Positions 1 through 58,473 of a stretch of DNA of 58,473 nt are shown here, one piece after another (position 1 is the first letter of the stretch; every line of letters begins with the position of its first letter). The stretch is from assembly GCA_003141275.1 (NCBI GenBank), contig PLLM01000073.1, positions 1 through 58,473 on the forward strand. The letters run 5' to 3'. The notes under the pieces are model-generated. The model saw only the letters and a program-made list of their open reading frames with translations. It was not told where the DNA came from and ran no database searches. Both the position numbers and the translations under genes were made by a program. The DNA comes from Phycisphaerales bacterium (GTDB lineage Bacteria > Planctomycetota > Phycisphaerae > Sedimentisphaerales > Anaerobacaceae).

Positions 1-2
1 GA

Positions 3-896
3 AATCTTGAAAATCTCGCCGGCCTTGAAAATCACCCGAACCATAAATTCGTAAAGGGCGACATCTGCGACGCCAAACTGATTGAGCGCATCATCGACGA
101 GTTCAAGATTGATTCTATTATAAACTTTGCCGCGGAAAGCCACGTTGACCGTTCAATTTCCGAGCCGAAAATTTTTATCGAAACCAACGTTACGGGGACA
201 TTGACACTTCTTGAGGCGGCAAGAGACCGGAAACTGCGGCGGTTTGTTCAGATTTCAACCGACGAGGTTTATGGCGCCCTTGGGCCTGAAGGTATGTTTA
301 CCGAGGATACACCGCTTAGCCCCAACTCGCCGTATTCGGCCAGCAAGGCCTCCGCCGACCTTCTTGTCCGCGCATTCGGACACACTTTCGGCGTGCAATA
401 CAACATTACCCGCTGCTCGAATAATTACGGCCAGTATCAATTCCCTGAAAAACTAATCCCGCTGATGATTAACAACGCCCTGAATGACAAGCAATTGCCG
501 GTTTACGGCGACGGGATGCAAATTCGCGACTGGCTCTATGTTTACGACCATTGCACCGCTGTCTGGAAGGTCCTCACCGAGGCGGCGCCGGGCGAAATAT
601 ACAATATCGGCGGCTGCAACGAGAAAACCAACATCGACGTTGTCCGGCTGATTATCGGTCGCTTAGGCAAACCGGAATCACTCATCAAACACGTTACCGA
701 CCGGCCGGGCCACGACAGACGATACGCTATCGACGCCTCGAAGATAATCAGCAAATTGAAATGGCGGCCCTCGGTATCTTTCGAGCAGGGGATTGCCAAG
801 ACGATTGACTGGTACCTGGCAAACCGCAAATGGCTGGCCAACGTGGTCTCGGGCGATTACCAGAAGTACTACGAATCAATGTATAAGAATCGGTAG
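3..896 (+). CDS. rfbB: dTDP-glucose 4,6-dehydratase (5' end outside window)
   Basis: Frame 3 is open from the window edge (NLENLAGLENHPNHKFVKGDICD...); NFAAESHVDRSI, STDEVYG and YSASKASAD motifs of extended SDR dTDP-glucose dehydratases. Supplied ORF starts at an internal codon. Confidence 0.92.
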   Translation, partial: NLENLAGLENHPNHKFVKGDICDAKLIERIIDEFKIDSIINFAAESHVDRSISEPKIFIETNVTGTLTLLEAARDRKLRRFVQISTDEVYGALGPEGMFTEDTPLSPNSPYSASKASADLLVRAFGHTFGVQYNITRCSNNYGQYQFPEKLIPLMINNALNDKQLPVYGDGMQIRDWLYVYDHCTAVWKVLTEAAPGEIYNIGGCNEKTNIDVVRLIIGRLGKPESLIKHVTDRPGHDRRYAIDASKIISKLKWRPSVSFEQGIAKTIDWYLANRKWLANVVSGDYQKYYESMYKNR

Positions 897-969
897 AGGG
901 AGATACAAACTGATGAGACCCCGGATTACTGGCAATCGATAAAAAGATACCGTTGGCAGGACTATAACA

Positions 970-1980
970 ATGCCGGTCGTTAGCATAATTATCGCAACTT
1001 ATAATCGAAGTAAATTACTCAAAGAGTGCATCAATTGCCTTTTGGCGCAGACGTATCGTAACATAGGGATAATAGTGGTAGATGACGGCTCAACCAATGA
1101 TACACAGGCAATCATTAAAGAAATCGCCCAAAAGCACAATAACATAAGGTATTATCAGAGACCTCACCTTGGCGCTTCGGCGGCAAGAAACTTCGGATTG
1201 GCAAAAGCCACCGGCGAATTTATCGGTTTTTTTGACAGCGATGACCTTTGGCCCGCCAATTATATCGAGACAATGGTAAAAAGTTTGCAGGCAACTCCTG
1301 ATTTTGACGCAGCGTATTCGGATATAATGCAAATGGTTGACGGAAAAATCAGCGGCAGATATATAACCATGGAGAAGCCGCCAACAGGCCACATTACGGC
1401 CGATCTGTTTTTTCGTGAAAGGCCGTTTAACCTGCCGTCTTCGACGATATTCAGAAAGAACGCTTTCAGCGGCATTTTTTGGGAGGAAAAAACAGGGAAT
1501 TGTGACGACCTCGACGTCTTCCTGCGTATTTCGACCAAGTCGAAATTTATGTATGTCCCTGACGTTTATATGATGTACCGCAAAACCAAAGACAGCATAA
1601 CCGCTAAAGCAGGAAAAAAATTATTTACATACCATATGTACGTTATGGAGCGGTTCTATTCCCACCTTGGTGGCGATTCGTTTGTGCCGAGAAAATTAGC
1701 TCTGCGCAAAATAAGTCATCTGTACCGCAGCTTGGCTTTGAAACATTACAGGGCGGGAAACAGAAAAGCGTCTATAGCCCTGCTGAAAAAAGCATTGTAT
1801 TACCTGCCGCTTGATTTGCGCCTTTATGTTAACCTGTTTCGGGCATTTCTGCTGAATCCATTTAATGACAAAATGCCCGACTGGCAGATGCCGCCGGCCC
1901 TGCCAGTCAAACCAGAACTGTGCTGTCAAGGAAATATAGAGTGCCCCGCTACCGTGAAGGTTCAATATATTCCTTCATAA
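970..1980 (+). CDS. Family 2 glycosyltransferase
   Basis: VSIIIATYNRSKLLKECI, VDDGSTNDT, GFFDSDDLW motifs of GT-A/GT2 enzymes. Confidence 0.9.
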   Translation: MPVVSIIIATYNRSKLLKECINCLLAQTYRNIGIIVVDDGSTNDTQAIIKEIAQKHNNIRYYQRPHLGASAARNFGLAKATGEFIGFFDSDDLWPANYIETMVKSLQATPDFDAAYSDIMQMVDGKISGRYITMEKPPTGHITADLFFRERPFNLPSSTIFRKNAFSGIFWEEKTGNCDDLDVFLRISTKSKFMYVPDVYMMYRKTKDSITAKAGKKLFTYHMYVMERFYSHLGGDSFVPRKLALRKISHLYRSLALKHYRAGNRKASIALLKKALYYLPLDLRLYVNLFRAFLLNPFNDKMPDWQMPPALPVKPELCCQGNIECPATVKVQYIPS

Positions 1981-3187
1981 TGAAATTCCATATCCTCTCG
2001 GATGATTTGCCGTCTTTGTATTTGAAAGCAAGTTTTATTATCTCTTCCCGTTTCGCAACAAATTCGTCCGTCCGACCAACAGCATAATTTGTGAGCGCCT
2101 CATGAAGCTGGTCCTGCGAATAGCATATCGGGCCGGGAGCCATTGATTTGTAATCGAACAGAAGGCCTTCCTGCGACTCCATATATTTTTCGTAATTATA
2201 AGGAAAAAATATTATCGGTCTATCGAGCAATAAGTAGTCCATATACATAGATGAATAATCGGTTACGAGAATATCCGTTGTTTTCAAGAGTGGCTGGATG
2301 TCTTTGACGCTGTCGTAATAGATGATGTTCTCGAACAGACCGAATTCTTTGGCACAACGCACAGACGGATGGAATTTAAAGACAAATAAAATTTTATGTT
2401 GTTGCGCAAAATCAGAAAGATTCCCCAGGTTTAAAAAGCCGCTTTTAATCGCGTTTCCCATCGGGTCGTCCCACGTTGGCGCGTAAAGGACGCTCTTGAA
2501 GCCGTTTTTTTGAAATTCACTTATCTTTTGAAGCGATTGGGTATCTGCTTCAAGCAAATCCAGGCCGTTGAGCTGCTCTTTGAAGAATATATCGTTTCTC
2601 GGATAACCGGATTCTATAAAGCTTCTCGCTCTCATGGCCTTTGAAAAAATGTTCTTGGTGAAATACTCAGAAGTAGAGATGAACAAATCATAAATGTGGT
2701 TCTTGCCTCGTATTGCGTTGCTGAATCTTCCCGGCAAAGAGCTGCGGCTTTTTGCTGCAGCAGGCACCAGCACGCCTATCCTCTTAAGAGGTATGCCATG
2801 CCACAATTGAATTTTTTTTGCCCTGAATGAAAGGTGATACTTGAACTTTTTACGCCACGGCGTGCTGCACGAAATAACAACGCTGGAACGAATAAGCGCT
2901 AATATTGAACTCGGCGTCGGATAAAGCAGGGCCGGCAAATTGTGCTGCTTCAGCATATCGTAAACCGATTTGTTTTCCGTAAAAAAATAATACTCGACGT
3001 TGTTCTGTTTGAGGCCGTGCAGATATAAATAGAGATACTTCACGTTGTCGAAAAACAGCCCATTGTTTTTGCCTATAAATAAAACCAGATTTTTTTTCAA
3101 TGGGAACAGATAAGACAGGGGGACAATAAACCCCCATCCAATTATTAGTATTCTAAGAGTTTTGAAAGCGCGACTAATTATTTTCAT
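1949..3187 (-). CDS. CDP-glycerol glycerophosphotransferase-like (TagB/TagF family)
   Basis: LWHGIPLKRIG, YAPTWDD, TDYSSMYMDYLLLDRPIIFFPYNYEKY motifs of the family. Confidence 0.88.
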   Translation of the reverse strand: MKIISRAFKTLRILIIGWGFIVPLSYLFPLKKNLVLFIGKNNGLFFDNVKYLYLYLHGLKQNNVEYYFFTENKSVYDMLKQHNLPALLYPTPSSILALIRSSVVISCSTPWRKKFKYHLSFRAKKIQLWHGIPLKRIGVLVPAAAKSRSSLPGRFSNAIRGKNHIYDLFISTSEYFTKNIFSKAMRARSFIESGYPRNDIFFKEQLNGLDLLEADTQSLQKISEFQKNGFKSVLYAPTWDDPMGNAIKSGFLNLGNLSDFAQQHKILFVFKFHPSVRCAKEFGLFENIIYYDSVKDIQPLLKTTDILVTDYSSMYMDYLLLDRPIIFFPYNYEKYMESQEGLLFDYKSMAPGPICYSQDQLHEALTNYAVGRTDEFVAKREEIIKLAFKYKDGKSSERIWNFIMKEYIEPSR

Positions 3188-3894
3188 TGCTGGCTGGCTG
3201 TCTCATTGTGAGTAAACAGATGATTCCTTACCGCCTTCAGGTCTTCCTCAAAATCTATCTCGTTGCAGTAGAACGGACCTACGTCTATCGGTTTTAAGCA
3301 TATCTTTTTCGAAACTGTGAGGTTTTCCAGCGCTTTTTCAAAGTAATCCTGATTGTCCACTCTTTCCAGTTCATTGCGAAAAATATCGAGGTCTTTCTTC
3401 AATATAACATTAACGCCAAGGCATTCGCCTTGTGGCTCCGCAACATTTTTGGAAATATGGCAAATAAATTCATCTTCATTGAGGTCGTATTTGACTTCTT
3501 CGGAACCGCATCTTTTTCGGTCAACAAGACAGCAGGAAAATCCTGTATTGAGCAACAAATTGGGGGCATCCGTGTCAAAATAAACATCACCGTTAAGCCA
3601 CATTACATCATCGTTAACTTGTCGCAGCGCCAACAACAAGCTTTTGCTTGTGTTTGTCTGCGCAAAAGCGTCGTTATAGACAAATGAAAGCTGGGTAAAT
3701 TTTTCCATTATCATTTCTTTTTTGTAACCGACAACAACGATTATATTCTTTACGCCAACTATTTTTGACAGACGTTCAATCTGGAAATCCATTATGGTCT
3801 TTCCATCGACCAAATTTGTTAATGGCTTGGGAATTGAACCGCCTAACCTCTTCCCCATTCCCGCGGCCAGTATAATCGCGTGTACTTTGCTCAT
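3184..3894 (-). CDS. Nucleotidyltransferase, LicC-like (phosphocholine/sugar cytidylyltransferase type)
   Basis: MSKVHAIILAAGMGKRLGGSIPKPL N-terminal NTP-transferase signature; ORF open to 3936 but MSKVHA at 3894 is the likely start; 4-bp overlap with the downstream gene. Confidence 0.82.
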   Translation of the reverse strand: MSKVHAIILAAGMGKRLGGSIPKPLTNLVDGKTIMDFQIERLSKIVGVKNIIVVVGYKKEMIMEKFTQLSFVYNDAFAQTNTSKSLLLALRQVNDDVMWLNGDVYFDTDAPNLLLNTGFSCCLVDRKRCGSEEVKYDLNEDEFICHISKNVAEPQGECLGVNVILKKDLDIFRNELERVDNQDYFEKALENLTVSKKICLKPIDVGPFYCNEIDFEEDLKAVRNHLFTHNETASQQ

Positions 3895-4006
3895 TTGAAA
3901 TCGCCCATCGTATAATTTACTAAACCGACTTTTCAAAATATAAGACAGATGTTAAAGACGGCTGCTTTAAATTTCTTAGGTATCAGCTTTGACTGATACG
4001 CCGTTT

Positions 4007-4570
4007 TTATCCGTATTTTTCACTCTTATCAAGCTTGTCATATTCCTCTTTGTCACGGTATCCTAAGATACGCCATTTCTGGTTGCCGACAATACACAGA
4101 GGGGGAACCTCGCCGGAAACGACGGCACCCATACCAATTATGGCACCATCGCCTATTGTTGTCCCTGGCGCGACACATACGTTCATTCCAATCCAGACGT
4201 TTCGACCAATGACCACCGGTTTGAGCTCAAAGTCATCGTCGTATGGAAGACAAGTTCCACTGTAACGATGGTTGGCTGTGTAGAGAGTAAAATTCCTGCT
4301 TATGTGACAATTGTCGCCTATCCGCAGTCCGCCTTTGCCTTGTATCCAGGCATTATCGCCTATGTGCACGTTATTGCCTATCGCTACATTTTGCGGCGAG
4401 CGAATTACTGTTCGGCCGTTAAAACTAACCCCCTGGCCGCAGGCAGCAAGTTTCGACATCAATCTGCGATTACCCTCCAATTCCGCACGCTTTTGAAACC
4501 AGCGGATGATTCGCCACAGCCGGTAAACACAGGAATCGAAAAGGAACAATCTTCGAAAAGATTTCTTCAT
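4007..4570 (-). CDS. Hexapeptide-repeat O-acyltransferase (WbbJ-like)
   Basis: Left-handed beta-helix repeats (VAIGNNVHIGDNAWIQGKGGLRIGDNCHIS; VVIGRNVWIGMNVCVAPGTTIGDGAIIGMGAVV). Confidence 0.88.
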   Translation of the reverse strand: MKKSFRRLFLFDSCVYRLWRIIRWFQKRAELEGNRRLMSKLAACGQGVSFNGRTVIRSPQNVAIGNNVHIGDNAWIQGKGGLRIGDNCHISRNFTLYTANHRYSGTCLPYDDDFELKPVVIGRNVWIGMNVCVAPGTTIGDGAIIGMGAVVSGEVPPLCIVGNQKWRILGYRDKEEYDKLDKSEKYG

Positions 4571-4766
4571 ACTAATCGTAATTGTACTTTCCCGGAAGCA
4601 CGATAAACGCCTATATATCCACTTTAGCTGAATCCTAAGTTCCGGATTTTAACATAAGGTCTGTATGGGTTCAATCCTTGCACTTGATTATCACAGGATT
4701 TCTCTTTAGTATTCTTAAAATAACCTCTGCTGCTTATCCGTGTTTTATTGAACAAGGATTAGATTG

Positions 4767-5807
4767 ATGCCGAACGCCAGAAGAATATTTATGGTATCGG
4801 ACCTGCGGCTCGACGCGGTCCAGATGTTCAAGAATAACCCCATTAAGCTGGCCAAGGGGTTTATCCGCCTCGGGCACGATGTCCGCCAGTTCGGCTATTT
4901 CGAGACGGTCATGGGGTTAAGCCCTCTCAGAAACAGGGTTGTCGCCCGTCTGTTCGCCAAAAACAAGGCCGACGGATTGCTCATCGAAGCAATTAAAAAT
5001 TACAGGCCGGACATAATCTTCATAACTTTTGTTCGAGTATTCGACGCCGAAACCGTTGAGCGAATGAGACAGGCTGCGCCGAACGCAGTATTTATCGGGT
5101 TTGACGTTGATGCCTGGCCTCAGCTTCGCCCCGGAAGAATCGAAATCGCCAAAAAGCTCGATATCCTTATGGCGACTAACGACGGGCAATACCTGCGAAC
5201 CTACCGCGACGCCGGCGTACGAAAATGCGTCTTTATGCCGAACTCCTGCGACCCTGATACGGACCGTCGTTATGACGTTGAGGAAAAATGGAAAAAAGAT
5301 ATTCTCTGGACGGGCTTAGTCAGACACGACGTCAAACGATATCCCGGCGAACAAGTGCGTTATGAGATTGTCGACAAACTCGCAAAAATGCCCAACTGTG
5401 CCGTTTACGGCTGTTGCGGCCGGCCTAAAATCGGAGGTATGGATTATTTACACGCAATCAGCGGCGCTAAAATAGGCCTGAGCATAAACGGCGATAATGA
5501 CGTCCGGCTGTATCACTCCAACCGGCTGACGCATTACCTCGCCTGCGGCACTTGTGTCCTCGCCAAAAAAGTCCCCGATAGCGACCTGCTTTTCAAAGAC
5601 AAGCTGCACCTGCGGTATTTTGAAACCGCTGAAGAATTTTTCGAATTGGCGGATTGGTATCTGAAACACGAGGATGAGAGGAAAAAAATCGCCGATGCCG
5701 GAATGAAATGGGCGCACGAGCAGTACAACAGCGTCAAAATCGCCGGGTATATTCTGGATTTGGTCGAAAAAGGAACTTATAATGCACCGTGGGCTAAAAA
5801 TCCGTAA
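4767..5807 (+). CDS. CgeB-like glycosyltransferase family protein
   Basis: Overall layout and NGDNDVRLYHSNRLTHYLACGTCVLAK-type motif of CgeB/GT1-like proteins; ATG at 4767. Confidence 0.75.
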   Translation: MPNARRIFMVSDLRLDAVQMFKNNPIKLAKGFIRLGHDVRQFGYFETVMGLSPLRNRVVARLFAKNKADGLLIEAIKNYRPDIIFITFVRVFDAETVERMRQAAPNAVFIGFDVDAWPQLRPGRIEIAKKLDILMATNDGQYLRTYRDAGVRKCVFMPNSCDPDTDRRYDVEEKWKKDILWTGLVRHDVKRYPGEQVRYEIVDKLAKMPNCAVYGCCGRPKIGGMDYLHAISGAKIGLSINGDNDVRLYHSNRLTHYLACGTCVLAKKVPDSDLLFKDKLHLRYFETAEEFFELADWYLKHEDERKKIADAGMKWAHEQYNSVKIAGYILDLVEKGTYNAPWAKNP

Positions 5808-5841
5808 CGTATTAAGCAGGATTCAGGGACGAACTTGAAAT

Positions 5842-6489
5842 ATGATAGTTGACTACGCCAACTTTCATCAACGGGCCGACAGAACCAAGTATATTTTTGA
5901 AAAGTTTGAAAAATATCTCGGCGCGAATGTCCTGGACGTAGGATGCGACGAAGCGATACTGAAAACCCTGCTGACACCTGACATAAAGTACACCGGCATC
6001 GACGTGGCCGGCAAACCTGATATCGTGCTCAACCTCGAAAAGATTGAGCGGCTGCCTTTTGACGATTCCACCTTTGACTGTGTCATCTGTTCAGATGTCC
6101 TTGAGCATCTGGACAATCTCCATTTTATGTTTTCCGAGCTGATTCGGGTAACAAGGGGACACGTTATAGTGTCCTGGCCAAACGCCTGGATGGCCGCGAG
6201 AGTGCCCATGCGACGCGGCGAAGGGACGTTTAAGCACTATGGTCTCCCGCCTGAAAAAACCGCCGACCGCCACAAGTGGTTCTTTAATCTCACGGAGGCC
6301 GAAAACTTCGTTCGCTGCAACGTCGCGAAGAACGATGCTCTGGAGCTGGTCGAGGAGAGAATTACGGAGAAACCCCGGCCGGCCGTGTTGCGGGCGATGA
6401 GACGGTTAAGGTATCCGCAGCGGCGGCGATATTTCAACAGGTACGCACATACGCTGTGGACCGTGTTCAGGAAGAACGTTCGCGGCTAA
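5842..6489 (+). CDS. Class I SAM-dependent methyltransferase
   Basis: VLDVGCDEAILKTLL, FDCVICSDVLEHLDN motifs. Confidence 0.85.
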   Translation: MIVDYANFHQRADRTKYIFEKFEKYLGANVLDVGCDEAILKTLLTPDIKYTGIDVAGKPDIVLNLEKIERLPFDDSTFDCVICSDVLEHLDNLHFMFSELIRVTRGHVIVSWPNAWMAARVPMRRGEGTFKHYGLPPEKTADRHKWFFNLTEAENFVRCNVAKNDALELVEERITEKPRPAVLRAMRRLRYPQRRRYFNRYAHTLWTVFRKNVRG

Positions 6490-6574
6490 TTAGTTGTTGA
6501 GTGGGTCTGCTTGTCTCTGCGGTTTCCCGGTTTCTTCCTCTGCGTCTTACGGACATTGACCGACCGTGTGCCGG

Positions 6575-7411
6575 CTATTTACCTATAACGCATATTCCCA
6601 TCTCGTTTGCCAGAGCAAGCGTCTGGGGTTTATCGATGATTATCGTCTTGCCCGCTTCAACCACAAGGCACTTGGCGCCGTTTTTCGCAAGCGACTTTAT
6701 CGTATCCTGCCCCACGCAGGGGACATCAAACCGCATGTCCTTTTTCGCCTTGGCCGCCTTGAGAAGAGTCCAGCCGCCCGTTTTGCACAGCCGACCGGCC
6801 CGTTCAATCATATCCGCCGTGCCTTCAATCCCCTCAACCGCTATTACTTCCCGTTCTTTGACGGCGATTGCCTGACCTATGTCCATCTCCGCTATTTTTT
6901 TTACGATGGGCCAGCCGAATTCGATATCGTCGGCGAGCGATGCGCCCGGCCCCCGTCCGGTCATCGGCCCGTTTGCCGCCAGGTGCTCTTTGCAGTATTT
7001 CGTCGAATCTTCCAGGATTATTCCTCCGCTTGCCAGCTCATCCGCTAGGGCTGACAGCAGCGTTTCGTTCTGTTTGTTTTTTGCCCTGAGCCGCCAGTAC
7101 CATATTCTTACCGCCCGCCAATCGGGCAGATACCTCAGAATTCGCCACGGCGTAAAAATTCGCCCCTTCGCGACCCGCCCCACCATTACCGTGCTGGTTA
7201 CTCCGTGTTTTTTTAATTTGCGAATCCAGTTGCCGGGTCGCGCCAGCGGCACCGTATAAAAAACATCAACTTCATCCGCCAGCGCCTGCTCCGTGCTTCC
7301 TGCAAGGCCCACGCAAATAACTTTCGCCCCTGCCTGCCTTGCGCCTTGTGCTATCATAAAGGGAAGCTGGCCTTCGCCCGCAATCAATCCGACAACTTTG
7401 GCGCTATCCAT
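6575..7411 (-). CDS. lpxI: UDP-2,3-diacylglucosamine pyrophosphatase LpxI-like
   Basis: GLIAGEGQLPFMIAQGARQAGAKVICVGLAG N-terminus and LVVEAGKTIIIDKPQTLALANEMGICVIG C-terminus typical of LpxI; adjacent lpxD. Confidence 0.9.
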   Translation of the reverse strand: MDSAKVVGLIAGEGQLPFMIAQGARQAGAKVICVGLAGSTEQALADEVDVFYTVPLARPGNWIRKLKKHGVTSTVMVGRVAKGRIFTPWRILRYLPDWRAVRIWYWRLRAKNKQNETLLSALADELASGGIILEDSTKYCKEHLAANGPMTGRGPGASLADDIEFGWPIVKKIAEMDIGQAIAVKEREVIAVEGIEGTADMIERAGRLCKTGGWTLLKAAKAKKDMRFDVPCVGQDTIKSLAKNGAKCLVVEAGKTIIIDKPQTLALANEMGICVIGK

Positions 7412-7436
7412 ATTACTTCCGAACCGTGAAAAAATC

Positions 7437-8540
7437 CTATGGTTTATCGGAACTCTGCGAATCTTCGGGGATGGACGGCTTATCTTCTCCGCCGGATAAA
7501 AGCTGCTTCATCTGCCCCTGAAGTTCGCGGATGCTTTGTTTAATCTCGGGAAGATACTGAATCATACCGTAGGCACGCTTGCCCTGATTGGCGTCTATCG
7601 CCGGGGCGCCCAATATCACTTTGCCGTCCGCGACGTTGTTGATTACGCCCGCCTGCGCCCCGATTGCGACCTGGTTTCCTATGGCGATGTGCCCGACGAT
7701 GCCCGCCTGGCCCCCGACAATGCAGTGATGCCCCATCGTCGTCGAGCCGGCGATACCCACCTGCGCTACCAGCAGACAGTGCGCCCCGACCCTCGTCCCG
7801 TGCCCAATCGCAATCAAATCGCCCAGCTTGCTGCCCTGCCCGATAATTGTGTCGTTCAGCGTTCCGCGCTCAATCCCGCAGCAGGCGCCTATCTCAACAT
7901 CATCTTCTATTATAACGCTGCCGATTTGCGGTATCTTGTGGTGAACTCCGTTATGCGTGGCAAAACCGAAACCGTCTTCGCCGATTGCGGCATTGGAGTT
8001 GATAATCACGCGGCTGCCTATTTTGCAGCCCTCATAAATCACCACGTTAGGGTACAAGAGGCAGTCATTGCCTATCTGAACGTTCTCCCCAATGAACGTG
8101 CAGGGATAGATTACGCAACCGTCGCCGATTTTTGCGCCGTCAGAGATTGTAACGAAATCGTGGATTTGGCAGCCAGCGCCGACCTTGGCGCTGTCGGAAA
8201 TAATAGCGCGAGGACTAATGCCGACTTTCTTGTGCTTGCGGTGCCCGTGCAGCAGCACCATAATCTGCATAAAGGCGTAATACGGGTCATCCGCAACCAG
8301 CAGAGGAGTTGAGGCCGTAACAGTATCCTTGCCCACAATCACTGCGCTGGCTTTGGTTGTCAGCAGTTGCTTTTCGTATTTATCGTTGCTCAGAAAACTT
8401 ATATCACCTGTGCCGGCCCTGCCTAATGTTGCCGCGGCGCTAATCTTGACGTTTGCGTCGCCGAGGACCCGCCCGCCAACATACTGAGCCAGTTCGCCTA
8501 AGGTCTTGGTTACCATAAAACCACCTTTTCGGAAAGTCAT
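7437..8540 (-). CDS. lpxD: UDP-3-O-acylglucosamine N-acyltransferase
   Basis: LpxD N-domain (LGELAQYVGGRVLGDANVKISAAATLGRAGTGDISFLSNDKYEKQL) plus hexapeptide repeats with GEDGFGFA. Confidence 0.95.
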   Translation of the reverse strand: MTFRKGGFMVTKTLGELAQYVGGRVLGDANVKISAAATLGRAGTGDISFLSNDKYEKQLLTTKASAVIVGKDTVTASTPLLVADDPYYAFMQIMVLLHGHRKHKKVGISPRAIISDSAKVGAGCQIHDFVTISDGAKIGDGCVIYPCTFIGENVQIGNDCLLYPNVVIYEGCKIGSRVIINSNAAIGEDGFGFATHNGVHHKIPQIGSVIIEDDVEIGACCGIERGTLNDTIIGQGSKLGDLIAIGHGTRVGAHCLLVAQVGIAGSTTMGHHCIVGGQAGIVGHIAIGNQVAIGAQAGVINNVADGKVILGAPAIDANQGKRAYGMIQYLPEIKQSIRELQGQMKQLLSGGEDKPSIPEDSQSSDKP

Positions 8541-8633
8541 TGCTTGTTTGCGGCCTATTCTGCCAAGGCCGGAGGTATTATAGCAGATACATCACGGCGG
8601 TCAACATTCGCTGCCAATCCGTGAAACAACCAA

Positions 8634-9686
8634 TTATGCCAGCAACGCCGCCGCCGCTTTTTTTTGCAGGTTTTCCGAGATTGCCCCGGCAAAATCCGTC
8701 TCGTTGCTCCGCAGGATTGTTACGGCAGGTCCAAGAGGACCATAAATGGCCGGCTCCGTGGGGCCGAATACCACAACCGTTCGGATGCCCACTGCCGCCG
8801 CCAGATGAGTTATTCCGCTGTCGTTGCCGATATAACCCCACGAACAACCAAGAACGCCGAGCACCTCAGCCAAAGACAGGTTTGTCAGCAGTTTTCCGGC
8901 AGCCCTGATTTGGGCGATGGCCGGTTCGCTGAACCTTTCCGCCTCGGCAGGCCCAAACAGAAACACCACCTCTGCCCCCTCTTTTGCGAGCATCCGCGCC
9001 ACCGCAAGAAAATTATCCAGCCGCCAGCACTTATGCGCCCCGCCACTGCCGGGATGAATAACGACGGGCTTGCGTGTGGGCATAATACCCTTTTCAGCCA
9101 ATATTTCTTTGCCTCTGAGAATATCCGCCTGTGTCGGTCTTATCAGGGGCATACCGACCGCTGAATTGTGCTCCTGAGACAACAATTGGCTTTGTTCAAC
9201 AAATTGCTTCCTGTAAAAATCGCTGATGTGAATGTTGTGCTTATCCGCTGGTTTCATCGCCAGCGTCATCACTTCCGCGCTGTGGCTGCAATTGACCGTG
9301 AAAATCAGGTTCTTCTCGAAATGGCTGTCCGGCTCGCCGAGAAAGCTGGCAATCCATGAATAACCCGCAAACGCCATAATCAATGGGTCGCCATCGGCAA
9401 CCTCAAAATCTCCTTCGCCCGCGAACAGCCGATGCAAACTCATCGAATCCAATGACCTGACCGCATCGACACAGCTTCTGCCCGGCAGTATCCCCAAGTA
9501 TTCCGTATGGCCGATTATATCGACCCCGCCGGGGCAAACCGTCTCTTTCATCATTTCCGCCAAAGGCAGCGTCAAAATGCAATCGCCTATCGCCCCCGGC
9601 TGCAAAATCGCCCCTCGCGTGCCCCGCTGCGCCGCAATCGCCAGCATTTCCCGCAGCTTGTCTATGATATTGCTTCTTCCACTCAT
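8634..9686 (-). CDS. Glycosyltransferase family 9 (heptosyltransferase-like)
   Basis: IHPGSGGAHKCW, GNDSGITHLAAAVGIRTVVVFGPTEP motifs. Confidence 0.88.
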   Translation of the reverse strand: MSGRSNIIDKLREMLAIAAQRGTRGAILQPGAIGDCILTLPLAEMMKETVCPGGVDIIGHTEYLGILPGRSCVDAVRSLDSMSLHRLFAGEGDFEVADGDPLIMAFAGYSWIASFLGEPDSHFEKNLIFTVNCSHSAEVMTLAMKPADKHNIHISDFYRKQFVEQSQLLSQEHNSAVGMPLIRPTQADILRGKEILAEKGIMPTRKPVVIHPGSGGAHKCWRLDNFLAVARMLAKEGAEVVFLFGPAEAERFSEPAIAQIRAAGKLLTNLSLAEVLGVLGCSWGYIGNDSGITHLAAAVGIRTVVVFGPTEPAIYGPLGPAVTILRSNETDFAGAISENLQKKAAAALLA

Positions 9687-9812
9687 CTTGATTCTACGTA
9701 ATATATCCTATCGAGGGGCCTGGCAACAAGAACGCAGGGGCTTTTATTGAGCAAGATGTGATTTTGAGGTATAATTGTGAGGTTTTGCACGTTAGTGGAA
9801 AATCAGGCAAAG

Positions 9813-11867
9813 ATGGCGAAGTTTGAATTAAGTAATGCGATGACGCCGGGTGGGGACCAGCCGGCGGCGATAAGCCGGCTGATGGAAGGGCTGCGCGCGG
9901 GTAAAAAGCTCCAGACGCTGATGGGCGTAACCGGGTCGGGCAAGACATTCACAATGGCAAATATAATCGCGGCGTATAATCGGCCTACATTAGTCATATC
10001 GCACAACAAGACCTTAGCGGCGCAGCTTTACGAGGAGTTCAAGGATTTGTTCCCCAACAACGCGGTTGAGTATTTCGTGAGCTATTATGATTATTACCAG
10101 CCGGAGGCGTATATACCGCAAAGAGATATATACATCGAAAAAGACGCCTCGAAGAACGCAGACCTGGACCGATTGCGGCTTTCGACTACGATGAGTTTAT
10201 CGACCCGCGAGGACTGTATTATCGTGGCGTCGGTATCGTGCATATTCGGATTGGGCTCGCCTGAGGATTACAAGGCAAGCGTCGTGGGCGTGAGAGTCGG
10301 CGATACGATTGACAGAAATACGCTGCTTGGCCGATTGGCGGACATACAATACTCAAGGAATGACTTTGATTTTCAAAGGGGTAAATTCCGCGTCCGCGGG
10401 GACGTGGTCGAGTTGCATCCTTCTTATGAATCGTTCGCGATTCGATTCGAGTTTTTCGGCGACCAGATAGAAAAAATCAGCTACATAAACCCGGTCAGCG
10501 GAGATATCCTCGCCCAGGAAGAGCAGGTCTTTATATACCCCGCGCAGCATTACGTTACCGGGGGGGACAGATTGCTCAGCGCGATAGAAGGGATAAAAGC
10601 CGAATTATCGCAGCGACTGATGGAACTGCGCAGTCAGGCCAAATTGCTGGAGGCGCAACGCCTTGAGGCACGCACAAAATACGATATCGAAATGCTTCAG
10701 GAAGTAGGTTATTGCAGCGGGATAGAAAATTACAGCAGACACTTAGCGGGATTACCTGCGGGGGCAAAGCCATACACGCTGATAGATTATTTCCCGAAGG
10801 ATTTCCTGTTATTTATCGATGAGTCGCACGTTACGATTCCGCAATTGCGCGGGATGTGGGCGGGCGACAGGAGCAGGAAAGACGTATTGGTTGAGCACGG
10901 GTTCAGGTTGCCCAGCGCATTGGATAACAGGCCCCTGCGTTTCGAGGAATTCGAGGAAAAATGGAACCAGGTGGTTTTTGTATCCGCGACGCCGGGGCCA
11001 TTTGAGATGGCCACGTGCAATAACGAGGTGGTAGAGCAGATAATCAGGCCTACTGGTTTGATTGACCCGGAGATTTTTGTTCAGCCGGCGAAAGACCAGG
11101 TGGCGCACTTAATCGGCGAAATAGAAAAGCGAATCAAGGTCGGGGAAAGGGTTCTGGTAACGACGCTGACGAAAAAAATGGCGGAAGACCTGTCGGGGTT
11201 TATCGCGAAAAAAGGGATTAAGTGCCAGTATCTTCACAGCGAGATTGAAACGCTGGAGAGGGTTGAAATACTGCGGAACCTCCGGCTGGGGCAGTTTGAT
11301 GTGTTGGTGGGGATAAACCTGCTGCGGGAGGGGCTGGATTTGCCTGAGGTGTCGATGGTGGCGATTCTGGACGCGGACAAGGAAGGATTCCTGCGGAGCG
11401 AGACATCGCTGATACAGACGATAGGCAGGACCGCCAGAAACGTCAACGCGACGGTGTATTTGTACGCCGATACCGTCACCGAATCGATGAAGAAAGCTAT
11501 TGACGAAACGTACAGACGGCGTAAAATTCAGCTTGAATACAACCGTGAACACAACATCACCCCTGAGACGATACGCAAGGAAATACGTTCGGGGTTGACC
11601 TTGGAGCTTAAAGCCAGGCAGGCCGCGCGCGAGGCGGTGCGGTTTGAGCCGGATGAATTCGAGAAAGTCGAGCTGGCGAGCACGATTGAAAAGGAAATGC
11701 TCGAAGCCGCTGCTGCGCTTGATTTTGAGCGGGCCTCCTTTTTGCGCGATAAGCTGAAAGAGCTTAAAGAGCTGCCGCAGCTGGTGCTTTTAGATTCTAA
11801 AAAGAAGAAGAGTAATTTTTTAGCTACAAAGAAACTGAAGAGATTCAATAATCAAAACGAAAGGTGA
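9813..11867 (+). CDS. uvrB: Excinuclease ABC subunit B
   Basis: [17 protein letters not shown] (Walker A), [22 protein letters not shown]-terminal UVR motif; MAKFEL start at 9813 within ORF 9777-11867. Confidence 0.98.
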
Positions 11868-11868
11868 T

Positions 11869-12738
11869 ATGGACAAGCTTGAGCTCGAAAAAGTGCTGCC
11901 GCTGCTGAAACTAGCGATAGAGGAAGACATGGGACAGGGGGACATGACCAGCGACCTGTTCTTCGGGAACAATACCGTCGGCAAGGCGGACATCGTCTCC
12001 CGCGAAGAAATAGTCGTATGCGGGATGCAGATAGCGAAAACGATACTGCATATGTATGACAAGCGTTTGAAACTCGATGCGCACGTCAAGGACGGGCAGC
12101 AGGCCTACGTCGGATGTCACCTGGCGACCATCAAGGGGCCGCTTGGTTCGATATTGACCGCGGAACGGGTAGTTCTGAATTTTATGCAGCGGCTGTGCGG
12201 AATAGCGACGACGACGCGAAAATACGTCCGCGCAATACAGGGGACAAAAGCCAAAATTTACGATACGCGAAAAACGCTGCCTGGCTGGCGAATACTTGAA
12301 AAATACGCCGTGCGGTGCGGCGGTGGGTACAACCATCGGCTGGGACTTTACGACGGGATATTGATTAAAGACAATCATATTGCGCAGTTAGGCAGGAATT
12401 TTCAGGCCAAGCTGAAAAAGATTGTCAAAGAGGCGCGCAAGATAAAACACGCCAAATTTGTCGCGGTCGAAGTTGACCACGTTGACGACCAGCTCAACTA
12501 TGTGCTGGCGATACCCGGTATTGACATAGTGCTGCTGGACAATATGGGACAGTGGCAGTTGAAGCACGCCGTCGAAATGAAACGCAAGATGTGCGGCAAG
12601 GGCAAGCCCCTGCTGGAAGCATCGGGCAATATCTCGCTTGCCAACGTCTCGGCGATTGCGCAATCCGGCGTGGACAGGATAGCCGTCGGGGCGATTACAC
12701 ACTCGGCAACGGCTGTGGATATCGGGGTTGACAGGTGA
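11869..12738 (+). CDS. nadC: Nicotinate-nucleotide pyrophosphorylase (carboxylating)
   Basis: EDMGQGDMTSDLF, TRKTLPGWRILEKYAVRCGGGYNHRLGLYDGILIKDNH. Confidence 0.97.
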   Translation: MDKLELEKVLPLLKLAIEEDMGQGDMTSDLFFGNNTVGKADIVSREEIVVCGMQIAKTILHMYDKRLKLDAHVKDGQQAYVGCHLATIKGPLGSILTAERVVLNFMQRLCGIATTTRKYVRAIQGTKAKIYDTRKTLPGWRILEKYAVRCGGGYNHRLGLYDGILIKDNHIAQLGRNFQAKLKKIVKEARKIKHAKFVAVEVDHVDDQLNYVLAIPGIDIVLLDNMGQWQLKHAVEMKRKMCGKGKPLLEASGNISLANVSAIAQSGVDRIAVGAITHSATAVDIGVDR

Positions 12739-13538
12739 GTAAAGCAACACCATCGCCAGACGCGCTTGACCCGGACAAAATAAAGTCGCATCTCAGGACA
12801 AAACGCATCGGCCAAAAGGTCGTCGTTTACAACAGCACCGCAAGCACAAACGACATCGCCGCCCAATACTCCAAAAACAAAAATAATGACGGTCTTGTCG
12901 TCCTCGCGGAGGAGCAGGTACAGGGGCGAGGCAGGAGCGGCAATAAATGGGTCGCGGGCTTCGCCGACAGCGTAATCTGCTCGATACTTCTGACCGATTG
13001 CGCCATAAACGCGGAATTGCTGTCATTAACAATCGCGGTTGCAACTGCCGAAGCGATAGGTAAATGCGCGAAAGCCGAAGCGAAAATAAAATGGCCAAAT
13101 GATATTATCCTGAACAACAAAAAAGTCGCCGGCATTCTCGTCGAATCAAAGAAGGCGGGTAAGCATACCGCTTACATAATCGGCATCGGCATTAACTGCC
13201 ATCAAAGCAAACTGGATTTCCCCGCTGAATTGCGGAAAATAGCGACGAGTATTGATATCGAAACCGGCGGCCAAATCGACAGAATATCGCTTATCAAACG
13301 ACTGCTTACCTCGATTGATAACTCACTTGACATCGCTGAACAAAACAAAGAAGAAATTATCGAACATTGGCAGCAATTAAGCACCCAGCTCGGACAAAGG
13401 GTGGCACTTATTTACAACAAGAAGAACTTTGCCGGCAACTGCGTCGGTATCGACCCCGAAAAGGGACTCATTTTGCAGTTAGACACCGGCGGAATCAGAA
13501 TGTTCCAGGCGGCACAGACAATAATCACAAAAGAATAA
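12735..13538 (+). CDS. birA: Biotin--[acetyl-CoA-carboxylase] ligase
   Basis: STASTNDIA, QGRGRSGNKWVAG, KWPNDIILNNKKVAGILVE; GTG start, 4-bp overlap with nadC. Confidence 0.93.
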   Translation: MSKATPSPDALDPDKIKSHLRTKRIGQKVVVYNSTASTNDIAAQYSKNKNNDGLVVLAEEQVQGRGRSGNKWVAGFADSVICSILLTDCAINAELLSLTIAVATAEAIGKCAKAEAKIKWPNDIILNNKKVAGILVESKKAGKHTAYIIGIGINCHQSKLDFPAELRKIATSIDIETGGQIDRISLIKRLLTSIDNSLDIAEQNKEEIIEHWQQLSTQLGQRVALIYNKKNFAGNCVGIDPEKGLILQLDTGGIRMFQAAQTIITKE

Positions 13539-13539
13539 A

Positions 13540-15072
13540 ATGCAGATGCTCGAACATAAAACCGGTTGCGAGTCATTGCTGATACACGATTGCGGACTGG
13601 AGGATTTTCGTGAAACACTGGAGTTGCAGCATCGATTAGTCGAGCAGAGACGGCAAAACGAAATCGGCGATACGGTTTTGATTGTCGAGCATCAGCCGGT
13701 AATCACATTGGGGGCAAGACAAAGCGCAAATAAGCTGCTTATTGAGCGGGATAAATTAGCGGCCAAAGGAATTGATATCGTCGAAATCCGCAGGGGCGGC
13801 GGGGCAACCGCCCATAACCCGGGGCAGATTGTTTTTTACCCGATTTTGAACCTTCAGGAATTGCGACTCGATATAAACCAATACATCAGGACACTTGAAC
13901 AGATTGGAATCGAACTTCTTGAACAGCTTGGCGTCAAAAGTGAAAGACGAAAGGGCTTTCCGGGACTTTGGGTGAATGATAAGAAAATTGCATCAATCGG
14001 CGTGCGGGTCTCAAGGCAGATTACTCATCACGGGATGGCGATAAATATACAAAACGATTTGAGCATCTTCGAGGCAATCGTTCCCTGCGGCCTTGAAAAT
14101 ATCGAAATGACTTCGGTCTTAAGTGAAACCGGGAAAAAACACCCGATGCGGGAAGCAAAAAACCATTTATCGCAACTTCTGACGAAGCATTTCAAACCCG
14201 AAATACGAAATACGAAATACCAACGACGACTGCCAGATTGGCTACGAAGACCTATGCCAACGACCGGCGAATATAGCAAAACAAGCGATATTGTAAGTTC
14301 GCTCGGTCTTGAGACAATATGTATGAGCGCCAATTGCCCCAATCGAGGCCAGTGCTGGGCGAGAGGCACGGCCACGGTTTTGATTCTGGGCAATATCTGC
14401 ACGCGGGGCTGTAAGTTTTGTTCGGTCGCCAAAGGCAAGCCGAAGCCGGCGGATACAACTGAGCCGGCAAGAATAGCGGAACTGGCGAAAAAACTTAACT
14501 TACATTATCTCGTAATCACAAGCGTCAACCGCGACGACCTCCCCGATGGCGGAGCGGGACATTTCCGCGATTGTATTAAAGAAGTCCGCAGGCAATGTCC
14601 CCAGGTCAAATTTGAAATTCTTGTGCCTGATTTTAGAGATTGCCAAACCGAGGCAATTGAGATTCTCGCGGAAGCAATACCATTTGTATTTGCTCACAAC
14701 GTCGAGACCGTTTCTTCGCTGTATAAAAAAGCCCGTGCGGGCGGCGATTACAAACGCTCGCTGAACCTGCTGAAAATCGCGAAAGGCAAATACGGCAGCA
14801 TCCCGACCAAGTCATCGATTATGTTGGGCCTTGGTGAAACCGACGAAGAAGTTGAACAGGTTTTGAAAGATTTACGGGCCGTTGGATGCAGCCGGCTGAC
14901 AATCGGGCAATATCTAAAACCGTCGAAGGATTCCCTTGAGGTTATCAAATACGTTACGCCTGAGAAATTTGACTGGTGGAAACAAAGGGCGACTGACCTT
15001 GGTTTTGACTGGGTTATATCGGCCCCCTTCGCCCGCAGTTCGTATTTCGCGGAAATTAAAGCGGCAAAGTAA
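13540..15072 (+). CDS. Single-ORF fusion of octanoyltransferase (LipB) and lipoyl synthase (LipA)
   Basis: N-half: IVEHQPVITLGARQ, RRGGGATAHNPGQIVFYPI, KGFPGLWV (LipB). C-half: CMSANCPNRGQCWARGTATVLILGNICTRGCKFCSV (LipA radical SAM CxxxCxxC). No stop between. Confidence 0.95.
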   Translation: MQMLEHKTGCESLLIHDCGLEDFRETLELQHRLVEQRRQNEIGDTVLIVEHQPVITLGARQSANKLLIERDKLAAKGIDIVEIRRGGGATAHNPGQIVFYPILNLQELRLDINQYIRTLEQIGIELLEQLGVKSERRKGFPGLWVNDKKIASIGVRVSRQITHHGMAINIQNDLSIFEAIVPCGLENIEMTSVLSETGKKHPMREAKNHLSQLLTKHFKPEIRNTKYQRRLPDWLRRPMPTTGEYSKTSDIVSSLGLETICMSANCPNRGQCWARGTATVLILGNICTRGCKFCSVAKGKPKPADTTEPARIAELAKKLNLHYLVITSVNRDDLPDGGAGHFRDCIKEVRRQCPQVKFEILVPDFRDCQTEAIEILAEAIPFVFAHNVETVSSLYKKARAGGDYKRSLNLLKIAKGKYGSIPTKSSIMLGLGETDEEVEQVLKDLRAVGCSRLTIGQYLKPSKDSLEVIKYVTPEKFDWWKQRATDLGFDWVISAPFARSSYFAEIKAAK

Positions 15073-15079
15073 AAGCTGG

Positions 15080-16402
15080 CTAAACGCCGGAAACGACAAC
15101 GTCGCTGAAAACCATACTCGGCGTTCGCCAGTCACTGTAAAGCCATGGGTCGTTGGCGCACTCGCTGAGCTTGTGCCAGAACTTTAGGTGATTGTCGGCG
15201 ATGTTCATTTCGGAAACCGGGTGGACTATTTTGCCGCCGTCGAAAAATTGCCCGAAAATGCCGACTGAGAAATCGCCCGTCGTCGGATTCGAATTGCCGC
15301 CGAGAAAATCTGTAACGAGAATCCCTTTGCCGAGGTCTTTGATTATCTCATCGACAGAGCGTGAGCCCGGCGGGATAACCATATTGCCGGTCGAGCCGGA
15401 AGTCGGCTCACAGCCGAGCTTCCTGCTGTAATACCATTCAATGTAGAAATCCTTCAGTACGCCCGCTTCGACAATCGTCCGCTTTTTCGCCGCGAAGCCG
15501 TCGCCGTCATACAGCCAACTCCCCTGCCCTTCCGGAATAAAGGGGTCGTCAACAAGAACGAATTTATCGCTACCTATTTTTTGTCCCATTTTGTCGGCCA
15601 GAAACGACTGCTTGCGGTAAATATTGCGACCGTCGAGCGCATCAAAAAAACCGCCTATAATCCGATGCGTGTTTCTGTTCTCGATGATAACGGGCAATGT
15701 TGCCGTAGCGATTTTTTTCGCTCCAAGTTTCGCCATCGCCTTGCGTGCGGCGTTAGCGCCGATAACTTCCGGGTTTCCCAGTTTTTTGTGGAAATGGCAG
15801 TCCACATAGTCATACGCTATCGGCCTGCGGTCGTCATCATCGCGAACGCTCACCGAAGCCCCGGCGCTGAAATTTGTGGACCGGGTGTCGCCTGAAAAAC
15901 CGTTGCTTGTCAGCGTAACCGATTCGCTAAGTTCGTCGTTAAACCACGCCTCGACAGTAACGACTTTTTCTCCGCCCGCCGACCAGGCGGCGCCTTCCAC
16001 AGCTTTTACTATTGTATGTTCCTGCTCCGCGGACAACTCATCGATAGACGCGTCCGCGATTTTAAGGTCTATATCGGCTCGACCCTTGTAATACTTCGGG
16101 TCGGGCAAAGTTCTGTATGGGTCCTCCGCAATAAGTTTTGTAGTCGAAACGGCATCCGAAATGAATTCCTTCAACGCGTCTTTTCGTAAATCGCAGGTAT
16201 TCTGCGAAGAATATCTGCCCGCGACAAAAAGGTCTATTCCCATCTGCAGCGTGGTCGCCTGCTTGATTATTTCGGGCTTTTTGTCCCTGTACTGGATTTC
16301 CACGAGCCGGCTTTTGCTAAGCCCCACTCTCGAATCTTTCGCGCCCGCCTTGCTCACGGTATCCAAAACCCACTTGCAAAGGTCATACATTTGTTTATTC
16401 AT
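15080..16402 (-). CDS. pmbA: TldD/PmbA family protein, PmbA (TldE) type
   Basis: TldE-like C-terminal layout (GSGNM..PG..S..EII..., FFDGGKIVHPVSEMNIADNHLKFW); lacks HExxxH. Confidence 0.85.
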   Translation of the reverse strand: MNKQMYDLCKWVLDTVSKAGAKDSRVGLSKSRLVEIQYRDKKPEIIKQATTLQMGIDLFVAGRYSSQNTCDLRKDALKEFISDAVSTTKLIAEDPYRTLPDPKYYKGRADIDLKIADASIDELSAEQEHTIVKAVEGAAWSAGGEKVVTVEAWFNDELSESVTLTSNGFSGDTRSTNFSAGASVSVRDDDDRRPIAYDYVDCHFHKKLGNPEVIGANAARKAMAKLGAKKIATATLPVIIENRNTHRIIGGFFDALDGRNIYRKQSFLADKMGQKIGSDKFVLVDDPFIPEGQGSWLYDGDGFAAKKRTIVEAGVLKDFYIEWYYSRKLGCEPTSGSTGNMVIPPGSRSVDEIIKDLGKGILVTDFLGGNSNPTTGDFSVGIFGQFFDGGKIVHPVSEMNIADNHLKFWHKLSECANDPWLYSDWRTPSMVFSDVVVSGV

Positions 16403-16403
16403 A

Positions 16404-17948
16404 CTATGCCCCCTGTTTTTTTGTCCCGCCTACCGTTAAGGACCGAACCAGCATAGTCGGCATCCCGGCGTCGATGGGCACCCACTGTCCATCTTTGCCG
16501 CAGCTGTGCACGCCGGTCCAGCTTAGCTTCAGGTCGTCCGCGACCATCGTGATATCTCGCAGCAGTTTCGGGCCGCCGCCCATTATGTTGACGTCCTTGA
16601 TTAGCGCGCCGAGTTTGCCGTTTTCTATCAGCCGGCCACGTGAAACATAAAACGCGAAATCCCCTTGCCCGATATTTACCTGCCCGTTACTGACATCCTG
16701 AATATATATGCCTTTTTTAACGCTTTCGATAATTTCCTGCGGCTTGTTTGGGCCTGGAAGAATATAGGTATTTCGCATTCGCGGTATAGGGTAATGCGCG
16801 TAGCTTTCCCGCCGGCCGTTGCCCGTAGAGGACAATCCGTAATGTTTGGCGGAAATCCTGTCGTGAAGATAACTTTTCAATATGCCGTTTTCAACAAGCA
16901 CCGTTTTCTGGCTCGGCGTGCCCTCGTCATCAAAATTTATCGAGCCGCGCGCGCCTGGCCATGTCCCGTCGTCAACAACCGTCACCATCGGCTCGGCGAC
17001 TTTCTGCCCCATCATCGTGGAGTAAATCGACGTCTTCTTGCGGTTGAAATCCGCCTCGAAGCCGTGCCCGACTGCCTCGTGCAGCAAAAAGCCCGGAGTG
17101 CCCGGGGCAAAGACAACAGGCATTTCGCCAGCGGGCGGAACCACAGCGTCAAGAAGTGTTACAGCGCCATCGACAACACCTTCGGCCACTTCCCTGGCGA
17201 TATCGTCCGTGAAATACGAAAAGTCCCGCCTGCCTCCGCGCGAAAACCAGAACTGCTCTTTGCGGCCGTCTTTCTCGACTGTAACCATAGCGGATAGTGC
17301 GCTGCCCGGAAGCAAGTCCTCCGCCTTGGCTCCGTCGCTTGTTACAACCATTATTCGCTTCCTGCCGTCGCCGAAACGGGCGATTGTTTTGATTATATAA
17401 TTTGAGCGTGCGAAGCATTTTCCGGCGGTGTTTTCAACAAGCGAAAGCCGGGGCGTCAATGGCGCGGGCTTTGTGCCCGTCAGCGGGTAGTAATTATCCG
17501 TCTTGACAGCCGCAAATTTACCGGACACGGCGGTTGCAGAACCATCCGCAATCGTCGCTGCCATCGCCGCAGCAGCTATCATCGACTTTTCAGTCAGCTC
17601 CTGCGTAAAACCGAACCCAACCTGGTCGCCCTTGACCGTGCGAATACCCACGCCGAGATTGACCGATGTAGATGCACGGTCAACCTTTTTGTCTTCCAGG
17701 CCAAGCGAGTTTGATATGGTATGCTCGAAGTAAAGGTCCGCAAAGTCGCCGCCCTTCGAGAGCGCCTTAGCCAGCACTTTTTTGCACAAAGAATCGGTTA
17801 TGCCGAATTCTTTTTCAAAATATCCTGCCCTTTCGGTCCCCGCGAAAGTCAGCCAGCCGTCGAACAACACCGGCGCCGCGACTATCGCGCCCCCGGCAGC
17901 CGTGGTGGCCTTCAGAAAAGTGCGCCTGTCTATTCTATCCATAATCAT
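16404..17948 (-). CDS. tldD: TldD family metalloprotease with N-terminal twin-arginine signal
   Basis: HEAVGHGFEADFNRKK (HExxxH) and CGKDGQWVPIDAGMPTMLVRSLTVGGT; N-terminus MDRIDRRTFLKATTAAGGAIVAAPVLF; start could be 17942. Confidence 0.9.
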   Translation of the reverse strand: MIMDRIDRRTFLKATTAAGGAIVAAPVLFDGWLTFAGTERAGYFEKEFGITDSLCKKVLAKALSKGGDFADLYFEHTISNSLGLEDKKVDRASTSVNLGVGIRTVKGDQVGFGFTQELTEKSMIAAAAMAATIADGSATAVSGKFAAVKTDNYYPLTGTKPAPLTPRLSLVENTAGKCFARSNYIIKTIARFGDGRKRIMVVTSDGAKAEDLLPGSALSAMVTVEKDGRKEQFWFSRGGRRDFSYFTDDIAREVAEGVVDGAVTLLDAVVPPAGEMPVVFAPGTPGFLLHEAVGHGFEADFNRKKTSIYSTMMGQKVAEPMVTVVDDGTWPGARGSINFDDEGTPSQKTVLVENGILKSYLHDRISAKHYGLSSTGNGRRESYAHYPIPRMRNTYILPGPNKPQEIIESVKKGIYIQDVSNGQVNIGQGDFAFYVSRGRLIENGKLGALIKDVNIMGGGPKLLRDITMVADDLKLSWTGVHSCGKDGQWVPIDAGMPTMLVRSLTVGGTKKQGA

Positions 17949-18135
17949 TCCCTCGGTTTTCCCAATAATCTCCTTTATACTTGCCGCCAGTTTATTCTGT
18001 TCGTTTGTCTAATGCAACCCGATTCATAGAGTCCAAAAGCAAAATAGCGAAACTGGACAGGCGGAAGATAATCTGATAGATTTTCATAGTTGATGCCCAC
18101 TGCCTCACAATCAATTATAAATACGGGGAATTGAA

Positions 18136-19881
18136 ATGACCGGCGAGAACGAAAAAGAAACCAGACATGATTTTATAAGGGATATGGTTGTCGAGGATAT
18201 CGCCCCGGGCGGTCGGTTCGCAGGTAAAACCGTCTGCACCCGCTTTCCTCCTGAACCCAATGCCTATCTTCACATAGGCCACGCGAAGGCCGTCTGGATT
18301 GACTACGGAATAGCCGAGGAATTCGGCGGACTGTTCAATCTCCGCTTCGACGACACCAACCCCGCAAAGGAAGAGCAGGAATTCGTTGACGCCATCATCG
18401 AGGACGTCCGCTGGCTCGGCGCAAAATGGGATGGCCGGCTTTTCTTCGCCAGCGACTACTTCGGCCAGATGTATGAATGGGCCATCGAGCTGATTAAAAA
18501 AGGCAAGGCATACGTCTGCGACCTTACCGGCGACCAGGTCAGCGCGCACCGCGGCACACTTACCGCCCCGGGCAAAAACAGCCCCTATCGCGATAGATCC
18601 GTCGAGGAAAACCTCGATTTATTTACCCGGATGAAAAAAGGCGAATTTCCCGACGGCGTAAAAACCCTCCGCGCCAAAATCGATATGGCGCACCCCAATC
18701 TGAATATGCGCGACCCGATTATGTATCGCATCCTGCACACCGAACACCACCGCCAAGGTAACAAATGGTGCATTTATCCGATGTACGACTGGGCACACGG
18801 CTTCGAGGACTCAATCGAGGGCATCACCCACAGCTTGTGCAGTTTGGAATACGAAAATCATCGCCCGCTTTATGACTGGTTCATCGACGCGGTAAACGAA
18901 GGTCGCACCGACGACGGCTCAGGCCCGTGGGGTAAAAAAAACAATCACCCCCGCCAAATCGAATTTGCCCGCCTCAACCTAACTTACACGGTTATGTCCA
19001 AACGCAAGCTCATCGACCTCGTCCGAGGAGGCCACGTCCGCGATTTCGACGACCCGCGCCTGCCCACGCTCGCGGGCCTTCGCCGAAGGGGCTATACGCC
19101 CGAAGCGATTCGCAATTTCTGCACCACTATCGGCATCAACAAATTCTACAGCACCATTGATGTCGCGCTGCTCGAGCACTGCGTCCGCGAGAATTTGAAC
19201 AAAACCAGCCCGCGCGTTATGGCTGTATTAAAACCCTTGAAGGTGATTATCGATAACTATCCCGAAGGGCAGGTTGACCAGTTGGACGCGGTAAATAATC
19301 CCGAAGACCCCTCGGCTGGAACACGCAAAGTGCCTTTCTCAAAAGAGCTTTATATCGAGCGGGATGACTTTATGGAAATCCCGCCGCCTAAATTCTACCG
19401 ACTAACCCCCGGCAAAGAAGTCCGCCTGCGTTACGCATATTTCATAAAATGTGTAAACGCCGTAAAAGATAACGCTGGCAACATTACCGAACTGCATTGC
19501 ACCTACGACCCCGCCACAAAAGGCGGCGACGCCCCAGATGGCAGAAAAGTAAAATCGACAATTCACTGGGTCTCGGCAAAAGACGCTATACAAGCAGAAG
19601 TCCGATTGTATGAGAATCTGTTCACCAAAGAGAATCCCGATGATGTCCCAGAAGGCAAGGACCTAACCGTGAACCTGAATCCCAAATCGCTAGAAACCCT
19701 GAAGAATTGTTTTGTCGAACCCGCTCTTAAGAACGCTCAGCCGCTTGCGCGGTATCAGTTTGAACGATTGGGCTATTTCTGCGTTGACCCCGACACCGCA
19801 AACGGCATACTTACTTTTAACCGCACGGTCTCTCTCCGCGACGAATGGGCAAAAATACAAAAATCGCAAAAACCGGCGTGA
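18136..19881 (+). CDS. glnS: Glutaminyl-tRNA synthetase
   Basis: [16 protein letters not shown] (HIGH), VMSKRKL (KMSKS variant), [15 protein letters not shown]. Confidence 0.97.
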
Positions 19882-19884
19882 TTT

Positions 19885-20649
19885 ATGAATCAAGAACCAC
19901 ATCCCGAAAAGAAACGACGCCTGACTCTTCTTTCAAGGATATCGCTTTATCTTGGTATTGCAGCGATATTGGCTTCTGCGCTGTTTAGTATCTGTTCTTA
20001 CATTAATTGGGATGTAATCCATGAGGAGGCAATAGGGCCGCATCCATGGGTAGGGTTTATAGCTTGGATTCTTTTTATCATTATATATTTTGTCGGCTTT
20101 CCTTTTTTTATTATATGTTTGATATCTGTGGTCACCTCAATTTTCAAAAAACCACGTAAACCAAATCTTATCGCAAGTATTGTCGCTTTGTTTTTGGTAT
20201 TTATATCAATAGAACTGTATGCACCAACAATAGAACGAATGCGAATTGCACCGATCAGGATTTTCTCCTCAAATCTTAGACAACTAAGATTTACCCTTGA
20301 GAAATATGCCAAAAAAAATAAGGGCAACTTGCCTTCCGCTACTGATTGGTGTGAATCGCTTATTAAATGCGATTCCATTAAATATGCCTTTAGAAATAAC
20401 GGCACTAAAAACGATGATGGTTTAAGTGAGTACGCTTACAATACAAATATATCCGGACTGAAACTTGCGGAACTTCCAAAAAGTACCGTGCTGCTTTTTG
20501 AGACGTCGCTTGCCAAGAATCCCGCAGGTGGACCGGAATTGATGAGTAATAACAATCATCCCATAAAAGGATGTTTTGTTCTCTTTGCTGATATGCATGT
20601 TGCATTTATCAGGGCGGAAGATTTTAATAACCTGCGATGGAAACCGTGA
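19885..20649 (+). CDS. Hypothetical membrane protein, planctomycete type, with DUF1559/pseudopilin-like C-terminus
   Basis: Hydrophobic segments; C-terminal HPIKGCFVLFADMHVAFI resembling the H-X9-DG region; start 4 nt after glnS stop. Confidence 0.6.
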   Translation: MNQEPHPEKKRRLTLLSRISLYLGIAAILASALFSICSYINWDVIHEEAIGPHPWVGFIAWILFIIIYFVGFPFFIICLISVVTSIFKKPRKPNLIASIVALFLVFISIELYAPTIERMRIAPIRIFSSNLRQLRFTLEKYAKKNKGNLPSATDWCESLIKCDSIKYAFRNNGTKNDDGLSEYAYNTNISGLKLAELPKSTVLLFETSLAKNPAGGPELMSNNNHPIKGCFVLFADMHVAFIRAEDFNNLRWKP

Positions 20650-20682
20650 TGGTAAAATTGCGGGAAGTTTAGGGGTGCTAAA

Positions 20683-21504
20683 ATGAGATACGTAACGCTG
20701 ATTGCGATGGCAATTGTTTTTGCGGGTGGATGCCAACGGAAATACGTGGCCGTGGAAGCTGAAAAAGCGGGATTGTCGGAAGCCGAATCAAGGGAAGTGA
20801 TGAAGGCCGAACGCCTCGGGGAGGAGTTGTATTTACAGGATGCAATTGCCGCAAAGGCAACGGATGCGCTGTTGCGGGTAATTGGCTCGATAAAGCCGGG
20901 CGCTCTGAACGGCTGGATTATCGTTAAGGACGGGGGCGGGAACCTGACACGATTCATCAGGCAAACAGGGGAAGACGTAAACGTTGCTTATGACGTGCGG
21001 ATTGACATCAAGGGCAACGCCGAGGTTACGAAGGACAACCTGCGGCCTTTGTCGGCGACGGAGATGGCGATGTTCCTCGCCAGACGAAACGCGATGCGTG
21101 CCGCGCCGAAGAATTGCGCAAAGGCCTTTAATACCGCGGTAATGGAAGACATCGATTCCAGCGGATGGCTGGTATATATTCTGGCGGCAACATCGGAGGA
21201 TGTAATTGTGGTTGGAGGGCACAGCCGGGTAAAGGTGTCGGCGGACGGTAAAACTGTTTTGGCCGTAACCCCGCTTTATCAATCCTGTCTTGCGCTGCCA
21301 AAGCCGGCTGCCGACAAAACTGGGGAACCACAGGCCCTTTCTGTAAGTTATCCTCTGGAAAATGTCCCGTCGGAGATTCACGTATTTTTGAACCGTCTTT
21401 ACGGATACCCTGTGTATGTGTCAACGGCAAAAGGCGAATGGCTTGTGAAGAATGGGAAAATATCGTTAATCAAGCCCACAGGAAAAGCAGGACAGCAAAA
21501 ATAA
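20683..21504 (+). CDS. Hypothetical lipoprotein
   Basis: Signal with lipobox-like AIVFAGGC; no recognised domain. Confidence 0.65.
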   Translation: MRYVTLIAMAIVFAGGCQRKYVAVEAEKAGLSEAESREVMKAERLGEELYLQDAIAAKATDALLRVIGSIKPGALNGWIIVKDGGGNLTRFIRQTGEDVNVAYDVRIDIKGNAEVTKDNLRPLSATEMAMFLARRNAMRAAPKNCAKAFNTAVMEDIDSSGWLVYILAATSEDVIVVGGHSRVKVSADGKTVLAVTPLYQSCLALPKPAADKTGEPQALSVSYPLENVPSEIHVFLNRLYGYPVYVSTAKGEWLVKNGKISLIKPTGKAGQQK

Positions 21505-21517
21505 ATCGCAGGGCCTG

Positions 21518-21877
21518 TTATTTCGCCAAAATAAATTTGATTGAAATCACCAGCATCGCCGCGCCGAAAATTCTCGAAAGAGTCACCCCCGAAAGAGCCG
21601 TCGCGAATTTGGCCCCGAAGAACCCGCCGATGAAAAATCCGATGCACATCAGGCCCGCTACCTTGAGGTCCACGTAACCTTTTGAATAGTAAGCCCAGGC
21701 GGCCAGCAGGCCGATTGGCGGAACCATCATCGCCAGCGTTGTCCCCTGTGCCGTTTGCTGAGAAAAGCCCAGCAGGAAGACCAGCGCCGGGATAATAAAA
21801 ATACCGCCCCCGATGCCTAAAAGCCCGCTCAGAATCCCCGCAACCAATCCGAACGCTAAGTAAAGTGCTATCGCCAT
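21518..21877 (-). CDS. Half-size TSUP (TauE/SafE) family membrane transporter
   Basis: AGILSGLLGIGGGIFIIPALVFLLGFSQQTAQGTTLAMMVPP TSUP signature; 119 aa only. Confidence 0.85.
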   Translation of the reverse strand: MAIALYLAFGLVAGILSGLLGIGGGIFIIPALVFLLGFSQQTAQGTTLAMMVPPIGLLAAWAYYSKGYVDLKVAGLMCIGFFIGGFFGAKFATALSGVTLSRIFGAAMLVISIKFILAK

Positions 21878-21910
21878 TTTATTCGTCCTTATAAAATTGA
21901 GTTTGCGTAC

Positions 21911-23062
21911 TTACTTGATAAGCAGCACAACAAGGTCGATTATGAAAAGCAGGACTATCGTCACCTCAAGCAACAGCATCACAGAGTTTAACCTGTTTTG
22001 AAGCAGAATCTGGTAGAGACCATCGAGCGTCCTGGTTTTTTCCCCGATAATACGCTGCCAGTCGCCCAGGTGGAACCTGTCCGCGAGATTTCTGTGCGTC
22101 TTCGCCAGGTGCCAGTCCCCGAAAAATTTCGTTATGTTTGACAATTCATCGCTTATCCTCGCCAGGTCTATACGAAGCTCTCGCAGGTTCTCCAGCATTT
22201 TGCGAGTAGAACGAACTGTTTGCCTGTTCATATCGCCATAGGCAACCTGAAGCGCCTCGTCCAGAACCCTGTCATAGGCGGCAAGCTCCACCAACTGGAC
22301 GTTCGCAAGCTCCATTATGTGCAGAACGTCGTCGAGCGCGTCCTGCTGGCCCACCACAATCGCCGAATCCCAGTCAACCACAACGAGGTCGTCCCCGTAA
22401 TAGCTCAGGTACAATCCCGTCGATTCGCAGACCTCCTGCTCTGATAGCGATTCGGCGTTTTCCTCCTGCATAAGCAGCGCCGCCACCCGTCTTCTGTTGG
22501 CCGTCAGCCAATCCTCCGCGCGGACCCCTTGTCCTTCCACCTCCGGCAGGCCTGCCACGCAAAACACCGTATATGCCTCCGCCTGCATCAGCGATGGGAC
22601 CGGTCGAACACAATAAGGCGCAAGGTCCTTTCTAACGTTCTCGGCAAATTCCGCGACTTCTTCCTCAAGACCACCCTGGGCAAATTTCAAATCGTGATAA
22701 CCGACAAGGTCCTCCAGCCGCTCAACCTCGAACGGCACTCGAACCTGAACAGTCATCGCACCGACGCCAAAAATTTTAACGCTTTTCCTGATTTCAAGCG
22801 ATTCTCCGCTGCGCAGCACGCGCTTTTCCGGAACAAAATCGGCTATCCGCGGCCGATAGAAAAACATCTGCCTGGGAATTCGCTTGCTGGGCCCCACAAG
22901 ATAGTCCCTCGTCGGCTGCGTTAAAATCTTCTCCACCGGCTCATTTTTTATATCGTACGCGATGTCATAAGCATAGATATAAACAACCTCGCCGCGATAC
23001 GGCAGGCCCCGCCCCTGCGTATTTGCGACCATTTTATCACTCTTAATATCCATCTCAGTCAA
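21911..23062 (-). CDS. RMD1/DUF155-family protein with C-terminal TM segment
   Basis: C-terminal NRLNSVMLLLEVTIVLLFIIDLVVLLIK and preceding helical region typical of RMD1/YagE. Confidence 0.72.
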   Translation of the reverse strand: MTEMDIKSDKMVANTQGRGLPYRGEVVYIYAYDIAYDIKNEPVEKILTQPTRDYLVGPSKRIPRQMFFYRPRIADFVPEKRVLRSGESLEIRKSVKIFGVGAMTVQVRVPFEVERLEDLVGYHDLKFAQGGLEEEVAEFAENVRKDLAPYCVRPVPSLMQAEAYTVFCVAGLPEVEGQGVRAEDWLTANRRRVAALLMQEENAESLSEQEVCESTGLYLSYYGDDLVVVDWDSAIVVGQQDALDDVLHIMELANVQLVELAAYDRVLDEALQVAYGDMNRQTVRSTRKMLENLRELRIDLARISDELSNITKFFGDWHLAKTHRNLADRFHLGDWQRIIGEKTRTLDGLYQILLQNRLNSVMLLLEVTIVLLFIIDLVVLLIK

Positions 23063-23855
23063 AAAGCTCTCTGAATTTGGCGGCTATGTCGCCGCTTTCG
23101 CACAGCGTCTGCCCTATCAGAACCGCGCTGACGCCCGCTGCTTTTAATTTTTTCACGTCTTGCCGCGTTTTGATCCCGCTCTCGGCGACAAGCTCGACCT
23201 TGTTATCCAGCAGGCCGGCAAGACGCGAAGTGGTATTCAAATCCACCTTCATTGTCGTAAGGTCGCGGTTGTTTATACCCAGAACACTGTAGCCCTTTTT
23301 GGGAAAGCCGACCATACTTCGCACTGCCAAAAGCGAGTCGGCGTCGTGCACCTCCAGAAGCACCGTCAGCGTCAATTCGGCGGCGGCAATCATCAGGTCG
23401 ATAAGCTCTGCGGGCTTCAACGCCTCGGCAATAAGCAGTATCGCATCGGCGCCCGCGACACGGGATTCATAAACCTGCCATACGTCGATGATAAAATCCT
23501 TTCGAAGGATGGGCAAATCGACGGCGTATTTCACGTGGTCGATATATTCGAGCTTGCCCTGAAAATATTTTTCGTCGGTAAGAACACTGATGGCGTCTGC
23601 GCCGCAGCGTTCGTATGTCTTCGCGATTGTGACGGGGGCGAAATCCCTGCATATTACGCCCGCGGAGGGCGAGGCCTTTTTTATCTCGGCGATAACGTTG
23701 ATTCCCCGGCTGTTTGTCTTTGTGACCGCCTTATAGAAGTTCCGGCATTTGCCGAGAAGCACAAGCTGCTCTTTAAGCTCTTCGAGCGGCTGCTCCCTTT
23801 TCCTCTTTTCGACCTCTTTCCTTTTATCCGCGATGATTTGTTCCAATATGGTCAC
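23055..23855 (-). CDS. trpC: Indole-3-glycerol-phosphate synthase
   Basis: IAEIKKASPSAGVI, LRKDFIIDVWQVYESR, GINNRDLTTMKVD, ESGIKTRQDV. Confidence 0.97.
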   Translation of the reverse strand: MTILEQIIADKRKEVEKRKREQPLEELKEQLVLLGKCRNFYKAVTKTNSRGINVIAEIKKASPSAGVICRDFAPVTIAKTYERCGADAISVLTDEKYFQGKLEYIDHVKYAVDLPILRKDFIIDVWQVYESRVAGADAILLIAEALKPAELIDLMIAAAELTLTVLLEVHDADSLLAVRSMVGFPKKGYSVLGINNRDLTTMKVDLNTTSRLAGLLDNKVELVAESGIKTRQDVKKLKAAGVSAVLIGQTLCESGDIAAKFRELFD

Positions 23856-23881
23856 AAATGCCCCTTCGCACTTTTTATTCG

Positions 23882-24283
23882 CTAATTTTCAGTTGTCCCC
23901 GCGACCTTGACGTAAGCCATGCGAAGCTCATTGAGCGCAGAAGTCATGGCCTGCTGCTCCTCGTCGTTGAGATTGCCTTTTGTCTTTGCTTCGAGGGTCT
24001 CTAATATATCGATATTGTACTTGGCAAGCGCAAGGTCCGGCGCACGTTTTTCCTGCCCCTTCACCTGGAGAAACCCAAGTGAAAAAAGCGTCTGCGTGAA
24101 AAGCATGCTCACCAGGGCCGCGAAGTCGCCCTCGGGCAGCGGGCTTCGGCGATTATCACCTTCGACTTCCTGTTTTTCGGCCTCCTCCTTTGCCGCCATT
24201 ACTTCTTTTTCCTTCTTTGCCTGCTGCTTCCAGTCCTCATCGATAATTATTTTCTTCTCGTCTTTTTTGTTGTTTTCAGCCAT
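23882..24283 (-). CDS. DUF1844 domain protein
   Basis: LVSMLFTQTLFSLGFLQ...APDLALAKYNIDILETLEAKTKGNL DUF1844 signature. Confidence 0.85.
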   Translation of the reverse strand: MAENNKKDEKKIIIDEDWKQQAKKEKEVMAAKEEAEKQEVEGDNRRSPLPEGDFAALVSMLFTQTLFSLGFLQVKGQEKRAPDLALAKYNIDILETLEAKTKGNLNDEEQQAMTSALNELRMAYVKVAGTTEN

Positions 24284-24303
24284 AACCTGTCTGCTCCTTA
24301 CTT

Positions 24304-24831
24304 TTAGTGACGAAATTTTTTCATCCTCTTGTCAATGTCTCTTTTCTGTTCACGTTCGGCGATTGCCCGGCGTTTGTCATATTGCCGTTTGCCTCTGGCG
24401 AGCGCTACTTCCGTTTTCGCCAGGCCTTTTTGATTAAAATATATCCGCAGGGGCACAAGCGTATAGCCGCGCTGCTCAAGCTTGGTGTAGATTTTGTGAA
24501 TCTCGTGCTTGTGCAGAAGAAGTTTCCTTTTTCGTGTCGGGCTGTGGCCTGCCAGTCCCGTTACCTGGTATTGGGATATTTTCGCGCCCACCAGCCAGCA
24601 TTCCCCGTTCACGATTCTCGCGTATGACCCGCTCAGATCCGCCTGCCCCGTGCGGAGCGACTTTACCTCGCTGCCCAAAAGCTCCATTCCCGCTTCGAAC
24701 TTGTCTTCTATCTCGAAGTTGTGCCAGGCCTTCTTGTTGACCGCGACCGCCTTGGCCGCCGCGTCTTTTTTTTGGGATTTTGCGGACATTTGGCCAATAA
24801 TAGCCGTGCCGACCCCTTTTTGCAAGGTCAA
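24304..24831 (-). CDS. smpB: SsrA-binding protein
   Basis: DKFEAGMELLGSEVKSLRTGQADLSGSYARI, RKRKLLLHKHEI; likely start at 24786 (MSAKSQKK). Confidence 0.95.
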   Translation of the reverse strand: MTLQKGVGTAIIGQMSAKSQKKDAAAKAVAVNKKAWHNFEIEDKFEAGMELLGSEVKSLRTGQADLSGSYARIVNGECWLVGAKISQYQVTGLAGHSPTRKRKLLLHKHEIHKIYTKLEQRGYTLVPLRIYFNQKGLAKTEVALARGKRQYDKRRAIAEREQKRDIDKRMKKFRH

Positions 24832-24900
24832 CAGTTACGAGGGCCAAAATATCCGCCTGCCGAGCGATGTCCTATTTCTTCCAAACCTGTCCGCTGCCCG

Positions 24901-27360
24901 CTAAACGCTCGCTTTGCGATTCTCCTGGCAGAACTTGCCCATCAGCATCATCGATTTATTAGTCGCTTCCGCCGAGCCGTCCATTTTCGCGAAGGCATCG
25001 ACCAGCGCAACCAAATCCGGGTCCGCAGGCACACGCCCATAGTGATGAGCCACGTTTACTATCCCCGCATCAAGGCCGTATTCCATCGCCTTTGCCACGT
25101 ATGCCCGGCAAACACCAATTCTCCGCCCCGGCAAATCGCGAACCGAATTGCTGATACCAAGCGAACAGTGAACGCCCTTCATCGCAGGGTCGCTCTTTAT
25201 CTTTTTGATTGCCTCGAATGCCCGGTAAGTATATCCCGGCACTCCCGGCTCCATCGGCATATCTATCGCCAGTGGGAAAACCGTCGAATCCAGCAAAATC
25301 TCCTCCGGCTTGAAACCATACTGCCCCACCGCTTTTTCGTAAATATTTTTGGCCAGCGAATACAATTCTTCCATCGAATGTGACCCGCCCGGCCCGGTCG
25401 GTTTGTCTTCCGTCATCAATAGCCCGATGAACGCGTAATCGTAATCCTTTTTCAGCGGGAAAAATTTATCCATCGTGTAAATCTTCACCGAGTTTATCAA
25501 CGGCTGCTTCACCGCCTCCTTTGTGTTGTACCACTCTTTCAATCCCGCTATCAGCACGTCGTTGTTGCCGCTGTCGATACAGATGGGGACGCCATTGCTC
25601 CACCTGCGAACCAGCTTCACATATTCGCGCATCATATCTACCGCGACCTGCTGGTCGTCCTCGCCGAACGCGTCAACATTCACCGCGAGATAATCCGCCC
25701 CGTCGTTCGCCTGCGATTCCACCAGCGCCTTAATATAATTCAACGGCCCGCTCGGCTTCACATAAGCATCCGGCCCAAGCTGTGCCAGTTGCCTCATTAT
25801 CTGTCCCGTCTTCGGTATCGAGGCGTGAATCGACTCGCCAATCGAAATCAGGGCGTTTTTCATAGTGTGGTCCCTCCCAAACAGGTAATTCAAAATCGAC
25901 GCCGTATGTTCCAGCGTTTTTATTCTCGGCTTATTTATTATCCGTTTGAGTTTCTCAAGGCCGTACGTCTCCGATGCCGCTGCGTCGTAAATCAATTCCC
26001 CGATACACACACGTTCCAGATTATTTCCGCATTTACCGTCAGCTGTCGCGTCCCCGCACGGCGCATTGGCAAGCCCCTTTTCGCATCCCCCCATCGTGCA
26101 AAGTCCGAAATTCTCAGGCAGATAACAATCACCGCATCCCTCGCAGTCAAATATCAAATACTTGAACACACTCTCCTTCACGTGGAACAATTTGTACATC
26201 GCGCCTTCGCCTTTTTCAGTTCCCAGGGCCGCCATAGTCCCCCTGAATGCGCGGAAGCCGCGATAATCAGAATTCAAAATCGCCCTGTGCATAAAATTGA
26301 AAAATTTGTGATTGAACGTCTTACGCGGCTTCGACAAAGTTCTCTCTCGACCGTTATCATCGTAAAGATAAAACGCCTTCTTCGCGGGAAAGCACAAATT
26401 ATCCTTGTATTGCCCCCACCCATCGCCAATCTCCGCGGCCCTTTTCAAAATGTCCGCGAACATCTCAAAATTGCTGATACCCCCGATATCCACGCCTGCC
26501 GCGCCAATCGCCTTATACATTGCCACCTGTTGCGCCGCCCTGTCGATATGCTGCGACAAATTCTCCGAATACAGTTTCGCCAGAAACTCGTCGCTCACAA
26601 AACACCCGGTCAATTTGGCATCGTGCATCAATCTCGGCGCAGCCGTCGTAGTGCTCAAGAAGTAAACGTTGCCCAGAACGGGGATATTTAGTTTGTTCTT
26701 CTCGATGTATTTGAAAAGCTCCTGCGACTTCTTCCAGTCCCAGCCGACCTGCGTAATCAAAAATTTCGCCCCGCAGGCGATTTTTTTCTCCATCTTGTAA
26801 TATTGCTGCATTTGCGATTGCTCAGTGTATTTGAATGGCGACACCGCCGCGCCGGGGAAAAACTGGTGAACCTTGTCTAAATCCGCTGGCCTCGCCTTTA
26901 TGTACCCCTCGTTGTTCATATCCCTGATGACTTGCAGCAACCCAATTGAATCAACGTCGAAAACGCTCGTCGCGGAAATCGGCTTATCGCCCGTAAGAAT
27001 CAGCACGCTCTCTATCCCGGAATCTCTCAGTCCCACAAGCGAGCTGACAAGCGAATTGGCGTTCTGGTCCTTGCACGAAATATGCGGCACACAATCCAAA
27101 TCGCCCAGCAGCCCCTCCGCGTTCAACCTGTCAATCGCGTGACCCGGGTCGATATTCGCCACCCCGCCCGGATTCTGTGGCAGCGTAATCCCCGCAAAAT
27201 CAAACCCCGCAGGTATCGAATCAGGCCCTGCCTTTTTGTAAGCCGACAAAAATTTCCCTATCGGCCCAAAGTCAAAATTAGGCCCGCCCGCAAGCTCCGC
27301 CACTACAACAAACCCGGATTTGTTTTCCAGCCGTTCTCTTAGTTTTTTCCGCTGCGCCAT
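24901..27360 (-). CDS. Three-domain C1 enzyme: MetF-like reductase + MetV-like Cys-rich domain + pterin-binding methyltransferase (AcsE/MetH-pterin-like)
   Basis: aa 1-~320 MetF TIM barrel (ILTGDKPISATSVFDVDSIGLLQVI...); aa ~406-444 CEGCGDCYLPENFGLCTMGGCEKGLANAPCGDATADGKC; aa ~500-819 ISIGESIHAS...AVNVDAFGEDDQQ...PICIDSGNNDVL...SLGISNSVRDLPGR. Confidence 0.88.
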   Translation of the reverse strand: MAQRKKLRERLENKSGFVVVAELAGGPNFDFGPIGKFLSAYKKAGPDSIPAGFDFAGITLPQNPGGVANIDPGHAIDRLNAEGLLGDLDCVPHISCKDQNANSLVSSLVGLRDSGIESVLILTGDKPISATSVFDVDSIGLLQVIRDMNNEGYIKARPADLDKVHQFFPGAAVSPFKYTEQSQMQQYYKMEKKIACGAKFLITQVGWDWKKSQELFKYIEKNKLNIPVLGNVYFLSTTTAAPRLMHDAKLTGCFVSDEFLAKLYSENLSQHIDRAAQQVAMYKAIGAAGVDIGGISNFEMFADILKRAAEIGDGWGQYKDNLCFPAKKAFYLYDDNGRERTLSKPRKTFNHKFFNFMHRAILNSDYRGFRAFRGTMAALGTEKGEGAMYKLFHVKESVFKYLIFDCEGCGDCYLPENFGLCTMGGCEKGLANAPCGDATADGKCGNNLERVCIGELIYDAAASETYGLEKLKRIINKPRIKTLEHTASILNYLFGRDHTMKNALISIGESIHASIPKTGQIMRQLAQLGPDAYVKPSGPLNYIKALVESQANDGADYLAVNVDAFGEDDQQVAVDMMREYVKLVRRWSNGVPICIDSGNNDVLIAGLKEWYNTKEAVKQPLINSVKIYTMDKFFPLKKDYDYAFIGLLMTEDKPTGPGGSHSMEELYSLAKNIYEKAVGQYGFKPEEILLDSTVFPLAIDMPMEPGVPGYTYRAFEAIKKIKSDPAMKGVHCSLGISNSVRDLPGRRIGVCRAYVAKAMEYGLDAGIVNVAHHYGRVPADPDLVALVDAFAKMDGSAEATNKSMMLMGKFCQENRKASV

Positions 27361-27539
27361 TTATCGTTCCTGTAAATGCCCCTGACGTAATAGATGCCGA
27401 TTTAACTGGTGTTTTTACCACGAAAACCCGTATCCACAAAGAAAAATCTTAACGCTCTTGTGTCTTAATGGCGGAAATTTTTCGCCCGCCCGCAACACAT
27501 AACATACGGATATAGAATGACTTCGGTTCAACTATCTGT

Positions 27540-27700
27540 GATACGCCTGCCCTGTGACTCGCCCTGCACAGTATGCCTTACGGCAGGCGTAGCGATAGCG
27601 ACCTGTCCTCCGAAGCCCTTCAGGGCGAAGGATGGAAGTCGGAAGCATGTAGGTTCGTCCCGATGGTATGTAGCAGTTATAAATTACGAACCGGCGAGAG
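27540..27700. repeat. Composite palindromic dispersed-repeat-like element
   Basis: CGCCTGCC...GCCTTACGGCAGGCG inverted arms, followed by GTCCTCCGAAGCCCTTCAGGGCGAAGGATGGAAG. Confidence 0.55.
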
Positions 27701-27727
27701 TCACCGGGGACACAAGCGTGTAAAATG

Positions 27728-27754
27728 AAAACGGGGCGCACCGCGCCCCGTTTT
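27728..27754 (-). terminator. Perfect 12-bp intrinsic terminator hairpin (bidirectional sequence)
   Basis: AAAACGGGGCGC-ACC-GCGCCCCGTTTT; downstream of the minus-strand gene 27820-28038. Confidence 0.85.
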
Positions 27755-27819
27755 GATATTCTTATCATCGAGCATTGCTCGATTACCAGATGTTGCGACA
27801 CAATCTCCGGAAAGCCGGC

Positions 27820-28038
27820 TTAATTCCTGATCTTCAGACAGTCAACTCTGAAGCAGCACTCGGTCCACTGGCAGGTCCCGTGTGTTGTGCCGTAGCAGGT
27901 ACTGTTGCCCTCGGCCCGCTGTATCGCCTGAATCAGTTCCGTCTTCTTCATATTCCCAGGCGTAATACCGAGATTCTTGGCCTTGTCTTTTATCTCGCCC
28001 ATTGTCATTGGTCTCTCAACTACTTTTACCGGAGTCAT
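27820..28038 (-). CDS. Small SAP/Rho_N-like protein with Cys-rich C-terminus
   Basis: MTMGEIKDKAKNLGITPGNMKKTELIQAIQRAEGN + CYGTTHGTCQWTECCFRVDCL. Confidence 0.75.
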   Translation of the reverse strand: MTPVKVVERPMTMGEIKDKAKNLGITPGNMKKTELIQAIQRAEGNSTCYGTTHGTCQWTECCFRVDCLKIRN

Positions 28039-28253
28039 GTGTTTCTCCTATTTAACTGTGTGGTTGTTTGAATTTAATTTATACTTACGGGGTCCCTGTC
28101 CGGTCCCATTTTGCGTAAGTCACGTTTGCATACATTCCTATTTCGGCTGTTTTGCCTCGCCCGCATTATCAACTTTACAACAAATAGCAAATTGGCGCAA
28201 AAATCGCCGAAACTTGTTCCTGCGAGAAGAATTTCTCGGACTTTCCGTCCGCC

Positions 28254-29399
28254 TCAGGACGACCTCCACATCCTGCCCTCGCCTGCAGAAATGGCTTCTT
28301 CGACCATTGGCTTCGACCGCGTAATCGTTTTTATCTTCGCGGCGCTCGGCCGGCTGAATCCTTTGATTACGAAAAGCACTATCAGGTACGCGACCCACGC
28401 CGCGATGAAGCTGCCGATACTAATCGCGATTAAATCTACCGGCACATAAACCGGCCTGCTGAACATCGGCAAATGCATCGGCCTGTCAAAGTGACTGTTG
28501 ATTACGTAGCCGTTGATATACGCAATGTACCCTCCGACTCCCGCCGCTACAAACGACAGAATAAATGTCAGCCGCACAAGACCCCTGGTAATATTAATCG
28601 GTTTTTGCTCGCTTGCCGCGACCTTCTCGTCCTGGACTCTTGTCTTGACTGCCTCAAGCTCCTGCTCCAGCTTCGTTCTCGCCGACTCCTCGGATTCCGC
28701 CTGTGACTGATACTTCTTTTTCGCAATCGCCTCGGCCTTGGCCTGGCTTTCCGCTCTTATCTTTAATTCCGTCTCCGCCTGCAGGCGTTGCTCTAACTGG
28801 CCCTTGGCCTCGGCTTCTTTAACAGCATGCGTTTGCGCTTCTGTTCGCGCGTCTTCCGCCTCTTTTAGTTTTGCCATGGTCTCTGCGAGTTCCCGGCTGA
28901 TAGCATCTATCCGCAAGTCCGCCTTCAACCTCGTTTCGGTCTCGGTTTTTAATCTCGCCTCAAGTTCCTCCCTTTCTTGCTTTTCCGCCATTGCCGATTC
29001 TTCGGCCCTTGTCCTGACGTCGGTTTCCGTCAATAACTTCGCCTCAATCGCGGCACGTGCCATGACTTCCTGTTTGAGCCGCTCTTCCGCCTCCACCCTC
29101 GCCTGCGAGTCAATTTTTGCCTGAAACTCCGCCTTGGCTTTAGCGTCGAGAGAAGATTTGATTTGTTTTTCTAACTCGAATCTTACCTCGGTTTCGTTTT
29201 TGAGATGTTCTTCCGCCTCCGCCCTGGTCTCCGCCAAAATAGCCGCTGGTATTCCGTCATCGACAAGCGGACCTGGAGCGCAACCTCTCCTGTCCGGCAC
29301 CCGGACCTGCTTCTTGCACTTTGAGCAGTTCACGACCGTGCCGGCCATTTCGGAAGATATGTAAAATCCGCTCTGACAATGTGGGCAGGTAGCTATCAT
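28254..29399 (-). CDS. Zinc-ribbon / long Ala-Glu-Lys coiled-coil / two-TM protein of unknown function
   Basis: CPHCQSGFYISSEMAGTVVNCSKCKKQVRVP zinc ribbon, ~220-aa A/E/K/R-rich repeats, C-terminal hydrophobic segments; likely start MIATCPHC at 29399. Confidence 0.75.
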   Translation of the reverse strand: MIATCPHCQSGFYISSEMAGTVVNCSKCKKQVRVPDRRGCAPGPLVDDGIPAAILAETRAEAEEHLKNETEVRFELEKQIKSSLDAKAKAEFQAKIDSQARVEAEERLKQEVMARAAIEAKLLTETDVRTRAEESAMAEKQEREELEARLKTETETRLKADLRIDAISRELAETMAKLKEAEDARTEAQTHAVKEAEAKGQLEQRLQAETELKIRAESQAKAEAIAKKKYQSQAESEESARTKLEQELEAVKTRVQDEKVAASEQKPINITRGLVRLTFILSFVAAGVGGYIAYINGYVINSHFDRPMHLPMFSRPVYVPVDLIAISIGSFIAAWVAYLIVLFVIKGFSRPSAAKIKTITRSKPMVEEAISAGEGRMWRSS

Positions 29400-29591
29400 T
29401 TTATTACACCTATAAGTAAAATATACTAATGAAACTTCGTTAAACAAAGCCCGCGACTTAACCTGAAAGGGCTATTACGCTCTTTTGGTCCGGGAAAAAC
29501 GCCTCTCCCAGTAAAACCTCTACGTACGCCATTTACAAACATTTGACCCTGGGGCAAATCTGTGATATGCTCATTTTGTTGAATATATTAG

Positions 29592-29702
29592 CCAGGGGAG
29601 CCCCTGTTGCTGTCTTGCGACAGCAAGACGCGGGGGCTGAGAAACCCCGAATTATCGGGGTGACCCTATGAACCTGCCCAGGTTAAGACCTGCGAAGGGA
29701 GG
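29592..29702 (+). ncRNA. TPP riboswitch (THI element)
   Basis: ccaggggagcccc...gggggCTGAGAaaccccgaattatcgggGTGACCCTatGAACCTGcccaggttaagacctGCGaAGGGAggc matches THI-box consensus; upstream of thiSG. Confidence 0.95.
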
Positions 29703-29720
29703 CGAATCAATTGGTTTTTG

Positions 29721-29747
29721 AAACGCTCCTTTCCGGGAGCGTTTTTT
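29721..29747 (+). terminator. Intrinsic terminator in the TPP riboswitch expression platform
   Basis: AACGCTCC-tttccg-GGAGCGTT followed by a T-run, immediately 3' of the aptamer and before thiS. Confidence 0.85.
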
Positions 29748-29776
29748 GTTTATGGCCTCAGTTCCGAGGATTATGT

Positions 29777-29989
29777 ATGGGCTTATTAAAAATAAACGGC
29801 AAAGAAGAAATATTTCCTGACAACAAAATGCCCGCGACGATAGCGGACCTGTTGAGGCATCTCGGCGTTGATTCCACAACCGTCGTCGCCGAACTCGAAG
29901 GTCAAATCATCGAACGCGCAAAATTCTCAACGACTAATCTGCGTGATGGCCATAGTATCGAACTCGTCAGATTTGTCCCCGGGGGCTAA
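29777..29989 (+). CDS. thiS: Sulfur carrier protein ThiS
   Basis: Short protein ending VRFVPGG (C-terminal GG) next to thiG; ATG at 29777 within ORF 29711-29989. Confidence 0.92.
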
Positions 29990-29991
29990 AT

Positions 29992-30765
29992 ATGGATAAG
30001 CTCGTTATCGCTGGAAGACAATTCACCTCGCGCCTGCTCATCGGCACGGGAAAATTCTCCTCCAGCAAGGCAATGGCACAGGCGATAGAGGCCGCTGACG
30101 CCCAAATCGTTACCGTGGCCCTTCGCAGGGTCGATATCACAAACAAGGACGATGATATGCTCTCCGCAATCGACAGGAACAAATACCTCCTTCTGCCCAA
30201 CACATCGGGCGCACGCACCTCTGATGAGGCCGTTCGTTTAGCTCGCCTCGCGCGGGCTGCGACAGGCATCAACTGGGTCAAGCTCGAAGTTACGCCCGAC
30301 CCGTATTATTTGTTGCCCGACCCAATCGAGACATTAAAGGCCGCCGAGATTCTTGTCAAGGAGGGTTTTGTCGTTTTGCCATATATCAACGCTGACCCGA
30401 TATTGAGCAAGAAACTTCAGGATGTCGGCACTGCTACCGTGATGCCTTTAGCCAGCCCCATCGGCTCGAACCAGGGATTAAAAACACGCTCGGCGATTGA
30501 AATCATAATCGAGCAGGCCAATGTCCCAGTCGTTGTCGATGCCGGTCTTGGTTTGCCCTCGCACGCCGCCGAGGCGATGGAAATGGGAGCGGACGCGGTG
30601 CTGGTCAATACCGCAATCGCGACAGCCGTTGAGCCGGCAAAAATGGCCGAGGCGTTCAAGCTCGCGGTAATTGCGGGTCGAACCGCTTATCTTTCAGGCG
30701 CTGCAGCCGAATCCAAAAAAGCAAACGCCTCAAGCCCCCTCACCGGCTTTTTAAGAAACGGGTAG
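29992..30765 (+). CDS. thiG: Thiazole synthase
   Basis: [83 protein letters not shown]. Confidence 0.98.
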
Positions 30766-30773
30766 TAATTAAT

Positions 30774-31604
30774 ATGAGGTTCGTTAAATATCACGCGATT
30801 GGGAATGATTATATTGTGCTGGATTGGCCGGGCGTCGAGCTGACCGAAAAGCAAATCCGCAGGATATGCCATCGTAACTACGGAGTCGGGGCCGATGGGA
30901 TTCTCTGCGGGTCTGCAGGTGCAGAAGGAAGTCCTTTTGCTCTTCGCATTTTCAATCCCGATGGCAGCGAGGCGGAAAAAAGCGGCAACGGCCTGAGGAT
31001 TTTCGCGAGATATTTGTGGGAGCAGAAGGGCAAACGTCAAACGAGGTTTTCTATAATTACCGCAGGAGGTCCCGTAGAAGCCGAGGTGAATGAAAAGGGC
31101 AGCAGCGTCACCGTCGATATGGGTCAGGTCAACTTTCATAGCAGTAAAATCCCCGTCGCAGGCCCTCCACGTGAGGTAATTAACGAAAAGATGGAAATAG
31201 AAGGTCAGACGCTAATATATTCCGCCGCGACAATCGGTAACCCGCATTGTGTGATTTTGCGAGATAACGTTTCCGCTGACCTGGCACTGCGTCTTGGACC
31301 ATTTATTGAGCGTGATTCGCGTTTCCCGAACAGGACAAACGTTCAGTTTATGAAAGTAGTTGACCGCCGGAACATAAAAATAGAGATATGGGAAAGGGGA
31401 GCGGGATATACTTTGTCCTCGGGAAGCAGCAGTTGCGCGGCTGCTGCGGTCGCATATCGCCTCGGTCTTTGCGATTCCAAAATAACAGTGCGTATGCCCG
31501 GCGGGAACATCGATATTGAAGTAGGCGCAGATTATTCCGTGCGAATGACGGGGCCGGTTACAAAGGTGTTCGAAGGCACAATATCAGAAGAAATGTTTAG
31601 CTGA
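30774..31604 (+). CDS. dapF: Diaminopimelate epimerase
   Basis: KYHAIGNDYIVLDW, FNPDGSEAEKSGNGLRIFARY, ERGAGYTLSSGSSSCAAA. Confidence 0.96.
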   Translation: MRFVKYHAIGNDYIVLDWPGVELTEKQIRRICHRNYGVGADGILCGSAGAEGSPFALRIFNPDGSEAEKSGNGLRIFARYLWEQKGKRQTRFSIITAGGPVEAEVNEKGSSVTVDMGQVNFHSSKIPVAGPPREVINEKMEIEGQTLIYSAATIGNPHCVILRDNVSADLALRLGPFIERDSRFPNRTNVQFMKVVDRRNIKIEIWERGAGYTLSSGSSSCAAAAVAYRLGLCDSKITVRMPGGNIDIEVGADYSVRMTGPVTKVFEGTISEEMFS

Positions 31605-31620
31605 GCTTTATTGAGCCAAT

Positions 31621-32787
31621 ATGGCAGATGCGAAAAAACATACCGTTGCAGATATAAAGACCATTTTGGCCGACAGGGGCCTCGACGGCTCAGGAAAAGA
31701 AATATGGACTAAGCGGCTCGGCGAGATTACTGAAGACGAAGTGAAGTGGGCGTTATCTCGCCAGCCGGGATATTATGTCCTTGACCGATTATTGATGCTC
31801 GTTTCGCCCGCCGCCGAAAATTTCATCGAGCAAATGGCGCAAATCGCCCATCAGCTCACGCTCCAGCGATTCGGCAGAACTGTCCGATTATATGCCCCGC
31901 TTTACGTTTCGAATTTCTGCGTCAATGGCTGCCTTTATTGCGGCTTCAGCACAAATCATCAATTTTCCCGAATCCGCCTCACCATTGAACAGGCCCTCGC
32001 CGAAGCAGAAACAATCGCAAAAGAGGGATTCAAAGATTTACTCCTGGTCAGCAGTGAAGATAAAAATTTTATCACCGTCGATTACCTTGCCGAATTAGCG
32101 TCGAAGTTGCGACCTAAATTCAGCTCGCTGTCTGTTGAAATTTATCAGATGTCCGCCGATAAATACGCGAAGCTTTTTGCCGCCGGTATCGAAGGTGTAA
32201 CGCTGTATCAGGAGACCTACAACCGCCAAACTTTTCGCAAATATCATCCCGCGGGGCCAAAGGCCGACTACGATTATCGATTGAGCGCACCCGATAGTTT
32301 CGGTCAGGCAGGTATGCGGGAAATCGGGCTTGGCGCGCTTCTGGGGCTTTCTGACTGGCGGCTCGAAACCCTTGCTCTCGCTGAGCACGCTCATTACCTG
32401 ATGAAACGCTACTGGAAATCGCGCGTGTCGTTTTCTTTCCCGCGATTGTGTCCCGCCAAGGATGTTGACAGCGCACGGTTTAATCTTCTTTCGGATACGA
32501 ATCTCGTCCAGATGATTCTTGCGCTTCGGCTGTGTTTCGCCGACGCTGGAATGACCATTTCAACCCGTGAGCCGGCTCACCTGCGCGACCAGCTTGTTAA
32601 ATTGGGCATTACCCGGATGAGCGCAGGCAGCAAAACGAATCCCGGCGGCTACTCCACTCACGCCGATTCAGTCGGCCAGTTCGATATCGATGATTCGCGC
32701 AGCCCCGCCCAAATCGCCGCTATGCTGAAATCTCAGGGTCTCGAACCCGTCTGGAAGGACTGGGACAGCGCATTTAACGAAACTTAA
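31621..32787 (+). CDS. thiH: 2-iminoacetate synthase (radical SAM)
   Basis: APLYVSNFCVNGCLYCGF (CxxxCxxC), YQETYNRQTFRKYHPAGPKADYDYRL, SRLCPAK-type motif. Confidence 0.96.
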   Translation: MADAKKHTVADIKTILADRGLDGSGKEIWTKRLGEITEDEVKWALSRQPGYYVLDRLLMLVSPAAENFIEQMAQIAHQLTLQRFGRTVRLYAPLYVSNFCVNGCLYCGFSTNHQFSRIRLTIEQALAEAETIAKEGFKDLLLVSSEDKNFITVDYLAELASKLRPKFSSLSVEIYQMSADKYAKLFAAGIEGVTLYQETYNRQTFRKYHPAGPKADYDYRLSAPDSFGQAGMREIGLGALLGLSDWRLETLALAEHAHYLMKRYWKSRVSFSFPRLCPAKDVDSARFNLLSDTNLVQMILALRLCFADAGMTISTREPAHLRDQLVKLGITRMSAGSKTNPGGYSTHADSVGQFDIDDSRSPAQIAAMLKSQGLEPVWKDWDSAFNET

Positions 32788-35700
32788 AAGGTGGTTTGTT
32801 CTGTCTTGCGGAGTTCTCGCTGCCTCCACATCGCATACAAGGGCGGGTAAACTAACAATTCAAGTATGAAGCTGGTCAGTATGCCGCCAATCATCGGCGC
32901 GGCTATCCGCTTCATCACATCCGAGCCTGTCCCCATCGACCACATAATCGGTATAAGACCCATAAACATCGCCATCACCGTCATCATCTTTGGCCGAATC
33001 CTTTTGACCGCTCCGTGAATAATCGCCTCTTTCAAATCCGCGAAGGTCTTCATCCTGCCCTGTGCCGCCATATCGTTGTAAGACAAATCCAGAAACAGCA
33101 GCATAAACACGCCCGTCTCCGCGTCAAGCCCCATCAGCGCTATCATCCCCACCCATACCGCTATCGAAATGTTATAGCCCAGTATATAAAGGAACCATAC
33201 CGCCCCAATCAGCGAAAAAGGCACCGCGAGCATTACGATGCCGGTCTTGACGATGTTCTTTGTGTTTATGTAAAGCAGCGTGAAAATGATTAAAAGCGTC
33301 AGCGGGATTACGACCTTTAGCCGTTCTCTTACGCGCAGCATATTCTCGAATTGCCCGCTCCATTGCAGGGCGTAACCGGCGGGCAGTTGCAACTGCTCAG
33401 CAACCGCCTTTTTTGCCTGTGTGACGTAACCGCCGATGTCTATGTCCGCCATATCCACGTAAACGTAGCCGGCCAGCATTCCGTTCTCCTCACGTATCAT
33501 CGCAGGCCCAAGCGAAACGCTTATCTCCGCAAGCTCGCCGAGCGGTATTTGCGCACCCGATTGGGTAGGCACAAGCACCCGCTGCAGCTTTTCCAAATCG
33601 TCGCGGTAGTCGCGCGCGTATCGCACGTTTATGCCGTATCTTTCTGTCCCCTGAATTGCCGTCGTAACATTTTCCCCGCCGATTGCGCTTGTGATAATTT
33701 CTTCAGCGTCTTGTATGCTCAACCCGTATCGTGCCAACTGTTCCCGCTTCAAATTGAAATCCACAAAGTACCCGCCCGATACCCGTTCCGCATATACGCT
33801 TCTTGTTCCTTTCAACGGCTTGATGATTTGCTCAAGCTGCATTCCTATTTTTTCAATCTCACTCAGTTCTGCACCGTAAATTTTAATGCCTATCGGCGTT
33901 CGTATGCCGGTCGAGAGCATATCGATTCTCGCCTTTATCGGCATCGTCCAGGCGTTGGTCACGCCCGGTATCTGCATCCTCGCGTTCATTTCCTCAATCA
34001 GTTTTTCCCACGTCAGCCCGGGCCGCCAATATTGCTTGTCCTTCAGGACAACCGTCGTTTCCATCATCGAAAACGGCGCCGGGTCTGTCGGCGTGTTTGC
34101 CCGCCCCGCCTTGCCGAACACCCGCTCAACCTCAGGGAACGACATAAAAATTTTGTCCTGTATCTGTAAAAGATTAGCCGCCTCCGTAATCGATATTCCC
34201 GGCAGCGTCGTCGGCATATACAGAATCGTCCCCTCATTCAAAGGCGGCATAAACTCCGACCCAAGCTGGAAATAAACGGGCACGGTTATGACCATCAGGA
34301 CGATTGCGATGATGATGGTGAACTTGCGATGCTCAAGAACGAAATTGCACGCCGGCTCGTATATCGCGAATAATCTTTTGCTCACCGGGTGCTGCTCTTC
34401 TGGATAGTATTTGCCCACGGTCATTGCGTTGTAAATTTTTGAAAGCCAGGCGGGTTTGAAATGCTTGTAATCCATCCGCGTAAAGAGCATCCGTATCGCC
34501 GGGTCTAAGGTTATCGCTAAAATCGCTGCGATTGCCATCGCGAGGTTTTTGCTGTATGCCAACGGCTTGAACAGTCGGCCTTCCTGGTCAACGAGCGTAA
34601 ATATCGGCAAAAACGCGACCGCTATCACCAAAAGCGAAAAAAATACCGACGGCCCGACTTCTTTTAAAGCGTTGAGCCGGATGATATGAAAATCGCCTTT
34701 GCGCCCGCCCGCCTCCCACAGTTGCAGTTTTTTATACGCGTTCTCAACCTCTACTATCGCGCCATCTACAAGCACTCCTATTGATATCGCGATACCAGAC
34801 AGGGACATAATGTTGGATGTCAGCTTGATGCCATACATCGGGATAAACGACAGCAGCACCGCGATGGGTATCGTAACTATCGGTATAATTGCCGACGGGA
34901 AATGCCACAGGAATATCAGTATCACCAGGCTGACGATAATCATTTCCTCGACGAGCTGATGTTTTAGCGTGTCGATTGCGCGCTTAATCAAATCAGAACG
35001 GTCATAAGTCGTAACTATCTCGACGCCCTTGGGCAGCGACGGCTTTAATTCCTCAATTTTGGCTTTGACGTTATTGATTACGTTGAGCGCGTTTTCCCCC
35101 TGTCTCATTATCACGATTCCGCCTACCGCGTCCCCTTCGCCGTCCAAATCTGCCACACCGCGCCTTATGTCAGGTCCGATTACAACATCAGCGACGTTTT
35201 TCACTAAGACAGGCGTCCCCGAACCGTCTGTCCCTATGACTGTGTTTTCCAAATCCGCGGGCGATTTTACATACCCCTTTGCCCGAATCATATATTCCGT
35301 GCCCGACATCTCAATCAGCCGGCCGCCCACGTCGTTATTGCTTTGCCGGACGGCCTCGACGACTTTGGTAAGGGGAATATTGTATGCAAGCAGCGCATTA
35401 GGGTTAACGTTGACCTGGTACTGTTTTTGAAAACCGCCCACCGCCGCGACATCCGCGACCCCGGGCACGGTTTGCAGCAAGTATCGCAAATTCCAGTCCT
35501 GAAAACTTCGTAAATCCGCCAAACTGTTGTTGCCGGTCTTATCGACCAGCGCGTATTGATAAACCCACCCCAGCCCCGTCGCGTCCGGCCCAATCTCTAC
35601 CGACACGCCCTGCGGCAGTTTCGCGGTGATTTTGCTCAGGTATTCCACCACCCGGCTTCTCGCCCAGTATATGTCTGTCCCGTCCTTGAAGATTATGTAA

Positions 35701-35975
35701 ACGTATGAGAACCCGAAATCCGAAAATCCACGAATCGCCCGCACGTTCGGCGCGCCGAGTAACGCTGTAACAATCGGATATGTCACCTGCTGCTCGATAA
35801 TGTCCGGGCTTCTGTCCCACTGAGAATAGATTATCACCTGCGTATCCGACAAATCCGGAATCGCGTCTAACGGCATAATCCTTATGCAATATACCGCCCC
35901 GACTATCGCCGCAATTGCGAAGAATATGACGATAAACTTATTTTTGGCGGAAAATTCTATTATCCTGCTAATCAT
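32784..35975 (-). CDS. Heavy-metal efflux RND transporter, CusA/CzcA family
   Basis: 1063 aa; MPLDAIPDLSDTQVIIYSQWDRSPDIIEQQVTYPI; ...GVLVDGAIVEVENAYKKL; WVGMIALMGLDAETGVFMLLFLD. Confidence 0.97.
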   Translation of the reverse strand: MISRIIEFSAKNKFIVIFFAIAAIVGAVYCIRIMPLDAIPDLSDTQVIIYSQWDRSPDIIEQQVTYPIVTALLGAPNVRAIRGFSDFGFSYVYIIFKDGTDIYWARSRVVEYLSKITAKLPQGVSVEIGPDATGLGWVYQYALVDKTGNNSLADLRSFQDWNLRYLLQTVPGVADVAAVGGFQKQYQVNVNPNALLAYNIPLTKVVEAVRQSNNDVGGRLIEMSGTEYMIRAKGYVKSPADLENTVIGTDGSGTPVLVKNVADVVIGPDIRRGVADLDGEGDAVGGIVIMRQGENALNVINNVKAKIEELKPSLPKGVEIVTTYDRSDLIKRAIDTLKHQLVEEMIIVSLVILIFLWHFPSAIIPIVTIPIAVLLSFIPMYGIKLTSNIMSLSGIAISIGVLVDGAIVEVENAYKKLQLWEAGGRKGDFHIIRLNALKEVGPSVFFSLLVIAVAFLPIFTLVDQEGRLFKPLAYSKNLAMAIAAILAITLDPAIRMLFTRMDYKHFKPAWLSKIYNAMTVGKYYPEEQHPVSKRLFAIYEPACNFVLEHRKFTIIIAIVLMVITVPVYFQLGSEFMPPLNEGTILYMPTTLPGISITEAANLLQIQDKIFMSFPEVERVFGKAGRANTPTDPAPFSMMETTVVLKDKQYWRPGLTWEKLIEEMNARMQIPGVTNAWTMPIKARIDMLSTGIRTPIGIKIYGAELSEIEKIGMQLEQIIKPLKGTRSVYAERVSGGYFVDFNLKREQLARYGLSIQDAEEIITSAIGGENVTTAIQGTERYGINVRYARDYRDDLEKLQRVLVPTQSGAQIPLGELAEISVSLGPAMIREENGMLAGYVYVDMADIDIGGYVTQAKKAVAEQLQLPAGYALQWSGQFENMLRVRERLKVVIPLTLLIIFTLLYINTKNIVKTGIVMLAVPFSLIGAVWFLYILGYNISIAVWVGMIALMGLDAETGVFMLLFLDLSYNDMAAQGRMKTFADLKEAIIHGAVKRIRPKMMTVMAMFMGLIPIMWSMGTGSDVMKRIAAPMIGGILTSFILELLVYPPLYAMWRQRELRKTEQTTF

Positions 35976-35991
35976 CGTCGCACCGGCGCCT

Positions 35992-37173
35992 TCACTTGTT
36001 TGGTTCCGCTGTCTTGTTCAAAACCGCATTCAGTTTGCTCTCCGAATCTATCAGGAAGTTGCCTGATGTCACGACCTCCTCGTTTTCCGACAATCCTCGC
36101 AATACCTCGTAATATCCTTGTGCTTTTGAGCCGAGAGTTACAACCCTCGGCTCGAAGTGCCCGGTTGTCCCCGCGACGAAGACAATATCGCGCGTCCCCG
36201 CGTGCATCACCGCCTCTTCCGGCACAGCAAGCTTGTCGCCGAGGTCATACTTTATCACCACATTGACAAACATCTCAAGCTTGAGCTTGTTTTCGGTGTT
36301 ATCGACCAAAGCCCTGACCTTGAGCGTCCGCGTCGCGGTTTCGATTATGGGAGTAACGGCGATGACCTTGCCCTCAAACACCTGTCCCGGATAAGCCATC
36401 GCCCGGACCTCGACTGGCGTCCCTGCCTTTACCAGTTCCGCCTCATATTCGTAAATGGTTACATATACCCAGACGTTTTTGTCTTCGCTGGTGGGCAGAT
36501 ACAGATTCTGCTGCGGCTTACCCTGCTTTTCCAGCTCGGTTATTTCATCCTCGCTCATTCCCATAGCCAGCAGCTTTTGCTTCATTGATTTGATAAAGGC
36601 CGCTGACTGCTCATCTATATAACCATCGTCCTTGTGTATCGTTCGGCTGCTTTTGAACGTCTGCAGGTATTCCTGCTGCGCGGTAAAGAGCGCGGGGTCG
36701 TATGCGACCCTTCCCACCGTCAGGATTTGCCCCGACAGCTTCCTCTTTTCCACCCTGCCTTTTTTTACGCCGATTAGCTGCTGCTTTTCAGGACTTATAT
36801 AAACCTCCGCCCCGCCGGTCTTTGCCGGGGCCTCCTCATATACCGGCACATAATCCATCCCCATCTGGTCTTTCATAGGGACAGGCGAAGTTACCGCGGG
36901 ATTCATCGGGTTGCGATAATACAGTATTTTTCTTTCTCCGGCCTGCTTTGAGGGCTCCTGAGGTTTAACTTCCCTTTTCACTAACGACATTCCGCATATC
37001 GGGCAATCGCCCGGTTTGTCCGAAGTATAGTTCGGGTGCATCGGGCAATAATAAATTTCTTTCGCAGCCCCCGCCGCCGGCCCTTCGCTGCCGGCCATAA
37101 AATGTTTAACCGCAAAAGCGCCAAAAACCACCGCTACAATAATCACGCCGACGATAATCGCCCGCCTTTTCAT
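35992..37173 (-). CDS. Efflux RND periplasmic adaptor, CusB type, with N-terminal heavy-metal-binding motifs
   Basis: YYCPMHPNYTSDKPGDCPICGMSLV and YYRNPMNPAVTSPVPMKDQMGMDYVPVY, then adaptor domains. Confidence 0.95.
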   Translation of the reverse strand: MKRRAIIVGVIIVAVVFGAFAVKHFMAGSEGPAAGAAKEIYYCPMHPNYTSDKPGDCPICGMSLVKREVKPQEPSKQAGERKILYYRNPMNPAVTSPVPMKDQMGMDYVPVYEEAPAKTGGAEVYISPEKQQLIGVKKGRVEKRKLSGQILTVGRVAYDPALFTAQQEYLQTFKSSRTIHKDDGYIDEQSAAFIKSMKQKLLAMGMSEDEITELEKQGKPQQNLYLPTSEDKNVWVYVTIYEYEAELVKAGTPVEVRAMAYPGQVFEGKVIAVTPIIETATRTLKVRALVDNTENKLKLEMFVNVVIKYDLGDKLAVPEEAVMHAGTRDIVFVAGTTGHFEPRVVTLGSKAQGYYEVLRGLSENEEVVTSGNFLIDSESKLNAVLNKTAEPNK

Positions 37174-37200
37174 TGTTCAATTCCTTCTTAAGGTGAATTC

Positions 37201-37548
37201 TTATTTTTGGAACTGTGGCAGCTTCGCTACGTATTTTTCAGGGTCTTTCTCAAACGCTGCCTTGCATTGGGTGCAGCAGAAATAAACCTTCTTGCCCTTG
37301 TACTCAACAAAAACATTCTTGTCGATTTTGTTGCCTTCCATAATGGGGCACATCGTCTGCTCGGTTGATGCCATTATTGTTGTGGCTGTCTTATTTGCAT
37401 CCTCTGCCGTCGTTGCCGCCTGCTTCTGCATACCTTCCATCGACATTGTGTTAGGCGTTGCAGCGGGCTGCTCTTTCTTCTTGCACCCAATAAGACCAAG
37501 GGCGAGCACTATTGCAACAGTTGACAAAATTATTGTTGAAGTTTTCAT
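37201..37548 (-). CDS. YHS-domain lipoprotein
   Basis: Lipobox LGLIGC; CPIMEGNKIDKNVFVEYKGKKVYFCCTQCKAAFEKDPEKYV. Confidence 0.88.
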   Translation of the reverse strand: MKTSTIILSTVAIVLALGLIGCKKKEQPAATPNTMSMEGMQKQAATTAEDANKTATTIMASTEQTMCPIMEGNKIDKNVFVEYKGKKVYFCCTQCKAAFEKDPEKYVAKLPQFQK

Positions 37549-37657
37549 TTTTATTACCTTTCCAAAATAATATCTTCGTTTTTTCTATTGCTTTGCTATT
37601 CTATACTAATCCGATAGGAATGTGTTCTGCTAAATCAATCCTCTCAGATTACTAACG

Positions 37658-38926
37658 TTATCTCAAGTCCAGTTCCGTTCCCGCCAGCGTCTCAAGCTCG
37701 GCCAGTTTTTGCTGATTGTCCGCAATCGCCCGCTGGAGAGACAAATGATAATCCAGAAGCGTTCGCTGGGCGTCAATCAAGCTTAAAAAATCTATTGTCC
37801 CTTGTCGATACGCCGCCTCCGATGCCTGCAGCAGTTCCCTGCCCTTCGGTATAAGGGTGTCCTGATACAATCGTATCTTTCGAATGCTGTCTCTGTATTC
37901 ATAATGTGCCTGTGACGCCTTTGTCAAAAGGACGTTTTCCGTCTCAATCTTCTGCTGCTCGATGCTCGCCTTTTGTGCCTGCGCCTGTCTTTCTCCGGCG
38001 CTGTAGCTATCGCGCCATAAAGGCAGATTCATCTGAAACACAAGTGCCACGGAATCCTGGCCGCTGTTCCCGCCGCTTTTGTCGAATTGAGTCCACTCTA
38101 CTCCCACGCCTATGTCCGGATAAAAATTTTTCTCCGCAAGCGTAATTTTGCTCCCCGCGGCCATTGCCTCAAAATTAAGTCCCGCGAGTTCCGGGTTCTT
38201 CTGCCTTAATATGCTCACCAATCGCTCATAATCCAGCTCAACCGCGTTGAACTCTTCGGTCTTTGGCCAAGGCAGGTTCGTATCTGCCGGCAGGGTCAAT
38301 GCCGTTGTTAATCTGCTTACAGTTGGTTGTCGTAGTTGCTCAAGGCCCCGCAAAACGTCCTCCATTTTCGCTATTTCAACCTGTGCTCGAATCACGTCAG
38401 GATGGCTCGCTTCAGCCGTCATATGCTTCGTTTGTGCGACTTCTTCGAAATGCCTCATCAGCTCAAGATTCTCTTTTGCTATATCAATTGCCCCGGCAAG
38501 ATAGGCAAATTCGTAAAATCTCTCTTTCACCTCTTTGAATAATGCCAGCCGATTTGCCTGATATTTTTGTTGCGCCGCTGCCGCCTCTTTCACAGCCGCC
38601 TCAGCCCTCGCGTCAATTTTGCCGAACCATGGAAACTCCTGCATTACACCTGCCATCTGGCGCATCTGCATATCCGACTGCCGTGTGTAATAGCCGTAAT
38701 TAACTTGGGGGTCAGGAAGCGTCTTTGCCTGCGGAACCTGTTCAATTGCCATTTGCCACTGCTGATAGCTGCTTTTTAGCCCGGCGTTGTGCGACTCGGC
38801 ATATCCCAGATAATCTCTCAGGGTCAGGAACCTGTTTGTTTCATTAGGTTCGCCAATAGCGCAAGCATACGGCAATAGGATGATGACGGCGGTTGCCAGA
38901 GACATTGTTAATATGCCCGTTCTCAT
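37658..38926 (-). CDS. TolC/CusC-family outer-membrane efflux protein (copy 1)
   Basis: TolC repeats; ...AAYRQGTIDFLSLIDAQRTLLDYHLSLQRAIADNQQKLAELETLAG. Confidence 0.92.
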   Translation of the reverse strand: MRTGILTMSLATAVIILLPYACAIGEPNETNRFLTLRDYLGYAESHNAGLKSSYQQWQMAIEQVPQAKTLPDPQVNYGYYTRQSDMQMRQMAGVMQEFPWFGKIDARAEAAVKEAAAAQQKYQANRLALFKEVKERFYEFAYLAGAIDIAKENLELMRHFEEVAQTKHMTAEASHPDVIRAQVEIAKMEDVLRGLEQLRQPTVSRLTTALTLPADTNLPWPKTEEFNAVELDYERLVSILRQKNPELAGLNFEAMAAGSKITLAEKNFYPDIGVGVEWTQFDKSGGNSGQDSVALVFQMNLPLWRDSYSAGERQAQAQKASIEQQKIETENVLLTKASQAHYEYRDSIRKIRLYQDTLIPKGRELLQASEAAYRQGTIDFLSLIDAQRTLLDYHLSLQRAIADNQQKLAELETLAGTELDLR

Positions 38927-39016
38927 CGCATATTTCCTCGAAACAATTTCTCGCTTAGTTTATTCATCCGAGAGCTTTATCTTATACTGGTTTAAACCCG
39001 TCACACAAGAAAATTA

Positions 39017-39295
39017 TTACCTCCTGAATTTATCCAGCAATTCGATGACCTCATCTATTTTTTTCTGTTTTTCCGTATCGGATTTGCCCTTCAGCGCACC
39101 GGCGACACAGCCGTCGAGATGTTTTCTGAATACTTCCCCTTCGACCCTGTGCAGTGCGCCGATGCACGAGCGTATCTGCATCAGGATATCGATGCAGTAT
39201 CTCTTTTCTTTAATCATTCGCTGGATTCCGGCGACTTGGCCCTCGATTTTCTTCAAAAACTGCAGTTGCCCTTCGTGCGTAGTCGGCTGTCCCAT
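39017..39295 (-). CDS. CsoR/RcnR/FrmR-family metal-sensing transcriptional repressor
   Basis: QLQFLKKIEGQVAGIQRMIKEKRYCIDILMQIRSCIGALHRVEGEVFRKHLDGCV; C...HxxxC ligand pattern. Confidence 0.92.
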   Translation of the reverse strand: MGQPTTHEGQLQFLKKIEGQVAGIQRMIKEKRYCIDILMQIRSCIGALHRVEGEVFRKHLDGCVAGALKGKSDTEKQKKIDEVIELLDKFRR

Positions 39296-39319
39296 ATTTA
39301 TACCCTTCTTTCTGTGTAT

Positions 39320-39348
39320 ATTATACCATACCCCCCTACCCTATGTTC
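39320..39348 (-). promoter_or_regulatory. csoR promoter with candidate G-tract CsoR-type operator in the spacer
   Basis: Minus strand GAACAT-AGGGTAGGGGGGTATGG(17)-TATAAT; operator-like GTAGGGGGGTATG. Confidence 0.6.
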
Positions 39349-39430
39349 GCAAATTTTTAAAGATTATGCCGTTTTTTTAAGGTTTGGTTTTAAAAAGAAA
39401 TGGTGTTATGCCCGCTGCGGCTGAAAGATT

Positions 39431-40720
39431 TTACTGCTGTTTGTTCAGGTCGGTCCCTGCCAGCATCTCGAGCTCGGCCAGTTTCTGCCGGTTGTCCGCC
39501 AGGACGCGCTGATATGCCAAACGGTAATCCATAAGCGTCCGCTGCCCGTCAAGCAAGGTGTTAAAATCGGCGTTTCCTTCCCTGTATGCCGCTTGCGATG
39601 ACCGCAACTGCTCTTCGGCTTTTGGTATCAGCGTTTCACGATAAAGCCCGATTCTTCTGACGCTGTCGTTGTATTCGTAATACGCCTGCGACGCCTTTGT
39701 TAAAATGTTGTTCTCCGCCTCGATTCTCTGCTGTCCAATGCTTGTCGCTTCGGCGACCGCCCGGCGCTGTTCGCCCCTGTAGCTGTCCTGCCACAAAGGC
39801 AGGTTCAGCGAGAGCATCAGCATCGTATCCCTGTAGCTGTCCTGGGTGTTTCCGCCGGGTCTTTTCGCCTGCTCGAATTGAAGCCCGATTCCAATATCGG
39901 GATAAAAATTCTTCTCCGCTCTTTTGACCTTGCTCTCGGCCGCCATTGCCTCGAAGCCGAGACCGACAAGTTCCGGATTTTTCTGCCTCAGCAGGTTTAC
40001 CAGCAACTCATAATCAAGCGATGTCGGCTCAAAATCCTTCTGCTGTGGCGCAGGCAGGTTCATCTCCGCAGGCAGATTCAGCGCCGCCTTTAATCGGCTT
40101 ACCGTCGGCTCGCGCATCTGCTCGAGCCCTCTCAGCACATTTTCTATTCTCGCCCTCTCAACCTGAGCCCGAATTACATCCGGATGACCTGTTTCTGCCG
40201 CGATATATTTTGACCTTGTGATTTCCTCGAATCGTTTTAATAATTCAAGGTTCGTTCCCGCTATGACCGTCGCCCTGGCTAAGTATAAATACTCATAAAA
40301 ATCATTCTTTACTTCCTTGAGAAGCAATAACCGGGCCGCCTGATATTTTTGTTTCGCTGCTTCTGCGTTCTTAACCGCCGAATCAGCCCTCGCGTTCATC
40401 TTGCCGAACCATGGAAACATCTGCGTTAGGATGACCATTTGCCTTTCATACACGTCTGCTTCCTGTACGAATGTCAGTTGCGGGTCAGGCAGCGCTCTCG
40501 CCTGAACTACTTCCTCTGTTGCCGCTACCCATTGCTGATAGCTGCTTTTTAATGCCGCATTGTGCGCCTCTGCGCAACTTGTGTAGTCATCCAGCGACAA
40601 AAACCTGTTCGGCTCAACAATCGCGGGCACAGCGCCATTGTTCGGCTCACCCGTTACGACCGCGCATTGCGCCAGAACAACCAAAACCGCCGCTAATATC
40701 TTTGATACGCCCGTTCTCAT
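39431..40720 (-). CDS. TolC/CusC-family outer-membrane efflux protein (copy 2)
   Basis: Collinear with copy 1 (SSYQQW...; PWFGKMNARADSAVKNAEAAKQKYQA; YREGNADFNTLLDGQRTLMDYRLAYQRVLADNRQKLAELEMLAGTDL). Confidence 0.92.
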   Translation of the reverse strand: MRTGVSKILAAVLVVLAQCAVVTGEPNNGAVPAIVEPNRFLSLDDYTSCAEAHNAALKSSYQQWVAATEEVVQARALPDPQLTFVQEADVYERQMVILTQMFPWFGKMNARADSAVKNAEAAKQKYQAARLLLLKEVKNDFYEYLYLARATVIAGTNLELLKRFEEITRSKYIAAETGHPDVIRAQVERARIENVLRGLEQMREPTVSRLKAALNLPAEMNLPAPQQKDFEPTSLDYELLVNLLRQKNPELVGLGFEAMAAESKVKRAEKNFYPDIGIGLQFEQAKRPGGNTQDSYRDTMLMLSLNLPLWQDSYRGEQRRAVAEATSIGQQRIEAENNILTKASQAYYEYNDSVRRIGLYRETLIPKAEEQLRSSQAAYREGNADFNTLLDGQRTLMDYRLAYQRVLADNRQKLAELEMLAGTDLNKQQ

Positions 40721-40805
40721 TAAAGTCTTTTCTCGCTGTGCTTTCTAAATATGCTGTATCACTTCCGCCAAAGTGCGACTATGGCTGTGTAAGGCATCAA
40801 AACAG

Positions 40806-41861
40806 TTATACGCCGTTCGCCTCCGCAACGGCGAGGGGTTTTGTCAGCCGTTCGACGAGGAACTTTTCGAAGGCATCGAGATTTTTCCACTTCATCGCGC
40901 AGCTTATTTTCTTCGCCTTGCCGTCTATCACCGTGCGCCCGTCATCGGTCACGCGAATACCGATGTTTTCTGTCTCCAGTAAATCGTGACCCATCGCAAG
41001 GTAAATCGCCACAGTATCGAACAACGTTGTGCTCCGGGCGCCCGCCTGTGCCTCGTTCATATTGCCGCTTTTTGCCCACACGCGGTAGTTTTCAATGACC
41101 ATATTTGTTATTGGGCTGTTGCAGTCCAGGACCTTCTTGTAATCGTCTCCGTCCAGCAACACCATCGCGCAGGTGTCTAAGGGTGTTATTGTCATATCCC
41201 AGTCCGCCGAAAAAACCGTCTTTGACGCCTTGATGAACGAAACAACGTTATATTCTTTTTGCGGCTTCGACTTCTCGCCGTAGCCCCTGCGGATACTTCC
41301 CTGCATCCCCACAAAACGGGCCTTTTTCGCTATATTCGGCTCACGTTCCAGAGCGGCCGCCACGTTCGACAGGGGACCTATCGCGATGAGCGTTATCGGC
41401 TCCGGGGAACTCATTATCGTATCAATCATCGCCTGCACGCCGTCAGGGTAAATCTTCCCGGGGTACTTCGACAAATCGTAATCCTTTACCCACCCGTCCT
41501 GTCTGTGCCCGGTCTTCATATCCCCTATGGCCACCCCCGTCCCGATAGGTATATCCGTTCTGCCTGTCGTCTGAAGTATCTTCGCCACAACCTTTGTCCT
41601 GGCCGTTGTATCGCCTACCGCCGTGGTAATCAGCTTTACGTCGAATTCGTGCGACTGGAGCAGCAATGCCAGCGCCCACGTGTCGTCGATATCATCGCAG
41701 ATGTCGGTATCGAGGATAACCGCTTGTTTAACGTTTTTTTCTGCCGGGAAAATCGCGGACTTGACTTCGGCCGATACTTTTTCGACTTTCTCGCACCCGC
41801 CAAGTATAACCAACGCCGCCGCCAGAACCGCAACCGGCAAATACCCTGTCTTAGCGTTCAT
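40806..41861 (-). CDS. Inosine-uridine-type nucleoside hydrolase, lipoprotein
   Basis: Lipobox LVILGGC; VILDTDICDDIDDTWALALLLQS, TLIAIGPLSNVAAALEREP motifs. Confidence 0.88.
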   Translation of the reverse strand: MNAKTGYLPVAVLAAALVILGGCEKVEKVSAEVKSAIFPAEKNVKQAVILDTDICDDIDDTWALALLLQSHEFDVKLITTAVGDTTARTKVVAKILQTTGRTDIPIGTGVAIGDMKTGHRQDGWVKDYDLSKYPGKIYPDGVQAMIDTIMSSPEPITLIAIGPLSNVAAALEREPNIAKKARFVGMQGSIRRGYGEKSKPQKEYNVVSFIKASKTVFSADWDMTITPLDTCAMVLLDGDDYKKVLDCNSPITNMVIENYRVWAKSGNMNEAQAGARSTTLFDTVAIYLAMGHDLLETENIGIRVTDDGRTVIDGKAKKISCAMKWKNLDAFEKFLVERLTKPLAVAEANGV

Positions 41862-42005
41862 TCTAATATCCTTTCAACCGTTGTTTCATTGCCAATATAA
41901 TAATCACTCGCCCGTCCATCCGCTAATATAAATTGCCTGCCCGGCGCTTGACTTTGCGCCGGATTTTTATATTGTTGCATGAGTTTTGTGCAAGGAGGCC
42001 TAAAA

Positions 42006-43274
42006 GTGGCAGAAAAACTCGCAGCAGGAGCGTTTGTTTTTGAACCGCCGGCAAATTCGCCGGTTGGAAGTGTTCTATACAACGAACACTTAAAACTCAC
42101 CGATAAATCCCACATCGCCGAGTTCGCCGGCTATCTTATGCCCCTGTGGTATTCTTCGATAGGCGAAGAACATTCCGCGGTTCGCAAGCGAGCGGGCATG
42201 TTCGACTGCACCCATATGGGCGCCTTAGAGGTCGCAGGCCCAAACGCCGAGAGTTTTCTCGACGCGGTTACGACCAATAACGTCCGCGCATTGCAGTCCG
42301 GCTGTGCCCAATACGGTTATTTACTCGATGCCGCAGGCAACGTCCTTGACGACATAATCATCTACCGGCGCGAAAAAGAAAAATTAATGGTGGTTGTAAA
42401 CGCCTCGAATGAGCCGAAAGCCAGGGCGTATCTCGCCGCGTTGCAGGCGGGTAAAGCAAAAATTGACATGGCGAAGCCCGACAGGCAAATAAAGACCGCT
42501 CCCGTCCGTGATATGCGGGACACAAAAACCGGCCCCGATTGCAGGGTCGATATCGCTGTTCAGGGGCCTTCATCGCCGGATGTTCTTTGCAAACTCGCAG
42601 ATGCCTCGGTCAGCCAGCAAATAAAAAATCTCAAAAGCTTTACGTTCTGCCAGGCAAAACTGGCGAATATCGATTGCATCATCTCCCGCACCGGATACAC
42701 CGGGGCAAAGGTCTGTTTCGAGCTTTTCTTGCATCCCAAAGATGCTGCGAAATTATGGCAAAAATTAATCGAAGCAGGAGCGTTGCCCTGTGGACTGGGT
42801 TCACGAGATAGTTTGCGTGTCGAAGCGGGTCTGCCACTTTATGGCCACGAGCTTGCCGGACCATATAATATATCCCCGTTTGAGGCGGGTTATGGCTGGG
42901 CGGTAAAATTAGACAAGGAGTTCTTCATTGGCAAAGCGGCGATGGATAAAATCTCGAAAACCTATAAAATGAAGGTCGCCCGGCTTGAGCTTTCCGGCGA
43001 AAAGGGCGTCAGGCCTGTCCGCCAGAACGATGCTGTAATATGCGAAGGTCTTTGCGCCGGCTGGGTCCTCAGCAGCGCAACCGCGGGAACCAAGCAGATT
43101 GCTCTTGCATATATGGATAAGGATAAAGCGAACGAGGGAAATCCGGTTGATATTTATTACCTCGCCCGCAGCGAAAGCCAGAAAAACAAAGGTAGAAAAC
43201 AAGCCGTGGAAAAAGGCGAACGTATAATCGGGGACATCCAGGGTAAAGTGATAAGCCGATTTGAAAAATTTTAA
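42006..43274 (+). CDS. gcvT: Glycine cleavage system aminomethyltransferase (T protein)
   Basis: MPLWYSSIGEEHSAVRKRAGMFDCTHMG, SRTGYTGAKVCFELFL, LRVEAGLPLYGHEL; GTG start preceded by AGGAGG. Confidence 0.93.
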   Translation: MAEKLAAGAFVFEPPANSPVGSVLYNEHLKLTDKSHIAEFAGYLMPLWYSSIGEEHSAVRKRAGMFDCTHMGALEVAGPNAESFLDAVTTNNVRALQSGCAQYGYLLDAAGNVLDDIIIYRREKEKLMVVVNASNEPKARAYLAALQAGKAKIDMAKPDRQIKTAPVRDMRDTKTGPDCRVDIAVQGPSSPDVLCKLADASVSQQIKNLKSFTFCQAKLANIDCIISRTGYTGAKVCFELFLHPKDAAKLWQKLIEAGALPCGLGSRDSLRVEAGLPLYGHELAGPYNISPFEAGYGWAVKLDKEFFIGKAAMDKISKTYKMKVARLELSGEKGVRPVRQNDAVICEGLCAGWVLSSATAGTKQIALAYMDKDKANEGNPVDIYYLARSESQKNKGRKQAVEKGERIIGDIQGKVISRFEKF

Positions 43275-43290
43275 CAGTGGAGGCAAAGTT

Positions 43291-43671
43291 ATGGTTGTTA
43301 AGGGACTGCTTTACACAAAGGACCACGAGTGGGCCAAAATCGAAGGCGGCGTTGCGATTATCGGCATAACTGACCACGCCCAGAACCAGTTGGGCGAGCT
43401 TACTTTTGTCGAACTGCCCGATATAGGCAAAGAGGTCAAACAGAAAGGCGAACTCGCCGTCGTCGAAAGCTCCAAAGCCGCCAGCGACGTTTATTCGCCC
43501 GTTACAGGTAAGGTAATCGAGATGAACGCTAAACTCGAAAAAAATCCGGAAATAGTAAATGACGACTGTTACGGCGCCGGCTGGATTTGCAAAATCCAGA
43601 TAACCGACAAGGCAACGACGAAAAACCTTATGGACGCCGCGCAGTATGAGGAATACCTGAAAGGGCTTTAA
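43291..43671 (+). CDS. gcvH: Glycine cleavage system H protein
   Basis: YTKDHEWAKIEGG, GELAVVESSKAASDVYSPVTGKVIE (lipoyl-Lys motif). Confidence 0.96.
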   Translation: MVVKGLLYTKDHEWAKIEGGVAIIGITDHAQNQLGELTFVELPDIGKEVKQKGELAVVESSKAASDVYSPVTGKVIEMNAKLEKNPEIVNDDCYGAGWICKIQITDKATTKNLMDAAQYEEYLKGL

Positions 43672-43674
43672 GAT

Positions 43675-45006
43675 ATGCCGTTTATTGCCAATACCGCAGG
43701 CCAGCAAAAGCAGATGCTGGCCGAGATGGGCCTTACGATGGATAAGCTCTTTTCGGATATACCAAAAGGGCTTCTGTGCGGGCAGCTGAATCTGCCTGAT
43801 GGATTGCCCGAGCAGGAAGTCCGCGGCGCCCTCGCCGAGCTTGCGGGCAAAAACTCGATAGACCTCACGCTTTTCCTGGGCGGCGGCTTCTACGACCATT
43901 TCATACCGGCAGCTGTTTATTCGATTATATCACGCAGCGAATTTTACACCGCCTACACCCCGTATCAGCCCGAGGTCTCGCAGGGGACATTGCAGGCCAT
44001 ATACGAATATCAATCGACGATTTGCCGGCTGACCGATATGGTAGTCGCCAACGCCTCAATCTACGACGGGGGCACCGCGATGTACGAGGCGATGATGATG
44101 GCCCTTCGCATCACGGGCAGAAACAAGGTAATCATAGATGACAGCGTCAATCCCATTTACCGCGTTATGATTGAATCATATACGAAGAACCTCAAAATCG
44201 AGCATGTCCTGACTCACTGCCAAACCGGTCTTGTTGACCGCGAACAGATATTAGCCAAACTCGATAATGATACCGCCGCTGTGATTTTGCAAAATCCCAA
44301 TTTCTTCGGCTGCGTCGATGACTTCAGTGACATAGCCGAAGCCGCGCATAAAAAAGGTGCGCTCCTGGTCGTGTCCAGCTATCCCATATCGCTCGGAATA
44401 CTGAAAACCCCCGGCTCAATGGGAGCTGATATCGTTACAGGCGAAGGCCAGTCCCTCGGTATGCCAATGTCCTTCGGCGGACCATACCTCGGCTTTATGG
44501 CGACGCGGATGGAATACGTCCGCAAAATGCCCGGTCGCATCATTGGCCGAACCAAAGACCGCAATGGTAATGATTGCTTCGTTATGACCCTTCAGGCAAG
44601 AGAACAGCACATACGCAGAGAAAAGGCCACGTCGAATATATGCTCCAATGAGGCCCTGTGCGCTATGACCGCGCTTGTGTATCTGTCATTGTTAGGCAAA
44701 GAAGGTCTTCGCCAAACGGCACAGCTTTGTGCCGATAAGGCCAGCTATGCTTATAGCCGCCTCACCGCCATACCCGGCGTAAAATCCCACTTCAAGGCCA
44801 ATTGGTTCTTCAATGAATTTGTGCTCGACCTGCCAAAAGACGCCACGGATGTGATAGGTAAACTTATAGAAAAAGGTTTCGCCGCCGGCTTCCCATTGAG
44901 CAGGTATTATCCCGATATGAAAAACTGCATCCTCGTATGCGTTACCGAAAAGCGAACCAAACAGCAGATAGGTATGTTCGCCGAAGCACTGGAGAGCGTC
45001 TTATGA
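43675..45006 (+). CDS. gcvPA: Glycine dehydrogenase (decarboxylating) subunit 1
   Basis: FLGGGFYDHFIPAAVYSIISRSEFYTAYTPYQPEVSQGTLQAIYEYQ. Confidence 0.96.
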   Translation: MPFIANTAGQQKQMLAEMGLTMDKLFSDIPKGLLCGQLNLPDGLPEQEVRGALAELAGKNSIDLTLFLGGGFYDHFIPAAVYSIISRSEFYTAYTPYQPEVSQGTLQAIYEYQSTICRLTDMVVANASIYDGGTAMYEAMMMALRITGRNKVIIDDSVNPIYRVMIESYTKNLKIEHVLTHCQTGLVDREQILAKLDNDTAAVILQNPNFFGCVDDFSDIAEAAHKKGALLVVSSYPISLGILKTPGSMGADIVTGEGQSLGMPMSFGGPYLGFMATRMEYVRKMPGRIIGRTKDRNGNDCFVMTLQAREQHIRREKATSNICSNEALCAMTALVYLSLLGKEGLRQTAQLCADKASYAYSRLTAIPGVKSHFKANWFFNEFVLDLPKDATDVIGKLIEKGFAAGFPLSRYYPDMKNCILVCVTEKRTKQQIGMFAEALESVL

Positions 45007-46451
45007 AACTGATATTCGATAAAAGTGTACCCGACAGGCGCGGTGTTACAATAACGCGAAGCGACGTCGCCACCACCGTAAATATAAAAAAGGAATTCCT
45101 CCGTGATAAACCCGCACAGCTCGCCGAGCTTAGCGAACTTGACGTAGTGAGACACTTCACGGAACTTTCGCGTCGCAACTTCGGCGTCGATACCAATTTT
45201 TATCCCCTCGGCTCCTGCACGATGAAATACAACCCGAAGGTCACGGAACGTATCGCCGCCTATCCCGGCTTTGCGCATCTCCACCCGCTGCTTCCCCAGT
45301 TGCGCGGAGGCGGCATGCTTACGCAGGGGGCGCTCGCCGTCCTTTATGAAATGGATATGCTCCTGCGCGAAATCACGGGAATGGCTGGTTTCACGATGCA
45401 GCCAATGGCGGGCGCACACGGCGAACTGACGGGCATAATGATTATGGCCGCCTACCATCGCGACAAAGGCAACAAAAAAACAACCGTCCTCATCCCCGAC
45501 AGCGCTCACGGAACCAATCCCGCCAGCGCAGCAATCGCCGGCTACAAAATCATCTCCGTCCCCAGCACCGACAAAGGCGTGATGGATGTCAACGCCCTTA
45601 AAAAACTCCTCAACGATGAAGTCGCGGGCCTTATGCTCACCTGCCCCAATACGCTTGGATTATTCGACCCGAATATCAAACAGATTTGCGACCTGATCCA
45701 CAGCGTCGATGGTCTCGCCTATTACGATGGCGCAAACCTCAACGCCATTGTCGGCAAAGCACGCCCTGGTGACTTCGGCTTCGACATCGTCCACATCAAT
45801 CTTCACAAAACATTCGCGACCCCACACGGCGGCGGCGGTCCCGGCTCTGGCCCCGTCGGCGTTACCAAAAAACTCGTCGATTACCTGCCCGTCTCAATCG
45901 TTACCAAACGCCACGACGGCACCTATGCCCTCGAATATGACCGCCCCAAATCCATCGGCTACATCGCCCCCTTCTACGGCAACTTCGCCGTAATCCTCAA
46001 GGCGTATGTCTATATCCTTATGCTCGGTAAAGCAGGCCTCGTCCGCGTCGCCGAAAATGCCGTCCTCAATGCCAATTATATAAGAGTGAAATTGCAGAAG
46101 CATTTTGAACAAGCTGTAAAGGCAATTTGTATGCACGAATGTGTGCTGACACCATCGAAGGGAATGTTGGATTCAGGCGTTCACGCCCTGGATGTCGCCA
46201 AGGCGCTCATTGACCGCGGCTTTCATCCGCCCACTGTTTATTTCCCCACGACCGTCCACGATGCGATTATGATAGAGCCAACCGAAACCGAGAGCAAGGA
46301 AACTCTCGATTCTTTCATCGAGGCGATGATTGATATCGCCGAAGTTGCCAAAACCGACCCCGAAAAAATCAAGGCCTCGCCCTTGACGACTCCTGTTTGC
46401 AGACCCGACGACACCGCCGCCGCCAAAAACCTCGACCTCGCCTGCCTATAG
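45003..46451 (+). CDS. gcvPB: Glycine dehydrogenase (decarboxylating) subunit 2
   Basis: TNFYPLGSCTMKYNPK, INLHKTFATPHGGGGPGSGPVGV; ATGA overlap with gcvPA. Confidence 0.97.
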   Translation: MKLIFDKSVPDRRGVTITRSDVATTVNIKKEFLRDKPAQLAELSELDVVRHFTELSRRNFGVDTNFYPLGSCTMKYNPKVTERIAAYPGFAHLHPLLPQLRGGGMLTQGALAVLYEMDMLLREITGMAGFTMQPMAGAHGELTGIMIMAAYHRDKGNKKTTVLIPDSAHGTNPASAAIAGYKIISVPSTDKGVMDVNALKKLLNDEVAGLMLTCPNTLGLFDPNIKQICDLIHSVDGLAYYDGANLNAIVGKARPGDFGFDIVHINLHKTFATPHGGGGPGSGPVGVTKKLVDYLPVSIVTKRHDGTYALEYDRPKSIGYIAPFYGNFAVILKAYVYILMLGKAGLVRVAENAVLNANYIRVKLQKHFEQAVKAICMHECVLTPSKGMLDSGVHALDVAKALIDRGFHPPTVYFPTTVHDAIMIEPTETESKETLDSFIEAMIDIAEVAKTDPEKIKASPLTTPVCRPDDTAAAKNLDLACL

Positions 46452-46492
46452 GAAATATCGCGAAGGTATAGAAGTAGCAAACCGCTGAAAGT

Positions 46493-46546
46493 CTATTTCA
46501 ACTCAACCGACCAGTAGGCGTTATCCAGAAACGGTTCCCAGTTACT
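46493..46546 (-). pseudogene. Remnant of the 3' end of a second HNH-endonuclease gene
   Basis: Encodes SNWEPFLDNAYWSVELK* versus SSWKQFLDSAYWSVELK* at the end of the intact HNH gene; 42/54 nt identical by hand alignment. Confidence 0.75.
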
Positions 46547-48251
46547 ATTTCGCCGGTTGTCTCGTTCGTATTGCATTGCCGTCCGGCACTAATTTTACAC
46601 CATCTTCCGCTCTTTTTTGCAAATCGAACAGTGTCCGAACTTCTTCAGCCGACAGGGCACGATTGAACATCATGACGTCGTCCATCATACCATTGAAGGA
46701 AGCATCCACCTCACCCAAAGCCGGCTTGGGATTGGAACGGTTTGCGCCAATGGTCAAATCATAGGCGGTGTAGGGTATTTTACCTTCCCAATTCACCGGT
46801 TTGCCGGCACGCCGGCCATCCACGTAAACCTTCGCATACGTTCCATCGAAGGTGCCCGCCACATGATGCCAGCATCCGTCGGTCACTTTAATGCCGGAGT
46901 GCGCCCACGAGTTTCCCGGTTCTATGTCCACCTCGCCCCGGTACGATTTCCCCTTGTCGTCTCCACACATTGACAGGACATATCCTTGGCCGGTGCCTTT
47001 GTCGAAAATGCGACGCCATACCCAATCTTGATACGATGTCTTGATCCAGGCAGACAGGGTCAGTTGCGGCGGGTTGAGCGAAGCATTGTTTGAAACGGTG
47101 ATGTAGCTTTTGGTCAGGCCGAACTGGACGCTGCCTCCCCGATGACCGTCGGCAATCCATTGCACGTTCACGTCTTTGCCGTTGTTTCCTTGTCCGCTCA
47201 GGTCGGGAATTATTCCGGCCACCGGCTCTGAATCGAAATTGAAGTGAAGAACCAATCCGCGTTTCAGGTCGTCGGGCGAGACGGGCGCGGCTGCGGATTC
47301 ACTCTTGACATCATCGTTTTTAGCCGGAAGGCCGCTAATCGTTTCGGAACCGACTTCCTCCAGCAAATGCTCTACGGCCTTATTGAACTGGAATGGACCT
47401 GAGAAAAACCATTTGCCATCCCGCTGATTTACATGGGTAAAGATCGAAGATACGCGTCCGTCCCGATGCTTGAATACCAGCCGCCCCTCCTCATCAATCA
47501 GCCAGAAGGTTTCGTTGTCGCTCGGAATGCCGCTAATGGTGCCGTCGCTGTTAAGCGTGGCGATGCCATTGATTCCACTGCCTTTTCCCGTTCTCCAACT
47601 AAAGCGGAACCGTTTTCCATAGAGCATCTCCGGGGTTGGCCTCGCGTTTTCCGCTTTTAGCGGTTTAATTGCAACAGGGGCTTTCTTGTCATTTTTGCCG
47701 GGCGCTTGCGACTCAAGCTCGGCCGCCTTTTGCTGAATTTCAGGCCCATTCTGAGCAATTTTCGTTTTTGTTCCTGTTTCGACACCCCTTAGATATGCGA
47801 ATAAAACTATGCCGACAAACACAACCAGAACCGCAGCGGTAATTGAGATATGCCATCGGTATTTGCTGACTTTCTTTCGCAGAAAATAAATCGTCGTAGG
47901 TGACCTTGTAAGGAGGGGCTTGCCATTCAAGTAATTATCAATATCGCCCGCCATTGTGGTTTCGGAAAAGGTTGATGCCGTTGACGTGACCTTCGCCGAC
48001 CCTTTGCCCGGCTCCGACAAATCTGAATCTATTCCTTCTGTCGCCTGCTTTGCTTCGGGAATATCGCCGGCGAATATCCGGACCTCGAATTTGCCAACCT
48101 GCTTCGTCTCACCTATTTTGACCTGAACCTGGCCGGCGGAACCCAGCTGAACTCGGCAGCCCTTGCGGGCCTTTTCCTCGCTTACCTGACGGCGAGTTAT
48201 TAACTTCCCCTCTTTCCATACTTCTACATAGGCCATAGTATTTTCAGACAA
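46545..48251 (-). CDS. Membrane-anchored LamG (concanavalin A-like) protein with FHA-like N-terminus
   Basis: TM WHISITAAVLVVFVGIVLFAYL; LVLHFNFDSEPVAGIIPDLSGQGNNGK...FNGMMDDVMMFNRALSAEEVRTLF LamG signature. Confidence 0.85.
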   Translation of the reverse strand: MSENTMAYVEVWKEGKLITRRQVSEEKARKGCRVQLGSAGQVQVKIGETKQVGKFEVRIFAGDIPEAKQATEGIDSDLSEPGKGSAKVTSTASTFSETTMAGDIDNYLNGKPLLTRSPTTIYFLRKKVSKYRWHISITAAVLVVFVGIVLFAYLRGVETGTKTKIAQNGPEIQQKAAELESQAPGKNDKKAPVAIKPLKAENARPTPEMLYGKRFRFSWRTGKGSGINGIATLNSDGTISGIPSDNETFWLIDEEGRLVFKHRDGRVSSIFTHVNQRDGKWFFSGPFQFNKAVEHLLEEVGSETISGLPAKNDDVKSESAAAPVSPDDLKRGLVLHFNFDSEPVAGIIPDLSGQGNNGKDVNVQWIADGHRGGSVQFGLTKSYITVSNNASLNPPQLTLSAWIKTSYQDWVWRRIFDKGTGQGYVLSMCGDDKGKSYRGEVDIEPGNSWAHSGIKVTDGCWHHVAGTFDGTYAKVYVDGRRAGKPVNWEGKIPYTAYDLTIGANRSNPKPALGEVDASFNGMMDDVMMFNRALSAEEVRTLFDLQKRAEDGVKLVPDGNAIRTRQPAK

Positions 48252-48383
48252 GCATAATAGAAGCCATTAAAAATCCCTATTAGAAATACCAATTATAAAT
48301 AGCTTGTCGCTCCTCAAATAATACCATCCGGTATTCCTGAAACATTGCTGCCTCGTCGTCTCCTGCCCTCGGCGCAACCACCG

Positions 48384-49019
48384 CTACTTCAGCTCAACCG
48401 ACCAGTAGGCGCTGTCTAAGAACTGTTTCCAACTGCTGTATCGCTGATGGCCTAAGTGAACGTGAATAAGCGGATTGTGTTTGGGTTTGGCGGGCTTTTG
48501 AATCAGAGTCAATCCCGCCTGCTGGGGCGTTCTGCCGCCTTTTTTCACGTTGCAGTTGGTGCAGGCACAGACGATATTCGTCCAGGTGGCCTTGCCGCCC
48601 GCGCTTCTTGGAACGACGTGGTCGAGTGAGAGTTCGCTGGTGGGTTGTTTTTTGCCGCAATACTGGCAGCGGTTTTTATCACGGGCGAAGATGTTCCTGC
48701 GGTTGAATTTTACCTCGCTTCTGGGCAGGCGGTCGTAAAACAACAGGCGAATTATCCTCGGCACGGCCACATACAGATTGACCGTCGATACCCAGTCATA
48801 ATTATCCGGCTCAAAATTGCGCTTTAGCTCGCTGACCTCGCACCAGCTTTCAAAATCGTAATTGGCATACATGCCTTCCTCGCAGGAGACGACCTCCGCC
48901 AGCTGGCGACAAAGCATAGAGAACGCCCGCCTCGCGCCGATAATGCGAATCGCCATATAGTGCTTGTTAAGAACAAGCACGTTACAGTCCAGACCGGATT
49001 CAAGCCCTGCGGATAACAT
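48384..49019 (-). CDS. HNH endonuclease
   Basis: RDKNRCQYCGKKQPTSELSLDHVVPRSAGGKATWTNIVCACTNCNVKKGGRTP. Confidence 0.93.
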   Translation of the reverse strand: MLSAGLESGLDCNVLVLNKHYMAIRIIGARRAFSMLCRQLAEVVSCEEGMYANYDFESWCEVSELKRNFEPDNYDWVSTVNLYVAVPRIIRLLFYDRLPRSEVKFNRRNIFARDKNRCQYCGKKQPTSELSLDHVVPRSAGGKATWTNIVCACTNCNVKKGGRTPQQAGLTLIQKPAKPKHNPLIHVHLGHQRYSSWKQFLDSAYWSVELK

Positions 49020-49177
49020 AGTCGGAAACTGCCTTATTTCTTTGCCTTTCCATTCACCGCCTTACTATTGAAATAGCAGATATTATGGGAAGTTGCAAGA
49101 AAAAACTGGTGCCGATATGGCGTGAAAATTATCGCAGGGTATCCGTCTTCTGTCCTCTGTCTTCCGACCTCTGCGTC

Positions 49178-49426
49178 TCAGGGTTCCGTCGGCTTTTCGT
49201 CCATCTTTGTCTTCTCGCCGCCGGCCGAAAGAAGAACCACGTTCTCTGCTCTTGGGCCTTTTTCGCCCTGCACAATGTCAAAGCTGACCGGGTCGCCATC
49301 CTTAAGCGTCTTGTAGCCCTCGCTGCTTATGCTTGAGTAATGCACGAAAACGTCTTTGCCGTCCGCGGCCGCGATGAAGCCGTAACCCTTCCTTGTGTTA
49401 AACCACTTCACCGTTCCCTCTGACAT
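49178..49426 (-). CDS. Cold-shock domain protein
   Basis: [30 protein letters not shown] (RNP1/RNP2). Confidence 0.95.
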
Positions 49427-49515
49427 ATACCGCCCCGCTTCAACAACTATAATGCAGATATGCTTCTAAATACTTATTATTCACCGCTCGGCTCTTGCCA
49501 ATCGAGTATCGAGAT

Positions 49516-49827
49516 TTATTTTGTCCCCGCCGATTCGCGGGTGCCGGAAACCATACGGTCCTTCATCAGTCGGCCCATTTTGAACTTTACCGTCCTCTTC
49601 GCGGGAACATTCACTCGCTGCAATGTCTTGGGATTCTGCGCGACGCGCGACGCGCGGGTCCTGGTCTCGAATACCCCGAAGTCGCGAAACTCAAGCCGGT
49701 TGCCCTTCATCAGCTCCGCGGTCATCGTGTCGAGAAATGTCTGAATGATGCGCTTGACTGTTACCCGCTTTGCCTGTGTGTCTTTTGCGATACGATCGAT
49801 AAGTTCTTTTTTTGTAACCGTTGTCAT
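49516..49827 (-). CDS. HU/IHF-family DNA-binding protein
   Basis: TKKELIDRIA...IIQTFLDTMTAELMKGNRLEFRDFGVFETRTRASRVAQNPKTLQRVNVPAKRTVKFKMG. Confidence 0.94.
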   Translation of the reverse strand: MTTVTKKELIDRIAKDTQAKRVTVKRIIQTFLDTMTAELMKGNRLEFRDFGVFETRTRASRVAQNPKTLQRVNVPAKRTVKFKMGRLMKDRMVSGTRESAGTK

Positions 49828-50061
49828 ATGTTACCTCGCTTCAACGAACAGCATGTGGCAAATTAAATCCCTTGTCACCGAAAAACCACCGCCTGACCCT
49901 AACCCGCCTTGTTGACCATTCGGGTCCCATTGCCTGCCTCTGCAAATCCTGTTTAACCGTTGTCGCGGCAAATAAACCAGGTAGCCGCAAGTAACTATAC
50001 TATAACGACTTCTACGCAACAAGAATTTTTATTGAAAAAAATTTTCTTCGTTCAAAATCGC

Positions 50062-50090
50062 TTGACTATTCCGCGGATAAATTATAAATT
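50062..50090 (+). promoter_or_regulatory. Sigma70-like promoter of coaE
   Basis: TTGACT-17 nt-TAAATT, ~10 nt before the GTG start. Confidence 0.55.
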
Positions 50091-50099
50091 ACGGTCTCT

Positions 50100-50717
50100 G
50101 TGAACGCGCGAGGAAAAAAACCCGTGATTGGCATCTTGGGCGGTATGTACTCCGGCAAGAGCACAGTCGCTGCTGAGCTGGCAAAGCTCGGGTGCGCCGT
50201 TATCGATGCCGACTCCATATCTCATCAGCTACTCGAAGAAAAAGACGTTCTTAAAAAAATCGTCCGCGTATTCGGCAAAGAAATTCTCGACGACAAAGGC
50301 AAAATCGACAGGTCTGCCCTGGCAAACAGGGTCTTCGGCGACCCCGCAAAACTGGCCATCCTCACAGACATTCTACACCCTCTCATCATGGTTCGCGTCG
50401 AACAGTTGATAGCACAGTACAGCCCCCAGCCCGCTGTCAGGGCTATCGTTCTCGATATACCCCTTTTGGTTGAAGTTGACTGGGAAAAACGCTGCGATCG
50501 CACCATTTTTGTCGATTGCACACCCCCGATACGCCTTGAAAGGGCTAAGAATAAGGGTGCTTTCGAGGCCGACCAGCTAAAAATTCGCGAAAATCTTCAG
50601 ATTTCTCTGGACAAAAAGAAACGTATCGCCGATAATATCGTCGATAACAATTCCGACTTATCGGGCTTGTCCAAACAAATCGCGAGTATTTTCTCAACTA
50701 TTGTAGATAAAGGGTAA
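50100..50717 (+). CDS. coaE: Dephospho-CoA kinase
   Basis: IGILGGMYSGKSTVAAELAKLGCAVIDAD P-loop; GTG start. Confidence 0.93.
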   Translation: MNARGKKPVIGILGGMYSGKSTVAAELAKLGCAVIDADSISHQLLEEKDVLKKIVRVFGKEILDDKGKIDRSALANRVFGDPAKLAILTDILHPLIMVRVEQLIAQYSPQPAVRAIVLDIPLLVEVDWEKRCDRTIFVDCTPPIRLERAKNKGAFEADQLKIRENLQISLDKKKRIADNIVDNNSDLSGLSKQIASIFSTIVDKG

Positions 50718-51037
50718 GTGCAGTTCGGTTTGGATAAGCGTACCCGGTTTGGGGATACTGACATAACGCCTTAATACCAATTCAGCCATACTCAGCGCAG
50801 TAAAAATTTCACGCTGGGGCATGGAAAATCAGCTTGATATTGGCATCGGGGACAAAAACTGGCTGTTGGGCACCTGCGGATTACCGGGCATAACCCCCCA
50901 GGCAAATGAACGCCGATGGGCGGATGATAGAAAAATTAGGGCGATTTCACCTCAGGTTAAAGAACCCCCGCGAGGTTAAAACGGGCGGGATAACATTATT
51001 ACTTGTAACTTGGTTGTTGGCAGATATAGGAGCGAAT

Positions 51038-52525
51038 ATGATTAAAGGCAGCGGAAAGGGCAGAAGAAAAAAACGGGGTCAGGACGAGGCGGCAATCATC
51101 GAGCAGCCCAAACAACCCGAGCAGCCCGAACAGGCGCAAGTCGAAACTCAGCCCGTGGTCAATAACGAACCGCAGGCCGCCGTCCAGGTCGTCGATGAGA
51201 CCAATGGAACGCCAAAGACCGAGGCGGAATCCACTCACGAAAAATACGAGCGGGTAAAAAAGGGGCAACTGTACCTTACGGACCTTCAGAAGCTGAGCGT
51301 CTCCGAGCTTCACGAAATGGCCAAGAAGGACGGCATCACCGACTACACCGCCCTCAAAAAACAGGAGCTTATCTTCAGAATCCTCAAGGAACGCATCCGC
51401 CAGAACGGCCTGATGTATGGCGAGGGCGTCCTCGAAGTCCTCCCCGACGGCTACGGCTTCCTGCGCAACCCCGACTATAATTACCTCTCAAGCCCCGACG
51501 ATATTTACGTCTCGCCTTCTCAGATACGACGCTTCGGCCTGCGAACGGGCAACACCGTCTCGGGCCAGATTCGCCCGCCAAAAGATTCCGAAAAATACTT
51601 CGCTCTCCTACGCGTCGAGGCCATCAATTTCGAAGACCCCGACCGCCTCGCCGAAAAAACCGTCTTCAGCGACCTCACGCCCCTGCATCCGCTGGAACGA
51701 ATAATAATGGAGACAACCCCGGATGAGCTGAATATGCGCATAATCGACCTGGTGACTCCCGTCGGCAAGGGCCAGCGAGGACTCATCGTCGCGCCGCCAA
51801 GGACAGGCAAAACCGTCCTGCTCCAGAAAATGGCAAATGCCATATCAACCAATAACCCGCAAATCAAACTGATTGTGCTTTTGATTGACGAGCGACCGGA
51901 AGAAGTTACCGAAATGGAACGCAAAACCGCTCCCGATGTCGAGGTAATAAGTTCGACCTTCGATGAGCCGGCCGCCCGCCATTGCCAGGTCGCAGAAGTC
52001 GTCATCGAAAAAGCAAAACGAATGGTCGAATACGGCCACGACGTGGTCATCCTTTTGGATTCGATTACGCGATTAGCGAGGGCATACAACTCCGAAATGC
52101 CCCATTCAGGCAAAATCCTCACCGGCGGCGTTGACGCCAGCGCAATGCAGATGCCCAAAAAATTCTTCGGCGCAGCTCGAAAAGTCGAGGAAGGCGGCTC
52201 ATTGACCATTTTCGCCACCGCCCTCATCGACACCGGCTCCAAGATGGACGAAGTCATATTCGAGGAATTCAAGGCCACAGGCAATATGGAACTGCACTTA
52301 GACAGGAAGCTTGTTGACCGCCGCGTCTATCCCGCAATCGACATCAGCAGAAGCGGAACCAGAAGAGAGGAACTCCTGCTTGCCCCCAAAGAGCTTGCCC
52401 TTACCTATCGGCTGCGAAGAGTGCTCAGCGAAATGAACCACGTCGAAGCCATAGAGCTGCTCAAGGGCCGCCTGGCAAAGTGCAAAACCAATGCGGAATT
52501 CCTTATGACAATGAACCTCGACTAA
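51038..52525 (+). CDS. rho: Transcription termination factor Rho
   Basis: Rho_N + [48 protein letters not shown] before ATG 51038 (ORF open from 50906). Confidence 0.97.
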
Positions 52526-52565
52526 CCGCTTTGCTTTACATTACGCGGTTGTTTGATTAAGATTA

Positions 52566-52600
52566 AATTCCGGCAGGTAAGCGCCTGCCGGAATTTTTTA
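52566..52600 (+). terminator. Intrinsic terminator after rho
   Basis: AATTCCGGCAGG-taagcg-CCTGCCGGAATT followed by TTTTTA; 12-bp perfect stem. Confidence 0.88.
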
Positions 52601-52625
52601 TTTCAGGGCATCTTTTGGGCGTTAT

Positions 52626-55600
52626 ATGGCTGAAGAATTGAGCAAAGTTTACGAACCTAAGAACATCGAGCAGCAGGCAGCTCAAATCTGGGCCGCGGGT
52701 AATTATTTTCACGCTGAACCCGACGGCGCGAAGCGAAAACCTTACACCATCGTCATACCCCCGCCCAATGTTACCGCCGCACTGCACCTGGGCCACGCCC
52801 TCAATAACACCCTTCAGGATATCCTCATTCGCTATCACAGGATGCTGGGCCTAAATACCCTCTGGATGCCCGGCACAGACCACGCAGGCATCGCGACTCA
52901 AACCGTCGTCGAAAAAAGAATCCTCGCGGAAGAAGGCAAAAAACGCACCGATTTCAAACGCGATGAATTTGTCGCCCGCGTCCAGGCCTGGAAAGATGAA
53001 TACGAAGTTCGAATCATCGAACAGTTAAAGGCGATGGGCTGCTCCTGCGACTGGCAGCGGACACGTTTCACAATGGACGAAACCTGCGCCAAAGCAGTCA
53101 GGGCCACATTCTTCAAACTCTTCAAAGATGGCTTAATATATAGAGGCAAACGCCTTGTCAACTGGGACCCCGCCACGCAAACCGTGCTTGCCGATGATGA
53201 AGTCGAACACGAGACAATCCAGGGCAACTTCTGGTATCTGCGTTACCCGCTCACCGAGCCGGTCATTGTGGATGGCAAGCGCATTGAGTATGTAACAGTC
53301 GCGACCACTCGTCCCGAAACTATGCTGGGCGATACAGCAGTGGCGATGAATCCGGGCGACCCAAGGGCAAAAGTCCTCGTGGGTAAATCAGTCCGCCTGC
53401 CAATCGTCGGCAGAATCATCCCCATCATCGCCGACGAACACGTTGTTTTGCCAAATCCCAATAGCGAAGATGAAAAAGCCAAATTCTCAACCGGCTTCCT
53501 GAAAGTTACCCCCGCCCACGACCCCGATGACTGGGCAATTGGCCAAAGACATAAACTCGAAGTAATCAACGTAATGGCGCCCGATGGCTCAATCAGCGAT
53601 AAATTCGGCTGGACCGACTGGGAGCAAATCAAAAACCCCGATGCCGAAAACCTCCTCGGTATGGATCGCTTCGAGGCACGCGAGGCAATCGTAGAATGGT
53701 TCCGCGAGGAAGGCCTTCTCGAAGAGGTTCGACCATACGCCCACGAAGTAGGCCACAGCTACCGAAGCCACGTCCCCATCGAGCCCTATTTGTCCGACCA
53801 GTGGTATATCGCGGTGAAAAAACCGATTGACCATCTCGCCAAAAAATTCGGCACAGGCCTGATTGAAGAAACCGATGTGCCGGTCAATTCATTAGCGGGT
53901 CTTGCGTTGAAGCCGCTTTTGGATGGCCGATTGAAATTCATCCCCGAACGTTACGCCAAAACATATCAGGCCTGGCTCGAAAACCTCCGCGACTGGCCAA
54001 TCAGCAGACAGCTCTGGTGGGGACATCAAATACCAGTGTGGTCGTTAGCTTTCAATACTGCGCATTTTCAATCAGAACATGAAACAGACGATGCTTATAA
54101 GAAAGAATACCTAAAGCTTTTGGATGACTTTTTAGTATCGTGCAAAATTGAAAATGATGTACATCACGAAGATTTTGGTGAAATATTAGATTACTCTTCC
54201 TTTGCTTTACGCATTTGCGCTCAGTCCCCAAAAGCACAAGAGGCTCTGAATTTACTTGTTAAAATGTCTCTGGGCATGAAAAGAGTTAAAAACCGCAATG
54301 AGGACAAAGAGTTAAAAAGCACATTTGCAAATAAATTTTCTACAGATGCATTAGAAAATGCTCTCAAATTAAAAGTGAAACTGGTGTCCTTAAAGCAAGA
54401 TGAAGATGTTCTCGATACCTGGTTTTCTTCGGCTCTTTGGCCTTTCAGCACTCTGGGCTGGCCGGATGAGTCGCCGGTATTGAAAACCTTCTATCCAGGC
54501 GATGTCCTCTGCACCGCCCGCGAAATCATCACGCTTTGGGTCTCGCGTATGGTGATGATGGGACAATACTGCGCAGGCGATATACCGTTCAAAGATGTGT
54601 ATATCCACGCGATGATACAGGATGGCGAAGGCCGGAAAATGTCCAAAAGCTTGGGTAACGGCATCGACCCCCTCGTCGCAATCAACAGCCACGGCGCAGA
54701 TGCAATGCGATTCACCCTTGCCAGTATGGCCACCGACACGCAGGATATCCGAATGCCCGTCGCGCAAATGACGCTGCCAGATGGCAGGGTCGAAAACACC
54801 TCGCCGAAATTAGACGTCGGCAGAAATTTCTGTAACAAGCTCTGGAACGCCTCGCGCTTCGCGATGATGAACCTCGAAGGCACTGACCACGCCGGCTTCG
54901 ATAAAAACAAATTAGCGATTACCGACAAATGGATTTTGTCTCGACTCGCAAGAACCATTTCCGAAGTTACTGCGGGTCTCGACGCCTTCAAATACAACGA
55001 GCCCCTAAACGCGATTTACAAATTCTTCTGGAACGATTTCTGCGACTGGTATCTCGAATGGGCAAAGCCGAGAATGTCCGCCTCGCCTACGGCGAGAGCC
55101 GAGGCGGGCGAGACCTCGCCTTTATGCGGGTTCGATGCTTCGCAAAAACCCATTGCCCAGAATGTCCTCGCCTTCGTCCTTGACCAGACACTGCGACTTC
55201 TGCACCCGTTTGTGCCGTTTATCACCGAGGGCATCTTTCAGAAACTAAATGAACTTGCCCCCGCGCGAGGCCTTAAAGGAATTGCGGAATTAAAAGACGC
55301 AAAGGCATTAGTCATAGCCGACTGGCCAAAACGAATTGACACCCTGTTCAATGAGCAGATTGAGCAGCAAATCGACAATATCCAGACCGTTGTCCGCTGC
55401 GTCCGCGACATACGAAGCAGATGCAACATTCCGCCGAGCGCAAAACTAATCGTCTCCGTCAATGCGCCGCAGGACTTATCAGGAATCCTGAACTCCGACG
55501 CCGGCCTTCTCTGCCAGATTGCTAATCTCAAAGAATTCAGCGCATCCCTCTCGGCCCCCAAACCCAAAAACGCCGCCGCCGCAATCGCCGGACAAATGCA

Positions 55601-55826
55601 GATTTATGTTCACGACGCGATAGATGTCGTTGCCGAGCGAAAACGCCTGACCAAACAGAAAGAACAAATCGAAGGAGCGAAAAAAAGCGTCGAAGCCAAA
55701 CTTGCCAACGAAAACTTCATAGCAAGGGCAAAACCCGAAGTTGTCGCCCAGACCAAAGAAAAAATGGCTGAATACACCGAACAGTTAAAGGCCGTCGAAA
55801 AACACCTGGCCGAATTGATTGATTAA
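52626..55826 (+). CDS. valS: Valyl-tRNA synthetase with in-frame insertions
   Basis: PPPNVTAALHLGHALNNTLQD (HIGH), GRKMSKSLGNGIDPL (KMSKS), C-terminal coiled coil. Confidence 0.97.
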   Translation: MAEELSKVYEPKNIEQQAAQIWAAGNYFHAEPDGAKRKPYTIVIPPPNVTAALHLGHALNNTLQDILIRYHRMLGLNTLWMPGTDHAGIATQTVVEKRILAEEGKKRTDFKRDEFVARVQAWKDEYEVRIIEQLKAMGCSCDWQRTRFTMDETCAKAVRATFFKLFKDGLIYRGKRLVNWDPATQTVLADDEVEHETIQGNFWYLRYPLTEPVIVDGKRIEYVTVATTRPETMLGDTAVAMNPGDPRAKVLVGKSVRLPIVGRIIPIIADEHVVLPNPNSEDEKAKFSTGFLKVTPAHDPDDWAIGQRHKLEVINVMAPDGSISDKFGWTDWEQIKNPDAENLLGMDRFEAREAIVEWFREEGLLEEVRPYAHEVGHSYRSHVPIEPYLSDQWYIAVKKPIDHLAKKFGTGLIEETDVPVNSLAGLALKPLLDGRLKFIPERYAKTYQAWLENLRDWPISRQLWWGHQIPVWSLAFNTAHFQSEHETDDAYKKEYLKLLDDFLVSCKIENDVHHEDFGEILDYSSFALRICAQSPKAQEALNLLVKMSLGMKRVKNRNEDKELKSTFANKFSTDALENALKLKVKLVSLKQDEDVLDTWFSSALWPFSTLGWPDESPVLKTFYPGDVLCTAREIITLWVSRMVMMGQYCAGDIPFKDVYIHAMIQDGEGRKMSKSLGNGIDPLVAINSHGADAMRFTLASMATDTQDIRMPVAQMTLPDGRVENTSPKLDVGRNFCNKLWNASRFAMMNLEGTDHAGFDKNKLAITDKWILSRLARTISEVTAGLDAFKYNEPLNAIYKFFWNDFCDWYLEWAKPRMSASPTARAEAGETSPLCGFDASQKPIAQNVLAFVLDQTLRLLHPFVPFITEGIFQKLNELAPARGLKGIAELKDAKALVIADWPKRIDTLFNEQIEQQIDNIQTVVRCVRDIRSRCNIPPSAKLIVSVNAPQDLSGILNSDAGLLCQIANLKEFSASLSAPKPKNAAAAIAGQMQIYVHDAIDVVAERKRLTKQKEQIEGAKKSVEAKLANENFIARAKPEVVAQTKEKMAEYTEQLKAVEKHLAELID
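54041..54390 (+). other. AT-rich in-frame insertion within valS
   Basis: Hand count 103/300 G+C (about 34%) for 54061-54360 versus 34/60 (57%) just upstream; encodes ~75-80 extra aa between WWGHQIPVW and DEDVLDTWFSS. Confidence 0.7.
55077..55128 (+). repeat. Palindromic repeat embedded in the valS reading frame
   Basis: GTCCGCCTCGCCTACGGCGAGAGCCGAGGCGGGCGAGACCTCGCC: nested inverted arms; encodes SASPTARAEAGETSP. Confidence 0.65.
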
Positions 55827-55838
55827 AAGGGGAGCGGG

Positions 55839-56234
55839 ATGGAAATCGAAGTCGAACTTTCGAAAATAATAATAAACGAGTCATCCGACCAGCAGATAAT
55901 CGTCCTCAAGGAACGCTACGGCCAGCGAAGTTTCCCCATCGTCATCGGCATCGTCGAAATCTTCGCCATCGACCGCCGGCTCAAAGGCATCCAGCCCCCC
56001 CGGCCCATGACCCACGACCTGCTCGACAACATTATCGGCTCCCTCGGCGCACGCGTCGAAAGAATAATCATCAACGACATCCGCAACCACACCTTCTACG
56101 CCAGGATAGTCCTCAGCTTGAACGGCAAAACCGTCGAAGTTGATTCGCGACCCTCCGATGCAATCGCCCTCGGCGCCGCCTCAGGCTCGCCTATTTTTGT
56201 GGCTGAGCAGGTTTTCGACAAGATTCTGGGCTGA
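55839..56234 (+). CDS. Bifunctional nuclease family (DUF151)
   Basis: VLKERYGQRSFPIVIGIVEIFAIDRRLKG...RPMTHDLLDNIIGSLGARVERIIINDI...VDSRPSDAIALG. Confidence 0.93.
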   Translation: MEIEVELSKIIINESSDQQIIVLKERYGQRSFPIVIGIVEIFAIDRRLKGIQPPRPMTHDLLDNIIGSLGARVERIIINDIRNHTFYARIVLSLNGKTVEVDSRPSDAIALGAASGSPIFVAEQVFDKILG

Positions 56235-56775
56235 ATAAACTCGATATAATCAATAGGCCCACCGCCGCGCACAACATCGAATCCGCCACGTTAAATGCGG
56301 GCCAGTGTTTCCCCGGCCAATACATAACGTCGATAAAATCCCGCACTAACCCACCGTTGAACGCCCGGTCGTAAAGATTGCCCGATACGCCGCCCGCGAA
56401 TAACGCCAGCGCGACAACAACAATTTTGCGCTCTCCCCGCGCGAATATGAATACCGCCAAAATCACCGCCAGCGCAACCATCGATATCGACACAAGCATT
56501 ACCCGATGCCCCTCAGCTATCCCGAACGCCGCCCCCGTATTCACCGCTAATTGCAGCCGCAGAAAACCGTCTATTATTGCTATACCCTGTCTCTGCACAT
56601 TTTCAAGCCAGGCGAACACCACGCTTTTCGTCCACAAATCAAACGCCAGACCCCCTGCGAAGATTGACCAGAATATTAAATGGCGAATTCCGGAGGACGG
56701 AGGACAGACAACAGATGTGCAGTTCTCTGCTTTCTGTTCTCTGTCTTCAGTCCTCAGTCCTCTATCATCTGTCAT
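56191..56775 (-). CDS. lspA: Lipoprotein signal peptidase (signal peptidase II)
   Basis: DLWTKSVVFAW, NTGAAFGIAEGH, GGVSGNLYDRAFNGGLVRDFIDV, FNVADSMLCAAVGLLI; true start may be downstream of the repeat-derived N-terminus. Confidence 0.93.
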   Translation of the reverse strand: MTDDRGLRTEDREQKAENCTSVVCPPSSGIRHLIFWSIFAGGLAFDLWTKSVVFAWLENVQRQGIAIIDGFLRLQLAVNTGAAFGIAEGHRVMLVSISMVALAVILAVFIFARGERKIVVVALALFAGGVSGNLYDRAFNGGLVRDFIDVMYWPGKHWPAFNVADSMLCAAVGLLIISSLFSPESCRKPAQPQK

Positions 56776-56790
56776 CAGTCCTCTGATTAT
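56685..56790. repeat. Degenerate ~7-bp tandem repeat tract overlapping the lspA 5' end
   Basis: ctctgctttctgttctctgtcttcagtcctcagtcctctatcatctgtcatcagtcctctg. Confidence 0.7.
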
Positions 56791-57767
56791 TACTTCGAGT
56801 ATTTCTCTATCAGTTTGGTAAGCCGGTCACTTCTCGGCTGGTCGGGTTTGATGCTCAATGACTGTCGCCACAATTCCACCGCCTGCGCCTTCAGGCCCGC
56901 GTCTTCTTCCGCGAGCGCCTTGGTCATATACGCCACACCAAGCCCACGGTACGCCTCCCAGTCCATATTGTTTACCTTAATGGCCTGCCTGTAATTATTG
57001 ACGGCCTGATTTACGTCGCCTGACTGCAGAAAACAATAACCCAGATACTGATACGCGGAACTATTCCCCGGCTGCAGCTGAGTTACCGTCACAAACAATT
57101 CCCTCGCCGGCTCTACGCGTTTCGTCCGCAGATACGCCACCGCAAGTGACATCATCACCCCGGTGTCATTGCTGTTCATCTCCAGCGCACGCTTGTATGA
57201 CCGCACCGACTGCTCGTAATCCTTCTGCGAGTCGTATATGTTGCCCAAAAGCTGGTGAAGCTCGCCGGCATTCGGGTCTATCCGCTCCGCCCTTTTCCCA
57301 TAAGTAATTGCCTGGTTGTAATCATTTATCTCGTAAAGACACTTCGCGGTATTCAGGTTCGCCCCAAAATGGCCGGGCTTCAGCTCGCACGCCCTGCGAT
57401 ACGCCTTGACCGCCAGCGCAAACTCCTTCATCGTCTGATATACGCGTCCCAAACTGAAATAATCCCTGAACGACCACGGGTTAAGCCGGGTCGCCGCGTC
57501 ATATGATGCCGCGCTCTTCTGATAATCCTCCTTCTGCTCGTAAATCTCCCCCAGCATCGAGTACGCCAGCGAGAACCGCTTGTCGGCCCTCGTCGCCTGG
57601 TCGAGTTTCACGATGGCCTTGTCGTTCTCGTTAAGCTCCTTTAGCGACATCGCGTCAACGTATAGCTCCACCGCCTGCTGCCGGCCCGTGCAACCCCCGG
57701 CCAACTGCAATACGACACACGCCATCGCTAACAGAGCCAATAATCGAACGCCCATTCTTTCGGACAC
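56790..57767 (-). CDS. TPR-repeat lipoprotein
   Basis: Lipobox LQLAGGC; serial TPRs (LAYSMLGEIYEQKEDYQKSAASYDAATRLNP...). Confidence 0.88.
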   Translation of the reverse strand: MSERMGVRLLALLAMACVVLQLAGGCTGRQQAVELYVDAMSLKELNENDKAIVKLDQATRADKRFSLAYSMLGEIYEQKEDYQKSAASYDAATRLNPWSFRDYFSLGRVYQTMKEFALAVKAYRRACELKPGHFGANLNTAKCLYEINDYNQAITYGKRAERIDPNAGELHQLLGNIYDSQKDYEQSVRSYKRALEMNSNDTGVMMSLAVAYLRTKRVEPARELFVTVTQLQPGNSSAYQYLGYCFLQSGDVNQAVNNYRQAIKVNNMDWEAYRGLGVAYMTKALAEEDAGLKAQAVELWRQSLSIKPDQPRSDRLTKLIEKYSK

Positions 57768-57960
57768 CCCGTTTACCTCATCTAAAACTCAACTCAAAAA
57801 ACAACCCTTATTTGCAATATATCGTCACAATACGCTGCAAAACCTCAAATTATATCGTGATAACCAAATCTGTCAAAACCTTTCGCCCTCCCGCCCGTAT
57901 CCCCCAAACCCCATTGGAAAATTCATTTCGCCCACGCCCAATCTTCGATGTTGATTATTC

Positions 57961-58076
57961 CCGGCAAATGCTTTAATATCTTCCGTTTACCTGTTAAGTA
58001 GTGGAATTCTTTATCTCGTCTCGGCGTAGGCGTTGCTGGGACCACCGAAAGAATAGAAACGCCAAGCCGTAGCCGG
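57961..58076 (+). ncRNA. Candidate structured 5' leader of yajC
   Basis: CCGGC 57961-57965/GCCGG 58072-58076; CGGC-gta-GGCGTT 58022-58034/AACGCC-aa-GCCG 58058-58069; ATTCTTT 58006-58012 complementary to AAAGAAT 58048-58054. Confidence 0.45.
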
Positions 58077-58090
58077 AAAGGAACGTGAAT

Positions 58091-58473
58091 ATGGAAAATT
58101 TGTGGATAATAGCACAGGCGACCGAAACGCAGGGCCAGTCGGAAATCCCGGCCGAACCGGTAGGGCAAAGCCAGACCACAACCGGAACTATGACGGTTGC
58201 CGACCCAAACACCGCACGACCAGCCGCCCCTATGAGTTCACAGTCAAACTACATGCAGTTGCTTTTCATCGGCGGAATTTTCGTGGTTATGTACTTTATC
58301 CTCTTCCGCGAACCCCGAAAACGACAGAGACAGCAGCAGCAGATGGTTCAGTCCATCAAAAAGAACGACAAAGTCAGGACCGTCGGCGGAATTATCGGAA
58401 CCGTCGTCGATGTCAAAGACGACGAGATTGTGCTAAAAGTCGATGAGTCGAACAATACCAAAATCAGGATTAT
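58091..58473 (+). CDS. yajC: Preprotein translocase subunit YajC (3' end outside window)
   Basis: MENLWIIAQATETQ...NYMQLLFIGGIFVVMYFILFREPRKRQRQQQQMVQSIKKNDKVRTVGGIIGTVVDVKDDEIVLKVDESNNTKIRI; frame open to window end, missing from the ORF track. Confidence 0.92.
   Translation, partial: MENLWIIAQATETQGQSEIPAEPVGQSQTTTGTMTVADPNTARPAAPMSSQSNYMQLLFIGGIFVVMYFILFREPRKRQRQQQQMVQSIKKNDKVRTVGGIIGTVVDVKDDEIVLKVDESNNTKIRI

Follow-up and report, generated by a model that had tools for sequence, protein, structure and literature searches.

A reductase–methyltransferase fusion protein of Planctomycetota as a probable part of a split, cobalamin-dependent methionine synthase

A contig of a Phycisphaerales bacterium (the window, i.e., the whole analyzed stretch of 58,473 nucleotides) encodes an 819-aa protein that combines MetF-like, MetV-like and pterin methyltransferase domains in a single chain. 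This composition, proposed in a first-pass annotation, was borne out by Pfam and structure searches, and it raises the question of which pathway the protein serves. The first-pass annotation placed it in an acetogenic context and named CODH/ACS genes among the companions to look for; this frame failed, because the genome contains no corrinoid Fe-S protein (CFeSP) of that system. From the sequence comparisons described below, we consider that the fusion probably both makes methyl-THF and transfers its methyl group within a split, cobalamin-dependent methionine synthase, rather than serving acetogenesis.

The ORF is uninterrupted, starts with ATG and occupies positions 24901..27360 (stop codon included) of the minus strand; its coordinates had been given correctly, with the strand left unstated. 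The plus strand over 24901–27360 is interrupted by stops. Three Pfam matches, all exceeding the curated cut-offs, were obtained with the 819-aa protein: MTHFR (aa 88–264, E 8e-14), DUF5981, named "methylene-tetrahydrofolate reductase C terminal" (aa 390–475, E 1e-13), and Pterin_bind (aa 545–769, E 5e-11). Together with the relatives and an AlphaFold2 model, they delimit a MetF/MTHFR TIM barrel (aa 7–321; 26398..27342), a DUF5981 (MetV C-terminal) domain (aa 390–475; 25936..26193) and a pterin-binding methyl-THF:corrinoid methyltransferase barrel (aa 500–819; 24904..25863), all on the minus strand. The chain retains just the C-terminal half of MetV and lacks the N-terminal part found in free-standing MetV; the protein thus differs from a separate two-domain subunit such as the 222-aa MetV encoded on contig C10 of the same genome. 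It also differs from a canonical MetH, as the HMT, pterin, B12 and activation domains are not in one chain. A frame or assembly artefact was rejected: the architecture is kept as a single ORF in dozens of relatives from separately assembled genomes and is therefore neither a chance product nor an assembly join.

Sequence matches of the fusion in the PDB are remote, the best being an AcsE (53 bits); therefore, its fold and residues were checked. The full-length AlphaFold2 model, based on an alignment of 52 relatives, is confident (pLDDT 89.4, pTM 0.89). It matches the solved MTHFR 1v93 with a TM score of 0.77, the MetH folate domain 5voo_C with 0.83 and the AcsE 2e7f_A with 0.80 (by target length), and a PDB search with a profile built from the 52 relatives recovers AcsE, MetH folate domains and MTHFRs. 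Glu22, Asp125 and Gln204 of the reductase barrel are invariant (52/52), and we take them to be the counterparts of the catalytic Glu, the Asp and the Gln that binds folate in E. coli MetF. Eight cysteines of the DUF5981 domain (406, 409, 412, 421, 426, 435, 444 and 452) are likewise invariant in 52/52 relatives; the Cys-rich domain had been recognized, and its range, previously put at aa ~406 to ~444, extends slightly further to aa 452. Asp596, Asn623, Asp691 and Asn738 align with the pterin-site Asp/Asn residues of AcsE and MetH, and all four are intact in the window protein. Asn738 presumably is equivalent to Asn199, the key asparagine of the Moorella AcsE (cf. the title of PDB entry 2ogy). 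The earlier assignment of aa ~500–819 to a pterin/corrinoid methyltransferase barrel is thus supported by both the modeled fold and the active-site residues.

The fusion is a conserved family. A scan of one genome per species retrieved 58 relatives, nearly all from Planctomycetota (Phycisphaerae, Sedimentisphaerales) and a few from Kiritimatiellota/Lentisphaerae. Single-ORF relatives are found in most sampled members of the order (within Planctomycetota, Phycisphaerae; the named relatives are Sedimentisphaerales) and in a few other PVC bacteria. Of 297 genomes sampled across the class, 72 belong to the order; sorted by hand from search rows, 45 of them have the fusion only, 18 have only a stand-alone pterin homologue (~320 aa), seven have both and two have neither. 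At the thresholds used, all fusions seen outside the order were of the MetF-MetV type and lacked the pterin domain. Therefore, separate, MetF-MetV and MetF-MetV-pterin arrangements all exist. MetF, MetV and AcsE had been described as separate proteins in acetogens, which is right, but the pterin-less MetF-MetV fusions occur in other families. The parts of the fusion are also found as neighbors, in an order matching that of the fusion. At three loci (L157, L056 and L059), a stand-alone pterin gene, identified by Pfam, directly follows HdrA-MvhD-HdrC-HdrB-MetV-MetF (Hdr and Met genes named by eye), and at L173 a pterin methyltransferase gene comes after a MetF-MetV gene and precedes Fhs and a formate dehydrogenase-like gene. 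The stand-alone form was present in 11 of 12 genomes with a CdhE-type protein and in 14 of 58 others (Fisher 2e-5, not phylogeny-corrected).

The distribution of the known methionine synthases is informative for the role of the family. The fusion or the stand-alone pterin homologue is present in 70 of the 72 order genomes, none of which has a strong match to the MetH activation domain; seven have weak partial matches (E 4e-4 to 2e-6). The two genomes without the pterin family, G186 and G013, are the sole carriers of a five-domain MetH (~1250 aa) among the 72. This mutual exclusion has a Fisher p of 4e-4, not phylogeny-corrected. G186 and G013 belong to different families; therefore, two separate exchanges between split and single-chain methionine synthase are likely. 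Most class members outside the order have MetH. MetE (PF01717) was absent from all 15 genomes tested, including that of the window, in which full-length MetH was also not found; the latter genome is a MAG of 92% completeness, and genes could be missed. A MetH lacking its pterin domain had been suspected, a guess that came close: the genome lacks MetH altogether and encodes the corresponding parts as separate proteins. Since MetH is excluded and MetE is absent, a methionine-synthase role is needed in any case.

Candidates for these parts were located by domain search in the genome of the window. The ORF carries no corrinoid domain, and the first-pass annotation expected a partner elsewhere in the genome; indeed, a 214-aa corrinoid protein with B12-binding_2 and B12-binding domains (PF02607+PF02310) and a DLHDIG motif is encoded on another contig (C89:8078-8722, plus strand). 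A stand-alone homocysteine methyltransferase (PF02574) of 306 aa with a Zn-binding GGCC motif is located at C63:25504-26424 (minus strand), and a RACo/RamA-like reactivase (PF14574) of 532 aa at C95:58699-60297 (plus strand). Pterin_bind matches in this genome are limited to DHPS and the fusion, and no other CH3-THF:corrinoid methyltransferase was found there. The corrinoid protein, the homocysteine methyltransferase and RACo are present in all six genomes first examined, RACo (PF14574) being found in seven of eight. The homocysteine methyltransferase varies in subtype: G001 has solely a different subtype, and G002 has both, so that either type may be the acceptor enzyme. The corrinoid proteins are 53–88% mutually identical in the compared genomes. 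On a Phycisphaerae MAG contig (L062), a single locus, which covers almost all of the proposed route, holds genes for a homocysteine methyltransferase, a PocR/AraC regulator, the corrinoid protein, Fhs and FolD, contiguous with the beginning of the fusion, which runs off the contig end. A PocR regulator, Fhs and the corrinoid protein are also adjacent on the complete chromosome of G002. In the genome of the window, the partner genes are scattered across contigs and unclustered with the fusion, which counts against the methionine-synthase reading.

The genome also encodes a YitJ-type homocysteine methyltransferase-MTHFR of 627 aa (C63), and MetF and MetV additionally occur as separate genes accompanied by Hdr subunits. 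The fusion was therefore rejected as the sole MTHFR, since C63 and C72 encode further ones. HdrB/HdrC-like genes were observed in two highly similar sets, one with MetF (L123, on C72) and the other with HdrA, MvhD and MetV (L124, on C10). Together they resemble the HdrABC-MvhD-MetVF system of Moorella, divided between two contigs, although this genome has no CODH/ACS corrinoid protein. Beside the Hdr genes of L124, at 7656-13076, lie five tandem genes for similar proteins of 337–373 aa that look like glycoside hydrolases (cellulase-like).

A three-step scheme can be proposed for the split methionine synthase. Judging from its conserved residues, the N-terminal barrel would reduce methylene-THF to methyl-THF. 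Electrons, probably supplied by ferredoxin or a comparable donor as in the case of MetVF, may reach the flavin barrel via the clusters of the DUF5981 domain with its eight cysteines; the cluster content is uncertain, because the fusion contains just the C-terminal part of MetV. The C-terminal barrel would then move the methyl group to the cob(I)alamin of the stand-alone MtgC/MtbC-like corrinoid protein, from which the stand-alone homocysteine S-methyltransferase would pass it to homocysteine to yield methionine. The RACo/RamA-like ATPase is expected to re-reduce the corrinoid. Methylene-THF may be derived from formate, as Fhs and FolD are neighbors in relatives, or from glycine through the glycine cleavage system in the window.

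The genes around the fusion add little to this scheme. smpB (24304..24831), which has no C1 role, lies directly downstream, followed by a gene for a DUF1844 protein (23882..24283), both on the minus strand; relatives preserve the order smpB-DUF1844-trpC behind stand-alone pterin genes as well. smpB, DUF1844, trpC, thiG, thiH and dapF were rejected as functional partners for want of a C1 link. Downstream of trpC, ORFs of 383 aa (21911-23062, minus strand) and 273 aa (20683-21504, plus strand) are retained in close relatives, and neither has a convincing family match. Of the glycine cleavage system, which had been called full, the four genes checked, gcvT, gcvH, gcvPA and gcvPB (41979..46451, plus strand), are present. 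A coupled glycine-to-methyl route had also been suggested, an idea that rested on proximity; the genes lie ~15 kb away on the other strand, and their tie to the fusion is the shared window alone.

The best PDB match to AcsE could indicate that the pterin domain methylates the CODH/ACS corrinoid Fe-S protein for acetyl-CoA synthesis, and in some relatives (L044 and L046) the fusion indeed lies in a CdhD-AcsE-Fhs-fusion-FDH operon. However, these relatives have their own AcsE and the pterin site of the fusion is degenerate in both loci. Wood-Ljungdahl relatives with CODH/ACS corrinoid proteins keep a separate AcsE, which forms a distinct clade in the tree (support 100). The pterin domain of the fusion groups with neither AcsE nor MetH; therefore, its specificity cannot be read from phylogeny. 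A CFeSP was found neither in the genome of the window nor in G002 or G005, and a CODH/ACS partner was rejected for the former, where the only PF03599 match is HgcA and no CdhD/CdhE was detected. This function is mostly refuted for the genome of the window and is the least credible of the alternatives. HgcA was in turn rejected as the methyl acceptor of the fusion, as it is patchy (above the cut-off in 7 of the 297 class genomes) and its methyl donor is reported to be SAM (PMC11588087). The hgcAB pair itself (contig C13, L131:8263-9606, plus strand) scores 460 bits for HgcA (cut-off 275) and 130 for HgcB (cut-off 99), contains the cap motif NVWCAAGK and lies close to ArsR-type regulators; this planctomycete is thus predicted to be a mercury methylator.

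A reverse flow of methyl groups can also be envisaged. The fusion might act as the MT2 component of oxidative demethylation, in which a substrate:corrinoid methyltransferase would methylate the corrinoid protein from methylamines, glycine betaine or methoxy compounds, the pterin domain would pass the methyl group on to THF and the MTHFR half would oxidize methyl-THF to methylene-THF. The corrinoid protein of the genome scores best against the MtgC/MtbC/pyl_corrinoid models, though below their cut-offs, and the Fhs/FDH neighbors could run in either direction. In other Phycisphaerae families, MetF-MetV fusions occur near a URO-D (PF01208) protein, a corrinoid protein and RACo. Against this, the L062 locus contains a homocysteine methyltransferase, no substrate-specific methyltransferase was recognized beside the fusion in the neighborhoods read, and the exclusion of MetH and absence of MetE demand a methionine synthase anyway. 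We therefore regard demethylation as improbable for the fusion. The loci from the other families (L172:2173-9216 and L175) consist of MetF-MetV, the URO-D-type protein, a B12-binding protein, RACo and a conserved protein of ~436 aa with no Pfam or NCBIfam match; they are possibly a demethylation system.

The pterin barrel could instead be structural or a folate store, with the fusion acting as an MTHFR only. Asn623, Asp691 and/or Asn738 are lost in 12 of the 52 aligned fusions, all of which keep the MTHFR residues and the eight cysteines; the fused MTHFR can therefore outlive the transferase. However, the window protein has an intact site, as do all single-copy fusions and stand-alone copies examined (the G228 copy is cut off before Asn738), and no second CH3-THF:corrinoid methyltransferase was found in the genome of the window. 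For the window protein, a reductase-only role is thus very unlikely. Loss of the site is confined to divergent fusions, and a second intact copy, fused or stand-alone, is present in all six checkable genomes (G003, G219, G240, G261, G269 and G296). This pattern indicates that the transferase half persists where required, while the reductase half is kept throughout. The divergent branch with the degenerate site comprises L036, L038, L039, L042, L044-L046, L048, L050-L052 and L179, and several members adjoin formate dehydrogenase-like and Fhs genes. As a tentative extension of the methionine-synthase reading, which we consider rather doubtful, the reductase may hand newly formed methyl-THF to the methyltransferase barrel, so that ferredoxin-driven reduction and corrinoid methylation would merge into a single committed step of methionine synthesis that is effectively irreversible; in the paralogous branch, the transferase half would be a non-catalytic domain of a formate/Wood-Ljungdahl-associated MTHFR.

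If the fusion is part of a split methionine synthase, it would explain methionine synthesis in a large, mostly uncultured group of planctomycetes without MetH and MetE, and the order would show clearly how split and single-chain enzymes were exchanged, probably twice and independently. The protein would be a natural construct coupling methyl-THF formation to corrinoid methylation, in which substrate channelling and redox coupling are directly testable. Annotation of MetF/MetV/AcsE-like genes in such genomes is no evidence for the Wood-Ljungdahl pathway.

A split MetH is already known. In Phaeobacter inhibens, its five-part logic was shown by mutant fitness (PMC5764234). The P. inhibens system, a three-part MetH, and MtgCDE of Ruegeria pomeroyi (PMC5764234, PMC12478193) resemble the present one in having a separate homocysteine methyltransferase, an MtbC-like corrinoid protein, a pterin-binding protein and a RamA-like reactivase, and in lacking the MetH activation domain. 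The genome of the window likewise combines a non-MetH PF00809 protein with an intact site, a corrinoid protein, a GGCC-type PF02574 protein and PF14574 with no full-length MetH. In contrast, the planctomycete system belongs to a different phylum, and its pterin protein is fused to MTHFR and a MetV-type Fe-S domain in most members; this fused architecture is apparently unreported, as no report was found in literature searches covering open-licence PMC papers.

The other known enzymes each share a part of the fusion. The iron content of MetVF (type II) from Clostridium ljungdahlii is consistent with two 4Fe-4S clusters in each MetV, and the enzyme accepts electrons from reduced ferredoxin, not NAD(P)H (PMC8760232). 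Its MetF barrel and DUF5981 Cys domain are alike, which makes reduced ferredoxin a plausible donor by analogy, whereas the fusion is one chain with only the C-terminal half of MetV and with the next pathway enzyme added. AcsE (MeTr; 2yci, 2e7f) shares the fold and pterin-site residues, and CH3-THF:corrinoid methyltransferase chemistry is therefore expected; however, the fusion of the window does not lie beside CODH/ACS, lacks a CFeSP in its genome and falls outside the AcsE clade. Canonical MetH (folate domain 5von/5voo) has the same pterin-module fold and overall reaction, but the present system is not one polypeptide, has no activation domain and has MTHFR fused in. The YitJ-type homocysteine methyltransferase-MTHFR (PRK08645), also encoded in this genome, is a precedent for the fusion of MTHFR to a methionine-synthesis enzyme. 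It joins MTHFR to the acceptor half and has no Cys domain, whereas the fusion described here joins MTHFR to the pterin/corrinoid half.
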